A DNA stretch of 64,000 nt from Candidatus Gastranaerophilales bacterium (GTDB taxonomy: Bacteria > Cyanobacteriota > Vampirovibrionia > Gastranaerophilales > Gastranaerophilaceae), in NCBI GenBank assembly GCA_905234865.1, contig CAJOJE010000003.1, positions 1-64,000 of the forward strand. The letters are read 5' to 3'. This document shows, piece by piece, positions 1 to 64,000 of this stretch. The translations under genes were made by a program, and so were the position numbers. Positions within the stretch are counted from its first letter, which is position 1. The number at the start of each line of letters is the position of its first letter. The notes below the pieces were generated by a model. That model saw only the letters and a list, made by a program, of their open reading frames with translations. It was not told where the DNA came from and searched no databases.

Positions 1-264
1 GGAGCAAGAATAAATTCAATTTCTCCGGGGATTATTGTTACCCCTCTTGCAATAGATGAATTTAACGGTATAAGAGGCGATTTTTATAAAAATATGTTTA
101 CTAAATGTCCCGCAGGACGCCCCGGAACAGCGGATGAAGTTGCAAATGTCGCAGAACTATTATTAAGCGAAAAAGCCGATTTTATAACCGGCAGCGACTT
201 TTTAATTGACGGCGGAGCAACGGCAAGCTATTTTTATGGAGAATTAAAACCCGAGGTAAATTAA
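1..264 (+). CDS. SDR family oxidoreductase, C-terminal part (cut by window edge)
   Basis: The frame is open from base 1 to a TAA at 262-264 and gives the last 87 residues of a short-chain dehydrogenase/reductase. The SDR features seen are the NSISPG segment after the catalytic helix, the G-T-A-D-E-V-A-N stretch and the terminal ITGSDFLIDGGAT motif. The NAD(P)-binding and Tyr-x-x-x-Lys parts lie outside the window, so the substrate cannot be inferred. It ends directly before the flavodoxin ATG (0 nt gap), so the two are probably cotranscribed. A decayed paralogue of this same pair lies at 12694-13602. Confidence 0.85.
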   Translation, partial: GARINSISPGIIVTPLAIDEFNGIRGDFYKNMFTKCPAGRPGTADEVANVAELLLSEKADFITGSDFLIDGGATASYFYGELKPEVN

Positions 265-885
265 ATGAACATTAAACTTATTTTAATTGGACTTTTAATA
301 GTCGTATTGGGTGGATTTTTCTTGTTTAAAAATAACAAAGGAGGTAAAACAATGGCAGGGGTAAATGATAATAAGAAAGTATTGGTAGCTTATTTTTCGT
401 GCGTCGGTGAACAATATTCGGTTGGTAATATAACAGAAGGCAACACCGCAATTATTGCCAAAATAATAGCAAACAAAACAGGTGGCGATCTTTTTGAAAT
501 TAAAGTAAAAAACGATAATTACCCGCGCATGTATACTGAATTAACCGAATATGCAAAAGCAGAAATGAACCAAAACGCAAGACCTGAAATTGTTGGCAAA
601 GTTGATAATTTTGAACAATATGACACTATATTTATCGGTTTCCCTATTTGGTGGGGCGATAAACCAATGCCTGTTTATACTTTCATAGATAGCTATAATT
701 TTAACGGCAAAAATATTGTTCCATTCTGCACTCACGAGGGTAGTGGTTTTTGCGGTACTCAAGGAATGGATAAAACAGGTGCAAAAATTTTAAAAGGACT
801 TGCAATTTACGGTCATACCGCACAAAACGATAGAACCGAAGCTGATAAAAAAGTTTCTGAATGGCTAAAAGGTTTAGGGTTTTAA
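265..885 (+). CDS. Membrane-anchored flavodoxin-like protein
   Basis: A 206-residue flavodoxin-fold protein, expected to bind FMN and carry electrons. Residues 4-22 form a hydrophobic helix followed by positive residues (FKNNKGGK), so the domain is probably tethered to the inner face of the membrane; most flavodoxins are soluble. The first beta strand and phosphate loop read VLVAYFSCVGEQYSVGN, a variant of the usual YFSRTGNT, and the WWGDKPMP and HEGSGFCG segments match the flavin-binding loops of the Flavodoxin_4 type. It sits between an SDR and an aldo/keto reductase in an apparent redox operon. An internal ATG at 352 could give a soluble form and has a GGAGG upstream, so two start sites are possible. 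Confidence 0.85.
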   Translation: MNIKLILIGLLIVVLGGFFLFKNNKGGKTMAGVNDNKKVLVAYFSCVGEQYSVGNITEGNTAIIAKIIANKTGGDLFEIKVKNDNYPRMYTELTEYAKAEMNQNARPEIVGKVDNFEQYDTIFIGFPIWWGDKPMPVYTFIDSYNFNGKNIVPFCTHEGSGFCGTQGMDKTGAKILKGLAIYGHTAQNDRTEADKKVSEWLKGLGF

Positions 886-902
886 TAAATAAAGGAGAAA
901 AT

Positions 903-1757
903 ATGACCCAAACATTTATTACATTAAATGACGGAACAAAAATTCCTCAATTCGGACTTGGAGTTTATCAGGTTCCGGAAGGGGAAGCAACAATAAATGC
1001 GGTTAAAACTGCTCTTGAGATGGGTATTCGACATATTGATACGGCTCATGCTTATCAAAATGAAAGAAGTGTCGGGCGTGCCGTTAAAGAAAGCGGAATA
1101 CCGAGAGAAGAAATTTGGATAACAACAAAACTATGGCCAAGTGAATACGGTGAAGGAAAAACCTCAGAGACAATAGACAAAATGCTAAAAAGACTTAATA
1201 CGGATTATATTGATTTATTGCTGCTTCATCAGCAATTTGGCGATTATATAGGTGCATATAAAGATATGCAGCGTGCCGTTAAGGACGGCAGAGTGAAATC
1301 TATCGGGCTTAGCAATTTTGAATCTCATAGACTTGAAGAAGTTCTCGATATTGCTAATATTTACCCCTCAGTTCTTCAAGTTGAATGTCATCCGTATTAT
1401 CAGCAAAACAACTTAAAGAAAAGAGTTGAAAAGTATGGAACCGTTATAGAATCCTGGTATCCGATAGGACACGGTGATAAAGATTTGATAAATGAACCGT
1501 TATTTACACAATTGGGGCAAAAATATTCTAAAACCAACGTTCAAATAATTTTAAGGTGGCACATTCAAGAAGGCACGATTGTTTTCCCTCGTTCCACAAA
1601 TCCTGTTCACATTAAAGAAAATTTTGAAATCTTTGATTTTGAATTAACGGAAGACGAAATGAATAAAATTCGCTTACTCGATAAAGGCAAGAGATTTTTT
1701 AATATGACATTAGAGGAACAGGAACAAATGTTAGGTTCTTGGAAGCCTGAGGACTAA
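903..1757 (+). CDS. Aldo/keto reductase
   Basis: A 284-residue NADPH-type aldo/keto reductase (AKR superfamily) that reduces small carbonyl compounds. The catalytic tetrad is visible as Asp46 and Tyr51 (IDTAHAYQNE), Lys76 (ITTKLW) and His109 (LLLLHQ), and the phosphate-binding IVFPRSTNPVHIKEN stretch is near the C-terminus. The start at 903 is chosen because AAAGGAG stands 7 nt before it; an earlier in-frame ATG at 861 lies inside the flavodoxin gene and adds residues foreign to the family. It follows the flavodoxin by 17 nt, so it is probably in the same transcript. Confidence 0.9.
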   Translation: MTQTFITLNDGTKIPQFGLGVYQVPEGEATINAVKTALEMGIRHIDTAHAYQNERSVGRAVKESGIPREEIWITTKLWPSEYGEGKTSETIDKMLKRLNTDYIDLLLLHQQFGDYIGAYKDMQRAVKDGRVKSIGLSNFESHRLEEVLDIANIYPSVLQVECHPYYQQNNLKKRVEKYGTVIESWYPIGHGDKDLINEPLFTQLGQKYSKTNVQIILRWHIQEGTIVFPRSTNPVHIKENFEIFDFELTEDEMNKIRLLDKGKRFFNMTLEEQEQMLGSWKPED

Positions 1758-1773
1758 GGAGGTAAATATAATT

Positions 1774-2287
1774 ATGGAAGAAGTTAGAATTGATGTAAGA
1801 ACACAAAGTCCCGAAAGAATCGCAGAAGCAAAGAGAAGTTCGGATTTATGTTTTAGAATAAATCACACAAACCCGACAACACCTGAATGTCAGGAACTTG
1901 TTCAGGAACTTTTTAATCACACCTTGGGTGAAAATACGGTTATTCATCCGCCGATTTTTACGATTTTGGCTGATAAAGTTAAAATAGGGAAGAATGTTAC
2001 TGTTTTAAACGGGTTTCAATGCATGTCGGCAGGCGGTTTAACTATTGAAGATAATACAATGATATCTTTGAATTGTACTATCGCAACAAACAACCACGAT
2101 TTGTTCACATAAAGCGTAATGTATGGATTGGAGTAAATGTAACAATACTTCCGGGGTTACAATAGGTGAAAATGCTGTTGTCGGAGCAGGTGCCGTTGTA
2201 ACCAAAGATGTTCCGAATAACGCAGTTGTTGTCGGAAATCCTGCAAGAGTAATCAGATACCTTGATGCTGAGAAGTTTAATAAGTAA
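1774..2287 (+). pseudogene. Maltose/galactoside O-acetyltransferase-like protein, frameshifted
   Basis: A left-handed beta-helix acetyltransferase of the Maa/LacA type broken by two frame changes. The intact first part (112 residues) contains the N-terminal helices and hexapeptide repeats up to ATNNHD, then stops at 2110-2112. The reading continues in another frame as [17 protein letters not shown] and, after one missing base near 2156, as [19 protein letters not shown] to the usual [10 protein letters not shown] end at 2287. A short segment around 2103 also seems lost. A good ribosome site (AAGGAGG) remains. The gene once closed the redox run; it should no longer make an active trimer. Confidence 0.8.
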
Positions 2288-2507
2288 TGATCATACTATC
2301 AGGAGTAACATTCCATATTAAACGAATTTTGAATTAAAATTTTGTCATCGGTTCGTTTTTAGCCCATGTTAAAAAATGTGTTTGAAATATGCGTTATTAT
2401 TGCTTGATAGGCTTGATATAATTTAGACCGCCATTTGCGTATAAATCGACACAACCACGATTTTTAGTATATATCCGCTTGTTGTTTAGGTTTGAGGCAG
2501 GTCGGAA

Positions 2508-3209
2508 GTGTCGAAAAAAAGCATTTCAAAAGTCCGATTTGACAGGAAAGTGTCGATTAAAGTCAGTACCTCTGCCATTTGGTTCAACCCCAATTATAGC
2601 GAGGTTTTTGTAAATTTAATGTCTGAATTAGAAAATTTGCCGCCAAAAATACCCAAAATTGCACTTGTTTACGGTGGATACGGACTTGGTAAGTCAGAAA
2701 CAATTAAATGGTGGACTTTTAGAAATGACTGTATTTATGTAAGAGCAAATCAAGGAATGTCAAGCAGATGGCTTTTATCAGATATTGTTGAAGAATTAAA
2801 TGCGGAATCATATTGGCATATTGAAGAAACTTTTAATGAAATTGAAAAATCACTAATCAAAAGTCATAAAACTATTATTATTGATGAAGTTGATTATTTA
2901 GCAGATAAAAAATCAATTGAAACATTAAGAGATTTACACGATAGAACAGGATGTCCGTTAGTTCCTGCAGGAATGGCAAATGTAAATGTTAAACTTGCAA
3001 GATATCCACATTTAATGGATCGGGTTTATAAAAAATATGAATTTCAGAAATATACATCCGAAGATACCAAACAAATTTTAGAAGAATTAACTGAGATACC
3101 ATTTACTAATGATGGACTTGAATACTTATCGAAGCGCGAAAATCAATTCCGACAAATAGTTAAGCTGCTAAATAAAATTGAAAAGAAAGCAAAAAACAAA
3201 TCAAATTAA
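2508..3209 (+). CDS. MuB-like transposition AAA+ ATPase
   Basis: A 233-residue ATPase of the MuB/AAA_22 type, which in Mu-like phages binds target DNA and activates the DDE transposase. The Walker A motif reads GGYGLGKSET (about residues 57-66) and Walker B reads TIIIDEVDYL, followed by a sensor-like PLVPAGMAN stretch. The frame opens with GTG at 2508 and has no convincing ribosome site, and no ATG occurs before residue 38, so the true N-terminus may be lost. It stands alone: no MuA-type transposase gene is intact nearby, and the flanks hold broken phage and IS genes. It is probably a relic of a Mu-like prophage. IstB-type helpers are an alternative but lack this arrangement. Confidence 0.7.
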   Translation: MSKKSISKVRFDRKVSIKVSTSAIWFNPNYSEVFVNLMSELENLPPKIPKIALVYGGYGLGKSETIKWWTFRNDCIYVRANQGMSSRWLLSDIVEELNAESYWHIEETFNEIEKSLIKSHKTIIIDEVDYLADKKSIETLRDLHDRTGCPLVPAGMANVNVKLARYPHLMDRVYKKYEFQKYTSEDTKQILEELTEIPFTNDGLEYLSKRENQFRQIVKLLNKIEKKAKNKSN

Positions 3210-3244
3210 ATTGTTAGACGAAAATACGTTAAGAGGGTTATTAA

Positions 3245-3340
3245 ATGAAAGACCGAATATTACAACTTTGCAAACGGCTAAACAAGTTCTCGTTGGCTGA
3301 TAAAGCTGATTTATACGACAAATCCGATAGAAGCTTTTAA
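3245..3340 (+). pseudogene. Short phage-type gene start run into IS256 sequence
   Basis: A 31-codon frame starts with ATG at 3245 (MKDRILQLCKRLNKFSLAD) and stops at 3338-3340. Its last third overlaps, in another frame, sequence that reads clearly as an IS256-type transposase. The likely explanation is that a small gene downstream of the MuB-like ATPase was interrupted near 3295 by a mobile element, leaving only its N-terminus. The encoded piece looks like the start of a small helical, winged-helix-like protein, but it is too short to assign. Confidence 0.3.
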
Positions 3341-3511
3341 CATAGCAATAAGAAAGGTTACTAAACGAAAATTTCATATAGAACCGCTGACAGCCTGTTT
3401 AAGCTCTTGTACCTTGTTACACGGGATATTCGGGAAAAATGGACTATGCCAATTCGTGATTGGGGTTCGATTCTTAATCAGCTTATGGTATATTTTGAGG
3501 ATAGATTTTAA
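3294..3511 (+). mobile_element. IS256-family (mutator type) transposase, C-terminal fragment
   Basis: Two adjoining frames reproduce the conserved C-terminal end of IS256/mutator transposases. Bases from about 3306 read LIYTTNPIEAFNIAIRKVTK, the family's IYTTN-xIE-xxN-xxIRKVTK block. After a frame change the region from about 3395 reads LFKLLYLVTRDI and then REKWTMPIRDWGSILNQL, ending in FEDRF and a stop at 3509-3511. The N-terminal two thirds, including the DDE residues, and both terminal inverted repeats are missing. It is a dead element lying between phage-derived pieces. Confidence 0.8.
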
Positions 3512-3555
3512 CTCACAATTTTACGTTTCATTAAAATTTGGTAAGAACTCCCCAA

Positions 3556-4027
3556 TGATAGCAGTAGGAGGTTTTTTGTTTGCCTCGGCAACATTGTTTT
3601 ATTTTATCGCTATCACATCTGTTGTATCCGTATTCTTTGATAAAAGATACCCATAACATACTTTGACGGAATAAATGACACCATAACTTACAATTACGCA
3701 GAACACGAGCGAATCAATAACAAAACCTTCTTACGGTTCTTGGGCGAGAACCTGCAAGAATTCACAATAAAACTAAACCTCCATTCATCTTTTTGTGTAC
3801 CTGAAGATGAAATCCTAAAAATCCGTACGGAAGCACAACTTGGGAAACCGCTCAAATTCATAAAAGGAAATGGCGAATACATCGGAGCATTCGTTATCTC
3901 ACAAATTCAAAAAACAGCAGAACAAACAAGTCCTGAAGGTGATTTAATTGCAATTCAGGTTGAACTTCAACTAAAAAATACGCAGAAAAAATCCCTGAAG
4001 ACGATGAAGAAGAAGAAAAAGGCGTGA
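3556..4027 (+). pseudogene. GpU-like phage tail protein, frameshifted
   Basis: The frame from about 3644 to 4027 encodes a protein of the P2 GpU-like tail family. It reads ITYFDGINDTITYNYAEHE, then RFLGENLQEFTIKLNLHSSF, and near the end NGEYIGAFVISQIQKTAEQT with the typical 'G-x-L-x-A-I-x-V-E-L-x-L-K' finish. GpU-type proteins act at the tail tube terminus of contractile phages. The plausible N-terminus lies in another frame, starting with ATG at 3556 (MIAVGGFLFASATL, with AGGAGG just inside), so a one-base shift near 3645 splits the gene. The N-terminal join is inferred; the C-terminal assignment is firmer. It ends about 90 nt before the gp25-like gene, the usual tail-module order. Confidence 0.6.
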
Positions 4028-4116
4028 GCCGAAGTGGAGTTGTCGAATGCTCATCGCATCCGCCAACGCAACCGTACGATAGCGACGTAGAAATCTTTGA
4101 TTTCACAGGAGCAAAA

Positions 4117-4383
4117 ATGACTAAATTAAACGAAATTAAATATGTAGATTGGCAATTCAAACTCAACGGCATTGGCGATGTCGCAGAAGGTGTTGAGGAT
4201 ATTAACCAATGCATTGCAATAATTTTAAATACTCCAAAAGGTTCTGATTCGCACAGACCGACTTTTGGTTCAAACATTCTTAAATACATTGATTATCCCG
4301 TAAATATTGCAAAGGCAAATATTGCATACCGAGAAAATCTGCTCCGAATAAAAATACAAGAGATTCAAAGTATGGTCTTGTGA
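4117..4383 (+). pseudogene. gpW/gp25-like phage baseplate protein, truncated
   Basis: Start at 4117 is supported by AGGAG 7 nt upstream. The product carries the signature of the GPW/gp25 baseplate-wedge family, a domain shared by contractile phages and type VI secretion. The segment GIGDVAEGVEDINQCIAIIL is followed by TPKGSDSHRPTFGSNILKYI. After the conserved DYPVNIAKANI it leaves the family pattern and stops at 4381-4383, about 30 residues short of the normal C-terminus. Together with the GpU-like piece it shows that a contractile-tail prophage, probably Mu-like, once occupied this site. Confidence 0.65.
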
Positions 4384-4550
4384 CGGACAATATTTTGGGT
4401 AATGTAAATGCAAATAGTGAACTACAACCACTAGTTTCAGGTGATTTGACAGCAAATGGGATTATAAAAACAGATAATGCTGCACTTGCATATAAATTTT
4501 GCAAAAGGTATAATATAGAGATGGATACATTATCACCATTAGAAGATTGA
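4333..4550 (+). pseudogene. Unidentified C-terminal gene fragment after the gp25 remnant
   Basis: A reading frame different from that of the gp25-like piece runs open to a TGA at 4548-4550 and ends with TDNAALAYKFCKRYNIEMD and LSPLED. Its composition is protein-like and a terminator follows 10 nt later, so it is probably the tail end of a real gene joined to the phage remnant by a deletion. No start codon belongs to it and I do not recognise the family. Confidence 0.3.
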
Positions 4551-4559
4551 TTTAATTTT

Positions 4560-4585
4560 ATGCACTTTCGTGGTGCATTTTTCTT
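4560..4585 (+). terminator. Rho-independent terminator
   Basis: ATGCAC (4560-4565) pairs with GTGCAT (4573-4578) around a 7-nt loop and is followed by a T-rich run. It closes the fragment ending at 4550. Confidence 0.5.
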
Positions 4586-4642
4586 TCTCTAAAAGTCGTT
4601 GGAAAAGGTACAATTTTTATTAAAAACTCCATCGAAAAAATG

Positions 4643-4996
4643 TCATAAAATTTGAAAATTCTCATCTGATTTTTGCGGCAGTAAGAAGTTAAATCTTGTT
4701 TCAAAGTCGTTATGGCCCTGCATTCCAAGATTTCTATATATTATATTTAAGGACACATTTTTCTTAGTAAATAGTTTTCTTGGATCTTTGGGAATTGATA
4801 CGTCTTTTGCTTGTTTTTGTTTGTCAAATTCTGTATTGTAATTTCCTGATACAGGAATTTTTAAATATACATATTCGTTTTTTGCTATTTTTTTATATGT
4901 CCTGTTTTTTCTAAATCTTTAATTGCTTTTTTATTTCGTCATTTTCAACCTCAAGCATAGATTGAACTTCAATAGTTAAAAAACTTACTTTTTAAA
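4643..4996 (-). pseudogene. Decayed minus-strand gene of unknown family, two frameshifts
   Basis: Reading leftward from about 4996 gives a coherent protein if two single-base losses in A runs are repaired. It begins VSFLTIEVQSMLEVENDEI, continues IKDLEKTGHIKKIAKNEYVY after the first shift, and ends in FNFLLPQKSDENFQIL with a stop at 4643-4645. The middle looks like a winged-helix segment (alternating helix, turn and a wing-like strand), which would suit the DNA-binding part of a transposase or regulator. The family is not recognised; the coding trace itself is the evidence. Confidence 0.4.
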
Positions 4997-5122
4997 TGCT
5001 CTGCCGTTATCCTGATAAACAAACTGCGGAATGCTTTGTTAATGTTATGGACTTTCCGATTGAAAATGCACTTGGAGATAATAATATCTGTATAAATATT
5101 TTAATCCGTTCTTCATTTAGGG

Positions 5123-5578
5123 TTGTTCGGTATTCTTTTCGGGTTGAATATTTATATTGCCCCGCTAAACAAGTCCAATCACCGTTGTAACCTAACGACT
5201 TGCGCCACCTGTAAAGTGAACCGACAGATATTTTACCCGTTATATTATATAGTTCAGGGTACAGTTCAAGAAAGAACTCCCGAAATATCGAAAGTTATAG
5301 GATACATTGGTTCTCGTTCGGGCAGAGATATAAATAAACTTGCGGATTGTAATTTGACTTTAATAAAAGGAATTGAAGTTAATTCTCCTGCAATAAAAGA
5401 AATTCCTTTAACTTTGGAATGTAAAATAATTTATCAACAAGAGCAAGAAATTAACAATATTCCGCATGAATTAAAAGAACAATTTAATCCGCAAAATATT
5501 GATTCCGATGCACCTATGGCAAATAAAGATTTTCATACCGTTTATTGCGGTGAAATAGTTAATGCGTACATTTTGTAA
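5123..5578 (+). pseudogene. Flavin reductase-like protein, N-terminus degraded
   Basis: The last 100 codons match the C-terminal half of the flavin reductase-like family (FMN-binding split barrel). They read ISKVIGYIGSRSGRDINKLA, then LTLECKIIYQQEQE, and finally DFHTVYCGEIVNAYIL. In this family the SGRD motif lies near the flavin and the H-T-x-x-x-G-E-I block ends the barrel. Similarity begins near 5270; upstream residues in this frame (CNLTTCATCK) do not belong to the family. A protein-like stretch in another frame at 4996-5190 (starting MLCRYPDKQTAECFVNV) may be the displaced N-terminal half. The gene probably belonged to the same redox set as the flavodoxin and rubrerythrin-like genes. Confidence 0.6.
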
Positions 5579-5660
5579 ATCACATTCTTTCAATATACAT
5601 TGCTCATTTGTTTAAGACAATAAGACGATAGAAGATGAATACAAATAAACAGGAGGAAAT

Positions 5661-6028
5661 ATAAGTATATTCGGAAAAACAAAAGAAACCGAAAATGAAA
5701 AAACTTTTTGGCAAATGATAAGAGGACTTTCAAAAGCCGAATGCAAAGGCAAAAACAATATTAATCAATTGGCAGATAAACTCTCCGAACTCGGAATTGA
5801 CAAAAAGCCGTTGAACAGGCAAGGGAATTTGCGCTTCAAGAAAAGCACCATGGCGAAGTTACAAAAGCTATCATTGAAAAATACGTACCAAAAGAAGATG
5901 CGGAAAATAAATCCGCTTATGCATGTAAAGTTTGCGGATTTGAATATGTCGGAGATTTAACGCAGGAACCCGCAGATTATAAGTGCCCCCTTTGAGGTAT
6001 GCCAAAAAGCGCATTTGAAAAACAATAA
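5661..6028 (+). pseudogene. Rubrerythrin-like protein with rubredoxin end, three lesions
   Basis: A strong ribosome site (AGGAGG at 5651-5656) precedes ATA, not ATG, at 5661; the frame then reads SIFGKTKETENEKTFWQMI and so on. One A is missing in the A run near 5800, after which the correct frame continues AREFALQEKHHGEVTKAIIE, KYVPKED and the rubredoxin-type VCGFEYVGDLTQEPADYKCP. At the fourth metal-ligand cysteine the codon is TGA instead of TGC, followed by GMPKSAFEKQ and a TAA at 6026-6028. Rubrerythrins reduce hydrogen peroxide in anaerobes. Lost start, frameshift and nonsense together mark a dead gene whose sequence is otherwise well kept, so the decay looks recent. Confidence 0.8.
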
Positions 6029-6034
6029 AAAATT

Positions 6035-6061
6035 AAAAGCTCCTAATTTTAGGAGCTTTTA
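6035..6061. terminator. Bidirectional rho-independent terminator
   Basis: AAAAGCTCCTAA (6035-6046) pairs with TTAGGAGCTTTT (6049-6060). With A and T tracts on both sides it can serve both the rubrerythrin-like pseudogene and the convergent pilin gene. Confidence 0.8.
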
Positions 6062-6069
6062 TATAATGT

Positions 6070-7311
6070 TTATAATTTGCATATAACTTGAGTTGTCCAA
6101 TAGGAATAAGAACTGTTTGCAGGCGATGTATCAACCTTATAAATATAATCGTAATAAATTTTATATGTAAGTATGGAAGCTTTTCCGTTAAAACCGTCGA
6201 TTATATCTTTTGTAATTAACGTATTACTGCCGCTTGAACTTGAAATATTAATCCCGAATTCCGCCGCCCTTTCAAATGCCGCATCATCAAGGTTTGTAGT
6301 ATTAAAAGGGTCCTCTTCAAAATACATGCCCGACCATTGATAATTTTGAATTGCGGAAGTTGTAATTTTGCCGTCCGAACCGTGGATGTAATCAAAAATT
6401 TTAACAAGTTCTGCTGTTGTGAGCATATTGTTATATCCGCCGCAAACTTGAGCAGCCGCTGCAAACCAGTTTTTATCTTTGCTTTGATCACTGACATCAT
6501 TACAAGCTCTTGACGGCATACCGGGGACACTTAAACAATCCGATTGAGATAAAAAGTTTCTTGGAAGCGTAACGGGGGATGAAAGGCACATATTTACGCT
6601 GCTTCCCGAAAAACAAGCGTTTCCTATTGTTTTTGCCGACCCGAAAAGAATTACGTCTTTACCTACTCGGTTTGGTTTTTGCTCTCCGTTTATATCGTAC
6701 AAGCCCGAAATACAAGTTGTTGCAACGGCTGCGTCTTTTCCGTTAAACATTTCTTCATCATAAGCTATGTCCTCGCATTTTTTGTTGTAAGAAACAATCA
6801 TTCTTGTACCGTCTATTGTCATAAAGGCAATATTGGGACTTGTCCAATCGTTTGAAGCATCGTTAGATAACCGAAATTCTTGCCCCGTTGCAATATTTGC
6901 AAGAGGAAACGTTTCGCCGTCATCAAGATTGACATTTGTATAATTTTCTCCAAAACAATCCGTAACGGGAGAAAGCTCTGACGGAGAATTTCCCACTCTG
7001 CAAACTCGGTTTATTTTTAAATACTTTTGAAATTCCGATACGAAATCGTAAGTATCCGTATAATAAGGACCTACTTTGCCGTTTAAAACCATCATTTCAA
7101 GAGCACGATTAAACTTTATTTTGGCAACACTTATTTGATGTTCTCTGACTCTTGCCTGTATTTTAGGAACCGAACTTGCAATTATAATAGCTGCAACAAC
7201 ACCTATAACGGCGAGCGCAATTAAAACCTCAGCCAACGTAAAAGCCCTTAAAAAAGATTTTTTGCTCGCAGCACCGCTTTGGTTGCGAGAAAATAAATTT
7301 AATATTTTCAT
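6070..7311 (-). CDS. Large type IV pilin-like protein (prepilin N-terminal methylation motif)
   Basis: A 413-residue secreted pseudopilin-like protein. The N-terminus has a charged leader of about 22 residues and then the class III signal AFTLAEVLIALAVIGVVAA, where a prepilin peptidase would cut before F; the residue at -1 is Ala rather than the usual Gly. After the hydrophobic helix comes VPKIQARVREHQISVAKIKF and a large extracellular domain with about ten cysteines, probably disulfide-bonded. At over 400 residues it is far longer than a major pilin (about 150). Such long FTLAE proteins are frequent in Gastranaerophilales, often as orphan genes like this one. An AGGTG ribosome site supports the start. 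The role in pilus, secretion or surface adhesion is not known. Confidence 0.85.
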   Translation of the reverse strand: MKILNLFSRNQSGAASKKSFLRAFTLAEVLIALAVIGVVAAIIIASSVPKIQARVREHQISVAKIKFNRALEMMVLNGKVGPYYTDTYDFVSEFQKYLKINRVCRVGNSPSELSPVTDCFGENYTNVNLDDGETFPLANIATGQEFRLSNDASNDWTSPNIAFMTIDGTRMIVSYNKKCEDIAYDEEMFNGKDAAVATTCISGLYDINGEQKPNRVGKDVILFGSAKTIGNACFSGSSVNMCLSSPVTLPRNFLSQSDCLSVPGMPSRACNDVSDQSKDKNWFAAAAQVCGGYNNMLTTAELVKIFDYIHGSDGKITTSAIQNYQWSGMYFEEDPFNTTNLDDAAFERAAEFGINISSSSGSNTLITKDIIDGFNGKASILTYKIYYDYIYKVDTSPANSSYSYWTTQVICKL

Positions 7312-7472
7312 ACCTGCACCTAACTTTATCTATATGACCACCGTATACATTAATTATAAGGATTTTTTTGATAAAGTTCAAGTCAAAAGAATACTACTTT
7401 ATTTAATAAAAATTAAAAACCGTAAAGATTTATCGTGCCGATATTTTGCTCTTTGCATTTAAAACTAACGGC

Positions 7473-7502
7473 TTGACATCATTGCAAAAACGTTTGTATG
7501 AT
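7473..7502 (+). promoter_or_regulatory. Sigma-70 promoter of the iron alcohol dehydrogenase gene
   Basis: TTGACA at 7473-7478 and TATGAT at 7497-7502 with an 18-nt spacer. Transcription would begin near 7508, downstream of the ATG at 7498, which rules out that start for the next gene. Confidence 0.8.
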
Positions 7503-7539
7503 AGAATTAAACAAAAAAACGGATAGAAAGGGAAAAATA

Positions 7540-8706
7540 ATGTTAGGAAATTTCAGCTATAAAAACGGTACAAAATTGTATTTCGGGAATAATTCACTAA
7601 ATTTTTTAAACGAAGAATTAAAAAATTACGGAAAAAATGTTCAATTAATTTATGGCGGCGGCTCAATCAAAAAGAACGGTATTTATGATAGCGTCATTGA
7701 AATTTTAAAGGCCGGCGGAAAAAACATTATCGAGGATTCGGGCGTTATGCCAAATCCTACGGTAGAAAAACTGTATGAGGGCGTAAAAATTGCAAGGGAA
7801 AATAATGTTGACCTCCTTTTAGCGGTTGGCGGGGGTTCTTGCATTGATTATGCAAAAGCGGTTTCCGTTTCAATAAACTGCAAAGATGACCCTTGGCAAA
7901 AATATTTTATAAAATATGAAGAACCGGATTGCAAAATTGTTCCCGTAGGATGTGTTTTAACCATGGTAGGAACAGGCTCCGAGATGAACGGGGGGTCTGT
8001 TATTACAAACCATAAAGAAAATTTAAAGATAGGACATGTTTTTAATGAAGATGTTATGCCGAAATTTTCAATTTTAAACCCCGATTTTACGCTGTCGTTG
8101 CCTAAAAAACAAATGGTATCGGGAATTTACGATGCATTTAATCATATTTGCGAACAATATTTTTCGGGCACCGACGATAATACAAGCGACTATATTGCAG
8201 AAGGATTAATGAAATCTTTAATTCACTCTTCTTTAGTTGCGCTATCCGACCCGAATAATTACGAAGCAAGGTCAAATATTATGTGGAGCGCAACTTGGGC
8301 TTTAAATACATTAATTGCAAAAGGGAAATCTACCGACTGGATGGTTCATATGTTAGGACAAGCCGTCGGTGCATATACCGATGCTACCCATGGCTTGACA
8401 TTATCTGCGGTAAGTTTGCCATATTACAGATTAATTATGCCATACGGACTTCAAAAATTTAAACGTTTTGCAATTAACGTATGGAGTGTTAATCCTGATA
8501 ACAAAACGGATGAAGAAATCGCAAACGAAGGATTAATCCGAATGGAAGAATGGATGAAAAAATTAGGACTGACTTTAAACATAAAAGAGCTTGGCGCAAC
8601 GGAAGATATGATTGAAGGGCTTATTGAAGCAACGTTTATTTTAAACGGCGGATATAAAGTTTTAACAAAAGATGACGTAAGAAAAATATTTAAAGAAAGT
8701 ATGTAG
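7540..8706 (+). CDS. Iron-containing alcohol dehydrogenase (butanol dehydrogenase type)
   Basis: A 388-residue group III alcohol dehydrogenase similar to clostridial BdhA/B and YqhD, reducing aldehydes to alcohols with NAD(P)H. The nucleotide-binding segments YGGGSIKKNG and AVGGGSCIDYAKA are present, as are the metal ligands in GIYDAFNHICEQ (Asp, His), VHMLGQ (His) and TDATHG (His). The start at 7540 is preferred over 7498 because it has a GAAAGGGA ribosome site and the promoter overlaps 7498. The gene is single, with its own promoter and terminator. It probably works in fermentation or aldehyde detoxification. Confidence 0.92.
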   Translation: MLGNFSYKNGTKLYFGNNSLNFLNEELKNYGKNVQLIYGGGSIKKNGIYDSVIEILKAGGKNIIEDSGVMPNPTVEKLYEGVKIARENNVDLLLAVGGGSCIDYAKAVSVSINCKDDPWQKYFIKYEEPDCKIVPVGCVLTMVGTGSEMNGGSVITNHKENLKIGHVFNEDVMPKFSILNPDFTLSLPKKQMVSGIYDAFNHICEQYFSGTDDNTSDYIAEGLMKSLIHSSLVALSDPNNYEARSNIMWSATWALNTLIAKGKSTDWMVHMLGQAVGAYTDATHGLTLSAVSLPYYRLIMPYGLQKFKRFAINVWSVNPDNKTDEEIANEGLIRMEEWMKKLGLTLNIKELGATEDMIEGLIEATFILNGGYKVLTKDDVRKIFKESM

Positions 8707-8721
8707 TTTTCCAAACAAAAC

Positions 8722-8760
8722 GGCGGAGTTTTATACATTTTATAATTCTCCGCCTTATTT
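8722..8760 (+). terminator. Rho-independent terminator
   Basis: GGCGGAG (8722-8728) pairs with CTCCGCC (8748-8754), with partly paired TTTTATA/TATAATT inside and a T-rich tail. It ends the alcohol dehydrogenase transcript. Confidence 0.75.
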
Positions 8761-8794
8761 CAAAATAAAAACCGATTGCTAAAATTTCCGTTTA

Positions 8795-8940
8795 TTAGGC
8801 TTTTCCTGCCCTATATCCGCAATAACCGCAAATTAAGAGCGGTTCTTTATCTAAACGCTAATTTTGAACTAAAGGAAATTCAGCAAGCGATAATGCGCCG
8901 ATAGTTTTATTGGCGCTTGCCGGACATACGTTTTTTAAAA
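8795..8940 (-). pseudogene. Possible decayed cysteine-containing small protein (weak)
   Basis: In the 333-nt gap between 8706 and 9039 the minus strand has a protein-like reading with one in-frame stop: LKNVCPASANKTIGALSLAE, a TAG, then LDKEPLLICGYCGYRAGKA and a stop at 8795-8797. The CxxCG element suggests a former zinc or iron site. No start or ribosome site is evident and I do not recognise a family. The rest of the gap holds the upstream terminator and a TATAAT at 9001-9006 that may serve the next operon. Confidence 0.25.
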
Positions 8941-9039
8941 AATACAAAAAATAACCCGAATTATCAACATTTAAGAATACCAAAAACAATTTTAAGCTAT
9001 TATAATAAAGATGTGAATAAGATTTAAAAGAGTAACGGA

Positions 9040-10962
9040 ATGCTTGAAGATTTAGAAGAACTTATCGGCGTTTTTATATATAAACACAAGAATATCGGCG
9101 AATTATTCATACCTCTTAATTCAAAATTTAAAAATTGCATTAATTATAAATATAATAAAGAACCGGATTTATTTAAAATAGAATTAAAAGAAGAAAATTC
9201 CAATCAAATTTACGGAAAAAACATAAATTTAACCGCCCTGATAGGCGAAAACGGTTCAGGGAAAAGCAATATTACATCAGCACTTGCAAGCATTCTAAGG
9301 GAACCTTATAAAAATGAGGATGAAGATTATTTTATTCCCGAACTTCCCGAAAAATATTGTTTAATTTTTAAGGTTGAACCCAATGAAGCAAATAAAGAAA
9401 ATTGTTACAGGTATAAAACAAATATCAAAAATTGTGAAATTTTAATTAACGATATACCTGCTTTTAAAAAAGAAGAACAATATTATTGCGCAATGTTCAG
9501 ACCTTATCTTTTAAGAGAAGACGATGATTTTCCGCTTGAATTTCCGATAGAAAACAAGTGGTATGACACTTTACAAAGGAAAATCAAAAATTATTTCTAT
9601 TACGACAGATACCGCTCTTATGAAACGAGCCATTCGCTGAGAGATTTATTTGCGCATAATAAAACATCCCCTTTATATTTATTCCAAAACGAATTGTCGT
9701 ATCTTTTTTTTGATACGCAAACAAGAGAAATGAATTTAGAAAAAAGAATTATTTGGCTAAAACAAAGATTCAACAAAATCACAAAAACTTATTACAGACC
9801 CGACACTTGGAAAAATAAAGATTTTTGGGATTTTAGCGACAATGTTAATTTTCTGTTGGATAAAAGAAAAGAATTAACGAAAAAAGGAGAATATCTTAAT
9901 TTTAGTAACTTTGCAAACGGTGCATTCCCGATTTTATGCCTGACTTTTTTCTATATACAACTCGGCTTTCTTTTTTCAAAATTAGAAGGAAGCGGAAAAA
10001 TAATAAGCGGTGAAATTTTGAATGAAGGCAGGTTTATTATCGGCAAAAACGCTTTCAACCACGATAATATGCACCTTGAATTTTCAAAATATTATCAAAA
10101 AATAAAAAAAGAAATTAAAAAAGCCGAAAAAGATTTTGAAATAAAAAAGCGATTGGAAAAAGACGGTTTTTTAGAATATTTTTATTCTCTTTTAAATTCT
10201 TATATAAAAATTGAAAAAGAACTCTTTGCGGGCAAAAACCCGTTTGAAAATATTTTAGAAACTCCTGACGGTAATTTGTTCAGGTTGAAAAATATGACAC
10301 CCGTTAATAATAAAGAAAGTGAGGAAATGAAGTTCCTTGATAATCTCGGGGTATTTGAAATTAATTATTACAAGAAGAAAAACGGTGAATTTTATTCTTT
10401 TACTTCTTTAAGTACGGGAGAACAGCATATTTTAAGATTTTTTGCGGACTTTTTTGCGGCGGTAAAAGAAACGAATATTTTTATACTTGATGAAACCGAT
10501 TTAAGCTTACACCCCGAATGGCAAAGAAAATTCATAAGTATTATTCTTGATATTGCAAAAATCGAAAACAAGCGGATTAATATTATTCTTACAACCCATT
10601 CGCCGATTATATTATCCGATTTAACCACAAATTCCGTTGTCTTATTAAAAAAAGTAAAAGATAAAAATAACAAAAATTTATTTGATACGGAAATTGCAAA
10701 CCACGAAACAAAAACATTCGGCACAAATATTCATTCTCTTTTTGCTCATCCTTTCTTTATGAAAAGCACAATCGGCGATTTTGCCGAAACAAAAATAAAA
10801 GAGGTTGTCCAAATTTTCCACGAAGATAAATTATCTGACAAAAATTTAAAAAAGGCGGAGGAAATAATTGAACTGCTGGATAAAAGCGTACAAAAAAACA
10901 TTTTATTAACAATGAAATATAAATATAAACAAAGGTTGGATAATGAAAAAAATAACAAATGA
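9040..10962 (+). CDS. SMC/ABC-like AAA ATPase, Septu PtuA-like
   Basis: A 640-residue ATPase of the OLD/RecF/SMC-like class found in defence systems. Walker A is GENGSGKS at residues 69-76. A signature motif LSTGEQH lies near 456, Walker B ILDETDLSLHPEW near 480-492 and the H-loop TTHSPIILSD near 515. Between them is a long, mostly helical, Lys/Glu-rich insert. The next gene encodes an HNH nuclease and overlaps by 20 nt, the two-gene arrangement of Septu (PtuA ATPase plus PtuB nuclease). In that system the ATPase senses infection and controls the nuclease. The codon and residue make-up (Lys, Asn, Ile) is more A-rich than the flanking genes, which suits transfer. Subfamily is inferred; no reverse transcriptase or retron RNA is seen. 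Confidence 0.75.
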   Translation: MLEDLEELIGVFIYKHKNIGELFIPLNSKFKNCINYKYNKEPDLFKIELKEENSNQIYGKNINLTALIGENGSGKSNITSALASILREPYKNEDEDYFIPELPEKYCLIFKVEPNEANKENCYRYKTNIKNCEILINDIPAFKKEEQYYCAMFRPYLLREDDDFPLEFPIENKWYDTLQRKIKNYFYYDRYRSYETSHSLRDLFAHNKTSPLYLFQNELSYLFFDTQTREMNLEKRIIWLKQRFNKITKTYYRPDTWKNKDFWDFSDNVNFLLDKRKELTKKGEYLNFSNFANGAFPILCLTFFYIQLGFLFSKLEGSGKIISGEILNEGRFIIGKNAFNHDNMHLEFSKYYQKIKKEIKKAEKDFEIKKRLEKDGFLEYFYSLLNSYIKIEKELFAGKNPFENILETPDGNLFRLKNMTPVNNKESEEMKFLDNLGVFEINYYKKKNGEFYSFTSLSTGEQHILRFFADFFAAVKETNIFILDETDLSLHPEWQRKFISIILDIAKIENKRINIILTTHSPIILSDLTTNSVVLLKKVKDKNNKNLFDTEIANHETKTFGTNIHSLFAHPFFMKSTIGDFAETKIKEVVQIFHEDKLSDKNLKKAEEIIELLDKSVQKNILLTMKYKYKQRLDNEKNNK

Positions 10963-11974
10963 AGAAAAAGCACTTGAAACTTTTAAAAATTACCTGAAAA
11001 GAAACGATATTTTAAATAAAACAAAAATTGCCTTAAACAATTTTATTAAAGAAACAAATATTAATTTATCATATTTAACAAGAAACTGTTTAAAGGACGA
11101 TAACAATATATTTATTTGTAAATATAAGGAATTATCGAAAATAAAAAAATTCCTTAATACCAATAAAGATTTCAAAACGCTTCAAGAAGAATATTCCTCT
11201 TTATCTTCCGAAAAAAAGAAAAACCCGACGGGAAAATTCAAGGCATATGAAGAAATAAAAATATTTTTTGAAAATTTGTATAACAATTTTTCCGATTGCA
11301 AAAACCCGTATGAAATTATGACCGATTTAAACGTTAGGGCCTGTCCTTATTGCAACTTAAATTATATCGATGCCGTTATTAAAGAAGATGACAGAAGCGG
11401 ACAAAAAGAGAAAATATCGAATGACAACAAAGTTTTAAGGGAGCATTTTGACCATTATTTGCCAAAATCAAAATATCCTTTCTTTGCATTGTCTTTTTAT
11501 AATTTAATACCTTGCTGTTATGAGTGCAACTCAGCTCTTAAAAAAAACAAGATGACCCCCGTTCATCCTTTTGAAGATAATTTTGACGAACTTGCCGTCT
11601 TTGAAATCGAATTTGCAAAGGAAATGGAGCATTATAATTTTTCTAACGTCAAAAACATAAACATAAACATAATTAATAAACACAAAAAAGCATATTTTCA
11701 CAAAAACCTGTTTGAACTTGAAACAAGGTATAAATACAGGAAAGATTACGCTTGCGAATTGCTTGCAAAAAAAGAAATTTATAATGACGATATGATTGAT
11801 GAAATTACGAGAAGGCTTTTAGGAAAAAATTACTCAAAAGATTTTATTGAAGCGGTTATTTGGGGTAGCTGCCTAAACCCCGATTTAATTAACGAACGGC
11901 CGTTATCAAAATTAACCAAAGATATTATAAACGGGCAAAATAATCCAAGGTTAAATTATCAACGAAACCTTTAA
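10943..11974 (+). CDS. HNH endonuclease, Septu PtuB-like
   Basis: A 343-residue protein with an HNH/zinc-finger nuclease core. CPYCNLNYID (Cys about 133 and 136) provides the first metal pair, REHFDHYLPKSKYPFFALS carries the catalytic His-Asp-His segment, and NLIPCCYECNSALKKNKM supplies the second cysteine pair and the Asn of the HNH motif. This layout matches TIGR02646-like/PtuB HNH proteins. It is translated from within the end of the ATPase gene (20-nt overlap), suggesting coupled synthesis. It is probably the effector that cuts DNA or RNA upon phage infection; the substrate is not visible from sequence. Confidence 0.75.
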   Translation: MKKITNEEKALETFKNYLKRNDILNKTKIALNNFIKETNINLSYLTRNCLKDDNNIFICKYKELSKIKKFLNTNKDFKTLQEEYSSLSSEKKKNPTGKFKAYEEIKIFFENLYNNFSDCKNPYEIMTDLNVRACPYCNLNYIDAVIKEDDRSGQKEKISNDNKVLREHFDHYLPKSKYPFFALSFYNLIPCCYECNSALKKNKMTPVHPFEDNFDELAVFEIEFAKEMEHYNFSNVKNININIINKHKKAYFHKNLFELETRYKYRKDYACELLAKKEIYNDDMIDEITRRLLGKNYSKDFIEAVIWGSCLNPDLINERPLSKLTKDIINGQNNPRLNYQRNL

Positions 11975-12023
11975 ATCAAAAAATATTTAATCCGAACTCC
12001 GATTAAAAAAGCGAATTACATTC

Positions 12024-12054
12024 ATTGAACAAGATTCAATAAATATGATATAAT
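12024..12054 (+). promoter_or_regulatory. Promoter with candidate TetR-family operator
   Basis: TTGAAC at 12025-12030 and TATAAT at 12049-12054 with an 18-nt spacer form a good promoter for the TetR gene. An inverted repeat, ATTGAA (12024-12029) and TTCAAT (12035-12040) with a 5-nt centre, covers the -35 element and is well placed for autorepression. Confidence 0.55.
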
Positions 12055-12079
12055 ACAATCGTATAATTCAAGGATAAAT

Positions 12080-12694
12080 ATGACAACAAGACAAGAAAAT
12101 GCGCTTAAAACAAGGCAAAAGTTACTTGACGTAACTAATGAACTTATAAAAGAAAAAGGATTTTACAAATTAAGTATCGCCGATATAACCGAAAAAGCGG
12201 AAGTTGCAAGGGGTACATTTTACACTTATTTTAAGCATAAAGAAGAAATTGTTTTAGAGATTTGCAAAAATTTATTCAAAGAAACCCAATCAAAATTGGA
12301 TGAAATCAAAAATTCAAACATATCCGAAAAACTTTGTTTATACACAAATTGTTTTATTCGTGAAGTACAAGAGTACAAAATTCATATCGTAAGAGAATGG
12401 ATTAAAGGCATTGTTGAAAAAAACGAAAATAACGACTCCATGGGAATGATTAAATGGGAATATGATAACGAAATGTTAAAAAATATTCTTAATTCCGCCG
12501 TTAAAAATAAAGAATTAAACCAAAATACCCCGATAGAAGAACTTGCAAAAACAATACTTTATCAAATGTACGGGATATTAACCTGTTGGTGTATGTCAAA
12601 CGGAAAAATTAATCCCGAATTTGAAATCAAAAACTATAACGAATTTCAATTAAAAACAATGGTAGAAAAATATATGAGCGGAGATAATAAATAA
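12080..12694 (+). CDS. TetR/AcrR family transcriptional regulator
   Basis: A 204-residue one-component repressor. Residues 5-52 form the TetR_N helix-turn-helix, seen as LSIADITEKAEVARGTFYTY followed by FKHKEEI. The C-terminal part is helical and should bind a small ligand. AAGGA lies 7 nt before the ATG. The stop codon overlaps the start of the SDR pseudogene (TAATG), so the regulator once headed a redox operon equivalent to the SDR-flavodoxin run at the window start. Its operator is probably the inverted repeat over its own promoter. It may still control other copies of the operon elsewhere. Confidence 0.9.
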   Translation: MTTRQENALKTRQKLLDVTNELIKEKGFYKLSIADITEKAEVARGTFYTYFKHKEEIVLEICKNLFKETQSKLDEIKNSNISEKLCLYTNCFIREVQEYKIHIVREWIKGIVEKNENNDSMGMIKWEYDNEMLKNILNSAVKNKELNQNTPIEELAKTILYQMYGILTCWCMSNGKINPEFEIKNYNEFQLKTMVEKYMSGDNK

Positions 12695-13155
12695 TGAAAG
12701 ATGTTATGTTATGGGTCGGTGCAGGTCAAATCGGAACGGCAATTGCAAGAAGATTGGAGTTTGATAAAAAAATTATCGTAGGCGATAAGAAAATTGAAAA
12801 CGCCGAAGCCGTTGCAAAAATTATGAAATAAGCAGGGTTTGACATCGAAAGTATCGAGTGCGATTTATCAAACAGGGCTTCGATTTTAAATTTTATTAAA
12901 AAAGGACAAGAATACGGTGAAATCTCAACTTTAATCAATTCGGCAGGCGTTTCCCCTTCTCAAGCTCCGATTGAAGTTATATTAAAGGTTGTTTTATACG
13001 GAACGGCGGATGAAGTTGCAAACGTTGCGGAACTTTTATTAACGGAAAAAGCCGATTTTATAACGGGAAGCGATTTTTTAATTGACGGCGGTGCAACTGC
13101 GGCATATTATTACGGCGAATTAAAACCAAAGGAAAACAAACAAGGAATAAAATAA
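12694..13155 (+). pseudogene. SDR oxidoreductase paralogue, nonsense mutation and internal deletion
   Basis: The frame starts in TAATG overlap with the TetR gene and reads WVGAGQIGTAIARRLEFDKK, a Rossmann nucleotide-binding end. An in-frame TAA interrupts it at 12829-12831, after which GFDIESIECDLSN and LINSAGVSPS continue the fold. Near 12985 the sequence jumps to the C-terminal GTADEVANVAELLLTEKADF and SDFLIDGGATAAYYYGELKP block, so about 100 codons with the catalytic Tyr-x-x-x-Lys are gone. The C-terminal part is nearly identical to the SDR at 1-264, showing that the two loci are duplicates. Confidence 0.85.
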
Positions 13156-13602
13156 TTATAATTGCAATTTTAATTATGTTTGCAGGCGGTTTTTTCTTAT
13201 TTAAAAACATTAACGGGGGTAATAATAGACGGCAAATGAAGCGCAAGCAAATAATTTGACTAAAAAAGTATTGGTTGCATATTTTTCACGAACGGGAGAA
13301 CAATACTCGGTCGGAAATATTAAAGAGGGCAATACGGCAATTATTGCTAAAATTATTGCAAATAAAACAAACAGGGATTTATTTGAAATAAAAGTTAAAA
13401 ACGATAACTGCCCAAATAGCTGTAATGCGCTCACCCAATACGCTCGTCACCCGAAAAATCGGTTGTGTTTAAATTTATTGCTTCTAAACCGAAACTGCTT
13501 CCGTTTTTCAATCCTATACCGGCATGCATGATTAACGCTTCAGCTAAGGTAAACGCATTATGGACCGGCGAGAAAGTAAGAGAAATTGATTTTAAAAAAT
13601 GA
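13156..13602 (+). pseudogene. Membrane-anchored flavodoxin paralogue, frameshifted and truncated
   Basis: This is the partner of the SDR pseudogene. A degraded membrane helix (AILIMFAGGFFLFKN, about 13170-13210) is followed in another frame by VLVAYFSRTGEQYSVGNIKE and KIIANKTNRDLFEIKVKNDN, very close to the flavodoxin at 265-885 but with the standard FSRTGE loop. After about 13435 the homology ends. A different frame then reads IASKPKLLPFFNPIPACMIN and WTGEKVREIDFKK to a TGA at 13600-13602, which is the tail of some other gene that I cannot identify. An internal deletion therefore fused two genes here. Confidence 0.75.
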
Positions 13603-13629
13603 ATTTATTTTTATTTAATTTTATTCTTT

Positions 13630-14217
13630 TTATTTTAACAAAGAAACAATACCTGTATTATGGTCAAAATGACATTTTGCGATGTACAATTTATCAAATT
13701 CAACCGCTTCTTTTATAATTTTTGAGTTATTTATCAAATATTCTTCAACCCAATAGGTATGTTTTCTTGCAAATTCATTATTACAATCAAATTTGCCTTT
13801 TCCGTCAATAACGGGATAAACCGATTTTAAAATTGATTGAAAATCGTTTGGCATATCAGGGTATTGTTCATTTGCATATTTCATAACCCCGCAATCGTCG
13901 TGCCCCAGCAAAATCAAAAGAGGAACATGCAGTTTTTTTACGGCATATTCTATACTTTCTTTTACGTTTGGACCAACCGCAATGCCTGCCACTCTTACCA
14001 CAAACAATTCCCCTATCCCGCAATCAAAAATTATTTCAGGAACAACCCTCGAATCGGAACAACTTAAAACACAAGCATACGGCTCTTGATAAAGCGCAAG
14101 GCTTTGGAGCGTTTTAAGGCACATGTTTTTTGCGGTGGGATCGCCGTTGATAAAATTTTTATTACCGTTTAATAATTTTGTCAGTTCTTCTTGTGCAACG
14201 TTTGGAATACGGTTCAT
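13630..14217 (-). CDS. Beta-class carbonic anhydrase
   Basis: A 195-residue cytoplasmic zinc enzyme interconverting CO2 and bicarbonate. The zinc ligands are Cys53 (SCSDSR, with the Asp55-Arg57 dyad), His106 and Cys109 (GHDDCG), the standard beta-class set. Length is typical of the short bacterial type. The gene is single and faces the SDR/flavodoxin remnants across a 27-nt AT-rich gap without a clear hairpin. It probably supplies bicarbonate for carboxylations. Confidence 0.95.
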   Translation of the reverse strand: MNRIPNVAQEELTKLLNGNKNFINGDPTAKNMCLKTLQSLALYQEPYACVLSCSDSRVVPEIIFDCGIGELFVVRVAGIAVGPNVKESIEYAVKKLHVPLLILLGHDDCGVMKYANEQYPDMPNDFQSILKSVYPVIDGKGKFDCNNEFARKHTYWVEEYLINNSKIIKEAVEFDKLYIAKCHFDHNTGIVSLLK

Positions 14218-14265
14218 TTGTTCAACCTTTTTATACTGTGATATTCAGATTATATACTCTATTTT

Positions 14266-14838
14266 TTATATAAAAAAGTTTTTTTCGCTTGTATCGGACA
14301 AATCGTGGAGTTCTTCTTCCATAAAAGAGATTTTTTCTTTAGACATTTGAATTTTATCGTAATCAACGGGTTCATTATTTTTTCTTTTGTCTTTTTGAAT
14401 ATCAAGCCATAAATTTTGCCATTTTAAACGGTCTAAAATTTCATCGCACCTTTTATCTTTTGCTTTTGAAAAAACCGTTTTGGAGGAATTTAAACATTCT
14501 TCACTTGCATTTTTATATTTTTCAAAATTTTTATCGTTTTTATTTTTTTCAAAAACATCCCCGAATTCCAATCCTCTTTCGGCAAGCTTTTTGCTTATCG
14601 TGCGGTAATATTGAGAATTGCCTTCCATAAGCTCATTTTCACCTCTCGGATAAGTTGTAATTTCCGTATCAATTCCAACTTCGTCTTTCCAGCAAAAATT
14701 TATTACATCGGACCATTTTGACCCTTTCGGAGCATCATCAAACCCCCAAGGCATATCAACCCACCCTTTATAAGAAATTTGGTTTTGCTGATTATTACCC
14801 GCATTATACGAATAAGAATTAATATTATTTATTTTCAT
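14266..14838 (-). CDS. Hypothetical protein with N-terminal I-S-Y-K-G peptide
   Basis: A 190-residue protein with no recognised domain. The N-terminus is Asn/Gln/Ser-rich and low in structure, ending in QISYKGW at residues 20-26, then DMPWGFDDAPKGSKWSD and a charged, helical remainder rich in Lys and Glu. There is no signal peptide or membrane segment. The short F/Y-K-G element also occurs near the start of the products at 27674, 28559 and 40204. No ribosome site better than an A-rich tract is seen. Function unknown. Confidence 0.7.
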   Translation of the reverse strand: MKINNINSYSYNAGNNQQNQISYKGWVDMPWGFDDAPKGSKWSDVINFCWKDEVGIDTEITTYPRGENELMEGNSQYYRTISKKLAERGLEFGDVFEKNKNDKNFEKYKNASEECLNSSKTVFSKAKDKRCDEILDRLKWQNLWLDIQKDKRKNNEPVDYDKIQMSKEKISFMEEELHDLSDTSEKNFFI

Positions 14839-14923
14839 TTTAAAATCCCGCCAAAATACACCTGTTTAGAGAATAATCCTAAATGATTTTTTTTGACGAA
14901 ACAAAATAAGATATTACAATTTA

Positions 14924-16840
14924 TTAAATAAAGGGGTCAATATCATTAATTGCATTAACAAATTCTTTTACAAGTTCAACGGAATACTTTTTGCCCGCAA
15001 GATTTTGGATTTCCGCTACGGCTTCTTCTTTTGAATAAGCGCTTCTGTACGGTCTATCCTGTATCATGGCAAAATATGAATCAACGATTAAAATAATTTG
15101 AGAAATTAAAGGAATTTCATCTCCGCTTTTTTTACCCGGATACCCGGTTCCGTCCCAATTTTCATGGTGGTGTTCAATAATCGGGATAATACCTGCAATC
15201 GGAGTAATCGGTTTTAGAATTTCTTGCGCCGCAATAATCGGATGTTTTGTTATAACTTCTTTTTCTTCGTTTGTAAGAGGCGTTTTTTTTGTCAAAACGT
15301 TATTCGGTATCATAACGTTTCCGATATCATACAAAAGCATTGCAAGTTTTAATTTATCAAGATCGACTTTCGGAAGATCAAACCTTTTTGCAATTTGATA
15401 TGCAAGCCTGATTTTTTGTTTTGTTATTCCTCTGACGTAATAAGGTGAATACGTTTTTGAGATTGAATCCGCCACATCATACAATAATTCTTTTGTAACG
15501 CCGCCCGTATTTGTTTCCTGTTTTGTCTGCAGGCGTTTAATAAGTTCATCTGCGGTTTTTTTACCGAAGGGAATTTTGTGCCGGTCTAAAATTTGCAAAA
15601 AGGCATCAATTGCAATATCCTGCCATGAAATCGAATCTTTTGTTTCTGCTAATTTTACCTGATTTCTACCGTTTTCTTTTGCAAAATACATGGCTTTATC
15701 TGCAATTTCAACAAGTTCGTCAACATCGGTCGTCATTTCTATAAAAGTTGCAACGCCGACACTTGCCGTAACTTTTCCGACTCCTTCCACATGTTCATTC
15801 TCAAGAGAAGAACGTATTCTCTCCGCCGCTATTAAACCGCCTTGAGAATCAATTCCGGGGAGAATAATCGTAAATTCTTCGCCGCCGACACGACTGGGGA
15901 CATCAATCGAACGGGAATTTTTTGTGATAACTCTTGCAACCGCCCTTATTGCGGCATCTCCTGCCTGATGACCCAAAGTATCGTTTATTTGTTTTAATTT
16001 ATCTAAATCAAGAGAAATCAAAGTAAAAGGCTGATTTAACCTTAGCGCACGAACGGCTTCCCGAGAGAGTGCATCTTCGTAAAAGCGCCTGTTGAATAAT
16101 TCCGTCAGAGGGTCTGTCACCGCTTGTTTTTTAACGGTTTCAAAAAGATTTGCAATTGTTATTGCAAGTTCAATTTGCCTTGTAAATAAACTTAAAAAGT
16201 TTAGCTCGGAATCTTTTGTATCTTCTCTCGGGGAAAAAACAAGCAAAATTCCCGTAAAGCCTTTTGAAACAATCGGAAGTGCAATTAAAGATTTAATCAA
16301 ATTTTTCTTTTTAAATTCTTCAAATTTGGCACCGCTCGGAGATTCCGGGTACGCTTCAAACAAAACATCCCAAAGATTATTAAAACATTTTGCTTCTTTA
16401 TTTTGAACAACGTCATACAGTTGACTGCCTTCTTTTATCGTAAACCTTGCTTCAAAAATATTAACGGGAATGCAAGCATTTAATTCTTCCAAAAAAGAAT
16501 TTTGAAGATATGTTCTGAATGAATAAAAAGTTCCTTTTGTATCAAGCTGTTTTTGGATAATACAGCTGTACATATACCCAAACTCACCATGCAAACTGGA
16601 TACAATCGTTTCAAGAACACTTGATAAAGGTCGGGAGGAATTCATCATATCCCAAACATGTTCAAGCGTTAAAAGAGTTTGATTGGCATTTCTTAATTCT
16701 TCCGTTCTAAGTGCAATTTCTTTTTCAAGCGCAATATTCCTCTGATAAACTTCAAGAAAATCTTTTTTCTCCTGATACATTTTATCTTCGATTTGTTTTA
16801 GGGCGTCGCCCGAAATTCTAATCCAATCAAATAAACCCAT
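14924..16840 (-). CDS. GAF-GGDEF protein with a degenerate HD-GYP domain
   Basis: A 638-residue cytoplasmic signalling protein. Residues 20-55 form a coiled coil, about 60-220 look like a GAF sensor domain, about 235-400 form a GGDEF diguanylate cyclase domain with an intact GGEEF site (about 320), and about 455-638 form an HD-GYP-type domain. In the latter the HHENWDGTGYPG block (about 558) is kept, but the HD dyad is replaced: the segment reads LLYDIGN instead of LLHDIGK. It probably makes cyclic-di-GMP and cannot hydrolyse it normally. The start at 16840 (MGLFDWIRI) is preferred; a longer frame to 16933 adds an atypical basic stretch and overlaps the terminator upstream. Confidence 0.85.
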   Translation of the reverse strand: MGLFDWIRISGDALKQIEDKMYQEKKDFLEVYQRNIALEKEIALRTEELRNANQTLLTLEHVWDMMNSSRPLSSVLETIVSSLHGEFGYMYSCIIQKQLDTKGTFYSFRTYLQNSFLEELNACIPVNIFEARFTIKEGSQLYDVVQNKEAKCFNNLWDVLFEAYPESPSGAKFEEFKKKNLIKSLIALPIVSKGFTGILLVFSPREDTKDSELNFLSLFTRQIELAITIANLFETVKKQAVTDPLTELFNRRFYEDALSREAVRALRLNQPFTLISLDLDKLKQINDTLGHQAGDAAIRAVARVITKNSRSIDVPSRVGGEEFTIILPGIDSQGGLIAAERIRSSLENEHVEGVGKVTASVGVATFIEMTTDVDELVEIADKAMYFAKENGRNQVKLAETKDSISWQDIAIDAFLQILDRHKIPFGKKTADELIKRLQTKQETNTGGVTKELLYDVADSISKTYSPYYVRGITKQKIRLAYQIAKRFDLPKVDLDKLKLAMLLYDIGNVMIPNNVLTKKTPLTNEEKEVITKHPIIAAQEILKPITPIAGIIPIIEHHHENWDGTGYPGKKSGDEIPLISQIILIVDSYFAMIQDRPYRSAYSKEEAVAEIQNLAGKKYSVELVKEFVNAINDIDPFI

Positions 16841-16883
16841 AAATTTATTATACACACATTTTTTAATAAAAAAAAGTATTTTC

Positions 16884-16930
16884 AAAATAAAACCGCCATG
16901 CCGAATTATTTTGCATAACGGCTTTATTTT
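16884..16930 (-). terminator. Rho-independent terminator after the Spy-like gene
   Basis: AAAATAAAACCG (16884-16895) pairs with CGGCTTTATTTT (16919-16930) apart from one G-T pair, with a CATG/CAT inner part. It separates the sigma operon from the GGDEF gene. Confidence 0.6.
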
Positions 16931-16936
16931 CAACGA

Positions 16937-17515
16937 TTAATTTTCTTTTTTTGGCGGTTCTTTAAAAAATGAAGGTCTTTTACAAGTATCGGTTTTTTCG
17001 CAGTCTTTTTGCCTTAATTCAAAATCCTTGCGCCCTTCTTTTTTCATTTCCCATAATTCTTTTTTTTGCTCATTTGTAAGAATTTCTTCAAATTCTTTCA
17101 TATTTTGCATTTTAATATCATGAGCCTTTTTATGAAGTTTTCTTATATCACGATTGATTGCGTCAAATTCTTCTTTAGCCGCATTTGTTTCTTGAAGCAT
17201 TTTTAATTCATCGAGCTTTGCCTGAATTGCATTCATAACGGGCTTCATTTCTTTTCTGCCTTCTTCTCTTATTTCTTTTGCTTTCGTTTTTTGTTCGTCG
17301 GTTAATTTTAATCTTTTTTCAAATTCTTCTTTTCTTTTTTTCATATCGCCGTATTTATTTTGAACGGCAAGATTATTCTCGTTTTGCACTTCTTCGCTTA
17401 TCGGAGGTTTGGGCGCAGGAGGCATCGGGGGAGGATTTTTTCTCGTATCGCTCGCAAAAGAAGGTAACACTACCGTCATTATAAGCATTAAAATTGAAAA
17501 ATAATATTTATACAT
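16937..17515 (-). CDS. Periplasmic Spy/CpxP-like (heavy-metal-sensor type) protein
   Basis: A 192-residue exported protein with a signal peptide (about residues 1-22, cleaved after SFA), a Pro-rich linker, and an all-helical body carrying two LTxEQ-like repeats: LTDEQKTKAKEIREEGRKEM and ILTNEQKKELWEMKKEG. These repeats mark the Spy/CpxP/CnrX group, which are periplasmic chaperones or stress and metal sensors. It follows the ECF sigma gene by 9 nt, and so is the third gene of the anti-sigma, sigma, Spy-like operon. In CnrYXH-type systems such a protein modulates the anti-sigma factor; that role here is inferred. Confidence 0.8.
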   Translation of the reverse strand: MYKYYFSILMLIMTVVLPSFASDTRKNPPPMPPAPKPPISEEVQNENNLAVQNKYGDMKKRKEEFEKRLKLTDEQKTKAKEIREEGRKEMKPVMNAIQAKLDELKMLQETNAAKEEFDAINRDIRKLHKKAHDIKMQNMKEFEEILTNEQKKELWEMKKEGRKDFELRQKDCEKTDTCKRPSFFKEPPKKEN

Positions 17516-17524
17516 AATTTTCCC

Positions 17525-18025
17525 CTAAATTAAATCACTAAGTTTTGTCATTAATTCTTTTTTTGCATTAAAAATTCTTGATTTAATTGTCCCGACGGGG
17601 CAATTAAGCCTTTTTGCCGTATCCTCGTACGATAACCCGTAAAACTCGGTTAAAACGATAACTTCCCTTAATTTTGGCTTTAGTTTATCCACTTCGTTTA
17701 AAATCCGTTTTTGCCGTTCCTTTTGGATTAAAAGTTCCTCCGGCGAAAGTTTTTTATCTTTGACGTTTAGAAAAACGGTTTCATCCTCTGCGGAATTTAA
17801 GGTTTCTTTTTTAAATACGGACGATTTCAAATAATCAAATGAAACGTTCCTTGCTATCATGTTTATCCAAGATTTAAAAGCCCCTTCTTCTTTGTATTTT
17901 TCGGAATTTTTATAAACTCTTAAATAAACCTCTTGCTCAAGATCCTCATTCTCCTCATTTGTGATTTTTTTTATAATTCGCCGAACGTTTTTGCCGTTCA
18001 GTTTTATTATTTTGTCAAAATTCAT
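17525..18025 (-). CDS. ECF-type RNA polymerase sigma factor
   Basis: A 166-residue sigma factor with region 2 (EDLEQEVYLRVYKNSEKY, then FKSWINMIARN) and region 4 (LREVIVLTEFYGLSYEDTAK followed by LNCPVGTIKSRI). There is no region 1 or 3, as expected for group 4. The start at 18025 is fixed by the TAATG overlap with the stop codon of the upstream anti-sigma gene and by GGTGG 6 nt before it; a longer frame to 18082 lies inside that gene. It should direct transcription of an envelope stress regulon that includes its own operon. Confidence 0.92.
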   Translation of the reverse strand: MNFDKIIKLNGKNVRRIIKKITNEENEDLEQEVYLRVYKNSEKYKEEGAFKSWINMIARNVSFDYLKSSVFKKETLNSAEDETVFLNVKDKKLSPEELLIQKERQKRILNEVDKLKPKLREVIVLTEFYGLSYEDTAKRLNCPVGTIKSRIFNAKKELMTKLSDLI

Positions 18026-18378
18026 TAATCCACCATTATAAGCCCGTAAGAATCGACCGGAAAACCGTAATCCTCGGCGCATAAAGTTTCTCCGTATTTA
18101 ATGGTATCCGCTATTCCCATCGGGTTGTAAGTTATGGTTGCAAAAACCGTTCCCGCAAGAATAACCAGTGACATCATTAATGCGATTTTTAAGTTTGCAG
18201 CCTTGTTTTTTCTCTTAAAATAAAGAGGTTTGGCTTCTTGTATAATTAAAGAAAGTTTTTTGAATTTTTCAAATTCATGCCTGCAATCTTCACACGTTTC
18301 AAGATGTTCCCCGAATTTTTCATCAGAGAAAATAAACAGACTTTCAAATTTTGCGCATTTGTCTTGCATAGTTCTCAC
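18025..18378 (-). CDS. Anti-sigma factor with zinc-finger (zf-HC2) domain
   Basis: A 117-residue single-pass membrane protein. The N-terminal cytoplasmic part carries the H-x3-C-x2-C motif (HLETCEDCRHE) of ZAS anti-sigma domains, residues about 64-85 form a transmembrane helix (IALMMSLVILAGTVFATITY), and a short 30-residue tail faces the periplasm. It precedes and overlaps the sigma gene by one base (TAATG), giving balanced synthesis. The order anti-sigma before sigma is the reverse of many ECF operons. GAAAGGTGAG stands before the start. It should hold the ECF sigma at the membrane until a periplasmic signal is sensed. Confidence 0.85.
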   Translation of the reverse strand: MRTMQDKCAKFESLFIFSDEKFGEHLETCEDCRHEFEKFKKLSLIIQEAKPLYFKRKNKAANLKIALMMSLVILAGTVFATITYNPMGIADTIKYGETLCAEDYGFPVDSYGLIMVD

Positions 18379-18726
18379 CTTTCATTAAGTATAACGACTT
18401 TTTTTAAAAAAGGTTCATTTTTATAAAAAAGTCATAAACTTTATGTATTTTATGTTAAGATATATTACATACTTTTATAAAATAAAAATTCATCTTAACA
18501 AAACTTTAAACATGTATTGAAACCGAATTAAGCAAATGATATATTGAGTATATACAAAGGATATATTATTAGTGTATTCTCTATCATAGCACAGCTTCTC
18601 GCCATACCCTTTGTAAATAAAAATCGGTTTTTATCTCTTACGTTATTTAATCTCACAGTTGGTAGTTATCAAACTCTTTTTTTGGAAAAAGAGTTCATGT
18701 AGTGTTGTAAGTTCGGAGAATAAAAT
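18379..18726. promoter_or_regulatory. Divergent intergenic region between two sigma-factor operons
   Basis: These 348 bases separate the leftward anti-sigma operon from the rightward primary-type sigma gene. They contain no coding trace. AT-rich elements such as TATGTTAAGATATATTA (18448-18465) and GGATATATTATTAG (18559-18572) could be promoter parts, but I cannot assign them. The right end holds the hairpin listed separately. An unusually long leader is likely for the rightward gene. Confidence 0.4.
18672..18695 (+). promoter_or_regulatory. Leader hairpin upstream of the sigma factor gene
   Basis: AACTCTTTTT (18672-18681) pairs perfectly with AAAAAGAGTT (18686-18695) around the loop TTGG. 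It lies 31 nt before the ATG of the sigma gene and has no T tract after it, so it is not a simple terminator. A control or stability element in the leader RNA is likely. Confidence 0.5.
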
Positions 18727-19605
18727 ATGAAAAACTCAAATGTTACAATTGTCGAAAATGAACAAAGTTCAAGTTCCGTTTTAAGTATTTATACAAAAAA
18801 GATTTCAAAATACCCCGTTTTATCTCAAGAAGAAGAAAAAGCGCTTGCCGTTAAAATGAAAGAAGGAGATAAACAGGCAAAAATTAAATTAATACAGTCT
18901 AATTTAAGACTTGTCGTTAATATTGCAAGAAAATCCATTCATGTTTCTAAATTATCCATGCAAGATTTAATTCAGGAAGGAAATTTAGGACTTATGATTG
19001 CTCTTGATAAGTTTAATCCGAAATTAGGATACAAATTTTCCACTTATGCGACTTGGTGGATAAAACAGGCAATGTTTAAGGCAATATCCGAACAATCACA
19101 TTGTATGAAAATTCCCGTTTACGTTCAGGAAACTCTTTCAAAATATAAAAAAGTTAAACATTCTCTTGAACAAGAATCCGGCTATCAGGTTAAAAATTCC
19201 GTTATAGCAAACAAGATGGGAATTGAAGAAGATAAAATCAACCTGTTTTTAAACGCATTTACAAAATCACTTTCAATTGAAAACGCTCTCGATACGGATG
19301 ATGATAAACAGTTGAGTTTGGTTGAGATTATAGAAGATGTTAAACAAAACGTTGAACGTGAAATTGAATCAAGCGAACTTAAAAAAGACATTAAACGCTC
19401 TTTGGAAATTTTAAAGTCAAAAGAACAAGAGGTTATTATTTTAAGATTCGGTTTAGAAAACAACCAAAAAAGAACCCTTGAAGAAATCGGAAATATTTAC
19501 GGCGTAACAAAAGAATGTATCCGCCAAACGGAAAAAAGAGCAATACAAAAAATATACGCAAACCAAAGTACCAGAGCAAGGCTTGCAAACTACCTTACCT
19601 GCTAG
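18727..19605 (+). CDS. RpoD-family (group 2/3) RNA polymerase sigma factor
   Basis: A 292-residue sigma-70 factor with region 1.2 (YTKKISKYPVLSQEEEKALA), region 2 (MQDLIQEGNLGLMIALDKFN, then YKFSTYATWWIKQAM), region 3 (YVQETLSKYKKVKHSLEQES) and region 4 (RTLEEIGNIYGVTKECIRQT). It lacks the long acidic region 1.1, and its region 2.4 (AMFKAISEQSHCMKIP) departs from the housekeeping consensus RAIADQARTIRIP, so it is more likely an alternative factor (RpoH/SigB-like or cyanobacterial group 2) than the main RpoD. GGAG precedes the ATG. Its end overlaps the convergent bioC gene by 11 nt. Confidence 0.92.
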   Translation: MKNSNVTIVENEQSSSSVLSIYTKKISKYPVLSQEEEKALAVKMKEGDKQAKIKLIQSNLRLVVNIARKSIHVSKLSMQDLIQEGNLGLMIALDKFNPKLGYKFSTYATWWIKQAMFKAISEQSHCMKIPVYVQETLSKYKKVKHSLEQESGYQVKNSVIANKMGIEEDKINLFLNAFTKSLSIENALDTDDDKQLSLVEIIEDVKQNVEREIESSELKKDIKRSLEILKSKEQEVIILRFGLENNQKRTLEEIGNIYGVTKECIRQTEKRAIQKIYANQSTRARLANYLTC

Positions 19606-20299
19606 TTTTTTGAAGAATATAATACATGGGATGATACGTTAATTCAAAACCCATTTTGTCTTTAAATTTTTCAAGATATTTTTCTTCAAACAATTTAAAG
19701 TCCCTTCTTGTCCAAACACGATTTTGTATCCTGACACCCGTATATTTAATATGTTCTAAAACATCAATCGGTTTTTGAAAATAAAGCGTATCCAATTCTT
19801 CTTCAAAATAAATCGTTTTAAATCCTTGTTTTGAAACAACGTTCGATAAATCGGGATAACTGAGCCCAATGCCCGTTATATCTTTAATTTGAATAAAGTT
19901 ATCCTTTCCGAAAGTCGAAAAAGCAAAAACTCCGTTTTCATTCATATTTGAATACAGTTTATTAAATAATTCGTCATAATTATTAATCCATTGCAAACAG
20001 GCATTTGAAACAATTAAGTCAATATTATTTGAAATTACGACACTCAAAATATCACCCTTTATAAATTCATCGGGAACAATTCCCGTATAATTATCGGTTA
20101 TATCATTTAGAATAATTTTTTTGTACCGAATATTATTTTTGACTTCCTCGGTTAAAAAGCCCGTTCCCGAGCCGATTTCAAAAACCGTATCAAAATTGTT
20201 CGGATAGAATTTAAGAAGAATTTTTAATAAATTTGCTGCCATTTTTTTCTGAATGACGGCATTTTTCTTATATGAATTTTTTGCCTTTTCAAAATCCAT
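19595..20299 (-). CDS. bioC: Malonyl-ACP O-methyltransferase BioC
   Basis: A 234-residue SAM-dependent methyltransferase. The SAM site reads VFEIGSGTGFLTEEV, followed by ILNDITDNY and the IVSNACLQWINN segment typical of BioC. BioC methylates malonyl-ACP so that fatty acid synthesis can extend it to pimeloyl-ACP for biotin. The ATG at 20299 overlaps the stop of bioG in TAATG; an upstream TTG at 20305 is less likely. Pairing with BioG makes the specific assignment firm compared with generic methyltransferases. Confidence 0.88.
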   Translation of the reverse strand: MDFEKAKNSYKKNAVIQKKMAANLLKILLKFYPNNFDTVFEIGSGTGFLTEEVKNNIRYKKIILNDITDNYTGIVPDEFIKGDILSVVISNNIDLIVSNACLQWINNYDELFNKLYSNMNENGVFAFSTFGKDNFIQIKDITGIGLSYPDLSNVVSKQGFKTIYFEEELDTLYFQKPIDVLEHIKYTGVRIQNRVWTRRDFKLFEEKYLEKFKDKMGFELTYHPMYYILQKTSR

Positions 20300-20952
20300 T
20301 AACAATACTCCAAAATTTTATCAAAGTTTTCAAAATAAAAGAAAGGGAAATGCCCCATATCGAGTTCAAGAATATTATTATGTCCCGCCCAGAAATTTAT
20401 TTGGTTTTTATAACTGAAAATTTTATCTTTTTTTGTTATAACGACAAAATCAAAATTCAAACTTTCCCTGATTTCATGAGATAAGACATAATTTTTTATT
20501 GATATCATCTCCTCTTTTAAATTTTCTACCGTTCTTTTTACGGCTTTTATATTGCAGTTTGAATTTAATTCCATTTTATTTTTAAAATTTAATACAACGT
20601 CTTCATTAAAATTGTTTAACATTAAATCAACTATTTTTAAAGGTATGCCGTATGTATCATGGATTGGAAAAATTGTTCCGGATATGGCAACTTTTTTGTC
20701 TAAAGGAGGAAGGAACCCGCTGCCGATATTTGCCGCAAATACACCCCACGAATAAGCTATCAGGTTAATTTCCGCATAAAAAGAAAAATCAAAATATTCT
20801 AATTCGGAAAAATCCAAATCGGAATAATCATAAACAAAAAGTATATCGGACGTAGCGTTGTCAAATTCCGCAAAAGACTCTGCGTTTGTATAAAATCCGC
20901 AAAAAAATATCAAAAGTCTTGTTTTGTCATGGTTTATGTGAAAAAGTTTCAT
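20299..20952 (-). CDS. bioG: Pimeloyl-ACP methyl ester esterase BioG
   Basis: A 217-residue alpha/beta hydrolase of the BioG (DUF452) family. It opens with the KLFHINHDKTRLLIFFCGF strand, has the nucleophile elbow AYSWGVFAA, and shows the ISGTIFPIHDTYGIP region that follows in BioG proteins. BioG removes the methyl group from pimeloyl-ACP methyl ester, ending the BioC-primed route. The start at 20952 has AGAGGAC 5 nt upstream; a longer frame to 20982 adds nothing conserved. No bioF, A, D or B gene lies in the window. Confidence 0.85.
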   Translation of the reverse strand: MKLFHINHDKTRLLIFFCGFYTNAESFAEFDNATSDILFVYDYSDLDFSELEYFDFSFYAEINLIAYSWGVFAANIGSGFLPPLDKKVAISGTIFPIHDTYGIPLKIVDLMLNNFNEDVVLNFKNKMELNSNCNIKAVKRTVENLKEEMISIKNYVLSHEIRESLNFDFVVITKKDKIFSYKNQINFWAGHNNILELDMGHFPFFYFENFDKILEYC

Positions 20953-21011
20953 ATTGTCCTCTTTTTTGTAATTATACAACAATACAATTTAAAAAATCTC
21001 ATATTTCATTG

Positions 21012-21017
21012 TATAAT
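21012..21017 (+). promoter_or_regulatory. Likely -10 element of the TPR protein gene
   Basis: CATTGTATAATC contains a consensus TATAAT 27 nt before the TPR gene start. No clear -35 is present. Confidence 0.45.
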
Positions 21018-21043
21018 CTATGAGTAACTTTTGAGGAATAATT

Positions 21044-23182
21044 ATGAAAAAAACCGCAATTTTGTTATTTTTGATTATATTAATGCAAACCCCCGCATAT
21101 TGTGAAATATCTCCCGATAAACTTCAGGTTTATTATCAAAACGGCGTAGTTTATCTTAAAGACAAAAAATATTCTTCATCAATAATCGAGTTGAAAAAAG
21201 TTATAAGACAGCGCCCCTACGACAGAACGGTAAGAAATACGCTTGCTCTTGCTTATATGTCAAGAGGACAGTATTACGTCGATACGGAAAGAAATTATCC
21301 AAAAGGAATAAACGATTTAAGGTCGGCTCTCGTATACGCTAAAATGTGGGACGAAGCAAACAGCATTGATTCGGTTAATATTCCTTTATTGGAAGAAAAA
21401 TTAAACAAATGGACAAATACTTATGCACCGTTACAAAATGACGCAGCAATTTTTGCGGAAGGAAAATCTCTTCGTGGTCAGGGCGAATTAGCCTCCGCAA
21501 TTTATGTTTATTCGCTTTTATATAATAAGGATAAAACCGCCTCAAAAGAAGCATACTCTACAAATTCCGACATTTATAAAAGTTTAAACAACCAAAAAAT
21601 GGCAATAGATTGCATTAAAAAAGCAATCTCGATAAAACCCGATGACGGTATGCTGCATTTTAAATATGCTCTTATTTATGATGATATAGAAAATGAAGAT
21701 GCGGCAATGGATGAATATTCGCTTGCCTTAAAATATTCAAACGGAAATAAAGAGCTTTTATCTGCGCTTGAAAATTTATGGATGGCAAGAACCGTTCAAA
21801 ACCCCTCTGATTCACAAGCTCTCATAAATTTGGGAGCAATTTTTCAAAAAGAAGAAAAATTTGATTTAGCAAAAGCTCAATACATTAAGGCAAGGCTTAT
21901 TAACCCTAATGACCCCGTTATTCTTTTAAATCTGGCTTCTTTATATACACAGGAAAAAGATTATGATAACGGAATTAAAATTTATAATGAGATTTTGGCA
22001 AAAAACCCTAACGATACAAAAATTAAATACTACAAAGCAAAACTCTATGAAGAAAAACAGGACTTTTCAAGCGCCGTTCAGGAATATCAGGAAATTTTAA
22101 AAGCAAAACCCGATTATACGGATGCAAAAGAATCTTTAAACAATATTTTATCAAATATGACAAAAGAACAGCTTGCAAAATACCTTTTAAGCGAAGCGCA
22201 AAAAAACCCTCAAAGCTACGACGCACAATTTAAGTATGCGTTTGAAATGCACAAAAATAAAGGGTTGTCGGCAGCAATCGAATATTACAAAAAAGCTCTT
22301 GCAATTAACCCGAAACATGTTGAACCTTATATAAATTTAGGACAAATTTATATTTCTCAAAACAATACGGAAGAAGCAAATTTAATATCAAGCAAGGGGC
22401 TTTCTTATTTTCCCGATAATTCCGAGCTTTTAAAAATCAAAGATACCGCAGACAAAACAAATGCAGGTAAAATATGGGAAAAAGCGGGCGAATTTTATAA
22501 TAACAAAGATTATTCAAAAGCCCTTGAATATTATTTGAAAATTTCTTACCAATCAGCCGAAACTTATACCATGATTGCAAATTGCTATTGGGAAATAAAA
22601 GAATACGACAAAGCTCTTGAATATTACAATAAAGTTTTAGAATTAAATCAAAATGACGAAAATTCTCTTTTTATGATAGCAAATATTTTAATTACTTTAA
22701 AAAGAAATGATGATGCAAAATCTTATTTAACAAAAATTTTACGCATTAACCCAAATAACGTCGAAGCAAAAAATACGCTTCATGCAATTAACGAAGGTGA
22801 AGAAGGAAAGCTTCTCGAAAATGCGATAGCATATTATGAAAATAAAAGCTATGATAACGCTCTTGATACGCTTAACGCTTTAATTGCAATAAACCCGAAA
22901 AGCGCATACGCTTATTATTACAAAGGAGCAATCTACGACGACTTAAAAGAACCCGACAAAGCTCTTGAACAATATAAAAAATCAATTGCGGCAGATGTAA
23001 ATTTTGCTCTCGGGTATTATATGACGGCAACGACATTGGACAATAAGGAAAATTTTGCGGAAGCCGTAAAATATTATGAAAAATACCTTGCACTGAAAGA
23101 ACAAGAGCAAGTACATGATGAATACACGACTTATACGAAAGACAGAATAAAGGAGCTTAAAGAATATTTAAGTCAAAAGTAA
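21044..23182 (+). CDS. Exported TPR repeat protein
   Basis: A 712-residue protein with a signal peptide (residues 1-20, ending AYC|EIS) and at least twelve tetratricopeptide repeats, for example PVILLNLASLYTQEKDYDNG, AAIEYYKKALAINPKHVEPY and AYYYKGAIYDDLKEPDKALE. TPR arrays are protein-binding scaffolds; this one should lie in the periplasm or at the outer membrane. It stands 2 nt upstream of the dus gene and is probably cotranscribed. A similar TPR protein begins at 63464. The partner is unknown. Confidence 0.85.
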   Translation: MKKTAILLFLIILMQTPAYCEISPDKLQVYYQNGVVYLKDKKYSSSIIELKKVIRQRPYDRTVRNTLALAYMSRGQYYVDTERNYPKGINDLRSALVYAKMWDEANSIDSVNIPLLEEKLNKWTNTYAPLQNDAAIFAEGKSLRGQGELASAIYVYSLLYNKDKTASKEAYSTNSDIYKSLNNQKMAIDCIKKAISIKPDDGMLHFKYALIYDDIENEDAAMDEYSLALKYSNGNKELLSALENLWMARTVQNPSDSQALINLGAIFQKEEKFDLAKAQYIKARLINPNDPVILLNLASLYTQEKDYDNGIKIYNEILAKNPNDTKIKYYKAKLYEEKQDFSSAVQEYQEILKAKPDYTDAKESLNNILSNMTKEQLAKYLLSEAQKNPQSYDAQFKYAFEMHKNKGLSAAIEYYKKALAINPKHVEPYINLGQIYISQNNTEEANLISSKGLSYFPDNSELLKIKDTADKTNAGKIWEKAGEFYNNKDYSKALEYYLKISYQSAETYTMIANCYWEIKEYDKALEYYNKVLELNQNDENSLFMIANILITLKRNDDAKSYLTKILRINPNNVEAKNTLHAINEGEEGKLLENAIAYYENKSYDNALDTLNALIAINPKSAYAYYYKGAIYDDLKEPDKALEQYKKSIAADVNFALGYYMTATTLDNKENFAEAVKYYEKYLALKEQEQVHDEYTTYTKDRIKELKEYLSQK

Positions 23183-23183
23183 T

Positions 23184-24143
23184 ATGTTTGAAATTAAGAA
23201 TTTAAAAGTAATTCAAGCACCGCTTGCGGGAATATCGGATATTGTTTATCGAAAATTGTTTCGAGAATACGGAAGCAGGGAAACGCTCCTTACTACGGAA
23301 ATGATTTCATCGGAAGCCATAAATCAGGTACAAGATACAAACATTATAAAATTCGACAAAAAGGAGCGTCCGCTTTCTTTCCAAATAGCGGGTCACAAAC
23401 CCGATTTAATGGCAAAAGCCGCCGATTTGCTTCAAGAAAGAGCGGACGCAATAGATATTAATTGCGGATGTCCCGTTAATAAAATCGTAAAAGGGTCTGA
23501 CGGCTGCGCTTTAATGAGGAACATTCCGCTTGCAAAAGAAATCGTAAAAAAAGTCAGAAAAGAGGTTAAAATTCCTCTTAGCGTTAAATTCAGATTAGGC
23601 TGGAATCAAGAAGAAAAAAATTATATCGAATTTGCAAAAATGCTCGAAGGAGAAGGTGTTGATTTTATTACAATGCACGCAAGAACAAGAGTGCAAATGT
23701 ATTCCGGAATTGCAAACCATACGGAAATACAAAAATTAAAACAAGCGGTAAAAATTCCCGTTTTTGCAAACGGAGATATAAAAACAATCGAAGATGTAAA
23801 AAAATGTATGGAATTAACGGGTGCCGACGGAGTCTCCATAGGCAGAGGGTTTATCGGAGATTTTTCATTCCCGAAAAGAATTGAAACTTATTTTAAAACG
23901 GGAGAAATTATTAAAGAACCCGATTTATTTGAAAAAATAAAAATGTTAAAAAACCATATAGAAGGAGAAGTTGAATACAGAGGGGAAATTAATGCAATAA
24001 AATATATGAGAAAATTTTACCCGTTTTACATTTCTTCCGTTAAAAACGCTTCAAAATTACGTTCAAGATTGGTCTTGTTAAATACAAAAGATGAAGTTTT
24101 CGAGGTTTTGGATGAAACACTTTGTGTATATGCTTCTGACTGA
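23184..24143 (+). CDS. tRNA-dihydrouridine synthase
   Basis: A 319-residue FMN enzyme that reduces uridines in tRNA D-loops. It has the QAPLAGISDIVYRKL start, the flavin site, and the catalytic cysteine block DINCGCPVNKIVKGSDGCAL, then MHARTR and IPVFANGDI, all typical of the DusB/DUS family (COG0042). Length matches the family. Its end overlaps the next gene by 32 nt. Confidence 0.93.
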   Translation: MFEIKNLKVIQAPLAGISDIVYRKLFREYGSRETLLTTEMISSEAINQVQDTNIIKFDKKERPLSFQIAGHKPDLMAKAADLLQERADAIDINCGCPVNKIVKGSDGCALMRNIPLAKEIVKKVRKEVKIPLSVKFRLGWNQEEKNYIEFAKMLEGEGVDFITMHARTRVQMYSGIANHTEIQKLKQAVKIPVFANGDIKTIEDVKKCMELTGADGVSIGRGFIGDFSFPKRIETYFKTGEIIKEPDLFEKIKMLKNHIEGEVEYRGEINAIKYMRKFYPFYISSVKNASKLRSRLVLLNTKDEVFEVLDETLCVYASD

Positions 24144-24372
24144 AAAAGGAACAATTTATACTGGATATACGACAGATGTCGAAAAAAGATTTTTAACTCA
24201 CCAAAGAGGTTCTAAAACAGGCGGAGCAAAATACACTAATGCCAATAAACCCGTTAAAATTTTATACAAGAAGGAGTTCGAAACAAAATCGGACGCCATG
24301 AAGGAAGAATACAGAATTAAACATTTAACAAGAAAAGAAAAATTGGTTTTGATAGAAAATCATCAAGATTGA
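24112..24372 (+). CDS. GIY-YIG nuclease-superfamily protein (YhbQ-like)
   Basis: An 86-residue single-domain GIY-YIG protein. The motif pair is VYMLLTEKGTIYTGYT, followed by the catalytic Arg in DVEKRFLTHQRG and the Glu in AMKEEYRIK. These small proteins are common in bacteria and of uncertain function, possibly DNA damage processing. The start at 24112 lies within the end of dus; the earlier ATG at 24091 adds seven unconserved residues. Confidence 0.88.
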   Translation: MKHFVYMLLTEKGTIYTGYTTDVEKRFLTHQRGSKTGGAKYTNANKPVKILYKKEFETKSDAMKEEYRIKHLTRKEKLVLIENHQD

Positions 24373-24404
24373 TTGAACCTGATTAATGGTTTATAATTTA
24401 TTGT

Positions 24405-25118
24405 ATGAAAAATTTTATTATAAATTTAATTAACACGATTTTTAACGTGCAGGAAAAATTTCTCTCATCCAAATATAAAAATTCAAACATTTTAGGATAT
24501 TCCGATAATTCGATGATAAAAAATCATATAGCGCAAGGTGCAACTTTAACGCTGTCCGTTAATTTGGAAAAAAACAGAAAAAAAGTAGAAAATGACGTTG
24601 AAAATCTTGCCAAAGAAAATATTTACCATATTGAAAATATTTTAAACTTTGCGATTGAAAAAGGGGTTGAATGTTATTTTATTTCCAATGCGGAAAAATT
24701 ATTAAAACCGATAAACGAAGAATGCGGCTTAATTTTCCCCGAAAAAGGGATAAAAGCATTGTACTTAAACTTAATTTCAAACGGAAGTTTTTCTTTTAAT
24801 TCCGATTTAAAATTCATTTTTGATAAAAATTCAAACAGCCCGTATACGATTTTGTATAATTTTTATAAATGGTATTCTCTCTACTTGAATTTACCCGGGT
24901 TTGACAAAGAAACTTTATCAAAATTTAAGCATATAGAAGATTTTGAACAACCTCAAAACGTCGAAAAATTAACCTACAAAGAAATAATGGATTTAAAACA
25001 GGCAATTGCAAGAGATAGAGAAGCAATGGAATTTGTAGTTAATTTTATGAAAAAAATCGAAGGCTCGAAAAACGCTTTTTCCGGCATGATAACAAAAGAT
25101 AACGGCGCAAGTTTATAA
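24405..25118 (+). CDS. Hypothetical protein
   Basis: A 237-residue, probably cytoplasmic protein of mixed helix and strand without recognised motifs. The N-terminus (FIINLINTIFNVQEKFLSSK) is amphipathic, and the middle includes IEKGVECYFISNAEKLLKPI. The C-terminal 40 residues (LTYKEIMDLKQAIARDREAM) are helical and charged. It follows the GIY-YIG gene by 32 nt and converges on the solute-binding protein gene with a 3-nt gap. Function unknown. Confidence 0.65.
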   Translation: MKNFIINLINTIFNVQEKFLSSKYKNSNILGYSDNSMIKNHIAQGATLTLSVNLEKNRKKVENDVENLAKENIYHIENILNFAIEKGVECYFISNAEKLLKPINEECGLIFPEKGIKALYLNLISNGSFSFNSDLKFIFDKNSNSPYTILYNFYKWYSLYLNLPGFDKETLSKFKHIEDFEQPQNVEKLTYKEIMDLKQAIARDREAMEFVVNFMKKIEGSKNAFSGMITKDNGASL

Positions 25119-25121
25119 TTT

Positions 25122-26306
25122 TTATTCTTGAAGCATTTTGATTTTTTTGTATGTTTCCTGTTTTATAAAATCATCCTCGCCCTTTAAAAATAAAATCTCA
25201 AGAGAATTATTAACGACTTCGGTTATTTCTTTTTTGTTCTTTTGTCCAAAATCAACCGTAACGGGGGAGTTTAGCTGATAAGAGGCAATACATCTTGCCG
25301 TATCATATATATCGGATGAACAATTTTTAAAATAATCGTTGTCAAGCGCCTTTTGGTTTGCGGGCAAAACGTTTGTCTTTTTTGAAAATTCAAGTTGATT
25401 TTCTTCATTTGTCAAAAGTTTCAAAAATTCTTTTGCAAGCTCCTTGTTTTTGCTTTTCTTCGGAATAACAAAGTTCATTATTGAAACGTCGTACTTGCCG
25501 TCAAGTCCCGTTAATTGAGGTAAAATCACCGAATTTGAATAAATATCGGGTGCATTTTCTTTAATCATATTTATAAAGTTGCTTCCCGCATTAATAAAAG
25601 CAACATTTTGCGACATATATTTTTCGATAATTTCTCTATGGTTTACCGTTAAAACATCTTTGGGTAAAAGCCCCTTTTTATTCATCTCATAAAAAAGAAA
25701 ATAAACTTCGTTTAAAGTTTTTTCATCGTTCACGCCATACTTATTTAAAATTTTTGAAAAAACTTCCCCCTCGCCTATGGGTAATCCGAAAGAAGGACTT
25801 TCTTTGCATTGCTCTAAATTTAAAATATCATTATAGGTTTTTATTTCAACGTTACAATTTTTGAATTTTTCTTTATTTAAAATCGTAACGGCACTTGTCG
25901 CATAAAAAGGAATTGCATAAATTTTCCCGTCAATGCGCAATTTATCCACTAAACCCTTATTATAATCTTTTGCTTCATCTTCACTAAAATACTCAAGAGT
26001 ATTTTTTTGAGCCAAAGAAATCGAATACTCGGGATTTAAGTTAATTAAATCCGGCGGATTTCCGCCCAATATGGAAGCTATTGCTCTTTTTTGGGTTTCT
26101 GCAACGGGAATATCAACCCAGACTATTTTCATTTCAGGGTGAATACTTTGAAATTCATCAATTGTTTTTTGAATTAAATCTCCTGCAGGCATTTTTAATT
26201 GAACCGTCCAAAATACAAAAGTATTTTCTTCATGCTTTGTGCAGCCTTGCAAAAAGAAGGAAGAAACAATGAAAAATAAACCTGTTAAAATTTTTTTGTA
26301 CTCCAT
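25122..26306 (-). CDS. Extracellular solute-binding lipoprotein (ABC importer type 1)
   Basis: A 394-residue lipoprotein with a lipobox (FFLQGC, Cys at about 22) and the fold markers of family 1 sugar-type binding proteins: FVFWTVQLKMPAGDL, SILGGNPPDLINLNPEYS, KIYAIPFYATSAVTILNKEK and KEFLKLLTNEENQLEFSKKT. Such proteins deliver sugars or related compounds to an ABC permease, but no permease or ATPase gene is adjacent. The 14-nt gap to the divergent rarA gene means the two share a very short control region. Confidence 0.88.
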   Translation of the reverse strand: MEYKKILTGLFFIVSSFFLQGCTKHEENTFVFWTVQLKMPAGDLIQKTIDEFQSIHPEMKIVWVDIPVAETQKRAIASILGGNPPDLINLNPEYSISLAQKNTLEYFSEDEAKDYNKGLVDKLRIDGKIYAIPFYATSAVTILNKEKFKNCNVEIKTYNDILNLEQCKESPSFGLPIGEGEVFSKILNKYGVNDEKTLNEVYFLFYEMNKKGLLPKDVLTVNHREIIEKYMSQNVAFINAGSNFINMIKENAPDIYSNSVILPQLTGLDGKYDVSIMNFVIPKKSKNKELAKEFLKLLTNEENQLEFSKKTNVLPANQKALDNDYFKNCSSDIYDTARCIASYQLNSPVTVDFGQKNKKEITEVVNNSLEILFLKGEDDFIKQETYKKIKMLQE

Positions 26307-26320
26307 GATAAAATTATACT

Positions 26321-27535
26321 ATGAATTTATTTGACAGTTTAGAAAATAATAATAAACAAATGCCTTTGGCAAATATTCTTCGTCCGAAAACTTTGGATGA
26401 ATATTTAGGACAGACAAACGTTTTAGCGGAAAATTCGCCCATTCGAAATTTATTAAAAGCAAAAAGACTGTTCTCTTTTATTCTTTGGGGACCGCCCGGG
26501 TGCGGAAAAACAACCCTTGCAAGGTTAATCGCAAATTATCATAACGCTTCTTTTATTGAACTTTCAGCCGTTACATCGGGCGTAAAGGATTTAAAAGAAG
26601 CGGTCGACAGCGCAAAAGAATCTTTGCGCCAAGGGGTTAGAACAATTCTTTTTATTGATGAAATCCATCGTTATTCAAAAACCCAGCAAGACGCTCTTTT
26701 GCCTCACATCGAAAACGGAGTTTTTCATCTTATGGGCTCCACAACGGAAAACCCCTCGTTTCAGGTTGTGCCTGCACTTTTAAGCCGTCTGCAGGTTATT
26801 ATGTTAAATCCTATTGATGAAAATTCAATGAAAAAAATTGTTTTAAAAGGGTTTGATTATCTTGAAAAAAATTATAAAAACGAAATAAAAATCGAAGATG
26901 ATGTTGTTGATACAATAGTTGAATTATCGGGCGGAGACGCAAGGTTTGCTTTGAATACGGTCGAAAATTCTTACTTTGCGACAAAGAAAGTTTTAACAAC
27001 TTCGCTTATTGAACAATTATTACAAAAATCGGTTGCAAAATACGATAAAAGCGAACATTATGACTGTTTAAGCGCATATCAAAAATCTTTAAGGGGGTCA
27101 GACCCCAATGCCGGTATTTATTACCTTGCAAAAATGCTTGTAAAAGGCGAGGACCCGAGGGTTATCGCAAGAAGGCTTGTCGTATGCGCCAGCGAAGATG
27201 TCGGAAACGGCGATTTCAGAGCGCTTTTAATAGCAAATGCCGCACTAAACGTTGTCAATAACGTCGGTATGCCTGAGTGTCGAATAGCTCTGGCGCAGGC
27301 AACAGAATATGTAGCAAGAGCAAAAAAGAGAAACTTGGATGCCGTTGCAATCGATAAAGCAATAAGTGACATAAAATCGGGGAAAGATTATCCGCCCCCC
27401 ATGCATCTTAGAGATTCGCATTATAAAGACGCTTCAAAATACGGTTTTGGGGTAGGGTACGTTTATACTCATGATAATCCTGAATATGTTCAGCAATTTT
27501 TACCCGATGAAATAAAAAATATTAGGTATTTTTAA
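26321..27535 (+). CDS. rarA: Replication-associated recombination protein A (RarA/MgsA)
   Basis: A 404-residue AAA+ ATPase related to clamp loaders. It has LRPKTLDEYLGQ, Walker A LWGPPGCGKTTLARL, Walker B FIDEIHRYSKTQQDALLPH, sensor 1 STTENPSFQV, and the C-terminal tetramerisation block DPNAGIYYLAKMLVKGEDPR. RarA acts at stalled replication forks. Length is slightly below the usual 430. The ATG lies only 14 nt from the divergent lipoprotein gene and lacks a clear ribosome site. Confidence 0.95.
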   Translation: MNLFDSLENNNKQMPLANILRPKTLDEYLGQTNVLAENSPIRNLLKAKRLFSFILWGPPGCGKTTLARLIANYHNASFIELSAVTSGVKDLKEAVDSAKESLRQGVRTILFIDEIHRYSKTQQDALLPHIENGVFHLMGSTTENPSFQVVPALLSRLQVIMLNPIDENSMKKIVLKGFDYLEKNYKNEIKIEDDVVDTIVELSGGDARFALNTVENSYFATKKVLTTSLIEQLLQKSVAKYDKSEHYDCLSAYQKSLRGSDPNAGIYYLAKMLVKGEDPRVIARRLVVCASEDVGNGDFRALLIANAALNVVNNVGMPECRIALAQATEYVARAKKRNLDAVAIDKAISDIKSGKDYPPPMHLRDSHYKDASKYGFGVGYVYTHDNPEYVQQFLPDEIKNIRYF

Positions 27536-27545
27536 AAAAAAGTAG

Positions 27546-27551
27546 TATAAT
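27546..27551 (+). promoter_or_regulatory. Likely -10 element upstream of the F-K-G protein pair
   Basis: AGTAGTATAATAACC contains TATAAT about 123 nt before the gene at 27674. A nearly identical AGTAGTATACT stands at 28957-28967 upstream of the next transcription unit. Confidence 0.4.
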
Positions 27552-27673
27552 AACCTCACAAACTTTGTTTTGAAAATTGCATTAATATTTCTTAATAAAT
27601 AACCGCAAATCAGCAATTTTCAATATTTACAAGTTTTTATCATGACGTGTAAGGTATAGATAGGAATACTGCT

Positions 27674-28549
27674 ATGTCAGGCATAGATGCTGTTGGTGCT
27701 AACAATATAACTTTTACCGGTCATAAAGATGACGATAAAAAAGTAAATTTAGAAAAAAAGAAAGATAAATCGGTTTCTTTCAAAGAAAGATTAACAAGAC
27801 CGATTAAAGATGACTTTAAAAAAACTTATAAAACAGACGTGAAAGACGCAACCCCCGAAATGATGGCGGATTATGTCGCCGATAAAACCGTAAAGGCAAT
27901 AACGGTAGTAGGTGGCGGCGCTTTGTTGCTGGCAAAATCAAGAAAAATGACCAACGGTTTAACCTCGGCAATTAAAGAAAATTGGGCAAAATTAAGAACA
28001 AGTGCGGATTCTAAAGAAGCAAAAGGCGCTTTTGACAGAATAACGGGTCTTGTTTCAGGCACGATTAATCAAGTAAAAGACAATAACTTTAACCGCTTAA
28101 AAGCAAGTATTCAAGCAGAAGGCGGAAATCGCCCCGGACTTACAAAGAGTGTTAAAGATGCAATATTCATGCCTGTTGAAAACTTTGAAGCAAAAGGACT
28201 TTTCGGAAAAGCAATTAATGCGGCTTCAAACGTTGCAACCGGAGTATGCAAAGTTTTCGGCATTAAAGGAAAAGACGGTGCCGAATTAACTCAAGGCGTT
28301 ATTGCAGACAAAATTAAAAACGGATTTAAAAAGGTCGGTATCGGAAACGGCGAACAGTTGATAGATACAACTCTTGCACTCGGCGCAACCGCATTGAGCA
28401 CAGGCGTTTCGTTAGATGTTGCAGATACCGCAACCAAAGCCGATAACAAGGACTTGGCACTCGCCGCAAGAGCAAGAAAGGCCCTTGATACGATAGACAA
28501 TGTAACAAAAACCGCTTCAAAATTCTCTGAAATTGCAGATGCAATATAA
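27674..28549 (+). CDS. Hypothetical protein with N-terminal I-T-F-T-G peptide
   Basis: A 291-residue protein without recognised domain. It starts MSGIDAVGANNITFTGHKDD, the peptide shared in form with the products at 14266, 28559 and 40204. A charged segment follows, then a hydrophobic stretch (VKAITVVGGGALLLAKSRKM, residues about 74-93), and the rest is Ala/Lys/Gly-rich with LALGATALSTGVSLDVADTA near 240. It is 9 nt upstream of the gene at 28559, so the pair is an operon. Composition suggests an extended helical protein that may touch membranes. Function unknown. Confidence 0.7.
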   Translation: MSGIDAVGANNITFTGHKDDDKKVNLEKKKDKSVSFKERLTRPIKDDFKKTYKTDVKDATPEMMADYVADKTVKAITVVGGGALLLAKSRKMTNGLTSAIKENWAKLRTSADSKEAKGAFDRITGLVSGTINQVKDNNFNRLKASIQAEGGNRPGLTKSVKDAIFMPVENFEAKGLFGKAINAASNVATGVCKVFGIKGKDGAELTQGVIADKIKNGFKKVGIGNGEQLIDTTLALGATALSTGVSLDVADTATKADNKDLALAARARKALDTIDNVTKTASKFSEIADAI

Positions 28550-28558
28550 GGAAAAAAT

Positions 28559-28897
28559 ATGATTACTCCCGTCAGTAATAATTCAACATATTCGGCAACA
28601 AATCTAAAACCCGTTGAAGTTCCGCACTTTAAAGGGGCGGTTTCATCATGTCAAAACAATCTTTCAAAAGATACATTGGTTAAAAGTACAAACAAAACAC
28701 AAAATAAAATGAGTGCGGATGAAGCTTTTGACATTGCAAAAGAAGGCACAAAAACGGGTTTGCATATAATTAAAGATACAACCGAAAAAACGGGAAAATT
28801 TTTATACCATTTGGTAAATTCCATATACGAGGACTCCAAAAAAGTAATGAACAGCAAAGCCGCAAACGGTGTAGACATTGTTGATCAGATTTTATAG
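28559..28897 (+). CDS. Small hypothetical protein with N-terminal H-F-K-G peptide
   Basis: A 112-residue protein beginning with a Ser/Asn/Thr-rich segment, then VEVPHFKGAVSS at residues 19-30, then a Lys-rich helical body (ADEAFDIAKEGTKTGLHIIK). There is no signal peptide. AAGGAAAAA precedes the ATG. It is probably cotranscribed with the gene at 27674, which has the same type of N-terminal peptide. Function unknown. Confidence 0.65.
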   Translation: MITPVSNNSTYSATNLKPVEVPHFKGAVSSCQNNLSKDTLVKSTNKTQNKMSADEAFDIAKEGTKTGLHIIKDTTEKTGKFLYHLVNSIYEDSKKVMNSKAANGVDIVDQIL

Positions 28898-28985
28898 CTC
28901 GAATTTAGCGCCTTGTATTATTTTTTAAATATTTAACATTTTGAAAATCTCTATTAAGTAGTATACTTTTTAAAAAAGAGGTTTT

Positions 28986-29681
28986 TTGAAAAAATATTTT
29001 TTAGCTATTATTTTTCTTTTATTCTTTTCTAATTTCGGTTTTTGCGAAACCGAGCAAACGGATATTAATTTATACGTTAAAGAAATAGAAACAAAAATAT
29101 ATAACAACCGGAAGCCTGAATATAATATGCCTCTTGCGCCGATTCAAGCAACTCTTATAATAGATGAGGAAGGGAATTTAAAATCAATATACTTAAAAAA
29201 TTCTTCGGGCGAAAAAGAAGCCGATAATAAAGCGCTGAAAGCAATAACAGCTTCTTTTCCCGTATAAAAATTCCCGAAAGAATTTGATTTTCCCGAACTT
29301 GAAATAGATTTTACGCTTCAAACCAAATTTACGACAAAAATCATAACCGAACAAAAAAATATAATTCAAGAGGATTGGATATTTGTTTTTGATAAACTCT
29401 TTTATGATAGAAATTCAATAAAAAAAGAAGGGGGAAATACAATAGGTTGGTTTAGCGAATATTTTCCACAAAATGAAAAATTTTTTAATTCCGAAGAAAT
29501 TGCTTACGATACAAAAAAGCAGCGCAAATTGCGAAAATAAAACCTTAAGTTTTTCTTCCTTTAAATATTTTAACAAAGACGATAAGTTTATAGGCGAAAA
29601 TATGTAAAAAAGCGAATTTCAATCATACGCTTTTATCCTTTAGGAAAACATTATCTTAAAATTCTTTGCGCCGATAACTAA
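28986..29681 (+). pseudogene. Exported TonB-C/adhesin-E-like protein, several stops
   Basis: A TTG start at 28986 follows GAGG by 6 nt and opens a signal peptide (KKYFLAIIFLLFFSNFGFC). The first domain resembles a TonB C-terminal-like strand set (LAPIQATLIIDEEGNLKSIY, then KALKAITASFP) and is stopped by TAA at 29265-29267. In the same frame the reading continues KFPKEFDFPELEIDFTLQTK, then EDWIFVFDKLFYDRNSI and GWFSEYFPQNEKFF, which has the pattern of surface-adhesin E-like domains, to a stop near 29540. After a frame change the end reads SEFQSYAFIPLGKHYLKILC up to 29681, with one more stop inside. The gene is dead; domain names are tentative. Confidence 0.6.
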
Positions 29682-31129
29682 ATTTTGCCCGATATTCTAA
29701 GCTCAAATTCGGGAGCTATTTCATCATAGCTTATTGTCGGAATATCCATATACAATTGAGAAATAAGGGCAAAAACAACCGGCCTCAAGTGTGGCGGGGT
29801 TATAAGGACAAGCCTTTTTTGAGTTGAAATTTCAACAACATCTTTTATAAATTCTTCAAATTTATACCCGTCAATTTTCACGACGGCATCGCCCTCATCT
29901 TCGATTAAAGCACTTTCTTCAAGCAATTTTAAAGTCGAATCGGACAATTCGTAAGCCTCAATTTGCTTATCTTGATTGCTTATAGACCAATCAATTTGTC
30001 TTGACAAAGAAATTCTTAATTTTTCGAGCAAATCGGCTTTAGAATTATCGTCCGCAAGGTCGTTAATTTTTTCAAATATGTAAATAACGTCCTTTACGCT
30101 TATTCTTTCCCTGATTAAAGAACAGAAAATATATTTTAATTCGCCGATTGAAATAAAATCGCCCAAAATTGTTTCTATTATTAAAGAATTATTATCGGAA
30201 ACAATTTCGATATAACGATTCATATCGGAATAATTAAAGATTTCCGCAACATGTTTTATGGCATAATATTTTAAACATTTTGCAATAAACTCTGTCGGTA
30301 AAAGCCCTTTTATCCAATAATCTTTAGTTAAATCTTCTCTTATCCAAATTAAAGCCCGTCCCGTTACGGGGTCAAATTCCTGAATTGAACCGTCGGGGTA
30401 TTCGTTCATATCAAGTTCATCCTGATAAAAAACGACATAATCAGGATAAGCAAAACCGCCCGTCACAGGAACGCCATGGACATTTATCGTAAAAGAATAC
30501 GGCTCCAATTCCAAAGATTCTATAAATTGAACTTTAGGAATAATATACCCTAATTCATTCGTTAATTCCTGCCTTGTTTTAATTGTTTGGGATAAAAGGT
30601 TTTTTTCTAAAGAAGGACTGTTCAGAGAATAATTTTCTTCGCTCAAAGTAATCGCAAGCCTTTCTTCGCCCAGACTTGAAGCCATTTTTGAGGGCGATAA
30701 AAGACTTTTTAATTGTTTTTTTAAATTGTTTAATCTGTCAACTTCTTTTGCAATTTCTTCGTTTAAAACTTCTCTTTCATCCTCTTTGGCACTTTCGAGG
30801 AAGTTTTTAATTTCTTCGATTTTTTCTCTTTTTTCATTAATTTTTCTTTGAAAATTCAGACAAAGTTCATAAGGCTCTTCCTTATTGGAGAACATCCTTT
30901 CCATTTTTGTTTTATAACCTTGAATGTCCTCGTAATTTTCATCGTCCTCAATTTCAACTTCACGAGTGAAAATAATATTGTAAACTACTTTATTATTTGC
31001 CTCGCCTTCATATATCGAATACAGTTCCCAACCTTCTTTTGCGGTTTGGTTTAAAGTATTTTCAAGCAATGAAAGTTCCTCAATCGGAACCGATTTTATA
31101 CAAAATTCCTGTCTTTGTCCTCTTATCAT
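29678..31129 (-). CDS. Soluble protein with FlhA-type (FHIPEP) cytoplasmic domain
   Basis: A 483-residue protein with no membrane segment. Residues 1-55 resemble a DUF4177-type fold (CIKSVPIEELSLLENTLNQT, AKEGWELYSIYEGE), residues 85-145 form a coiled coil, and residues about 188-483 follow the FlhA cytoplasmic domain from start to end: RQELTNELGYIIPKVQFIES, TINVHGVPVTGGFAYPD, LPTEFIAKCLKYYAIKHVAE, SIGELKYIFCSLIRERISVK, LVLITPPHLRPVVFAL and TISYDEIAPEFELRISGKI. In FlhA this part is joined to eight transmembrane helices and docks chaperone-substrate complexes at the export gate; here the channel is absent. It may be a second docking platform or a repurposed protein. It stands apart from the fli genes at 42756-46763 and converges on a pseudogene by 4 nt. 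Confidence 0.75.
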   Translation of the reverse strand: MIRGQRQEFCIKSVPIEELSLLENTLNQTAKEGWELYSIYEGEANNKVVYNIIFTREVEIEDDENYEDIQGYKTKMERMFSNKEEPYELCLNFQRKINEKREKIEEIKNFLESAKEDEREVLNEEIAKEVDRLNNLKKQLKSLLSPSKMASSLGEERLAITLSEENYSLNSPSLEKNLLSQTIKTRQELTNELGYIIPKVQFIESLELEPYSFTINVHGVPVTGGFAYPDYVVFYQDELDMNEYPDGSIQEFDPVTGRALIWIREDLTKDYWIKGLLPTEFIAKCLKYYAIKHVAEIFNYSDMNRYIEIVSDNNSLIIETILGDFISIGELKYIFCSLIRERISVKDVIYIFEKINDLADDNSKADLLEKLRISLSRQIDWSISNQDKQIEAYELSDSTLKLLEESALIEDEGDAVVKIDGYKFEEFIKDVVEISTQKRLVLITPPHLRPVVFALISQLYMDIPTISYDEIAPEFELRISGKI

Positions 31130-31175
31130 ATTTTTATTTTATCATATAATTTCTTTTTTATGTTAGAATTTTTTT

Positions 31176-31535
31176 ATGTTTGAAGTAAGAGTTGAATCAC
31201 ATTTTTCATCGGCACATCATCTTTTAAATTATAAGGGTGAGTGCGAGAATATGCATGGGCACAATTGGAAAGTAGAAGTTACCTTAAAAGGAGATATTCT
31301 TGATAAATCCAATATTCTTGTCGATTTTAAAATTTTAAAGAAAAAGTTAAATGAAATTTTGGATTGTCTTGACCACAAAGATTTAAACGAGCTTGAAGAA
31401 TTTAAAAATATTTCCCCAAGCTCGGAAATTATTTCAAAGTTTATATATAATAAAATTAAGAAAGATTTCAACAACGTACATAAAGTAAGCGTATACGAAA
31501 CACCCACATCATGCACCACATATTACGAAGAATAA
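31176..31535 (+). CDS. queD: 6-carboxytetrahydropterin synthase QueD
   Basis: A 119-residue enzyme of the PTPS/QueD family making 6-carboxy-5,6,7,8-tetrahydropterin for queuosine. The zinc histidines are in FSSAHHL and MHGHNW, with the catalytic Cys23 in GECENMHGH, and the conserved end VYETPTSCTTYYEE. No other queuosine gene is in the window. Length and motifs fit QueD rather than eukaryotic PTPS. Confidence 0.93.
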   Translation: MFEVRVESHFSSAHHLLNYKGECENMHGHNWKVEVTLKGDILDKSNILVDFKILKKKLNEILDCLDHKDLNELEEFKNISPSSEIISKFIYNKIKKDFNNVHKVSVYETPTSCTTYYEE

Positions 31536-31537
31536 TT

Positions 31538-32281
31538 TTAATCGCTTATCTTAATTTTTCCATGAACGTCGGTATCCACCCCGATACTGTCAAATAAATC
31601 ACGAGCTAAACTCGATGAATCATTCGGGGTGTAAAATTTTCCCCTCGTTGCAAGAGCGGTGCATTTTAATTGACTGTTTGCATTAGCGTCGTATAAATCA
31701 AAAGCGATAACGTCAATTGAAATATCATCTCTTGTTTTAACAAGTTCGACCGCATATCTGCAAGGGCTTTCGTCGCAATTTTCTCCGCCGTCCGTTAAAA
31801 GGATTATGTGCTTTTTGCCCGTTACTCCCGCAAAATCACTATTCACAGCCTGTTTTAGAGAATATGTAATAGGCGTCCAACCCGTTGCGCTTGTTTGGTA
31901 CAGGGCACCTAAAATATTTCTTGCATTATTTGAAGCCAAAGGTACGACGAGTTTACTTGCCATACATCCTTGAAGATAAGTAAAACCTGATTTATGACCG
32001 TAAATTCTAAGCCCTGTTTGAACATTAGGATTAATTTTAGGCAATATTGAGCTTAGAGCATCAAGCGCTATATCAATTTTTCTTCTTCCGCCCAAAGTTT
32101 CATTCATGGAATTTGAAAAATCAACGATAAAAAGAACTTTTGACCCGTCGGTAAATTTTCCGTGCGTATTTTTAGAATAATCATAAGCGCTTTGAACGGT
32201 ATAATTCGGACTTTCGGCAAATACGGGAGAATTTACAAAAACCGATAAAAAAGATAAAATAATTAAATAATTTTTTTTCAT
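31538..32281 (-). CDS. Exported von Willebrand factor A domain protein
   Basis: A 247-residue secreted protein with a signal peptide (MKKNYLIILSFLSVFVNSPV, cleaved after VFA). The VWA domain has a complete MIDAS: D-x-S-x-S in FIVDFSNSMNE, a Thr in ATGWTPITY and an Asp in ILLTDGGENCDESP. Such domains bind metal and ligand proteins; YfbK-like surface or periplasmic roles are possible. The Cys residues (GCMASK, NCDESPC) may form disulfides. An ATG two codons upstream (32287) is an equal choice. It diverges from the nitroreductase gene by 28 nt. Confidence 0.85.
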   Translation of the reverse strand: MKKNYLIILSFLSVFVNSPVFAESPNYTVQSAYDYSKNTHGKFTDGSKVLFIVDFSNSMNETLGGRRKIDIALDALSSILPKINPNVQTGLRIYGHKSGFTYLQGCMASKLVVPLASNNARNILGALYQTSATGWTPITYSLKQAVNSDFAGVTGKKHIILLTDGGENCDESPCRYAVELVKTRDDISIDVIAFDLYDANANSQLKCTALATRGKFYTPNDSSSLARDLFDSIGVDTDVHGKIKISD

Positions 32282-32309
32282 ACACATATTATATTATAAG
32301 GAGTAAAAA

Positions 32310-32942
32310 ATGAATATAGCTGATGTTATCAATGGCAGAAAGACCGTAAGAAAATTCGATTCTTATGTATTGAATGATGAAGAAATTAAAACAATCATAA
32401 ATTCGGCACGTCTTGCTCCAAGTGCTATGAATACCCAAAACTGGCGCTTTATTGCAGTTATTAATCAAGAAATTAAAGAAAAAATGGCAAAAGCCGTTTT
32501 AAGCGCTTATGATGATATAATTTCAAGAATTTCAAAAGAAACGGCAGAAAAAGTCGAAAGATTTAAAGGGCATTCAACCTTTTTTACAAAAGCTCCGCTT
32601 GTTATCGTTTGTATCGAAACAAACGCCCCTGCTTTTATGGAAGGTGTTTTAGAGGAAGCGCACTATTCAATTGAAGAAATTAAAACCATGCGCCCGAATT
32701 CTTACCTTTTAAGTATGGGCGCAGCTATTGAAAATATGCTTTTAACCGCATATTCAATGGGTTTTGGCTCATGTTGGATGGTAGCGCCCGTTTTGGGAGC
32801 GTATGATATGAAAAAAGTTTTAAATTTAAAAGAAGGTGAAAAAATTGTTTCAATTTTATCAATCGGAAAACCGTCGCCCGATATAAGCGAAAACAGGTCA
32901 CCGAAAAAAAATCTTGAAGAAATAATTGAAATTATCAAATAA
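32310..32942 (+). CDS. Nitroreductase family protein
   Basis: A 210-residue FMN-dependent oxidoreductase. It has the family start VINGRKTVRKFDSYVLNDEE, the SARLAPSAMNTQNWRF flavin segment, and MGAAIENMLLTAYSMGFGSC followed by the SIGKPSPDISENRSPKK end. AAGGAG precedes the ATG by 6 nt. Natural substrates may be quinones, enones or nitro compounds. It is monocistronic with its own terminator. Confidence 0.92.
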   Translation: MNIADVINGRKTVRKFDSYVLNDEEIKTIINSARLAPSAMNTQNWRFIAVINQEIKEKMAKAVLSAYDDIISRISKETAEKVERFKGHSTFFTKAPLVIVCIETNAPAFMEGVLEEAHYSIEEIKTMRPNSYLLSMGAAIENMLLTAYSMGFGSCWMVAPVLGAYDMKKVLNLKEGEKIVSILSIGKPSPDISENRSPKKNLEEIIEIIK

Positions 32943-32958
32943 TACAAAAACGCAAAGA

Positions 32959-33000
32959 AACGGCGGAAACCCAAATTAAAGGACTTTCCGCCGTTTTATT
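32959..33000. terminator. Rho-independent terminator
   Basis: AACGGCGGAAA (32959-32969) pairs with TTTCCGCCGTT (32985-32995), followed by TTATT. It ends the nitroreductase gene and may also act on the convergent thioredoxin operon. Confidence 0.75.
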
Positions 33001-33010
33001 CAAAGTTGGT

Positions 33011-33502
33011 TTATCTTAAAAAAGCAAGGAAATTTTGTTTTAATTTTTTTACGGCGTCATCTTGAAACAGCCATTGAGAAGGTATGAGTTCTTTTTTATC
33101 ACCGTCTACAAGGTATACCGTAGGATATCCTTTAATATCATATTCTGCAACATATTCCTTGTTTTCATAGTCCTCTGCATTAACGTAAGCTATTGCAAAA
33201 CTTGATTTTATTTCTTTGCTTGTGGTTACTTTTTTAAATGTCGGAGCAAATTTTTGGCAATATCTGCACCAATCCGTATAAAACCAAACAATCATGGGTT
33301 TTCCGGTATTAATTGCCTTTGATAAGGATTGTCCTTTATCGTATTGTTTTGATATAACAACCGGCTTACTTGAACTTGCGCCGATTTCAACTCCGATATT
33401 ACCTATCGCATAAGCCGCTCCCAAAAAAACCAAAGCGGATGTGTTTAAGACGGATAAAACAAGTGAAGTTATAACCAAAGGCATTATTTTTTTCTTTTTC
33501 AT
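33011..33502 (-). CDS. Membrane-anchored thioredoxin-like protein
   Basis: A 163-residue thioredoxin fold protein with an N-terminal signal anchor (PLVITSLVLSVLNTSALVFL) and the redox pair Cys79-Cys82 in FYTDWCRYCQKFAP; the cis-proline lies in IKGYPTVYLVDG. The domain should face the periplasm and handle disulfides or cytochrome maturation. It begins right after the tlyA stop, as the last gene of a tatD, 85-residue protein, tlyA, thioredoxin run. Confidence 0.88.
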   Translation of the reverse strand: MKKKKIMPLVITSLVLSVLNTSALVFLGAAYAIGNIGVEIGASSSKPVVISKQYDKGQSLSKAINTGKPMIVWFYTDWCRYCQKFAPTFKKVTTSKEIKSSFAIAYVNAEDYENKEYVAEYDIKGYPTVYLVDGDKKELIPSQWLFQDDAVKKLKQNFLAFLR

Positions 33503-34279
33503 TTAATTCTCTCCTTTTTTCAAGCAAATCAAAAATTCGGTATTTCCCTGTTTTGCGCCTTGTATCGGAGATTTTTCCACTCCGATGACATCCAAATTTA
33601 ATGATTTTGCATAATTTTCAATATCTTCTATTATTTTCCGATGAACTTTTTCGTCCCTTATAACTCCGCCTTTTTGAATTTCCTCTTTTCCTGCTTCAAA
33701 TTGCGGCTTAATTAAAAATACCATATAGGAATTGTTTTTTACAAACTTTAAAACATTTTGCAACACTTTTTTAATTGAAATAAAAGACAAATCCATTGAC
33801 ATAAATTCGGGCATTTCCTCTTTGTTGAAATCGGTACCGAAAATATCTTCGAAAGTGCAATTTTTAACGTTTGTTTTTTCGATTGAAATAACTCTTTTAT
33901 CTTCACGAAGTTTCCATGCCAGTTGATTATACCCTACATCAACGGCATAAACCTTTTTGGCTCCTTTTTGAAGCATACAGTCAACAAAACCGCCTGTTGA
34001 AGAACCCAAATCAATGCAAATTTTATCTTTTAGATTAATATTAAATTTTTCGATTGCATGATTAAGTTTAAAACCGCCTCTTGAAACAAAGGGTATTTTT
34101 TTTATTTCAATTTTGGGAGAATTTTCTCCGAATAATTTGTTTTCATCAAACAATTCGCCCGCTTTTAAAACCGTCTTGTCGCCGATTTTAACATTTCCCG
34201 CAAGAATATTCGCCGAGGCGGAATTTTTTGTTTCAAAAAACCCTCTTTCATACAAAATTAAATCAAGGCGCTTTTTCAT
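33503..34279 (-). CDS. tlyA: TlyA family rRNA (cytidine-2'-O)-methyltransferase
   Basis: A 258-residue protein with an N-terminal S4 RNA-binding domain (RLDLILYERGFFETKNSASA, then VSRGGFKLNHAIEKF) and an FtsJ-like SAM methyltransferase domain (CIDLGSSTGGFVDCMLQKGA, MSMDLSFISIKKVL, FLIKPQFEAGKEE). TlyA methylates rRNA and its loss gives capreomycin resistance in mycobacteria. The start at 34279 is chosen because the S4 domain begins there and it follows the upstream stop by 1 nt; a longer frame to 34327 lies inside the upstream gene. Confidence 0.92.
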   Translation of the reverse strand: MKKRLDLILYERGFFETKNSASANILAGNVKIGDKTVLKAGELFDENKLFGENSPKIEIKKIPFVSRGGFKLNHAIEKFNINLKDKICIDLGSSTGGFVDCMLQKGAKKVYAVDVGYNQLAWKLREDKRVISIEKTNVKNCTFEDIFGTDFNKEEMPEFMSMDLSFISIKKVLQNVLKFVKNNSYMVFLIKPQFEAGKEEIQKGGVIRDEKVHRKIIEDIENYAKSLNLDVIGVEKSPIQGAKQGNTEFLICLKKGEN

Positions 34280-34280
34280 T

Positions 34281-34538
34281 TTATTTACCGAATTGAATTT
34301 CTTCTTGAAGCGCACATCCCGCAACATCTGCCGTTACCAAAGTAACTTTTTTGATAGGTCCGTTTGCTTCGATTTCAAAAAATTTAGGCGGATTAGAACT
34401 TCTTATAATCCCTTGAACATTATCATAAATTCTTTGAGGGTCGTCCAAATATAAAACAATCGGCGCAATAGAGCCTTTAACAAAGACGATGAATGCAATT
34501 TTTTTGGTCATATTTTGACGTGAAAACTGTTGTGCCAT
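34281..34538 (-). CDS. Hypothetical protein, 85 residues
   Basis: A small protein of alternating strands (KKIAFIVFVKGSIAPIVLYL, IKKVTLVTADVAGCALQEEI) with no signal peptide. The compact pattern suggests a two-layer alpha/beta fold of the kind seen in nucleic-acid-binding or dimeric proteins, but no family is recognised. AAGGAG is 5 nt before the ATG. It lies 3 nt after tatD and 1 nt before tlyA, so it is certainly part of that operon. Confidence 0.75.
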   Translation of the reverse strand: MAQQFSRQNMTKKIAFIVFVKGSIAPIVLYLDDPQRIYDNVQGIIRSSNPPKFFEIEANGPIKKVTLVTADVAGCALQEEIQFGK

Positions 34539-34541
34539 TTT

Positions 34542-35297
34542 TTACTCCTTTATATTAAAAAATTCTTTAGCTGTTTTTGTTGTGGTTTTATCAACATTTT
34601 CAAACGAGGTGTCTTTCAGGTTTGCTATTTCTTTTGCCGTCAAATGAAGGTATTTGGGCGAATTTTCTTCGCCCCTGAAAGGATGTGGGGTTAAATAAGG
34701 GGCGTCTGTTTCAAGAACGATTTTTTCAAGCGGTATTGCTTTTATTACTTCTTTTAATTTTCTTGAATTTTTAAACGTGACAACTCCGCCCACGCCTAAA
34801 ATCCAACCTTGTTTTATACATTCTTTTGCAAAATCGACGCTTCCCGAGAAGCAATGTAAAATAACTTTTTTATTACCCAAACTTTTTAAAATTTCAAACG
34901 TATCTTCATGAGCTTCTCTATCATGCACCAAAACCGGAATATCAAGCGAAAGAGCAATTTCAAGCTGTCTTTTAAAAACGTCTTTTTGTTGTTCCTTGTT
35001 TGATTTATCCCAATAATAATCAAGTCCGATTTCGCCTATTGCAATAAGTTTTTTGTTTTCTAAAGTTTTTGCATATATTTGTTTTTCAACTTCATCATCA
35101 TAACTTTTAACATCCTCGGGATGTACGCCTAAAGCGCCGTACACGCTATCAAATCTTTCCGTTAGAGAAATTACCCCCGAAAATCCCGAAGGGGAAGCGG
35201 AGGGTACGATTATTTTTTCAACTCCCGAATTTATTGATTCGACAATTGAAAACTCGGGGTTTTTTAACATGTCTATATGTGAATGAGTGTCTATCAT
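34542..35297 (-). CDS. TatD family metal-dependent hydrolase
   Basis: A 251-residue TIM-barrel DNase. It has the metal-binding DTHSHID start, the IGEIGLDYYWDKSNKE block, VLVHDREAHEDT, ILHCFSGS and LETDAPYLTPHP. TatD/YcfH proteins are 3'-5' exonucleases or RNA/DNA quality-control enzymes. It is the first gene of the leftward operon that includes tlyA. Confidence 0.93.
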   Translation of the reverse strand: MIDTHSHIDMLKNPEFSIVESINSGVEKIIVPSASPSGFSGVISLTERFDSVYGALGVHPEDVKSYDDEVEKQIYAKTLENKKLIAIGEIGLDYYWDKSNKEQQKDVFKRQLEIALSLDIPVLVHDREAHEDTFEILKSLGNKKVILHCFSGSVDFAKECIKQGWILGVGGVVTFKNSRKLKEVIKAIPLEKIVLETDAPYLTPHPFRGEENSPKYLHLTAKEIANLKDTSFENVDKTTTKTAKEFFNIKE

Positions 35298-35352
35298 AAC
35301 AAAATTTTATCAGATAAACACTCATTCTACAAATTATTAAGTTTTAAAACCG

Positions 35353-35520
35353 TTATTCAAAAGGGAGCACAACCGACATGGAAAGTTTTTTTACGATAAG
35401 GCTTATAAAACTTTCTTTTTCCTTTTTCATAAGACTTTTTTTAATGCTTTCAATCTCTGCAAAAATCGGATTATATTCCGAAAATTCAGGATCAAAATCA
35501 AAACCTTTTTCTTTTTCCAT
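35353..35520 (-). CDS. Small hypothetical protein, 55 residues
   Basis: An ATG at 35520 preceded by a near-perfect ribosome site (ATAGGAGGCATAA) opens a 55-codon frame ending with TAA at 35353-35355. The product starts MEKEKGFDFDPEFSEYNPIF, continues with a charged helix (AEIESIKKSLMKKEKESFIS) and ends in LSMSVVLPFE. It is probably cytoplasmic and helical. It stands alone between tatD and the divergent tsaE gene. Function unknown. Confidence 0.6.
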   Translation of the reverse strand: MEKEKGFDFDPEFSEYNPIFAEIESIKKSLMKKEKESFISLIVKKLSMSVVLPFE

Positions 35521-35608
35521 TTATGCCTCCTATAATCATCCTTAATAATAATTTCGACATAATCAATATTTTCTTTATGTATTGTGTATTTATGTTAAAA
35601 TTAATTCT

Positions 35609-36094
35609 ATGGAAATTAACAATTTAAAAGAAACTCAAATTTTAGCCGAAATTTTCGGTAAAAATATAAAGGAAAAGGGGGCTTTTGTTTCTCTTTTCGG
35701 AGATATAGGCGCAGGAAAAACCGCTTTTTCAAGATTTTTAATTAAATCTTTAAATGTCAAAGAAGATGTAACAAGCCCCAGCTTTGTAATTCTGAACGAA
35801 TACAAAGGAGATTTACCGATTTACCACTTTGATTTATACAGATTGGAAGAAAAAGGACTTGATTCAATCAAAGAAGAATTAAGAGAATATTCAAAAGATA
35901 ACGTCTTAACCCTTGTGGAATGGGCGGATTTTGGCGCAAACGAACTTCCTTTTCATAAAATGGAAATTAATATAAAATATGATATAGAAAATTATTCCGA
36001 AAAACGAGTTTTTGAATTTTTCGGCACAAATGATTATTATAACAACGTAATTGAAAAAACAACAAAGGAATTTAATGAATATATTAACTCTTGA
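35609..36094 (+). CDS. tsaE: tRNA threonylcarbamoyladenosine biosynthesis ATPase TsaE
   Basis: A 161-residue P-loop protein with Walker A FGDIGAGKTAFSR, the VTSPSFVILNEYKG switch, the IYHFDLYRL motif and LVEWADFG near the end, all typical of TsaE. It supports the t6A tRNA modification complex with TsaB and TsaD. The start at 35609 gives the family length; the earlier frame to 35582 is A+T-rich leader. It overlaps tsaB by 20 nt. Confidence 0.94.
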   Translation: MEINNLKETQILAEIFGKNIKEKGAFVSLFGDIGAGKTAFSRFLIKSLNVKEDVTSPSFVILNEYKGDLPIYHFDLYRLEEKGLDSIKEELREYSKDNVLTLVEWADFGANELPFHKMEINIKYDIENYSEKRVFEFFGTNDYYNNVIEKTTKEFNEYINS

Positions 36095-36692
36095 TACGGC
36101 TCTCAATAAAAGTTACATCGGGCTTTTATACGAAGAAAAAGAATTTTATAAAACAATCTCAAGCGATGATAAAAATTATCATAGCGCTTATCTTGCAAGA
36201 GTTTTAGACGATTTATTCAAAGATAAAGAATTGAATAACATTGATTATCTCGGAATTAATACGGGTGTCGGAAGTTTTACGGGAATAAGAGTAGGTTTGA
36301 GCTTTGCAAAAATCATTACAAACAGACTTAATATAAAAGCAATTCCCCTTACGACTTCGGAAATTTTAAACAAAGCATACGATATTAAAGATATTATGCT
36401 TGATGCAAGGAGAGGCTCCGTTTTTTACACCGATAGCGGGTGTGATATGAAGCTTATTTCTTATGAAGAAGGACTCTCCGTTTTAGAAAAAAAAGAAAAA
36501 GTTATTTCCGATAATTCTTTAAAAACAAGGTTTAAAAGCGATAAGCTTTTCTCGTTTGAAGAAGATAATATTGACTTATCAAAATTTGAACTTGAGCTTG
36601 CAAAAGAAAAAATCAAAGAGGGCAAATATATAACTTCAAACGAATTAAAGCCGAATTATATTCAAACTCCGCCGATTTATTCAAAAAATTAA
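36075..36692 (+). CDS. tsaB: tRNA threonylcarbamoyladenosine biosynthesis protein TsaB
   Basis: A 205-residue ASKHA-fold scaffold protein that dimerises with TsaD in t6A synthesis. It has ILTLDTALNKSYIGLLY at the start and the LGINTGVGSFTGIRVGLSFA hallmark. The start at 36075 lies inside the end of tsaE and fits the family; an upstream ATG at 36051 adds eight residues. Together tsaE-tsaB form a two-gene operon. Confidence 0.93.
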   Translation: MNILTLDTALNKSYIGLLYEEKEFYKTISSDDKNYHSAYLARVLDDLFKDKELNNIDYLGINTGVGSFTGIRVGLSFAKIITNRLNIKAIPLTTSEILNKAYDIKDIMLDARRGSVFYTDSGCDMKLISYEEGLSVLEKKEKVISDNSLKTRFKSDKLFSFEEDNIDLSKFELELAKEKIKEGKYITSNELKPNYIQTPPIYSKN

Positions 36693-37928
36693 TCATTTTA
36701 AATTACGGATAATTACAAGTGCATTAGCGCCGACAGAAGCGCTGTTTCCTTCAATGTATCGTGGCATACCGTCCTCCAGATTTACCGCCCAAAAACCTAA
36801 AGATACTTCTTTGCCTTCATTATTCCATGCCAGCGCTTTTACGATAATTTCGTTATCATTTGAAGAATTAAACCCTAAAGGGTGAATATCCCATCTTATA
36901 TGATTTAAATTTAATCCTTTTTTATTGTACCAATACGCTTTTATAAAGTCATTCAATAGATTTAGCCTGACCCCAAAGCCCAAATTTTCTTTATCGGAAG
37001 AATAGAAATCGTCAATTTTAAAATCTTCGACCCTTACGTTATACCACCTTTTTTTCTGTAAATTTTCTTCGTCCGTTTCTTCTAAATCTCTTGTTGAAGC
37101 GTCTGAAGATGATAATTTTTCATTCGGAGGCGTTAAATTTATATCATCTTTTGTTAAATTCGGATTATTTTCCTTTTTAAAATTATTATCCCGCCCGCCC
37201 GAAAATTCATCTTCCAAAACGGAAGAATTTTCGCTCGAAAAATCAATATTTGTTAAATAACATTTGTTATTTTCTTTTTTTTCATCGGTTATAAAATAAA
37301 CCCAAACATAAGTTTCATAAGTTCCGAATTTATTGGAGCCTGTTTTTTGCCTTACGAGAAGTTTTTTTCCGTCTGACGAAAAATCAACAAGCGTTAAAGT
37401 TGAAAAAAGTCCGTTTTTATAATATGGAAGCGCCGTTGAAATGAGGGGATATCTTTTATGTTCAAAAATATCCGCTTTAATAATCCTGTCTTTTTTATCC
37501 GAATTTGTATCGGCTTCAAACAAAAATAAGGTTGAGGCAGCCTGAAAAGACTGAGGGTAATAATATGTTTCCGTATAAACGATGTTTTCAACTTTTGAAT
37601 CTGCTATAAAAGGCGAGCGCACAAGCTGATTTTTATACAATTGAGATAAATCAAGCTCCTTTGAACCCGCTCTTATATTGTAAGGAACCAAATATGCGGG
37701 GGGCTCTTCACCTTTTATATATTTTTCATCCTTTTCGCCCTTATCTTCAACAGGTTTTCTTAAATCGGATTTTACCGCAGTTGCCTCATCAAGCCACTCA
37801 TCTACCGTTTGAACCATAGGCGGATATTCGGGTTCTTTTGATTTATCTTTTTTGAATAAAAAAGCATAAGTCGATTGAACGGTAAACATAGAAAAAATAA
37901 GAAAAGTTAAAGCAATTTTTTGCTTCAT
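36693..37928 (-). CDS. Exported hypothetical protein of a two-component operon
   Basis: A 411-residue protein with a signal peptide (residues 1-22, cleaved before FLFKK). The mature part has an acidic, Lys-rich N-terminus, a beta-rich middle (IVYTETYYYPQSFQAASTLF, STLTLVDFSSDGKKLLVRQK), a low-complexity linker (about residues 240-290, Asn/Ser/Glu-rich) and a beta-rich end. The SSDGKKLLV segment recalls beta-propeller strands, but no family is recognised. Its start overlaps the response regulator stop (TAATG), so it is made with that system and may be its periplasmic partner or output. Confidence 0.65.
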   Translation of the reverse strand: MKQKIALTFLIFSMFTVQSTYAFLFKKDKSKEPEYPPMVQTVDEWLDEATAVKSDLRKPVEDKGEKDEKYIKGEEPPAYLVPYNIRAGSKELDLSQLYKNQLVRSPFIADSKVENIVYTETYYYPQSFQAASTLFLFEADTNSDKKDRIIKADIFEHKRYPLISTALPYYKNGLFSTLTLVDFSSDGKKLLVRQKTGSNKFGTYETYVWVYFITDEKKENNKCYLTNIDFSSENSSVLEDEFSGGRDNNFKKENNPNLTKDDINLTPPNEKLSSSDASTRDLEETDEENLQKKRWYNVRVEDFKIDDFYSSDKENLGFGVRLNLLNDFIKAYWYNKKGLNLNHIRWDIHPLGFNSSNDNEIIVKALAWNNEGKEVSLGFWAVNLEDGMPRYIEGNSASVGANALVIIRNLK

Positions 37929-38581
37929 TAAACGAGCCCTTCGTCCCTTGCTTTTACAAGTGCTTTATTTCTGTCACCGACGTATAATTTACTTAAAATA
38001 TTATGAACATGAGCTTTTGTCGTATGGATTGTAATAACGAGTTTTTCCGATATTTCTTGATTTGTTAAACCGTCTGAAATCAAAGACAAAACTTCAAGTT
38101 CTTTTTTTGTAAGTCCGTAATTATTTTTAACTTCGGGTTTTTCTTTTTGAGTTTTTTGTATTCCCGATAACACAAACCTCGCAATTAAAGGGTCAAGCCA
38201 TGCCGCTTTTTGATTAACTGATTTTATTGCGGATAGCAAAGTATCAAAATTACACCCTTTCATGATATACCCCTCGGCACCCGCTTGGAGCGCTTCATAT
38301 ACATCATCTTCGGTGTTTCTTGATGTGAGCATTAAAATGGAAGATTTAATTCCCTTTTCTTTTATTCTTTTTGTTGCTTCAATTCCATCAATTTTAGGCA
38401 GCCCGATATCCATTAAAATAACGTCGGGGTTGAGTTCTTCCGCTAATCTTACGGCGGACAATCCGTCCTCTGCGGTACCTATGAGTTCAAGTTCTTCCGT
38501 TTTTTCGATAAAAACGGAAGTTCCCATTTTATAGAGCATGTGATCTTCTACAAGAAGAACTTTTATTTTGTCACTTTCCAT
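37928..38581 (-). CDS. NarL/LuxR-type response regulator
   Basis: A 217-residue two-component regulator. The receiver domain (1-120) has the acidic pocket in LLVEDH and the phosphorylatable Asp58 in VILMDIGLPKIDG; the LuxR helix-turn-helix occupies about 153-215 (LTKKELEVLSLISDGLTNQE and TIHTTKAHVHNILSKLYVGD). It follows the hybrid kinase by 12 nt and overlaps the next gene in TAATG, fixing the operon order. Confidence 0.93.
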   Translation of the reverse strand: MESDKIKVLLVEDHMLYKMGTSVFIEKTEELELIGTAEDGLSAVRLAEELNPDVILMDIGLPKIDGIEATKRIKEKGIKSSILMLTSRNTEDDVYEALQAGAEGYIMKGCNFDTLLSAIKSVNQKAAWLDPLIARFVLSGIQKTQKEKPEVKNNYGLTKKELEVLSLISDGLTNQEISEKLVITIHTTKAHVHNILSKLYVGDRNKALVKARDEGLV

Positions 38582-38593
38582 AAGATTAGCCTT

Positions 38594-40087
38594 TTATTCC
38601 TTTTCAAGCGGAAGTCTGAAAACAAATGTCGCACCTTTGTTAATCTCGCCGGATGCTTCGATTTTACCGTTATGAGCTTCTATTATCTGCCTTGATAAAT
38701 AAAGCCCCAAACCCGTTGAAGGAGAACGTTTTTTGCTTGTTCCCTTTGAAAATTTCTTAAACAGTTGAGGAATATCGGACGGATTTATGCCCTCTCCGAA
38801 ATCTTGAACAAAAACGCTCAAAAAACCGTCTTTTGTTTCAGTTCTAACGACAATTTTTCCGTCTTTAAAGCTGTGTTTTATCGCATTTCCCAAAATATTT
38901 ACGATTACACGTTTAATCTCGCTTCTATCCGCTTTTACAATAATATTTTCCACTTCTTTATTTTCAAAAGTCAAGTTTTCAATATCGCACAACGGCTTTA
39001 ATTCTTTTTCGGAGGTTTCAATTAATTCTCTTATATCAAATTCTTTTTTAACCAAATGGATTTTATTGGATTCATACCTGTACACTTCAAGTAAAACATT
39101 CACAAGCCCGAGCATATCCTCCGAACTTTTTTTCATGGTTGAAAAAAGCTCGAACTGTTCTTTATTCAATTCTCCCAAAGTACCGTTTAAAGCAAAATCC
39201 AATGCGTTCAAAGAAGCTAAAACAGGAGTTCTTAAATCATGCGTTAAAGTTGCAATAAAATCGTCTTTTAATCTTTCGTTTTCTTTCTGACTTTCGACAT
39301 CTCTTATTAAGACAATGGTTTTAATGTCATTATCAAGAACAATTTTTGACAAATTAAGCTCAATAGGAATTGTGCAATTTTTGTCATAGTCGACAACGCT
39401 GAAATCTTTTAAATATAAGGTTTTATCAACTTCCGGATTTGTTTTAACGTTTTTTTCGTTAATTACAAGCTCAAAGAAATTTTTATCAATAATGTCTTTA
39501 TTTTTCAAAATTTCAAAAGCGGCAGGATTTGCCTGTTCTATTAAATTGTTTGAATTTAAAATAAGCAACCCTTCGGATAAATTATCTATAACGGTAGCGA
39601 GCTTGTTATTTGTATTTTTTAACTCTTCCGTTCTTTTATCGACAATATTTTCAAGATTTTTATTTAATTCCTGCAATTCATTAATTTTGTTTTGCAGGCT
39701 GTTTTTAAGTTGAGTTCGCTCTATTCCGTTTTTAATATTTAAAATGATATCGTCATTATTCCAAGGCTTTTCGATATATTTAAAAATTCCTACCTCGTTA
39801 ATTGCCTTTATTGCATTTTCTTTATCGGCGTATCCGGTTAAAAGAATTTGCGTCACGTTTGAATCTATTTCTTTTGCTTTGAGCAAAAATTCAATACCGT
39901 TCATATCAGGCATTATGAAATCGGAAATTATAACCGAACATTGGTTATTTTTCAGCCACTCAATCGCCTCAATCGGAGAATTAAAAGTAAACACGTTTGA
40001 GTACCCCTCAAGTTTAAGAAGGGTCTTTAGGGTTTTAGTCACCATTATTTCATCATCAACGATAAGGATTTTGGCAAATATGTTCAT
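38594..40087 (-). CDS. Receiver-PAS-histidine kinase hybrid
   Basis: A 497-residue cytoplasmic kinase. An N-terminal receiver domain (1-122, Asp56 in IISDFIMPDMNG) leads through a coiled coil to a PAS-like domain (about 160-255), HisKA with the phospho-histidine in THDLRTPVLASL (about 282), and HATPase_c with the G boxes FGEGINPSD and STGLGLYLSRQI near the end. The N-terminal receiver suggests input from another kinase rather than direct sensing. It heads the operon with the NarL-type regulator and the exported protein. Confidence 0.9.
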   Translation of the reverse strand: MNIFAKILIVDDEIMVTKTLKTLLKLEGYSNVFTFNSPIEAIEWLKNNQCSVIISDFIMPDMNGIEFLLKAKEIDSNVTQILLTGYADKENAIKAINEVGIFKYIEKPWNNDDIILNIKNGIERTQLKNSLQNKINELQELNKNLENIVDKRTEELKNTNNKLATVIDNLSEGLLILNSNNLIEQANPAAFEILKNKDIIDKNFFELVINEKNVKTNPEVDKTLYLKDFSVVDYDKNCTIPIELNLSKIVLDNDIKTIVLIRDVESQKENERLKDDFIATLTHDLRTPVLASLNALDFALNGTLGELNKEQFELFSTMKKSSEDMLGLVNVLLEVYRYESNKIHLVKKEFDIRELIETSEKELKPLCDIENLTFENKEVENIIVKADRSEIKRVIVNILGNAIKHSFKDGKIVVRTETKDGFLSVFVQDFGEGINPSDIPQLFKKFSKGTSKKRSPSTGLGLYLSRQIIEAHNGKIEASGEINKGATFVFRLPLEKE

Positions 40088-40203
40088 ATAAATATAATAA
40101 TTTATTTTTTTTTATTAACAAATAGTTTACAAAACCGCAACAATTTAGCAATTTTTTGTATTCATAAGTTTTATAAACTCTAAGAAAACGTGTATTGTGA
40201 AGA

Positions 40204-42759
40204 ATGAAATTAGACTTTGGTAATTTGAATAGCCAATTCATCAGTGCGCCGAACCTCAAGGGGCAAGAAACAAAAGCTCTCCGAAAAAATTCAAACCCAT
40301 TAAATTTTAAAGGCGCAATTGACGGTATCTCGTCCGATATTATAAGAGTAACCCAAAAGGAAGCGGGAAGTATCGGAAGTAATATCGTGTCGTCAAACGC
40401 CGGTTCGAGAATTGCAAACTTTTTAAAAGAAAATATAACCGAAGGAACAGAATCAAGATATGCAAACCCTGAGCACATATTTGACGCTTTAAGAAAAAAT
40501 TTCGGCTCGACTTTTGATGATTGCAGAGCACAGGTTGAACAATTTGCACAAGCGACGGGGTGCAAAAATCCTCCGATATCATTCGCCGAAGACGGCAGTT
40601 TGATAGTTAAAAGAGATCCGTTTGCAAAAAATGTTGCGCAGGGTTTCAAAGAATTTACTCTGGGAACAATTCTCGATATCGGGGTCGGAATAAGACAAGC
40701 ATTCAGAAAACTGACCGGTTCCGGCGCTCAGGCGGAAAGTACGGGCTCGGAAGGTTTTATTTCACGAATTTTAAATAACAGAGTAAAAGAACTTGATGCA
40801 AGAGAATCATTTTATAAATTAGCCGGAGTTCTTGAACAGGTAACGGATAAAAGTGCGCTTGCAAAATTATCGGGAACGGAAAGCGAAAGACTCGCTCAAA
40901 GAGCTGAAAATTTGGCGGCGGATTCCGTTAAAAGCGCCACGAAAAAAGTAGGAAACTATAACACAAAATCGGAGCGTGCATGGAACCGTATGGGGACGGG
41001 GTTTGTAAGTGCAGTTTTTGCCGGAACCGATTTTTACAACATATCAATGCTTCAAAACGACGATAAAGAAAAAGCCCGGCAGGCAGGCAGGCAGCGTTTC
41101 TTTCAAGATATGCGCCGTCAACTTATAACGGCAAGTTTAACTTTTGTTGTACTTGGAGCATTCCAGAAAAAAGTAAACAATTCAATTCCTTATGCCGTTT
41201 TATCTTTGGGCGGAGTTACTCTTTTGTCGGAAATTACATCAAGACTTATAGGGGGAATTTCCTTAACGCCTTTAAGCCCCGAAGAAGCAAAGAAAATGGC
41301 GGAAAAAAGAGGTTATAAACAAACAAAAGAAACTTTAAACAATGAAACAAAAACTTCATCGGTAATCTCTCCGCAAAAATCCTCCGTTGATAACGTATTT
41401 AACATATTTACGGATAAATACGCAAATAAACCGCAGGAATTAACTTTTACGTCAAATTCCATACCAAAAAAACAAAATATCGAAAATACAAACATAAATA
41501 CGAATTCCAATGAAACTTCAAACAAAGCAAATAATTTGACCGAAAATTCAAAAGAAGAAAAGAAAACCCCCTTATATAAAAAGATTTTAGGCGGTGTCGG
41601 CGCAGTTATTGCGGCATCACTCGGCATTGGGCTTTTAAGGTCAAAAAATGTAATGGGGATTGATACCGCCCTTAAAAAATTAAGCTCAAGTTACAAAGAT
41701 TTTACGGACGGAATGACAACAAGAAAACTTGTTATGTCAAAGAGCGAAGTTGATAATTTTATTCAACATTTAAGACAAAATAATTTAACGCAGCAGGCAG
41801 ACAGTATTGTTGAAAAATTAAAACTTAGCGAGAACACTTTAGAATCAACATCCGATGTCGTAAAAAAATTCTACAAAGGCACCGTTAAAGAAGGTGAAAA
41901 ATATTACGATTTGGGACATGTCGATGCCAAAGGAAGAAAAATCGTTTATGATGTCCTTACATATCCCATAAGCCTTATGGGAAAAATCACGGAAAAGGCG
42001 GATAACCTCGTAAGAGCGCTATTTGGCGCACAATCGGGTAAAAGCGAACTTACTTCAATACAAAAAAATATCCCGCTAACGGAAATGGTTGAAAAATATA
42101 CGGAAAAACTTTCCAAAATAGGCGACGGCGATAAATCTTCATTAAATAAAGAAATTCAAAACGCATTTACAAGACACTTCTCTGAAACAAGTTCAAAAAA
42201 TAAAAATACATCAATTGCAATGTTGTCAAGATTTTTGATTACTTTAATTTCAGGATACTTCTTTGTAAACGATTACAGAAACGAAGTTTTAATCGAATCG
42301 CAAGGTAAAGACATAGACAGAGCAAACGCTACAATGAAAGAAAGAATAGGACATAAAGTTTCTAACTTTGTCTTAAATTCGATGTTTATGGATTTATTCA
42401 ACTCAACCTTTGAGCGTGCATACTTGGGTTCTGTTCCGGGCGCTACTTTAGTTGCAATGGCAACCGAATTTACGAATGAAACCGCAGTCAGGGCTTCAAT
42501 CTGCACTCCGAGTACAAAAATGACAAGAGATGAATTAATTGAATATGAAAAAGAACGATTAAACGATACGGGGCTTAAAGGTAAATATTACAGGTCATTT
42601 ATGAAATTAACGGGCAAAAAACCGTTAAGCGAAAAAGCAAGTAAAAAAAATAATAATAAAGAAGAACAAAGAGCAGCCGTAAAAGCTCCCGTTATTCAAG
42701 GAACAACGGCACAAAACAAACTTTCAATGCAAGAATTTATAAAAACAAATAAAGTTTAG
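40204..42759 (+). CDS. Large membrane protein with N-terminal N-F-K-G peptide, unknown
   Basis: An 851-residue protein without recognised domain. It opens with a flexible segment ending in NPLNFKGAIDG (residues 31-41). Hydrophobic segments lie at about 305-350 (LITASLTFVVLGAF, VLSLGGVTLLSEITSRLIGG), 458-478 (GVGAVIAASLGIGLL) and 665-690 (LITLISGYFFVNDYR); between them is an Asn/Thr/Ser/Lys-rich linker (about 370-450) and long helical parts. The last 40 residues are Lys-rich. There is no cleavable signal peptide. It is monocistronic, diverges from the hybrid kinase and overlaps fliR convergently by 4 nt. Function unknown; the peptide it shares with three smaller proteins suggests a lineage-specific targeting or docking role. 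Confidence 0.7.
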   Translation: MKLDFGNLNSQFISAPNLKGQETKALRKNSNPLNFKGAIDGISSDIIRVTQKEAGSIGSNIVSSNAGSRIANFLKENITEGTESRYANPEHIFDALRKNFGSTFDDCRAQVEQFAQATGCKNPPISFAEDGSLIVKRDPFAKNVAQGFKEFTLGTILDIGVGIRQAFRKLTGSGAQAESTGSEGFISRILNNRVKELDARESFYKLAGVLEQVTDKSALAKLSGTESERLAQRAENLAADSVKSATKKVGNYNTKSERAWNRMGTGFVSAVFAGTDFYNISMLQNDDKEKARQAGRQRFFQDMRRQLITASLTFVVLGAFQKKVNNSIPYAVLSLGGVTLLSEITSRLIGGISLTPLSPEEAKKMAEKRGYKQTKETLNNETKTSSVISPQKSSVDNVFNIFTDKYANKPQELTFTSNSIPKKQNIENTNINTNSNETSNKANNLTENSKEEKKTPLYKKILGGVGAVIAASLGIGLLRSKNVMGIDTALKKLSSSYKDFTDGMTTRKLVMSKSEVDNFIQHLRQNNLTQQADSIVEKLKLSENTLESTSDVVKKFYKGTVKEGEKYYDLGHVDAKGRKIVYDVLTYPISLMGKITEKADNLVRALFGAQSGKSELTSIQKNIPLTEMVEKYTEKLSKIGDGDKSSLNKEIQNAFTRHFSETSSKNKNTSIAMLSRFLITLISGYFFVNDYRNEVLIESQGKDIDRANATMKERIGHKVSNFVLNSMFMDLFNSTFERAYLGSVPGATLVAMATEFTNETAVRASICTPSTKMTRDELIEYEKERLNDTGLKGKYYRSFMKLTGKKPLSEKASKKNNNKEEQRAAVKAPVIQGTTAQNKLSMQEFIKTNKV

Positions 42760-43541
42760 AAGATATTGGCAAAAGATTGAAGATATTCCCCGATAACATT
42801 TATTAACATCGGCATTACCCACATTAAAATCATAGCCCCCATAACGGGCTTAAAAAGAAAGCTCATTTGAAATACGTTTACTTGAGGAGCAGTCTTTGAA
42901 ATCGTACCCAAAATAATATCTTGTCCTAAAGTTGCAAGCAAAATCGGGGAAGCTATCTGCATTCCGACAACAAACGTATTTGAGGTTATCTGCACAAGAT
43001 AATCAACGTTTATGACTTTATCCAAGGGTAAACTTGCGGCATATACGGGAAAAATCGTAAAACTTCTTATAAGTGCATTAATTGTCCAATACATACCGCC
43101 TATCGACATAAAAATTAAAATGGCAAGTATGTTGAAAAATCCGCCCATAAGAGAAGCCTGACTTCCCGTTGAAGGGTCGAGAATTGTTGCCGATGATACG
43201 CCGATTTGGCTGTTTATGATATCTCCTGCGGAACTTACCGCACCCATAATACAGTTTATGATATATCCGATTAAAAAACCGAACGTAAAATTTAGCGCCA
43301 AAGAAAGAATTATTGAGGTGCCGTTTGGGATTGGAGAGGGTTTTATAATCATTGTTATAATAACGGTTAAAATTAAAGCAAGAGAAAGCCTCACATAACT
43401 CGGGATATCATTCCTGTTAAAAGGAGGAGCAAACTGAATTAATCCTATTATTCTTGCAAAAATCATCATTCCCGAGCCCAGCACAAGGTTAATTTCGGGA
43501 AATAATTTTGCAAATTGCATTGTAAATAAATCGGCTTCCAT
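42756..43541 (-). CDS. fliR: Flagellar export protein FliR
   Basis: A 261-residue membrane protein of the FliR/SctT family, part of the FliPQR export gate. It shows the family's multi-helix pattern with IGLIQFAPPFNRNDIPSYVR near the start, GYIINCIMGAVSSAGDIINS in the middle (the conserved 'aGe.i..q.G' region) and VFQMSFLFKPVMGAMILMW near the end. Length is normal. It is the last gene of the fli operon, 12 nt after the exported protein at 43554. Confidence 0.9.
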   Translation of the reverse strand: MEADLFTMQFAKLFPEINLVLGSGMMIFARIIGLIQFAPPFNRNDIPSYVRLSLALILTVIITMIIKPSPIPNGTSIILSLALNFTFGFLIGYIINCIMGAVSSAGDIINSQIGVSSATILDPSTGSQASLMGGFFNILAILIFMSIGGMYWTINALIRSFTIFPVYAASLPLDKVINVDYLVQITSNTFVVGMQIASPILLATLGQDIILGTISKTAPQVNVFQMSFLFKPVMGAMILMWVMPMLINVIGEYLQSFANIF

Positions 43542-43553
43542 TTATTTTCCTTT

Positions 43554-43988
43554 TTATGTCGGATATAAAGTACACTGCCCCAAAGGAATTGTTTCGTCCT
43601 CGGGAAATCTCGCATTAACACTTACGGTCATATCGACTGTTTCGCCGTTTTCTTTATACAAACGAATGTATGTATAAGTTTCATGCTTAGTTTTAATAAA
43701 TACGCTTTTTAAATCGTTTTCTTCGGTGTATTCATCAATTACGTCATACATTTTAATGTTATCTTTATCGGCATATACAACGCCTATAATATCAAAATCA
43801 CAGGTAATTTTATATTTGGAACGTGTTTTTAAGTTTAATTTATTATCAATATTTGTTTTGAAAAAATCCATATACCCTTCCAAATTAAGCTGAACCGCAG
43901 GCATGAGATATTCTCTTTGTTGTTCTTCTTGCGCAAACAAAGAAAGCGTTGTCATAAAAAATGCAAATAAGACAATAATTAATCTCAA
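43554..43988 (-). CDS. Exported hypothetical protein inside the fli operon
   Basis: A 144-residue protein with a signal peptide (RLIIVLFAFFMTTLSLFA, cleaved before QEEQ). The mature part is beta-rich (KITCDFDIIGVVYADKDNIK, TYIRLYKENGETVDMTVSVN) and has two cysteines. It stands between fliQ and fliR with gaps of 3 and 12 nt, a position that holds no gene in standard operons. It may be a periplasmic or outer-membrane-facing component of the same apparatus. No family recognised. Confidence 0.7.
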   Translation of the reverse strand: MRLIIVLFAFFMTTLSLFAQEEQQREYLMPAVQLNLEGYMDFFKTNIDNKLNLKTRSKYKITCDFDIIGVVYADKDNIKMYDVIDEYTEENDLKSVFIKTKHETYTYIRLYKENGETVDMTVSVNARFPEDETIPLGQCTLYPT

Positions 43989-43991
43989 AAA

Positions 43992-44480
43992 TTACCTTCC
44001 TAATATTTTATTTGTTTCTATCAAGTTGGGTCTTGGATTTCCGCCCTGATAAGAAGGCGTATACTTTGATTTTTCGGCTCTGTCCACCCATGGAAGCTTA
44101 CCTTGATTTTTCATAATTTCTTTGGTTTTGTCGGATGTTGAGAATTTATCGTTCATTTCTCCCGCAAAGGGTCTTGAATGTTTATAATAATCGGGAGGTA
44201 AAACGTAATTTTCCGATTTCGGTATTACGTTAAATGCGACATTTAGTCCGTCCGTTATGTATTGAGTCAACATTTGGATGTATAAAAGACCCAGTGCAAC
44301 AATAGTTAAAAATACTCCGATAATTTTTGGCGCAGCCGCAATTGTTTGTTCCTGAACCTGCGTTACCGCCTGCAAAATACCTACAATAAGCCCGACTCCC
44401 GCCGCAACCAAAACACAGGGCATGGATATCGTAAGCATGGTATAAAATCCTCTTGCAATATATTCTACCAAATAATCCAT
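43992..44480 (-). CDS. fliQ: Flagellar export protein FliQ with C-terminal extension
   Basis: A 162-residue FliQ/SctS. Residues 1-88 match the family: ARGFYTMLTISMPCVLVAAG, GLIVGILQAVTQVQEQTIAA and PKIIGVFLTIVALGLLYIQM give the two-helix hairpin with the conserved QVQEQT. FliQ is normally about 89 residues; here about 74 more follow, polar and Pro/Lys-rich (PPDYYKHSRPFAGEMND, LPWVDRAEKSKYTPS), without membrane segments. It overlaps fliP by one base (TAATG). Confidence 0.9.
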   Translation of the reverse strand: MDYLVEYIARGFYTMLTISMPCVLVAAGVGLIVGILQAVTQVQEQTIAAAPKIIGVFLTIVALGLLYIQMLTQYITDGLNVAFNVIPKSENYVLPPDYYKHSRPFAGEMNDKFSTSDKTKEIMKNQGKLPWVDRAEKSKYTPSYQGGNPRPNLIETNKILGR

Positions 44481-45121
44481 TAATTAAAGCTCTCCACTAA
44501 ACCTTTTACAATTAAGCTCCACCCGTCAACCGCAACAAATATCAGCAGCTTAAAGGGCAAAGAAACAATCGTGGGCGACAGCATAAACATACCCAATGCA
44601 AGCAAAATATTTGCAACAACGAGATCAAGAACGGTAAAAGGAACATAAATTATAAAACCGATTTCAAATGCCGTCCTTAATTCGGATAATATATACGCAG
44701 GCGCCACTTCCCACAAAGTCAATTCTTCGGGAGATTTCGGCATTTCTTTTCTTGTTTTTTCTACAAAAAATATAATATCATCTTCTCTTGTTTGTTTCAG
44801 CATAAATTCTTTTAAAGGTTCAGACCCTACTTGAATTGCTTCTACGATATTGCCGTTTTTTTGATACGGTACGCTTCCCGCTTCGTACATGCTTTGAAAA
44901 ACGGGCGACATTGTATAAAATGTCATAATAACACACATTCCGATTAAAACCATGGCGGGAGGTACGGAGTTTGTACCCATTGCGGTTTTAAGCATTGAAA
45001 AAACAATAACGAACCTTAAAAAACTTGTCATGCACATAAACACAAACGGCAAAAACGAAAAAAGAGCCATTGTAAAAAGGAGTTGTAAAACAGGGTTCAT
45101 ATCTTTCATTAATACATCCAT
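44480..45121 (-). CDS. fliP: Flagellar export protein FliP
   Basis: A 213-residue FliP/SctR core gate protein. It shows FMCMTSFLRFVIVFSMLKTA, then MGTNSVPPAMVLIGMCVIMT, and near the end LVVANILLALGMFMLSPTIV followed by SLPFKLLIFVAVDGWSLIV, which are the family's strongest blocks. The start at 45121 has AGAGAGGA 11 nt upstream and follows fliO by 1 nt; a longer frame to 45157 lies within fliO. It has no cleavable signal peptide, unlike enterobacterial FliP. Confidence 0.94.
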   Translation of the reverse strand: MDVLMKDMNPVLQLLFTMALFSFLPFVFMCMTSFLRFVIVFSMLKTAMGTNSVPPAMVLIGMCVIMTFYTMSPVFQSMYEAGSVPYQKNGNIVEAIQVGSEPLKEFMLKQTREDDIIFFVEKTRKEMPKSPEELTLWEVAPAYILSELRTAFEIGFIIYVPFTVLDLVVANILLALGMFMLSPTIVSLPFKLLIFVAVDGWSLIVKGLVESFN

Positions 45122-45122
45122 A

Positions 45123-45488
45123 TTAATAATTTCCTCTCTTTTCCTTATTTCTGTCACTTAGCTTTTTCAACAAACCGCCGTCTTGAGAAATCATAAAACT
45201 TTTTTCAAGAACTTCTTCTTTTACATCTTTAATGCGATCTTCTTTAGAAAGTTTTGAAATTAAATTAAGATTATTCGTGCTGCTTCCGATTAAAAATTTT
45301 TCTCCCTCACATTCGACAATGTAAAGCATTTTTCTATCGGGGAGCCTCATCATATCTTTAATTTTTAAAAGTGCATTTTTCCTTAAAGGGTCATTTTGCA
45401 TTGTTTTTTTATACACGATGAACGCAAGCAGTAAAACTCCGACGCTTGCCAGGGTATAAACAATCATTTGTATAATATATTTTACCAA
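45123..45488 (-). CDS. fliO: FliO-like flagellar assembly protein
   Basis: A 121-residue single-pass protein: a transmembrane helix at about residues 8-27 (MIVYTLASVGVLLLAFIVYK), then a small beta domain with RKMLYIVECEGEKFLIGSST, the FliO pattern, and a charged tail. FliO helps assemble the FliP ring. Position between the FliN-like gene and fliP is the standard one. Confidence 0.82.
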   Translation of the reverse strand: MVKYIIQMIVYTLASVGVLLLAFIVYKKTMQNDPLRKNALLKIKDMMRLPDRKMLYIVECEGEKFLIGSSTNNLNLISKLSKEDRIKDVKEEVLEKSFMISQDGGLLKKLSDRNKEKRGNY

Positions 45489-45491
45489 TTT

Positions 45492-46763
45492 TTATTCCTC
45501 AAAATTTGAATAATCTAAATCATCTTTAGGCGCTTCTTGAACTTGTTCGGGCGCTTTCGGTTTTTGCGGCGGAATTGGTTTTTGAACTTGATTTTGAGCA
45601 CTCGGCTGCGGCTTTGGCACCGCTTGCGGTTTGGCTCCGCCTGAAATCGGTTTTGGCGGGGGAGAATTTTGAACTTGTTCTACGGGTTTTTTTGGCGATT
45701 CATTACTTGTGGGTTTTTTTGAAGCAAAAACATCCGTTATTTTTACTCCGTACTTATCGTTTATAATTACAAGCTCACCTCTTGCAACTGCTTTATTTTC
45801 AACCATTAAAGAAATTTCGCCGCTCATAACGGGTTCTAAATCGATTACGAGCCCTTTTGAAATTTGTTTAAGCTCGCCCAAAGTCATTTTTATCCTTTTA
45901 AACTCTGCACTCACTTCAATTTGTATGTCATCCCACATTGTTTTATTTTCAGTCATATCATATTCCTTATAATAATCAAGGTCAAACCTTGTATTGTTAA
46001 AATCAGGCCCAATATCAAACTCTTCTCCTAAATCAATCATAATTGAAGGGTCAGGGTTTACTTTAAATCTTGTATCTATCGTAGGAGTTTTAAGCTGCAT
46101 AGTCTTAATGTCGCTTTTTTCCAAAACTAAAATATCATCCTGATTTAAAGTTTTAAGGTCGTTTAATGAAATTTTTGCATATCCGGCTATTATATCAACA
46201 TAAGCAAAATTATCCGCAAAATCTTCATAAGCAAAATTATTTTCAATTTTTATATTTTCGGGCGACAACCTGTTTAAAGGGATATTTAAGGTAATTTTAC
46301 CCGCATTAACGTCTTTTGATTTAACCAAAAAATCAAAATTTAATGTTGTTTTATTTAAAGAATCGATTTTATCGGGCTCTGTATCTTTAATTAAAAATTT
46401 CTCGATATTTTTTACTATATATTCAAAAAGCCCGTTTAAAATTCTTTGTTCCAAAGGAGTTAACTTTTCAAGGTCAAAAACGGGAGAAGAAGAACCGAAA
46501 ATATCATGAAAATTAATTCTGATAAAATCGGAAGTCACCCTTAAAGTTATATGTTGTTTATTTTTAATTGAAATTCTGCATGAATAAAAAATTTCACCTT
46601 TTAAAAGCGGGTCTTGCTTTAAACTTTCACAATCATTGATTGAAACAAGTTTTATTGCATAATTATTTTCAAAATAAGAATTGACTGAATTTGTAACACC
46701 GTTTCCTATCGTGTTGCAAAACCAATCGTATGTATTATTCAAATTTAATTTCTTATTTTCCAT
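45492..46763 (-). CDS. FliN/FliY/SctQ-like protein with SpoA domain and Pro-rich tail
   Basis: A 423-residue protein. Residues about 278-346 form a clear SpoA (FliN C-terminal) domain: VSAEFKRIKMTLGELKQISK, then GLVIDLEPVMSGEISLMVEN and ELVIINDKYGVKITDV. A second, more diverged SpoA-like region lies at about 185-245 (VDIIAGYAKISLNDLKTLNQ, DDILVLEKSDIKTM). The N-terminal 150 residues are unassigned, and residues 350-423 are a Pro/Gln-rich, disordered tail. Two SpoA domains in one chain recall injectisome SctQ or FliM/FliY fusions rather than a short FliN. It should form the cytoplasmic C-ring/sorting platform. It is the first gene of the operon. Confidence 0.8.
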   Translation of the reverse strand: MENKKLNLNNTYDWFCNTIGNGVTNSVNSYFENNYAIKLVSINDCESLKQDPLLKGEIFYSCRISIKNKQHITLRVTSDFIRINFHDIFGSSSPVFDLEKLTPLEQRILNGLFEYIVKNIEKFLIKDTEPDKIDSLNKTTLNFDFLVKSKDVNAGKITLNIPLNRLSPENIKIENNFAYEDFADNFAYVDIIAGYAKISLNDLKTLNQDDILVLEKSDIKTMQLKTPTIDTRFKVNPDPSIMIDLGEEFDIGPDFNNTRFDLDYYKEYDMTENKTMWDDIQIEVSAEFKRIKMTLGELKQISKGLVIDLEPVMSGEISLMVENKAVARGELVIINDKYGVKITDVFASKKPTSNESPKKPVEQVQNSPPPKPISGGAKPQAVPKPQPSAQNQVQKPIPPQKPKAPEQVQEAPKDDLDYSNFEE

Positions 46764-46866
46764 ATAATTTCCCGTTCAAAATTATAATCTTTCAATTCAA
46801 ATCGGGCAAAAATATTAAGGGTTATAACATATTTAATGAATTTTAGAAAAAAAGAAAGGTTTATTG

Positions 46867-46872
46867 TATAAT
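46867..46872 (+). promoter_or_regulatory. Likely -10 element of the MFS transporter gene
   Basis: TTATTGTATAATTAAC contains TATAAT 27 nt before the transporter start, the same distance and TTGTATAAT context as the element at 21012. Confidence 0.45.
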
Positions 46873-46899
46873 TAACCTCAAGAGTTATAGGAGATAAAT

Positions 46900-48264
46900 A
46901 TGCAGGAAGAATTAAAAAGATTTGGCACAGCCCGACTTTTATGTTTTTGTTTGGGTTTTTTCGGGCTGCAATTTGCTTGGCAAATGCGTCTTGCTCTTTC
47001 AGGGCCCGTAACGGAAGGCTTGGGAGCTGACCCTTTAATTTACGGATTAATTTCCTTGGCAGGTCCTTTTTCAGGCATGGTTGTTCAGCCGATTATAGGT
47101 GCCCTGTCAGACAGAACAACTTCAAAATTCGGAAGAAGAAGACCATATCTTTTAGGCGGCGCAATTTTAGCTTCGCTTGCTTTATGGATTTTCCCGAACT
47201 CGGGAACAATCGTAAACTTTTTTTCAAACGCATTTGGCGTTGCCCTTGCTCCCGTTGCAGGTTTAATTCTTGCAGGAATTATGATTTGGATTATCGATGC
47301 TTGTGTTAATATTGCACAAGGTCCGTATCGTGCTTTAATTCCGGATGTTGTCCCGAGAGAACAACATGCAATCGCAAATTCGTATTTAAGTTTTGCAATA
47401 GGGTTGGGTTCTGTTGTAGCTGCGGCAACTCCGCCCGTACTGGATAAATTTTTCCATATCGTAATGCCTATTCCGGCGCAATTTTTAATGGCTGCAACAG
47501 CTTTTACGGGTGCCATGCTTGTAACTTGTTTAACCATAAAAGAAAAACAATTTGTTAAAGAAGAAAAAGAAGAAACAACGGAAGAAAAGCAATCTTTCAT
47601 CAAATCAATGAAAGACTTTTTAACAACATCTCCCGAAATCGTTAAAATTTGCACTCTCCAATTCTTTACTTGGATTGGTACAATGTGCTTATTATTATAT
47701 TTTACGCTTTTTGTAGTTCATAATTTATACGGCGTTCCCGATATCTTGGCAGAAGGCGCAGACGGTTCGATTTATGAACAAACAAGACTTCAGGCAACAA
47801 ACTTTGCTCTTATTTGTATGGCTTTATTTAATTTGGTTTGTTTTATAATTTCAATTCCAATCGGCGTTTTATCAACAAAATTCGGAAATAAAAAAGTCCA
47901 TGCAACGGCGTTGATTTCAATGGCATTGGCATATATTCTCTTAGGTTTTGCACACAGTCAGGTTGAAGTTGCAATTGCAATGGGACTTGCAGGTATCGGC
48001 TGGGCTTCAATTTTAGCTTTACCTTTTGCAATGCTGTCAGAATTTATTAAACCCGGTTCAGAAGGCTCCGTTATGGGTATTTTCAATATATTCATTGCGG
48101 GTCCGCAGGTTGTTGTGTGTACGGTTGTTGCATATTTAATTAACCACAGCATGCAAACTCTGCCGCAAGGTGTTTATTATCATTGGGAATACGCTTTCTT
48201 TATCGGTGCCGTTATGCTTTTATTATCGGCAATTTCAACACTTTTCATAAAAGAAAAAGTATAA
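46900..48264 (+). CDS. MFS transporter, sugar type (SUC/GPH-like)
   Basis: A 454-residue permease with 12 predicted membrane helices. The loop 2-3 motif GALSDRTTSKFGRRRPYLLG is that of the glycoside/sucrose group of major facilitators (SLC45/GPH-like), and IPDVVPREQHAIANSYLS follows helix 4-5. It should import a sugar or glycoside by cation symport. It has TAGGAG 8 nt before the ATG. It is a single gene with its own promoter and terminator. Confidence 0.88.
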   Translation: MQEELKRFGTARLLCFCLGFFGLQFAWQMRLALSGPVTEGLGADPLIYGLISLAGPFSGMVVQPIIGALSDRTTSKFGRRRPYLLGGAILASLALWIFPNSGTIVNFFSNAFGVALAPVAGLILAGIMIWIIDACVNIAQGPYRALIPDVVPREQHAIANSYLSFAIGLGSVVAAATPPVLDKFFHIVMPIPAQFLMAATAFTGAMLVTCLTIKEKQFVKEEKEETTEEKQSFIKSMKDFLTTSPEIVKICTLQFFTWIGTMCLLLYFTLFVVHNLYGVPDILAEGADGSIYEQTRLQATNFALICMALFNLVCFIISIPIGVLSTKFGNKKVHATALISMALAYILLGFAHSQVEVAIAMGLAGIGWASILALPFAMLSEFIKPGSEGSVMGIFNIFIAGPQVVVCTVVAYLINHSMQTLPQGVYYHWEYAFFIGAVMLLLSAISTLFIKEKV

Positions 48265-48282
48265 GAAAATTAATATAAATCA

Positions 48283-48320
48283 ATAAAACCTGCAAAATTC
48301 AAAATTGCAGGTTTTATTTT
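48283..48320. terminator. Rho-independent terminator
   Basis: ATAAAACCTGCAA (48283-48295 region) pairs with TTGCAGGTTTTAT (48305-48317) and is followed by TTT. It lies between the convergent transporter and lpxK genes and can serve both. Confidence 0.8.
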
Positions 48321-49348
48321 TAGCTTAAAATTTTATCAATATCCGCTTCAACTTTTAATTCGAGCGCATAGATAGAATTAATATTATTAAATTTTAAAAG
48401 CTTTACCATGTCTTTTTCGGTTGTAACAAGCGCTTTTGCACCTGCTTTCAACATTTTTTCGTTTAATTCCCGTATGTCTTTTTCACTGTATTTATAATGG
48501 TCATCAAAACTTACTTTTTCTTTTATGTTAAATTCGTTTAATTTTGCATAAAATTGTTCGGGCTGTCCTATTGCAGAAAAAGCCAGAATATCTTTTTCCT
48601 TAATTTCTTCAAAATCAACAATATTATATATTCTACCGTTTTTCATATTTGCGGTTTCATAATTTTCGATTTTTGATTGAATTTTTTCTAAATTTTTATT
48701 TTTTATTCCGTCTTTATTTACAAAAAGAATTTTATTTCCCCGTTTTAATTCGGAAACAGGCTCCCTTAGGGCTCCTAAAGGCAGACAAAAATTATTTCCG
48801 AAAAGTTTATTTTCATCAATAAGGATAATCGAATAATCTTTATAAATTTTCCTGTTTGAAAAACCGTCATCCATAATAACGACATCGGCATTTAATTTTT
48901 CTTTAGCGAAGAATCCGCCCTTAAATCTGTCCGTTGAAACTATAACGGCGCAATTATTCGTTTTTTTGGAAATTAAAGCAACTTCGTCCCCTATTAAATC
49001 AACATCATGGATTAATTGTTTTTCGTAATCTTTAATTAAATGAACAGCACCCTTTTTTAATTTTCCGCCATAACCTCGAGATAAAATTGCAACTTTTTTA
49101 TTTTTTGATAAATGGTTTGCAATTTCAATTACAACGGGGGTTTTTCCCACACCGCCCGTTGTCAGATTACCGACACAAATAACATAAGTCGGTACTTTCC
49201 CCTCTTTTAAAATTTTTTTATTATATAAAAAATTTTTAGCATTAATCACAATATAATAAAAAAACGAAGGCAAAGAAAAAAGAAGGAATAACCCTAAGGA
49301 AAACTTTCCGTAGTGAAATTCCGTAATTCTTTTTTTAAAATCCGCCAT
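48320..49348 (-). CDS. lpxK: Tetraacyldisaccharide 4'-kinase LpxK
   Basis: A 342-residue inner-membrane-associated kinase of lipid A synthesis. It has an N-terminal hydrophobic segment (LGLFLLFSLPSFFYYIVINA), the P-loop GNLTTGGVGKTPVVIEIA, ILSRGYGGKLKKG, and the DVVIMDDGFSNRKIYKDYSI block typical of LpxK. Its presence implies a lipid A-containing outer membrane. It is the last gene of the rimP-to-lpxK run, 9 nt after mlaD. Confidence 0.93.
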   Translation of the reverse strand: MADFKKRITEFHYGKFSLGLFLLFSLPSFFYYIVINAKNFLYNKKILKEGKVPTYVICVGNLTTGGVGKTPVVIEIANHLSKNKKVAILSRGYGGKLKKGAVHLIKDYEKQLIHDVDLIGDEVALISKKTNNCAVIVSTDRFKGGFFAKEKLNADVVIMDDGFSNRKIYKDYSIILIDENKLFGNNFCLPLGALREPVSELKRGNKILFVNKDGIKNKNLEKIQSKIENYETANMKNGRIYNIVDFEEIKEKDILAFSAIGQPEQFYAKLNEFNIKEKVSFDDHYKYSEKDIRELNEKMLKAGAKALVTTEKDMVKLLKFNNINSIYALELKVEADIDKILS

Positions 49349-49357
49349 ATTAAACCC

Positions 49358-50722
49358 TTAAAACATTAATCTGAAAAGCAAGAATCTTTTATTTAATTTT
49401 TCAGAGAATTTCTTTAAGTTTTTTGTCGTAATTATGGCATCCGATACGGCATTATTTATTGAAAGTTTTTCTTCATCATTTGCGGAGTTAACTTTACTTA
49501 AATTCTCGTTTACTTCTTTTATAAGTTTATTAACGTTTGATACGGATTCTTTTATATCTTTTTTCATATTTTCATCTTTTGCAAATTCATCAATATAACA
49601 AGATATATCCGCCAAATTCCTTGAAATTTCCCCTAAATCGGAAAGCATTTGAACGGTGTTCGGATCTTCCATAATTTTATTTGTGTTATCCGCAAGACGC
49701 CCTACGGATTTAATTGTATGCAAAATATCCTGCTGATTTTGTTCATTGCCTATCACTTGATTTATATTGTCGGTTAAATCGGATAATTTCTTTGTTAAAA
49801 TCGTAGTCTGGCTTAAAATATTATCAAGCTCATCCTTTGAAGAGTCAATTAAAGCTATTGCTTTGTCAATTGTGGTTGCGGCTTTTTGAGTTAAGTCGTT
49901 AATATTGCTGACCGATTCTCTTATGTCGGTCACAAGGTCGTCGGATAATATATCCATAACTCTTTCGTTCATACTGGTCAGAGAATGCGCCGCTTTATAT
50001 TGTAAATCAAGAAAATCGCTTATTCTCATAGGTTCAATAATCGTATAAGGAGAATTTACGACGGGCGCCTCGGGTTTTGTACCGTTTTTAAGTTCAAAAA
50101 CCAATTTTCCGCCCTTAATGAAGGCAACAATATCGTCTTTATCAAGAATTAATCCCGGCATGTCAAGCACATACCCGATTTTAAGGGTATTGTCCGTTTT
50201 AAAAGTTGTTCTGAATTCAAGCGGTGTGGAATCCGTCGGAATAACGTTTGCCGTATCAACATACCCGATTTTTTGCAATTTGTCGGATAAAACCATATAA
50301 ATTTCCTGCTCGGGTTTTATATTAGTTGAATTTCTCTGAGTTTCCATATATAAATAATTTGTTTTAGGGGGCATAACCTCTAAAAATTGTTCCCCGATAA
50401 GCCCCGATTGTTGAATTGAGATAGTTGAAGCATGCGGAATTTCAACATCCTTTTCCGTTATGACAAAACGAACTTTAACATGACTGTCTTTTCCTTGAAT
50501 AACGGGAGTAATATCTTCGATTTGACCTATCCTGAGCCCCATCATTTGCACCCCCGACCCCGGTCTTATGCCGTTTACGTCATGGAAAATAACCTCAATT
50601 CTCTCACCTGCGGATAAACTTCTTCCTTTTATCCATAAAACGGTAAACATCAATATGACAAGCGCCGTTATCGTTAAGATGCCGACTTTTAATGATGATG
50701 AGGTTTTTCTGTTAATTGCCAT
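49358..50722 (-). CDS. mlaD: MlaD-type MCE domain protein
   Basis: A 454-residue periplasmic lipid-binding component anchored by one helix (VGILTITALVILMFTVLWIK, residues 13-32). The MCE domain follows (VIFHDVNGIRPGSGVQMMGL, RIGQIEDI). A second strand-rich part covers about 150-225, and the C-terminal half is a long amphipathic coiled region (SISNINDLTQKAATTIDKAI-like heptads). MlaD hexamers pass phospholipids between membranes. It is longer than E. coli MlaD (183), as usual outside Proteobacteria. It lies downstream of mlaF and mlaE. Confidence 0.9.
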   Translation of the reverse strand: MAINRKTSSSLKVGILTITALVILMFTVLWIKGRSLSAGERIEVIFHDVNGIRPGSGVQMMGLRIGQIEDITPVIQGKDSHVKVRFVITEKDVEIPHASTISIQQSGLIGEQFLEVMPPKTNYLYMETQRNSTNIKPEQEIYMVLSDKLQKIGYVDTANVIPTDSTPLEFRTTFKTDNTLKIGYVLDMPGLILDKDDIVAFIKGGKLVFELKNGTKPEAPVVNSPYTIIEPMRISDFLDLQYKAAHSLTSMNERVMDILSDDLVTDIRESVSNINDLTQKAATTIDKAIALIDSSKDELDNILSQTTILTKKLSDLTDNINQVIGNEQNQQDILHTIKSVGRLADNTNKIMEDPNTVQMLSDLGEISRNLADISCYIDEFAKDENMKKDIKESVSNVNKLIKEVNENLSKVNSANDEEKLSINNAVSDAIITTKNLKKFSEKLNKRFLLFRLMF

Positions 50723-50777
50723 TATCTTCTCTCTTTTTGGTTTTAAGTTAATTATACTACAAAAAACGGTTTTATTG

Positions 50778-51506
50778 CTATGTAAGCGATTTAATTTCCA
50801 TCGGACCGTCTATGTTTGCTTCGATAAATTGCTTTGTATAGGGTGTATTTGCCGAAACAAAGTCATTTACCGTACCTCTGTATACAATTTTGCCTTCGTA
50901 TAATAAAATTACATCATCACATGCTCTTGTAATTGTTGACATTTGGTGAGTAACAACAATGCAGGCGGCATTCAATTCGTTTTTTAATCTTACGATATAA
51001 TTTTCAATCAAGGTTGAACTCACAGGGTCAAGCCCCGCTGTGGGCTCGTCGTAGAGAATAATATTCGGATTGGTTACGATTGCTCTTGCAAATCCGACCC
51101 TTTTTTGCATACCGCCCGATAATTCGGACGGAAATTTTTCTTCTATTCCTTCTAAGCCCACAAGTGCCAATTTTTCTTTTACTATATTTTTTATTTCTTT
51201 TTTTGAATATTTTCCTCTAAACTCTCGTCTTTCAAGAAGCGGAAAAGCGATATTGTGATATACGTCAAGAAAATCAAACAATGCACTATATTGAAAAGTC
51301 ATTGCGATATCGGAATTATTTTCCGTTATAATTGTTCCCGAATCCGAGTATAAAAGCCCCGATATTATTTTTAAAAGAGTACTTTTGCCCGATCCCGAAA
51401 AACCTACGACCCCTAAAGTATGCCCGTTTTCAACGGAAAAGGATATATTATCCAAAACTTTTTTATCATTAAATGTTTTTGTTAGATTTCTTACGCTTAT
51501 ACTCAT
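50778..51506 (-). CDS. mlaF: MlaF-type lipid transport ATP-binding protein
   Basis: A 242-residue ABC ATPase. Walker A is GFSGSGKST (about residues 35-43), the signature is LSGGMQKRVGFARAI, Walker B is IILYDEPTAGLDPVS, and the H-loop is VVTHQM. The SGGMQKRV signature is characteristic of the MlaF/Ttg2A subgroup. It powers lipid movement with MlaE and MlaD, whose genes flank it. Confidence 0.93.
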   Translation of the reverse strand: MSISVRNLTKTFNDKKVLDNISFSVENGHTLGVVGFSGSGKSTLLKIISGLLYSDSGTIITENNSDIAMTFQYSALFDFLDVYHNIAFPLLERREFRGKYSKKEIKNIVKEKLALVGLEGIEEKFPSELSGGMQKRVGFARAIVTNPNIILYDEPTAGLDPVSSTLIENYIVRLKNELNAACIVVTHQMSTITRACDDVILLYEGKIVYRGTVNDFVSANTPYTKQFIEANIDGPMEIKSLT

Positions 51507-51515
51507 TTTATTTCC

Positions 51516-52313
51516 TTAAAGATAAAATAATACGGCAAAAATATAGTCCCAAACGGCAATGGCGACAAAACTCCATACAACGGCTTTTGTCGTAGATTCG
51601 CCGACTTCTTTTGCTCCGCCCCTTGTGGAATACCCGCAAGAACAACTTATAAGAGCAATTGTTCCCCCAAAAAACGAGGCTTTAAGCATTGCAATTAAAA
51701 TATCTCTTAGATATAACCCCTGCCAAAGAGAAGTCATAAAATTTAAGGGGCTGAGCCCTGCGGTCATATACGATACAAGACAAGTGCAAACAAGCCCGAC
51801 AAGAGAAGATACGATAAAGACAAAAGGCATTGTAAGAATACCGGATAAAACCCTCGGCACAACAAGATACTCGACAGGGTCAACTTTTAATACATGCATT
51901 GCGCTTATTTGTTCTCCGACAGCCATTGAAGCAAGTTCCGATGCAAAAGATGAACCTATCATGGAAATTATTGCAAACCCCGACATTATGCAAGATAATT
52001 CTCTTATCATAACAAGCGCAGACATCATTCCCATATATCCTTCCGCACCTTGTTTTGCAAGTTCGGGAGCAATTTGCATTGCAATGATAACGCTTGTCAT
52101 ACCGACAATTGTTAAAGTAATAGGCAGGCTGTCAACCGCAAATCTTGACGATTGTTCTATTGTTGCACTCGCATTAATTCTCAATCTTACAACATAATAT
52201 AAAACTCTTGAAAAATCTTTTCCTATATTTCCGATCGTAATTAAAAAATCCTTGATACAGTGAAAAAAAAGTTTGAAAAAAGAATATGTAAGAGTTGATT
52301 TTACGTTTATCAT
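51516..52313 (-). CDS. mlaE: MlaE-type lipid transport permease
   Basis: A 265-residue membrane protein of the MlaE/YrbE family. It contains SLPITLTIVGMTSVIIAMQI, then ISMIGSSFASELASMAVGEQ and the neighbouring 'MHVLKVDPVEYLVVPRVLSG' block, the family hallmark, followed by GATKEVGEST-like STRGGAKEVGESTTKAVVWS. Five helices are likely. It is the first of the three Mla genes in this run. Confidence 0.93.
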   Translation of the reverse strand: MINVKSTLTYSFFKLFFHCIKDFLITIGNIGKDFSRVLYYVVRLRINASATIEQSSRFAVDSLPITLTIVGMTSVIIAMQIAPELAKQGAEGYMGMMSALVMIRELSCIMSGFAIISMIGSSFASELASMAVGEQISAMHVLKVDPVEYLVVPRVLSGILTMPFVFIVSSLVGLVCTCLVSYMTAGLSPLNFMTSLWQGLYLRDILIAMLKASFFGGTIALISCSCGYSTRGGAKEVGESTTKAVVWSFVAIAVWDYIFAVLFYL

Positions 52314-52333
52314 AGATTTATCCTAACAAAAAT

Positions 52334-53191
52334 TTAAGCAAGGGTCAATTTAAGAGTAAGCGATTTGTATTTTGCATAGATATACTTACCTTTTCTTTCT
52401 CTCATTTCTTTAGGATTGTTTTCAAATATTAATTCAGAGTGTTTAATTTTTCTGTTTTTTCCGTCAAAATAAACAACGGGATAGCAAAAAGGGCGCATTC
52501 CCCTTATTTTATCATGCAGTTCAAACGGGGATTCTTTTTCAAAATCAATTACCCTTAAATCATCTTCCCACCTGTCGTAAGTTGCTTTAGAGTTATCTTG
52601 CTTTTGGGGAATTATCGTTTCTTCTTCAATATCTTTTATTAATTCGCTAATCATAATTTCGGCAACTTTTGCCGTTTTGTTTTTTAAAATGCCGCCTGTC
52701 ATATAAGGAGTTATATCAAAAGAAGCCTGCATTAAAATTTCGCCGGTATCAAGATTTTCATCCATAAAATGAAAAGTAACTCCCGCCTTTTTATCTCCCG
52801 AATAAATTTGCCAAAAATACGGATTTGCACCTCGGTGTTTAGGCAAAAGCGAAGGGTGACAATTAATCGTTCCGTACTTTGGAAGCTCGATTGTTTCTAT
52901 TGAAAATTTTTCATTCCACGAACCTACAAGAATAAGCTCCGCACCACGTTTTTTTACTTCATTTTTAAATTGTGTTGAATTTACGCTTCTTGCTTTAATT
53001 TCTTTTAAATTTCTGCTTTTTATATAACTTAAATCTCTTGACGGGGCAAAAATATCTTTGAAAAACAGGGTAAAACAATTATATTTTACCCTGTCAATTC
53101 TCATTACGCCCACAATCTCGCATCCTGCGTCCAAAACGCCGTTTATGAGACTTGCAAGCATTTTATCATAGCCTACTATGATAACTTTCAT
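52334..53191 (-). CDS. Formyltransferase family protein (Fmt-like)
   Basis: A 285-residue protein with the 10-formyltetrahydrofolate transferase fold. The signature INCHPSLLPKHRGANPYFWQ and the following AGVTFHFMDENLDTGEIL carry the catalytic Asn-His-Asp set, and a C-terminal barrel-like region is present. It is shorter and more diverged at the N-terminus (IVGYDKMLASLINGVLDAGC) than a standard Fmt of about 310 residues. It may be methionyl-tRNA formyltransferase, or a sugar or other formyltransferase. It starts directly at the nusA stop. Confidence 0.75.
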   Translation of the reverse strand: MKVIIVGYDKMLASLINGVLDAGCEIVGVMRIDRVKYNCFTLFFKDIFAPSRDLSYIKSRNLKEIKARSVNSTQFKNEVKKRGAELILVGSWNEKFSIETIELPKYGTINCHPSLLPKHRGANPYFWQIYSGDKKAGVTFHFMDENLDTGEILMQASFDITPYMTGGILKNKTAKVAEIMISELIKDIEEETIIPQKQDNSKATYDRWEDDLRVIDFEKESPFELHDKIRGMRPFCYPVVYFDGKNRKIKHSELIFENNPKEMRERKGKYIYAKYKSLTLKLTLA

Positions 53192-54415
53192 TTATTCTTC
53201 GCCTTGATTTTCTTCAGGGTTTTCCGTTTCGATTTGCTTTTCTTCAACGTTTTCAATGTTTTCATTTAATTCTACGTTTGAGGGATTTTCAATATTTTCT
53301 GTTTGTTCGGCTTGTTTTGCCTCTTTTTCATCCTCGAGTCTTGCTTGTCTTTCCATTTGCGCAGCTTGAGATTCTGATTTAATATCTATTTTCCAGCCCG
53401 TAAGTCTGTGTGCAAGGCGGACGTTTTGTCCTTCTCTGCCGATTGCTAAAGACAGTTGGTCATCGGGAACTATAACAAACGCTTCTTTTCTGTTTTCTTC
53501 ATCCGCCAAAATATCAACGGAGATAATTCTAGCCGGAGAAAGAGCATTTACGATATATTCAACAGGGTCTTCAGAATATCTTACGATGTCGATTTTTTCA
53601 TTTTTTAGCTCACCCACAATGGTTTGTATTCTTGAACCTCTTGGCCCGATGCAAGCGCCGACGGAATCCACCGACGGGTCGTTTGACCATACGGCAAGTT
53701 TTGTTCTGTATCCCGCTTCCCTTGCAATTGATTTTAATTCGACAATACCGTCCTCAATTTCGGGAACTTCAAGTTCAAAAAGCTCACGCACGATTTCGGG
53801 ATGTGCTTGAGAAACAATAACCTGAGGAAGTCTTGTCGTTTCTTTAACATTTAATACATAGACTCTTATTCTGTTTCCGGGTTTATAATATTCACCCGGT
53901 AATTGTTCTTTTTGAGGCATAATGGCGTCTGTTTTGCCGATGTTTACGATAACGTTTCTTTCATCACGTCTTTGGATTATACCCGTTATTAAAGTTCCTT
54001 TTTTGGATAAAAATTCGTCCAGTACAAGTTTTCTCTCAGCCTCTCTTATTCTTTGAGTAATAACTTGTTTAGCTGCTTGAGCCGCAATTCTTCCGAAATC
54101 TTCGGGAGTAACTTCGATTTTTACTTCATCGTCAATTTCAACTTCATCGTCAATTTCTTTTGCATCTTCCAGAGAAATTTCCAAATCTTCGTTTTCAACG
54201 GTTTCCACAACCGATTTTGTTCTAAAAACGCCGATTTCTCCCGATTCTTCGTCAAGTATCGCTTCAACGTTTTCTGCGTCTTTATCTTTTATGTGTTTTT
54301 TATATCCTGCTACAAGCGCATCGCAAAGGGAAGAAACGAGGACTTCTTTTGAAATTCCTTTTTCTCTCTCTAATTGTTCCGCTGCTTCAAAAAGCGCCGT
54401 CCCGACTTTAATCAT
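53192..54415 (-). CDS. nusA: Transcription termination/antitermination protein NusA
   Basis: A 407-residue NusA. The N-terminal polymerase-binding domain (1-130) has an acidic insert, followed by S1 (about 139-205: GTLITGIIQRRDERNVIVNI), KH1 (GYRTKLAVWSNDPSVDSVGA, CIGPRGSRIQTIVGEL) and KH2 (VPDDQLSLAIGREGQNVRLA). The last 55 residues are a Glu/Asn-rich acidic tail and not the AR repeats of gamma-proteobacteria. It is 11 nt after rimP, the standard pair; the usual downstream infB is absent, and a formyltransferase gene follows instead. Confidence 0.95.
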   Translation of the reverse strand: MIKVGTALFEAAEQLEREKGISKEVLVSSLCDALVAGYKKHIKDKDAENVEAILDEESGEIGVFRTKSVVETVENEDLEISLEDAKEIDDEVEIDDEVKIEVTPEDFGRIAAQAAKQVITQRIREAERKLVLDEFLSKKGTLITGIIQRRDERNVIVNIGKTDAIMPQKEQLPGEYYKPGNRIRVYVLNVKETTRLPQVIVSQAHPEIVRELFELEVPEIEDGIVELKSIAREAGYRTKLAVWSNDPSVDSVGACIGPRGSRIQTIVGELKNEKIDIVRYSEDPVEYIVNALSPARIISVDILADEENRKEAFVIVPDDQLSLAIGREGQNVRLAHRLTGWKIDIKSESQAAQMERQARLEDEKEAKQAEQTENIENPSNVELNENIENVEEKQIETENPEENQGEE

Positions 54416-54426
54416 TTATTTCTCCT

Positions 54427-54918
54427 TTACAGTTCTTCAATGTCGTTCAATCTTATAGAAAATACGTTATCTAAAGCAATTTCGTATTCTTTGTTTGTAT
54501 CAAAAGCATAAATTTTTATCCCGAAAGTTGAAGAATAATCAACTATTTTGCCTTTAAAAGTTTTTGATAAATCCTCATCTATCGGATTTTTAACCTTTAC
54601 GATTACGTTATGACCTTTAAAAATGTTATATTCGATTTCTGATTTTAATTTTTTATCAAGCCCCGGAGATGAAATTTCCAGATAATATTTAAAGGGAATA
54701 ATTTCATCCGGTAAATCGCCTATCCCATGGGACATATTTTCGCAATCCCGATGATTAACGGGATGATCCGAAGAATAAATAAAAATTCTCAAAAACCAAT
54801 GCCCGCTTTCTTTTTCAAGACTAACTTCCAAAGGAATAAGGTTATATCTCATTGCTGTATTATTTATAACGGGAATAAGTTTTTGCAAAACTTCTTTTTT
54901 ATTAAAATGTTCTTTCAT
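54427..54918 (-). CDS. rimP: Ribosome maturation factor RimP
   Basis: A 163-residue RimP with both domains: the N-terminal part containing IPLEVSLEKESGHWFLRIFI and DCENMSHGIGDLPDEIIPFK, and the YYLEISSPGLDKKL signature before the SH3-like C-terminus. It helps 30S assembly. It opens the seven-gene run with nusA. A short AGGAAAAAA ribosome site lies only a few bases after a terminator-like hairpin. Confidence 0.94.
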   Translation of the reverse strand: MKEHFNKKEVLQKLIPVINNTAMRYNLIPLEVSLEKESGHWFLRIFIYSSDHPVNHRDCENMSHGIGDLPDEIIPFKYYLEISSPGLDKKLKSEIEYNIFKGHNVIVKVKNPIDEDLSKTFKGKIVDYSSTFGIKIYAFDTNKEYEIALDNVFSIRLNDIEEL

Positions 54919-54928
54919 TTTTTTCCTA

Positions 54929-54963
54929 AAAAAAAGAACGGTAAAACGACCGCTCTTTTTTCT
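54929..54963 (-). terminator. Terminator-like hairpin directly upstream of rimP
   Basis: On the minus strand an A-rich run, AGAGCGGT, a GTTTT-centred loop, ACCGTTCT and eight T's form a hairpin with one mismatch. It lies after the metallophosphoesterase gene and ends about 10 nt before the rimP ATG. It is either the terminator of the upstream gene or an attenuator for rimP-nusA. Confidence 0.65.
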
Positions 54964-54993
54964 TGCGTAACATAAAAAAGTATATATTAAAAA

Positions 54994-55776
54994 TCAATTA
55001 TAGTCAATAACGGTAATCTCCGGCGAACAATTGAAGCGTATCTTAAAAAGACTTGTCCCGAGCCCCCTTGAAACATAAACCACGTTATCAATTAAGCCCG
55101 TTTCGTATTTCTTGCCGTACTTTGAAGGAAGATAAAGAGCGCCGAAAAAAGGAACTCTTACTTGTCCGCCATGAAGATGTCCCGACAAAATTAAATCGAC
55201 TTTATCCTGCGCAAGAGGTGTTATGTCGGGAGTATGGGAAACAAGAATAACGGGACGTAAAGTTTTATAAAGCGCTTTATCTAAATCATACCTTGCGGTC
55301 AACATATCGGGAATACCCGCAAGGTAAAAGAGTTTTTCACCGTTTACGATTTTTACGTTTGAATTTTCCAAAATATTGATATTATGTTTTTTAAAAATTC
55401 TTTTAAATTCATCCCCGTCTTTATAATAATCATGGTTCCCAAAAACGGTATAAAACCCGTATCTTGACTCTATTTTAGATAATTCTTCCGCAATAATGTC
55501 GGGGTTTAGGGTTTTTTTAATGTCATGCGAAAGCGCATAATCTCCGCCCGATATAACTAAATCAGGCTCCAGTTTATTAACTTTATTTACAATTCTTTTT
55601 AATCTCAATCTTGCAAATTTAGATAAATGAAAATCGGTTACAAAAACTATCCTCATTTTCGGAAAAATGTCGGACTTTAAATTAAGCCTTTTTACCGTAA
55701 TCAAATTAGGCTCGATTAATATGCAATAAATTATAAATATTAAAAGTAATGTAAACAAAATTTGCTTCCGTTTCAT
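54994..55776 (-). CDS. Membrane-anchored metallophosphoesterase (YkuE/LpxG-like)
   Basis: A 260-residue calcineurin-type phosphoesterase with an N-terminal hydrophobic anchor (ILFTLLLIFIIYCILIEPNL). The metal motifs are all present: FVTDFHLSK, VISGGDYALSHD, VFGNHDYYKDGD, LVSHTPD and LSGHLHGGQVRVP. This set matches the YkuE/YaeI group and LpxG-type UDP-diacylglucosamine pyrophosphatases. A role in lipid A synthesis is possible given the lpxK gene nearby, but is not proven. It diverges from rfbC. Confidence 0.88.
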   Translation of the reverse strand: MKRKQILFTLLLIFIIYCILIEPNLITVKRLNLKSDIFPKMRIVFVTDFHLSKFARLRLKRIVNKVNKLEPDLVISGGDYALSHDIKKTLNPDIIAEELSKIESRYGFYTVFGNHDYYKDGDEFKRIFKKHNINILENSNVKIVNGEKLFYLAGIPDMLTARYDLDKALYKTLRPVILVSHTPDITPLAQDKVDLILSGHLHGGQVRVPFFGALYLPSKYGKKYETGLIDNVVYVSRGLGTSLFKIRFNCSPEITVIDYN

Positions 55777-55784
55777 ACATAAAG

Positions 55785-55812
55785 TTTACAATAAAATTTT
55801 AAACTGTATACT
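55785..55812 (+). promoter_or_regulatory. Promoter of the rfbC-rfbD operon
   Basis: TTTACA (55785-55790) and TATACT (55807-55812) with a 16-nt spacer, 24 nt before the rfbC start. Confidence 0.6.
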
Positions 55813-55835
55813 TTTATTTGAAAGGAGCATAATTT

Positions 55836-56393
55836 ATGCCGTTTGAATTTGAAAATACGGAACTAAAAGAGGTAATACTCGTAAAACCGAGAGTTTTTGG
55901 CGATTCAAGAGGTTTTTTTCTTGAAACATATAAGAAAAACGATTTTTTTGAAGCGGGAATTAAAGATGATTTTATACAGGATAATCATTCAAAATCTTCT
56001 TTCGGCGTTTTAAGAGGGCTTCATTACCAAAAAGCGCCAAATATGCAGGCAAAAATCGTCCGCTGTACAAAAGGTAAAATACTTGATGTTGCGGTTGATA
56101 TAAGAAAAAATTCTCCCACGTTTTTAAAATGGGTAAAAAGAGAATTGAGCGAGGAAAACCATTATCAATTATACATCCCTGAAGGATTTGCGCATGGTTT
56201 TGTTGCGCTGAGCGATATTGTCGAAGTAAATTATAAAGTATCGGGAAAATACTCTCCGAAAGACGAAGGGGGGATATTATGGTGCGACAAAGATATTAAT
56301 ATTGACTGGGGAATAGATTTTGAACCGCTTTTAAGCGAAAAAGACAAAGTACAAAAAACCGCTAAAGAATTAAAGGATGAGGATTTATTATGA
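55836..56393 (+). CDS. rfbC: dTDP-4-dehydrorhamnose 3,5-epimerase RfbC
   Basis: A 185-residue cupin-fold epimerase of dTDP-L-rhamnose synthesis. The catalytic region reads DNHSKSSFGVLRGLHYQKAP, then KIVRCTKGKILDVAVDIRKN and YIPEGFAHGFVALSD, matching RmlC. AAAGGAG precedes the ATG. It overlaps rfbD by 4 nt (ATGA type). rfbA and rfbB are not in the window. Confidence 0.95.
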   Translation: MPFEFENTELKEVILVKPRVFGDSRGFFLETYKKNDFFEAGIKDDFIQDNHSKSSFGVLRGLHYQKAPNMQAKIVRCTKGKILDVAVDIRKNSPTFLKWVKRELSEENHYQLYIPEGFAHGFVALSDIVEVNYKVSGKYSPKDEGGILWCDKDINIDWGIDFEPLLSEKDKVQKTAKELKDEDLL

Positions 56394-57208
56394 AAATTTT
56401 GGTAACGGGCGCACTTGGCATGTTAGGGCAAGATTTATGCCCGACATTAGAAGATAACGGTCATGAAGTTATTGAAACGGACATTCAAAACATGAACATA
56501 ACGGACAGAGAACAGTGTGAAAAGTTTGTTCTCGAAAAAGCGCCTGATTTCATAATACATCTTGCAGCGTACACGAACGTGGATAAAGCGGAAGATGAAC
56601 CCGAAAAAGCGGAATTAATCAACGCAAAAGGTACGGAAAACGTTGCAAGAGCCGCAATAAAAGCTGATATACCGATTATTGCAATTTCTACCGATTATGT
56701 TTTTGACGGAACGAAAAATTCTCCGTATTTGCCTGATGATAAGACAAATCCAAAATCCGTATACGGAAAAACAAAATATGAAGGTGAAAAATTTATTGTT
56801 GAAAATTGCAAAAAATATTATATTGCAAGAACAAGTTGGTTATACGGTATCCATGGCAAAAATTTTGTCGACACAATGTTAAAATTAAAAGATAAAGACC
56901 TAAAAGTTGTAGACGACCAAACAGGAACACCCACTTGGACGGTTGACTTATCGGAAGCGCTTGTAAAACTTTTTGATAAACCTTACGGCATATATCACTT
57001 ATCGGGCGGAGGGGAACCTACAAGCTGGTATAATTTTGCAAAAACGATTTTTGAATATGCAAATTTAAAAGTTAATCTTTCTCCTTGTACAAGCGAAGAA
57101 TATCCGCAAAAAGCTAATCGTCCCAAATATTCGGTTATGGATAACGGCGGCATGCTGAGAGATTGGAGACTTGCGCTCAAAGAATATTTAAAATTAACGG
57201 ATATTTAA
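56390..57208 (+). CDS. rfbD: dTDP-4-dehydrorhamnose reductase RfbD
   Basis: A 272-residue NAD(P)-binding reductase completing dTDP-L-rhamnose. It has ILVTGALGMLGQDLCPTLED, the IHLAAYTNVDKAEDEPEKAE block, STDYVFDGTKNSPYL and the catalytic Tyr-x-x-x-Lys in VYGKTKYEGEKF. It overlaps rfbC by 4 nt and ends at a clear terminator. Rhamnose would go to surface polysaccharide. Confidence 0.95.
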   Translation: MKILVTGALGMLGQDLCPTLEDNGHEVIETDIQNMNITDREQCEKFVLEKAPDFIIHLAAYTNVDKAEDEPEKAELINAKGTENVARAAIKADIPIIAISTDYVFDGTKNSPYLPDDKTNPKSVYGKTKYEGEKFIVENCKKYYIARTSWLYGIHGKNFVDTMLKLKDKDLKVVDDQTGTPTWTVDLSEALVKLFDKPYGIYHLSGGGEPTSWYNFAKTIFEYANLKVNLSPCTSEEYPQKANRPKYSVMDNGGMLRDWRLALKEYLKLTDI

Positions 57209-57226
57209 CAATATTTTATACATATT

Positions 57227-57264
57227 AAAAACTTGCTCAATTTTATAATCGGGCAAGTTTTTTA
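57227..57264 (+). terminator. Rho-independent terminator of rfbCD
   Basis: AAAACTTGC (57228-57236) pairs with GCAAGTTTT (57253-57261), followed by TTAG. The remaining bases to 57451 show no gene or RNA feature that I can recognise. Confidence 0.8.
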
Positions 57265-57451
57265 GTTTGATTTTTTGTAATTATACGGCATTTTACGGCA
57301 AAAATTATTTAAGTAGGGATATAATATCATTTTAAATCCGTTTTTAAATTTGACAACTTTTAAAACCCTCAAAACAAGTTTTAAGGCGACATTATTAAGG
57401 ATTTTTACCGTAACATTTGAAAAAGTTGCTTAAATTTTTTACGACAAAGGT

Positions 57452-58390
57452 TTAATTTCTTATCGTAAGCGGTTTTGTTCTAAAGAGAAAGATTTCTTCA
57501 TTATGATTTTTTGCACCGCTCTTTGCAACCGACCAACCTAAAACATCCGTTTGATATCTGCTTTTTTCCTGCATTAAATCAAATCTTACCTTGAAAGCAA
57601 GTGTCGTAACGGCCTTATTGTAATATTCCATATCAGCAACCCTTACGAGTTCCCTTAGGGAATTTTCAGAACTTGCTTTATCAACCTGAGCATCCAAAAC
57701 AATCGAAAAATCGGTTCTTACTTTATTTTGTGCATTTTGATTTTTAACATATTTAATTGAAGATATAAAAGCGTCAATGACATAATCGAAAGTTTCCTGC
57801 AAGGAACCTGAAACAAAAACCGAATCGTTATATTTTATAACTTTTAATTGAGGAACTTTTCTTTTAATTAAATTTGCAACATCAAAATAAGACTCGTCCA
57901 AAATTTGCGCAGGCGGAAACTCCCCCGACATTGCGGTAACTTCACTTGCATAAGCAACTTTAAATCTGATAAGAGCCGAAAAATAATTGTATCTTAAAAG
58001 AGATTTGATATGTTCTTGTTTTAATTCTTGATTAACTCTGTTTTGAAGTTCCTGCCTTTTTTTAAGTGCATTAAGATCGCTTGTTCTATTAAATTCAACG
58101 ACACACCCCTCTAAAAGATGACAAATTATTGCAAAAGCAATGAATATTCCGCCGATTATTAAATATGCCATTTCGGCAATACCGCCGTTTTCTTCGCTTA
58201 TATGGATTGTATCCCCGACGGTTGCATGGATAGGCATTACCAAAATATCAAAAAATGCGCTTATTTCTTGTGCACCCAGCAGACTGAAAAACCTATAAAA
58301 CCAAAAAACGAAATATGCCGCAGCAAGAATAAGGCATAATACTTTTACCGTATTTATAATATTGAATATTAATCTGTATATGTCTTTCAT
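57452..58390 (-). CDS. Hypothetical membrane protein at the end of the pan operon
   Basis: A 312-residue protein with two N-terminal membrane segments (about 15-35, VKVLCLILAAAYFVFWFYRF, and about 73-93, MAYLIIGGIFIAFAIICHLL). A soluble domain of about 210 residues follows, starting with a charged helix (DLNALKKRQELQNRVNQELK) and containing QLKVIKYNDSVFVSGSLQET. The latter part resembles no family I know, though the strand-helix alternation would fit a nucleotide- or ligand-binding fold. It overlaps the panC stop by 4 nt, so it is translated with the pantothenate genes. Function unknown. Confidence 0.7.
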   Translation of the reverse strand: MKDIYRLIFNIINTVKVLCLILAAAYFVFWFYRFFSLLGAQEISAFFDILVMPIHATVGDTIHISEENGGIAEMAYLIIGGIFIAFAIICHLLEGCVVEFNRTSDLNALKKRQELQNRVNQELKQEHIKSLLRYNYFSALIRFKVAYASEVTAMSGEFPPAQILDESYFDVANLIKRKVPQLKVIKYNDSVFVSGSLQETFDYVIDAFISSIKYVKNQNAQNKVRTDFSIVLDAQVDKASSENSLRELVRVADMEYYNKAVTTLAFKVRFDLMQEKSRYQTDVLGWSVAKSGAKNHNEEIFLFRTKPLTIRN

Positions 58391-59250
58391 AGCTCGATAT
58401 TATCTATTAATCTCGTACGGCTTTCTTTTGTTCTTACCGCTATTAACATTATATCCCCTTTTTGAACATTTTTGGATACGGGAGGACAAAAATCATTTTT
58501 TGAAACTATTTCCACATACTCAACTTCAAAATCTTTTAAGTAGGTAATTGCAGTATCAATAAGGGTTTCAGCCTCATTTACGCCGTTTTGAAAAAGTTCT
58601 TTAACTTTTTTTAAGGAAAGATAAATTAAAGGCGCCTGCTTTTTATCATTTTCACTCAAATAAGAATTTCTGCTCGAAATTGCAAGCCCGTTTTCTTCTC
58701 TTACAATATCACATTCTTTTATTTCAATGTCAAAGTCAAGTTCTTTTACCATTCTTTTTATGATAAAAAGCTGCTGTGCATCTTTTTTGCCGAAATAGGC
58801 TCTATTTGGTTTAACTAAATTAAATAATTTACTTACAACCGTACAAACACCGTCAAAATGCCCCGGGCGGGATTTTCCGCAAAGTCTGTTTACATATTTA
58901 TACGGAGGACATACAAGAGTTGTTTCTTTTTCTTCAAAATAAATTTCTTCATACATTTCTTTAGGATTAGGCGCAAAAACAACATCCGCCCCCGCTTCTT
59001 TTGCAATCTCCAAGTCCTTTTCCAAAGTCCTCGGGTACTTATCATAATCTTCACTCGGTCCGAACTGAGTAGGATTTACAAAAACGGACACTACGGTAAA
59101 ATCATTCTCTTTAACGGAATTTTCAATCAAACTTTTATGCCCGTTATGAAGCGCACCCATTGTAGGCACAAGACCTGTTGAAACGTTTTTTAATTCTTTA
59201 ATCAGTGCTTTCAATTCTGATTTTGTTTGTATAAGCTTTAAATTTTTCAT
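58387..59250 (-). CDS. panC: Pantoate-beta-alanine ligase PanC
   Basis: A 287-residue ligase making pantothenate from pantoate, beta-alanine and ATP. It has GLVPTMGALHNGHKSLIENS (with HxGH), SVFVNPTQFGPSEDYDKYPR, and GKKDAQQLFIIKRMVKEL. The ATG at 59250 is chosen because AGAGGA lies 8 nt upstream; the ATG at 59256 is only 2 nt from it. It overlaps the end of panB by 53 nt, an unusually long overlap. Confidence 0.94.
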   Translation of the reverse strand: MKNLKLIQTKSELKALIKELKNVSTGLVPTMGALHNGHKSLIENSVKENDFTVVSVFVNPTQFGPSEDYDKYPRTLEKDLEIAKEAGADVVFAPNPKEMYEEIYFEEKETTLVCPPYKYVNRLCGKSRPGHFDGVCTVVSKLFNLVKPNRAYFGKKDAQQLFIIKRMVKELDFDIEIKECDIVREENGLAISSRNSYLSENDKKQAPLIYLSLKKVKELFQNGVNEAETLIDTAITYLKDFEVEYVEIVSKNDFCPPVSKNVQKGDIMLIAVRTKESRTRLIDNIEL

Positions 59251-60055
59251 ATTCATCGTCCTCTAATCGGAAAGATTCCGCAACGTTTGGAAAATCCCCC
59301 GTTTTCACATCTTCAATATATTTTAAAACCGATTTCGTAATTATATCCTTTGTATCAGCATATTTTCTTGCAAATTTCGGCGAAAAACCGTCAAACTTCC
59401 CTATGACATCGTTAATTACAAGAATTTGACCGTCCGTATATTTTCCTGCACCGATGCCGATAACGGGCACTTCAAGATTTTCTGATATATATTTTGCACA
59501 CACATCGGGAATCATTTCAAGTACAATAGAAAAAACTCCCGCTTCTTGAAGTTTTTTAGCGTCGTTCAAAATAATTTCCGCATGTTTAACATTTTTTCCC
59601 TGAATGAAGTTTCCGCCTATCGTATTAATATACTGAGGAGTAAACCCCAAGTGTCCCATAACGGGTATTCCCGAAGTCGTAAGCCTTTTAATTAAAGATA
59701 GGATATATTCGTTCGCGCCTTCGATTTTTACGGCTCTTGCACCCAGTTTAATAAATTCACCCGCATTTTTAACCCCCTCATCAAAAAGAGAATAACTCAA
59801 AAAAGGCATATCGGCCACAACAAGTGCGTTTTTTACTCCGTTTACGACGGCTTTTGTAAAAACTTTCATCTCGTTCATGGAAATCTTTACGGTCGAATCA
59901 TACCCCATAACAACCTGCGCCGCCGAATCTCCGACAAGGATAATGTCAATGCCCGCTTCGTCTGAATATTTTGCGCTTGAGTAATCGTAAGCGGCAAGAG
60001 CGGAAATTTTAATACCGTCTTTTTTCATTTTTAAGATTTTTTTTGGAGTAATCAA
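59198..60055 (-). CDS. panB: 3-methyl-2-oxobutanoate hydroxymethyltransferase PanB
   Basis: A 285-residue TIM-barrel enzyme making ketopantoate with 5,10-methylene-THF. It has ISALAAYDYSSAKYSDEAGI, then DIILVGDSAAQVVMGYDSTV, MGHLGFTPQYINTIGG and PVIGIGAGKYTDGQILVIND, all panB blocks. It overlaps yvcK by 4 nt (ATGA) and panC by 53 nt. The final 18 residues, encoded in the overlap, are charged and beyond the conserved core. Confidence 0.95.
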   Translation of the reverse strand: MITPKKILKMKKDGIKISALAAYDYSSAKYSDEAGIDIILVGDSAAQVVMGYDSTVKISMNEMKVFTKAVVNGVKNALVVADMPFLSYSLFDEGVKNAGEFIKLGARAVKIEGANEYILSLIKRLTTSGIPVMGHLGFTPQYINTIGGNFIQGKNVKHAEIILNDAKKLQEAGVFSIVLEMIPDVCAKYISENLEVPVIGIGAGKYTDGQILVINDVIGKFDGFSPKFARKYADTKDIITKSVLKYIEDVKTGDFPNVAESFRLEDDEYEKFKAYTNKIRIESTD

Positions 60056-61377
60056 TTTTTCTTACCTTTTTTCATATACCAATAGTATATTGCTTTTGCT
60101 ACTTTTGCGGGATTATGACGCACGAGCCCCTCTTTATTATCTTGAATTAACCTTGCTCTGACTATTTCGACTCCAAGCTCCTTGATTGCACCCGTATCTT
60201 CTTCAACGGGCAGCGAGTTCTTTTCTTCGTATTTTTGAGCAAGCTCGAAGGAAATAAAATCATTCACCAAAACCGCATCGAACAGCTTGTTTTTAGCACC
60301 CGTTTTAACCGCATGGCGGAAAAGCGCTCTTATATGGTCAGAAACGGAATAGTTATCGGTTTCTCCCGGTTGAGTCATAACATTGCATACGTAGATTTTC
60401 TTTGCCTTTGACGATGAAACCGCTTCGGATACGCCCTTTACGAGCAAATTCGGTATAATCGAAGTATACAAACTCCCCGGCCCCAAAATTATCAAATCCG
60501 CATCGTTTATAGCTTCTATTACATCACTCGTAGGGTTACATTCTGAAGGCTCCGATGATAAATCAATAATTCGTTTCCCCACTTCGGGAATATTACTTTC
60601 CCCTTTTACAACGGTTCCATCCTCCATGGTCGCAATTAAGCGCATATCATCAACGGTTGCAGGCAAAACTCTGCCTCTTATTAAAAGAACTTTTGAAGAT
60701 TCGGATATTGCGGATACCATATCGCCGCAAATTGCGCTCATTGCCGTTATAAAAAGGTTACCGAAGCTGTGTCCTTTAATTCCTTCACCCATTTTAAACC
60801 GATATTGGAAAAGTTTTGTTACAATATCATCGTCATCCGCAAGGGCTGCAATACAATTTCTGATATCACCAGGAGGCAATATTCCCATTTCTTCACGTAA
60901 TCTGCCGGAAGAGCCGCCGTCATCGCCGACGGTTACAATTGCCGTTATATTATTTGTTAATTTTTTAATTCCTTTAAGCAGAGTGGAAAGCCCCGTTCCG
61001 CCGCCAATTGCAACAATTTTCGGACCATGGTTTAATTTCATTCTTCTGTATAACGCTTCTCCCATGGCTTTTCTGCTTCTTTGCCCTTTAATATTCATCA
61101 TGGAGAAATTAGTTTCCTGCCATGCTTTAACAAATATAATTGCACCTATCAAAACAAGCAGGGTACCGATTATTAAAGATACCGTTTCATTGTTAAAAAG
61201 TTTTTTGGCATATCTGTACAATAAAATGATAGGCTCAAGCCTAAACATAATAGTTACGCCGATTGCGGCAATAATTGACCCCACAACTATTAAAAAGAAC
61301 CAACGTTTTAATTTTAGTCCGGGCACAAGCCATAAGGTTCCGACGGGCATTTTTATTCTTGTTTTAAATATTTTCAT
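60052..61377 (-). CDS. yvcK: Membrane-anchored YvcK/CofD-like gluconeogenesis factor
   Basis: A 441-residue protein with two N-terminal helices (WFFLIVVGSIIAAIGVTIMF and LIIGTLLVLIGAIIFVKAW) and a UPF0052/YvcK domain: KIVAIGGGTGLSTLLKGIKK, TVGDDGGSSGRLREEMGILP, PGDIRNCIAALADDD and ILGPGSLYTSIIPNLL. YvcK binds UDP-sugars and is needed for growth on gluconeogenic carbon and for cell shape in Bacillus. The membrane-anchored form is known in cyanobacteria and relatives. It overlaps pxpA by one base (TAATG) and panB by 4. Confidence 0.92.
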   Translation of the reverse strand: MKIFKTRIKMPVGTLWLVPGLKLKRWFFLIVVGSIIAAIGVTIMFRLEPIILLYRYAKKLFNNETVSLIIGTLLVLIGAIIFVKAWQETNFSMMNIKGQRSRKAMGEALYRRMKLNHGPKIVAIGGGTGLSTLLKGIKKLTNNITAIVTVGDDGGSSGRLREEMGILPPGDIRNCIAALADDDDIVTKLFQYRFKMGEGIKGHSFGNLFITAMSAICGDMVSAISESSKVLLIRGRVLPATVDDMRLIATMEDGTVVKGESNIPEVGKRIIDLSSEPSECNPTSDVIEAINDADLIILGPGSLYTSIIPNLLVKGVSEAVSSSKAKKIYVCNVMTQPGETDNYSVSDHIRALFRHAVKTGAKNKLFDAVLVNDFISFELAQKYEEKNSLPVEEDTGAIKELGVEIVRARLIQDNKEGLVRHNPAKVAKAIYYWYMKKGKKN

Positions 61378-62018
61378 TATACTTGCCCTGCCACTCTGTT
61401 ATAATTTACGGGCGAAGGTTTAATAACATCATACGCTCTTTTTGCATCTTCAAGAGTAGAAAAATGCACCGTTTCCGGTTTTATCAAAGCTTCACGCAAT
61501 TGTCTTATCGACATGTTTTCATCAAAAAGAACTTCGTATGCACAATTAATTTTTACTTCACTTTCAAGATAATCTTTAATTTCAGGGTTTCTGACATACA
61601 AATTAAGCCAAGGATTTACCTTTTTAACGGCATTAGCAACATGTTTTGCAAATTCAAAATCCGTTGACAATTTTAAATTCATTGCGCCATGGCATCTTAC
61701 ATGCTCTATTTCAAGCCCCATTGTCTTTGCAAAAGCAGAAATCGCACCTACTTGATACAATACGGTAGCTTCAATTTCTTCTTGTTCCATATCCATTGTT
61801 CTCTTGCCGAATCCCGAAATATCAGGGTAGCCTATATGCGCACCGAGCGCCAAATTTCTCTCTTTTACAAAAATCAGGGCATTTTTAATGCTTACGGCGT
61901 CTCCTGCGTGAAAACCCGCAGAAACATTGACGGAACTCATAAAATTTGCAATTTCGTAAGCGCCTTCGTTTTTATATACTCCAAATTCCTGAGCTAAATC
62001 GGAATTAAAATCAAACAC
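61377..62018 (-). CDS. pxpA: LamB/YcsF family protein (5-oxoprolinase subunit A, PxpA-like)
   Basis: A 213-residue TIM-barrel-like protein with FDFNSDLAQEFGVYKN, then SSVNVSAGFHAGDAVSIKNA and LGAHIGYPDISGFGKRTMDM, the family signature. PxpA works with PxpB and PxpC to hydrolyse 5-oxoproline. This copy is about 35 residues short of the usual 250, and no pxpB or pxpC is present in the window, so activity is uncertain. It is the first gene of the pan operon as seen here. Confidence 0.85.
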   Translation of the reverse strand: MFDFNSDLAQEFGVYKNEGAYEIANFMSSVNVSAGFHAGDAVSIKNALIFVKERNLALGAHIGYPDISGFGKRTMDMEQEEIEATVLYQVGAISAFAKTMGLEIEHVRCHGAMNLKLSTDFEFAKHVANAVKKVNPWLNLYVRNPEIKDYLESEVKINCAYEVLFDENMSIRQLREALIKPETVHFSTLEDAKRAYDVIKPSPVNYNRVAGQV

Positions 62019-62088
62019 TTTTTATCCTCACATTTTATAAATACATATTTATTATACAATTAAAAAATGTTTTTCAAATATCTTTTTG

Positions 62089-63372
62089 TTAAGAACCCGC
62101 AAGAATAATCGTGATGTCTTTTGCGGCTTTATTTATTCCGATTGCATCGTATTCAATTTGTTTGTTTTTAAACTCATCTATCGTATTTTTCAAATCATCA
62201 AGCGTTTCTTGGGAAACATCATAATTATGAATGGCAATATGATCGTGGCTTTGATATCTTATTTCTCTTAAATTAACCGTAATTCCTTTTGCTTCAAGCT
62301 CACTCGAGAGGTTTTTTGCTCTTTCTTCGTTGTTTGCGGTATATAAAATTCCTGCTTCAAGGGGTCTATCCAATGCTTCTTGAGTTTGCTCATACACAAA
62401 TTTGTTTACAAGCGCCTGAACTCCGACAGGGTCTAAAATCCAGTATGCGACATTTCCTCTTTGAGAAGGCTCACCGGGGAGCATAGCAACTTTTACGTTT
62501 GATAAATCCGTTGATTTGACTAAAGATGCGTATTGCGCCAATTCATAAAAAGAAAGGTCGGTTTGCATATATTTTGAAACGGATTTTATTGCTTCGGGGA
62601 TTTTAATAATTACCGAAGGGTCTTTGAGTTTTGCCGCAAGTGCGTTCAAAAACCACTGTTGACGACGTATTCTTCCTATATCGCCAAGCCCGTCTTTTCT
62701 GTATCTCATATATCCTTCGACTTCGCTTCCGGAAAGATGTTGATTACCTTTTTGAAGGTCAATATGAAGTTTTGCGGTATTATCGGTATATTTCATATCT
62801 TTTTCAATATAAATATCAACTCCGCCTATTGCATCTATAAATTCTATTAAAGCCCTGTTTGAAACAACAATGTAGTGGTCGATTTTAACGCCTAAAGTTT
62901 GCTCTATCGTTTTAACGGAAGCGTCAATTCCGCCGTATGCAAAAGCATGGTTAATTTTATCGGGATTTTGACGAGAATGGATGTAAACTTTTGAATCTCT
63001 CGGTATGGAAATAACATTTACATTTTTAGCATGAGGAGTAACGGTTACAAGATAGATGGAATCAGACCTCGTATTTTCAAAAGGTCTTTCGGGATTTTCC
63101 GACACATCAACGCCCATGAGAAGAATGTTTTGACTTTTGGCACTAAAAGGAAGACTTATTTCCCATTTTTGATTTTTTGCATTAGCGGTAAAAAACCCTG
63201 AGGCAAAACTTTTTAATTCATCTTTATAAATAAAAAGAGCAACCAAGAAAACACAAATAAAACAAAATATAAACTGCCCGAAAAAATTATTCTTATATCT
63301 GCGTTTACGCCTTCTGACGGGCTTTACCTCAGGAAGGCTCTCATCTCTAAATTCGCTTTCAATTTCCATCAT
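62089..63372 (-). CDS. LytR-CpsA-Psr (LCP) family protein
   Basis: A 427-residue protein with a short cytoplasmic basic segment, one membrane helix (FIFCFICVFLVALFIYKDEL) and a large external part. The LCP domain shows NILLMGVDVSENPERPFENT, RSDSIYLVTVTPH, VNVISIPRDSKVYI and KINHAFAYGGIDASVKTIEQ, followed by a LytR C-terminal-like domain (ILYTANNEERAKNLSSELEA). LCP proteins attach glycopolymers to cell wall or glycans. The start at 63372 is preferred since GAGGCGG lies 8 nt upstream; starts at 63423 and 63510 extend the frame into the divergent gene's control region. Confidence 0.9.
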   Translation of the reverse strand: MMEIESEFRDESLPEVKPVRRRKRRYKNNFFGQFIFCFICVFLVALFIYKDELKSFASGFFTANAKNQKWEISLPFSAKSQNILLMGVDVSENPERPFENTRSDSIYLVTVTPHAKNVNVISIPRDSKVYIHSRQNPDKINHAFAYGGIDASVKTIEQTLGVKIDHYIVVSNRALIEFIDAIGGVDIYIEKDMKYTDNTAKLHIDLQKGNQHLSGSEVEGYMRYRKDGLGDIGRIRRQQWFLNALAAKLKDPSVIIKIPEAIKSVSKYMQTDLSFYELAQYASLVKSTDLSNVKVAMLPGEPSQRGNVAYWILDPVGVQALVNKFVYEQTQEALDRPLEAGILYTANNEERAKNLSSELEAKGITVNLREIRYQSHDHIAIHNYDVSQETLDDLKNTIDEFKNKQIEYDAIGINKAAKDITIILAGS

Positions 63373-63463
63373 TTTATTTTCCGCCTCGGATTTTGAACTT
63401 TTTTTATTGTACTTTAAAAACATTTTCTTGCAAAATACAATACAAAAATGGTACGATTTTAGT

Positions 63464-64000
63464 ATGAAAAAAATATTATTTGCTATTTTTATATTACTTA
63501 TATTTAACAATTTTTCTTATGCCGACACAATTACAAATCTTGACGATGTCTTTGACATTAAAGAAAATGCTTTTGCCCTGTACAACACAAATCACGTCGA
63601 CGAAGCGTATTCTCTTTTAAATATGATAGACGAGAGTGCAAAAGACGAAGAAATTTATTTAATTTTAGGCAATATAGAAAATGAAAAAGGAAAGGACAAA
63701 AAGGCAGTCGAAAACTACAAAAAAGCTATCGGGAAAAACGACAAATTTTACAGGGCATATTATAATTTAGGCTTAATTTATATGGAAAAAAGAATGCCCC
63801 AAAAAGCGCTTGAGAGTTTTCAACATGCATACAAATTAAACAAGGAAAATCCTTATATTTTATATAATTTAGGGTGCGCAGAATTGGAAACGGAAAATTA
63901 TTCAAGCGCAAAAAGACATTTTACAAAAGCAATTTTTCTAAAAAATGACGAAAAAGATTTTTACTACAACCTCGCTTTTGCAAACAAAAAATTAAACAAA
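63464..64000 (+). CDS. Exported TPR repeat protein, N-terminal part (cut by window edge)
   Basis: An open frame from ATG at 63464 runs through the end of the window (179 codons, no stop). It has a signal peptide (KKILFAIFILLIFNNFSYA) and then TPR units, for example FYRAYYNLGLIYMEKRMPQK and PYILYNLGCAELETENYSSA. It resembles the TPR protein at 21044. It diverges from the LCP gene and the two share the 91 nt between their starts. Confidence 0.85.
   Translation, partial: MKKILFAIFILLIFNNFSYADTITNLDDVFDIKENAFALYNTNHVDEAYSLLNMIDESAKDEEIYLILGNIENEKGKDKKAVENYKKAIGKNDKFYRAYYNLGLIYMEKRMPQKALESFQHAYKLNKENPYILYNLGCAELETENYSSAKRHFTKAIFLKNDEKDFYYNLAFANKKLNK

What the first reader, a model, noticed from the sequence alone, without database searches (positions are those of the whole stretch)
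42756..46763. Flagellar export operon with extended and extra parts
The order is FliN-like, FliO, FliP, FliQ, exported protein, FliR. Three items are unusual: the first protein seems to hold two SpoA domains and a Pro-rich tail, which recalls injectisome SctQ; FliQ has about 74 extra polar residues after its normal end; and a small exported protein lies between fliQ and fliR. Together with the soluble FlhA-domain protein this may point to a modified export apparatus.
Basis: partly seen in the sequence, partly recalled or inferred. Interest (0 to 1): 0.55.

Follow-up and report, generated by a model that had tools for sequence, protein, structure and literature searches.

The report
Second, motorless flagellum-like secretion machine
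This gene cluster is one part of a complete second flagellum-type export machine, without motor or filament, that a group of gut bacteria keeps beside or instead of a swimming flagellum, and which earlier papers appear to have taken for leftover flagellar genes.

Summary
In detail: SpoA–FliO–FliP–FliQ(162 aa)–exported protein–FliR, all intact. The meaning is larger than a modified flagellum. The operon belongs to a second, deep-branching flagellar-type secretion system ("S2") of the Vampirovibrionia. The long FliQ is in 37 of 38 relatives, and its extension is conserved. Genomes with a real flagellum carry two separate sets; genomes without FliG_C, flagellin and FlgH keep only S2. S2 FlhA is its own clade, apart from the flagellar FlhA of the same genomes and from injectisome SctV. 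The rest of S2 in this genome: SLT–FliE–FliF–Y–FliH–FlhA; two FlgF/G-like rods–FlgB–FlgC; FliJ–FliK–short hook-like protein; FlhB–sigma; a soluble FlhA-C protein in the window. Y sits where FliG belongs; its C-terminal half resembles FliG N+M, and FliG_C is absent. So the machine probably does not turn. A multi-copy helical-hairpin family ("MG") co-occurs with Y (68 of 68 Y+, 2 of 78 Y−) and often lies within 13 kb of it: candidate needle/filament or substrate. Secretion itself is inferred. Earlier papers appear to have read S2 genes as flagellar remnants.

The parts
45492..46763 (-). SpoA-domain cytoplasmic-ring protein, 423 aa, FliN/SctQ-like, probably two SpoA domains, Pro-rich linker and conserved acidic C-terminus
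   Evidence: PF01052 at 278-345; TIGR02551 SctQ 58.1 bits at 190-343, TIGR02480 FliN 68.7 bits, both under cut-off; alignment A3
45123..45488 (-). FliO-like, 121 aa
   Evidence: PF04347 29.4 bits
44480..45121 (-). FliP (213 aa from the internal ATG; listed from GTG 45157)
   Evidence: PF00813 225 bits; the only gate subunit scored here that passes a flagellar NCBIfam cut-off, TIGR01103 226.8 vs 217.45
43992..44480 (-). FliQ with C-terminal extension, 162 aa
   Evidence: PF01313 residues 5-75; under both FliQ and SctS NCBIfam cut-offs; long form in 37 of 38 genomes
43995..44255 (-). the extension itself, residues 76-162
   Evidence: conserved motif in 28 of 28 long FliQ
43554..43988 (-). small exported protein X, 144 aa, TTG start, N-terminal hydrophobic signal by eye
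   Evidence: no Pfam match; placed between fliQ and fliR in 17 of 27 loci; some relatives match CagX/VirB9 (E 4.6e-5 to 1.3e-3) or T2SS-T3SS_pil_N (0.0014) below cut-off
42756..43541 (-). FliR, 261 aa
   Evidence: PF01311 180 bits; below FliR and SctT NCBIfam cut-offs
29678..31129 (-). stand-alone FlhA cytoplasmic-domain protein, 483 aa, no membrane part, with an extra N-terminal domain (weak DUF4177)
   Evidence: FHIPEP profile 321-656; a match of this kind in 10 of 10 genomes searched

Best explanation
The operon encodes the export gate and cytoplasmic ring of a second, non-motile flagellar-type type III secretion organelle (S2). SHOWN by sequence: gate (FliP, long FliQ, FliR, FlhB, FlhA), MS-ring protein FliF, FliE, FliH, FliI (next to FlhA in relatives), FliJ-like, FliK-like, a SctQ-like SpoA protein, a murein lytic transglycosylase, rod proteins FlgB, FlgC and two FlgF/G-like, one short hook-like protein, a FliA-like sigma gene next to flhB, and a soluble FlhA-C protein. 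No FliG_C torque domain, flagellin or L-ring FlgH is found in this genome. INFERRED: Y, in the FliG position, joins FliF to the SpoA ring through a FliG N/M-like half but cannot take torque, so the base is a fixed export platform. Substrates are driven by FliHIJ and FlhA into FliPQR and build a rod and short hook, whose length is set by FliK and the FlhB NPTH switch. After the switch the machine exports S2-specific proteins, most likely the MG family (helical hairpins with variable centres; needle- or filament-like) and the linked MSYKND family (Gly/Ala-rich, hydrophobic centre; possible pore former). FliQ's extension should lie on the periplasmic side, inside the MS ring, where it and exported X may act as a base seal or rod bushing.
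For: Two full sets coexist: FHIPEP proteins 2 in each of 6 genomes without flagella and 3 in each of 4 with; FlhB 2 in 6 of 8 flagellated and 1 in 5 of 5 others; separate flagellar operon FlgB-FlgC-FliE-FliF-FliG-FliH-FliI in G025, G027, G028, in part G016. FliG_C 0 of 5, flagellin 0 of 5, FlgH 0 of 5 in G000, G004, G010, G014, G018, while rods are found in all five. FliG_C is never doubled: exactly one in 7 of 7 genomes that have it. FlhA trees: S2 100/100 on a stem of 2.2-3.1 changes per site, apart from S1 and SctV. NCBIfam: S1 proteins of G028 pass flagellar cut-offs (FlhA 851.5/772.1, FlhB 387.5/349.25, FliR 189.6/168.6, FliQ 90.2/88.9), S2 proteins pass neither flagellar nor injectisome cut-offs except FliP. 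Operon order kept in 80 loci (Y 80, FliH 79, FliF 76, FlhA 74) and in 7 of 7 loci of other orders. Y fold. MG co-occurrence and linkage.
Against: No secretion, structure or expression has been measured. Y-FliG rests on position and modest structure matches (Z 5.0-6.2, below the tool's chance level for helical folds); profile-profile comparison with FliG failed. In G016 flhB2 and its sigma gene follow motA-motB-fliL-fliM-fliN, and in G028 the soluble FlhA-C gene lies beside flagellar fliJ-fliK-flgD-flgE, so some parts may serve the flagellum. No dedicated outer-membrane channel was found: 6 of 13 genomes hold a single secretin. MG co-occurrence is confounded by phylogeny, and its model was seeded only from S2 genomes. 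FliM and MotA/B were not searched genome-wide; flhB2 of G016 reads NPIH, not NPTH.
Confidence: 0.66

Rival explanations
1. Vestige of the swimming flagellum: gut lineages lost filament, rings and motor, and the window holds what is left. This appears to be the published reading of such partial gene sets.
For: No FliG_C, flagellin or FlgH in 5 of 5 flagella-less genomes. Di Rienzi 2013 (PMC3787301, passages) and Soo 2014 (PMC4040986, passages) interpret partial sets as reduction.
Against: Flagellated relatives carry both sets; S2 FlhA does not nest in flagellar FlhA; S2 frames are intact and the operon is kept across 80 loci and other orders.
Confidence: 0.07
2. S2 is an accessory or alternative gate serving the flagellum itself, kept in flagella-less lineages for a side job.
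For: flhB2 and its sigma gene next to motor genes in G016; soluble FlhA-C next to hook genes in G028.
Against: S2 has its own MS ring, rod, short hook-like, FliJ and FliK genes and stays in 5 of 5 genomes with no flagellum detected.
Confidence: 0.12
3. S2 builds a static structure rather than a secretion device: a rod/hook-like surface peg, a periplasmic scaffold, or a base for membrane tubes or the inner-membrane hat complex reported near flagellar export genes.
For: Rod and hook-like genes present, no flagellin and no dedicated secretin found; Kaplan 2022 (PMC9380563, abstract and passages) links flagellar gate genes to an unexplained hat-like structure.
Against: Full ATPase and FliK/FlhB switch parts are kept, and a large, variable, linked protein family tracks the system.
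Confidence: 0.15

Closest known systems
Bacterial flagellum of the same class (S1 set of G025, G027, G028, G016)
   Same: FliE, FliF, FliH, FliI, FliP/Q/R, FlhA/B, FlgB, FlgC, FliJ, FliK homologs; FliE-FliF-[FliG or Y]-FliH gene order
   Different: S2 has no FliG_C, flagellin or FlgH of its own, a SctQ-like fused SpoA protein, a long FliQ, an extra soluble FlhA-C, and a separate deep FlhA lineage
Injectisome (non-flagellar T3SS)
   Same: Gate homologs, no torque domain, SpoA1-SpoA2 fusion like SctQ, possible hairpin needle and pore-former genes
   Different: Keeps FlgB/FlgC/FliE rods, a hook-like protein and full-length FliF; no dedicated secretin found; FlhA scores closer to flagellar FlhA and lies outside the SctV sampled (three rhizobial sequences)
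Myxococcales NF-T3SS, the secretin-less early branch (Abby and Rocha 2012, PMC3459982, passages read)
   Same: Lacks motor parts and secretin; interpreted there as a translocation intermediate
   Different: By that paper the Myxo systems lack FlgBCDEK, FliE and FliG, whereas S2 keeps FlgB, FlgC, FliE and a FliG-like Y
Partial flagellar gene sets of gut Melainabacteria (Di Rienzi 2013, Soo 2014)
   Same: Evidently the same genes: the 13 MEL-COG flagellum genes listed by Di Rienzi (flgG, flgG, flgC, fliF, fliH, flhA, fliI, flgE in one run; fliP, fliQ, one numbered gene skipped, fliR; flhB; a second flhA) match the S2 layout (passage)
   Different: Read there as a flagellum or its reduction; not recognised as a second system in the passages read
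Buchnera filament-less hook-basal bodies (recalled, not looked up)
   Same: Flagellar bases kept for export without swimming
   Different: Those are reduced true flagella; S2 is a separate lineage

Membership tests
Bacterial flagellum | FliG torque domain (FliG_C) | tested here: not met
   0 of 5 flagella-less genomes; one copy only in 7 flagellated genomes, encoded in the S1 operon where examined
Bacterial flagellum | flagellin filament | tested here: not met
   PF00669 0 of 5 flagella-less genomes, 8 of 8 others
Bacterial flagellum | L-ring FlgH | tested here: not met
   0 of 5 flagella-less, exactly one in 12 of 12 others
Bacterial flagellum | rod proteins and FliE | tested here: met
   FlgB, FlgC, two FlgF/G-like, FliE in G000; PF00460 in 13 of 13 genomes
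Bacterial flagellum | stator MotA/MotB and FliM dedicated to S2 | not tested
   no genome-wide search made; seen only beside flhB2 in flagellated G016
Injectisome (NF-T3SS) | core gate SctR/S/T/U/V homologs | tested here: met
   all homologs present, but each under the Sct equivalog cut-off it was scored against
Injectisome (NF-T3SS) | dedicated secretin SctC | tested here: inconclusive
   one secretin only in 6 of 13 genomes; its gene context was not examined
Injectisome (NF-T3SS) | SctF needle and translocon | tested here: inconclusive
   no PDB or Pfam relative for MG or MSYKND; MG is predicted as a helical hairpin
Injectisome (NF-T3SS) | delivery of effectors into host cells | not testable with these tools
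   needs experiment
FliG (protein Y) | FliG N and M domains | tested here: inconclusive
   six FliG chains match model residues 193-328, Z 5.0-6.2; hhalign with FliG gave probability 0.5%; Pfam FliG_M in 4 and FliG_N in 2 of 53 members, weak
FliQ | two-helix Bac_export_3 domain | tested here: met
   69.6 bits, cut-off 25

The most novel reading that the evidence does not exclude
S2 is a third lineage of contact-type protein delivery machine, evolved from the flagellum separately from the injectisome: a motorless base with flagellar rod, needles or filaments made of MG proteins, an MSYKND pore protein, and a cargo set marked by polar N-terminal tags ending in [FY][KT][GA]. It would be used by gut Gastranaerophilales on host or microbial cells, and by predatory relatives on prey.
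Probability: 0.3. Interest if true: 0.93.

Novelty: new variant of a known kind. Interest (0 to 1): 0.8.

Why it matters
It would change how a common, mostly uncultured gut lineage is understood: genes counted as flagellum, and used to argue motility and flagellar ancestry, may belong to a secretion machine. S2 keeps rod and hook-like parts but no detected torque domain, filament or L ring, so it is a living intermediate between flagellum and injectisome that differs from the Myxococcales one. It also names concrete candidates (MG, MSYKND, X, Y, soluble FlhA-C) for direct tests.

Tried and rejected
Frame error or chance ORFs: rejected, the features recur in relatives. Vestigial flagellum: rejected as main reading (two sets, trees). 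Dedicated secretin: no constant extra secretin found; not excluded. FliG homology of Y by sequence: hhalign against seven FliG of the order gave nothing, and the PDB profile search gave no FliG; only position and fold comparison remain. Foldseek with the Y model had no match at E <= 0.001. Pfam on seven Y relatives from other orders gave no significant hit. MG by sequence: only generic coiled-coil matches. MG by fold: Foldseek's first hit is a flagellin at E 0.055, not significant, and the structural aligner lists only generic coiled coils; the model comes from one sequence. MSYKND: no relatives. N-terminal [FY][KT][GA] tag: my filter marked 27 of 818 ORFs from S2-bearing order loci (some are plain FliI, rod or flagellar proteins), 3 of 149 from other orders (all rod proteins) and 0 of 230 from genomes without Y; in the order, 21 of 625 at the N-terminus against 5 of 625 at an interior offset. 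The pattern was chosen after looking at sequences, and base composition differs, so it is a lead only. The k-mer scan before it was dominated by orthologous operon genes.
Full report
OBSERVATION. The minus-strand run 46763-42756 is SpoA protein, FliO, FliP, FliQ (162 aa), a 144-aa exported-type protein X and FliR, all with intact frames. Pfam places the FliQ domain at residues 5-75, so about 87 residues follow it. The window lies in an unnamed 1.87 Mb genome (99.6% complete). The nearest named relatives of its Y protein, found with Y as the query, are Gastranaerophilales MAGs, including Candidatus Galligastranaerophilus.

CONSERVATION. A genome search with FliQ gave a long FliQ (frames of 139-193 aa) in 37 of 38 relatives; the exception, G024, has only a short FliQ. 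Seventeen of the 38 hold a short FliQ, 16 of them beside the long one. The extension has a conserved motif in 28 of 28 long FliQ proteins. X lies between fliQ and fliR in 17 of 27 evaluable loci, evolves fast (alignment A6), and resembles CagX/VirB9 or the T2SS-T3SS_pil_N domain only below cut-off.

TWO SYSTEMS. Full-length FlhA plus the soluble FlhA-C give two FHIPEP proteins in each of six genomes (G000, G004, G014, G015, G017, G018) and three in each of four flagellated ones (G025, G027, G028, G033). In a 13-genome panel FlhB is single in the five flagella-less genomes and double in six of the eight others; G023 and G026, both fragmented, show one. FliG_C is found in 7 of 13 (never two), flagellin in 8 of 13, and FlgH in 12 of a 17-genome panel. 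G000, G004, G010, G014 and G018 lack all three; G026 (78% complete) has flagellin but no FliG_C match and was not in the FlgH panel. Yet rod proteins are found in all 13. In G025, G027 and G028 the ordinary flagellar genes stand as FlgB-FlgC-FliE-FliF-FliG-FliH-FliI, and on the G016 contig as FliF-FliG-FliH-FliI, away from the S2 genes. S2 is therefore a second system and not a remnant.

S2 GENE SET IN THIS GENOME. Operon A is the finding. Operon B (G000:C5, locus L046) is lytic transglycosylase, FliE, FliF, Y, FliH, FlhA. Operon C (G000:C16, L113) is an unknown protein, two FlgF/G-like rods, FlgB, FlgC. Operon D (G000:C10, L114) is FliJ-like, FliK-like and a short (289 aa) hook/rod-family protein. 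FlhB with a following sigma gene is on G000:C14 (L115). The sigma is FliA/WhiG-like in a relative, below cut-off. FliI is found next to FlhA or on the same stretch in 29 of 80 relatives' loci; its place in G000 was not located. The 80 loci kept from 335 in the named-genome scan show Y in 80, FliH in 79, FliF in 76, FlhA in 74, FliE in 48 and the transglycosylase in 42; contig ends cut some of them. The same FliF-Y-FliH-FlhA order was found in 7 of 7 loci fetched from other orders of the class, with rod genes upstream in four of them.

PHYLOGENY AND SCORES. In two FlhA trees (32 and 25 rows) S2 is one group with 100/100 support on a long stem (3.06 and 2.24 changes per site). The flagellar FlhA of the same genomes groups with flagellar references (92/86 and 95/92), and three rhizobial SctV form their own group. 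The program warns that long branches meet, so the exact join of S2 is open; its separation from S1 is not. NCBIfam places S1 proteins of G028 above flagellar cut-offs and S2 proteins below both flagellar and injectisome cut-offs, apart from FliP. FlhB of G000 misses the flagellar cut-off narrowly, 345.7 against 349.25.

Y. Y occupies the FliG position between FliF and FliH. It is in 68 of 146 class genomes: 52 of one family (no member of that family is among the 20 misses listed; 58 misses are not listed) and 16 of three other families. AlphaFold2 on 53 sequences gave pLDDT 88.2 and pTM 0.57. Foldseek found nothing at E <= 0.001. In the second look at the 1000 best chains, all six listed rows that lie wholly within residues 193-328 are FliG chains (5wuj, 8wiw, 8umx, 3hjl, 8umd, 9n49; Z 5.0-6.2, rmsd 3.5 to 13), aligned within FliG residues 2-187, that is N plus M without the torque domain. 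The Z values are within the range the tool calls common for helical proteins, and sequence profiles do not support the link. The most frequent weak Pfam match is MgtE_N (19 of 53), with FliG_M in 4 and FliG_N in 2. I take Y as a FliG relative or replacement without torque domain, at about 65%.

CANDIDATE SUBSTRATES. Near operon B in some genomes lies a family I call MG: start MG(L/M)AASQAR..LTARK, end KNI..FK.F, no signal peptide by eye, frames of roughly 90-990 aa with conserved ends and variable centre, short forms about 109 aa. In a 19-genome panel it had 7-24 matches in 14 of 14 S2 genomes and none in 5 of 5 class genomes without Y. In the 146-genome class draw it was in 70: all 68 with Y and 2 of 78 without (G055, G096), both from families whose other members have Y. 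In 50 family-f1 genomes with both places listed, the best short MG lies on the same contig as Y in 31, always within 13 kb. A single-sequence model of one MG protein is a long two-helix hairpin with a small beta head, pLDDT 76.6; this is compatible with needle, filament or many other coiled coils. MG genes are often followed by MSYKND proteins (272-315 aa, Gly/Ala-rich with a hydrophobic centre) and small helical proteins; in G000 this cluster is at about C1:110403-114598. The class comparison is confounded by descent, and the MG model was seeded from S2 genomes only.

MECHANISM. FliQ's conserved loop contacts the FlhB loop on the cytoplasm-facing side of the gate (PMC7064499, passages), so both ends of the FliQ hairpin, and the S2 extension, should face the periplasmic side inside the MS ring, close to where FliE starts the rod (PMC12403130, passages). 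This placing is my inference. FlhB of S2 keeps NPTH in G000, G014, G027 and G028 and reads NPIH in G016. Without FliG_C the base should not rotate. Secretion by S2, the identity of MG as needle or cargo, and the role of X are inferred, not shown.

LITERATURE. Searches for Melainabacteria or Vampirovibrionia with 'type III secretion' gave 3 and 2 papers, none of them about such a system by their titles and abstract starts; Gastranaerophilales with 'secretion system' gave 17 papers, 15 listed, of which the first-ranked treats a type IV system. Di Rienzi 2013 lists 13 flagellum genes whose order matches S2, with one gene number skipped between fliQ and fliR, and reads a genome lacking filament and rings as reduction. 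Soo 2014 also infers loss. Only passages of these papers were read. I found no report of S2 in these searches; most subscription papers, and preprints, are not held.

AGAINST. In G016 flhB2 and its sigma follow motA-motB-fliL-fliM-fliN; in G028 the soluble FlhA-C gene neighbours flagellar hook genes. S2 may thus be co-regulated with, or partly serve, the flagellum where one exists. No outer-membrane channel has been assigned.

Noticed in passing
window 14266-14838, 28559-28897, 40204-42759 (and L113 12769-14628, L190 4450-5073, L198 4559-5278, L207 6733-7899): Unknown proteins, and some enzyme-like ones such as an adenylate-kinase-like protein in L198 (by eye), begin with 15-50 polar residues ending in [FY][KT][GA]; possibly an N-terminal export tag. 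Enriched at N-termini in S2-bearing order loci (21 vs 5 of 625) and absent from 230 ORFs of genomes without Y.
   Followed up: partly
G000:C2:139783-140274: A second, shorter secretin (frame 453 aa), with a similar one in G004, absent from several relatives; its system was not identified.
   Followed up: no
G014, G063, G103 and others: Extra proteins of about 235, 300 or 600 aa match only the N-terminal half of Y, so that helical domain is reused outside operon B.
   Followed up: no
L250 10279-10791, L251 7275-8441, L254 9559-10089: One or two short ORFs, some with weak Y matches, stand between fliF and Y in other orders of the class.
   Followed up: no
L019 1078-1479: The fliQ-fliR gap of G019 holds a four-helix protein of the 23S rRNA intervening-sequence type (named from recall) in place of X.
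   Followed up: no
L265 8994-10598: MSYKND protein and two small helical proteins form a conserved cluster with MG genes in several orders; the small ones could be chaperones.
   Followed up: partly
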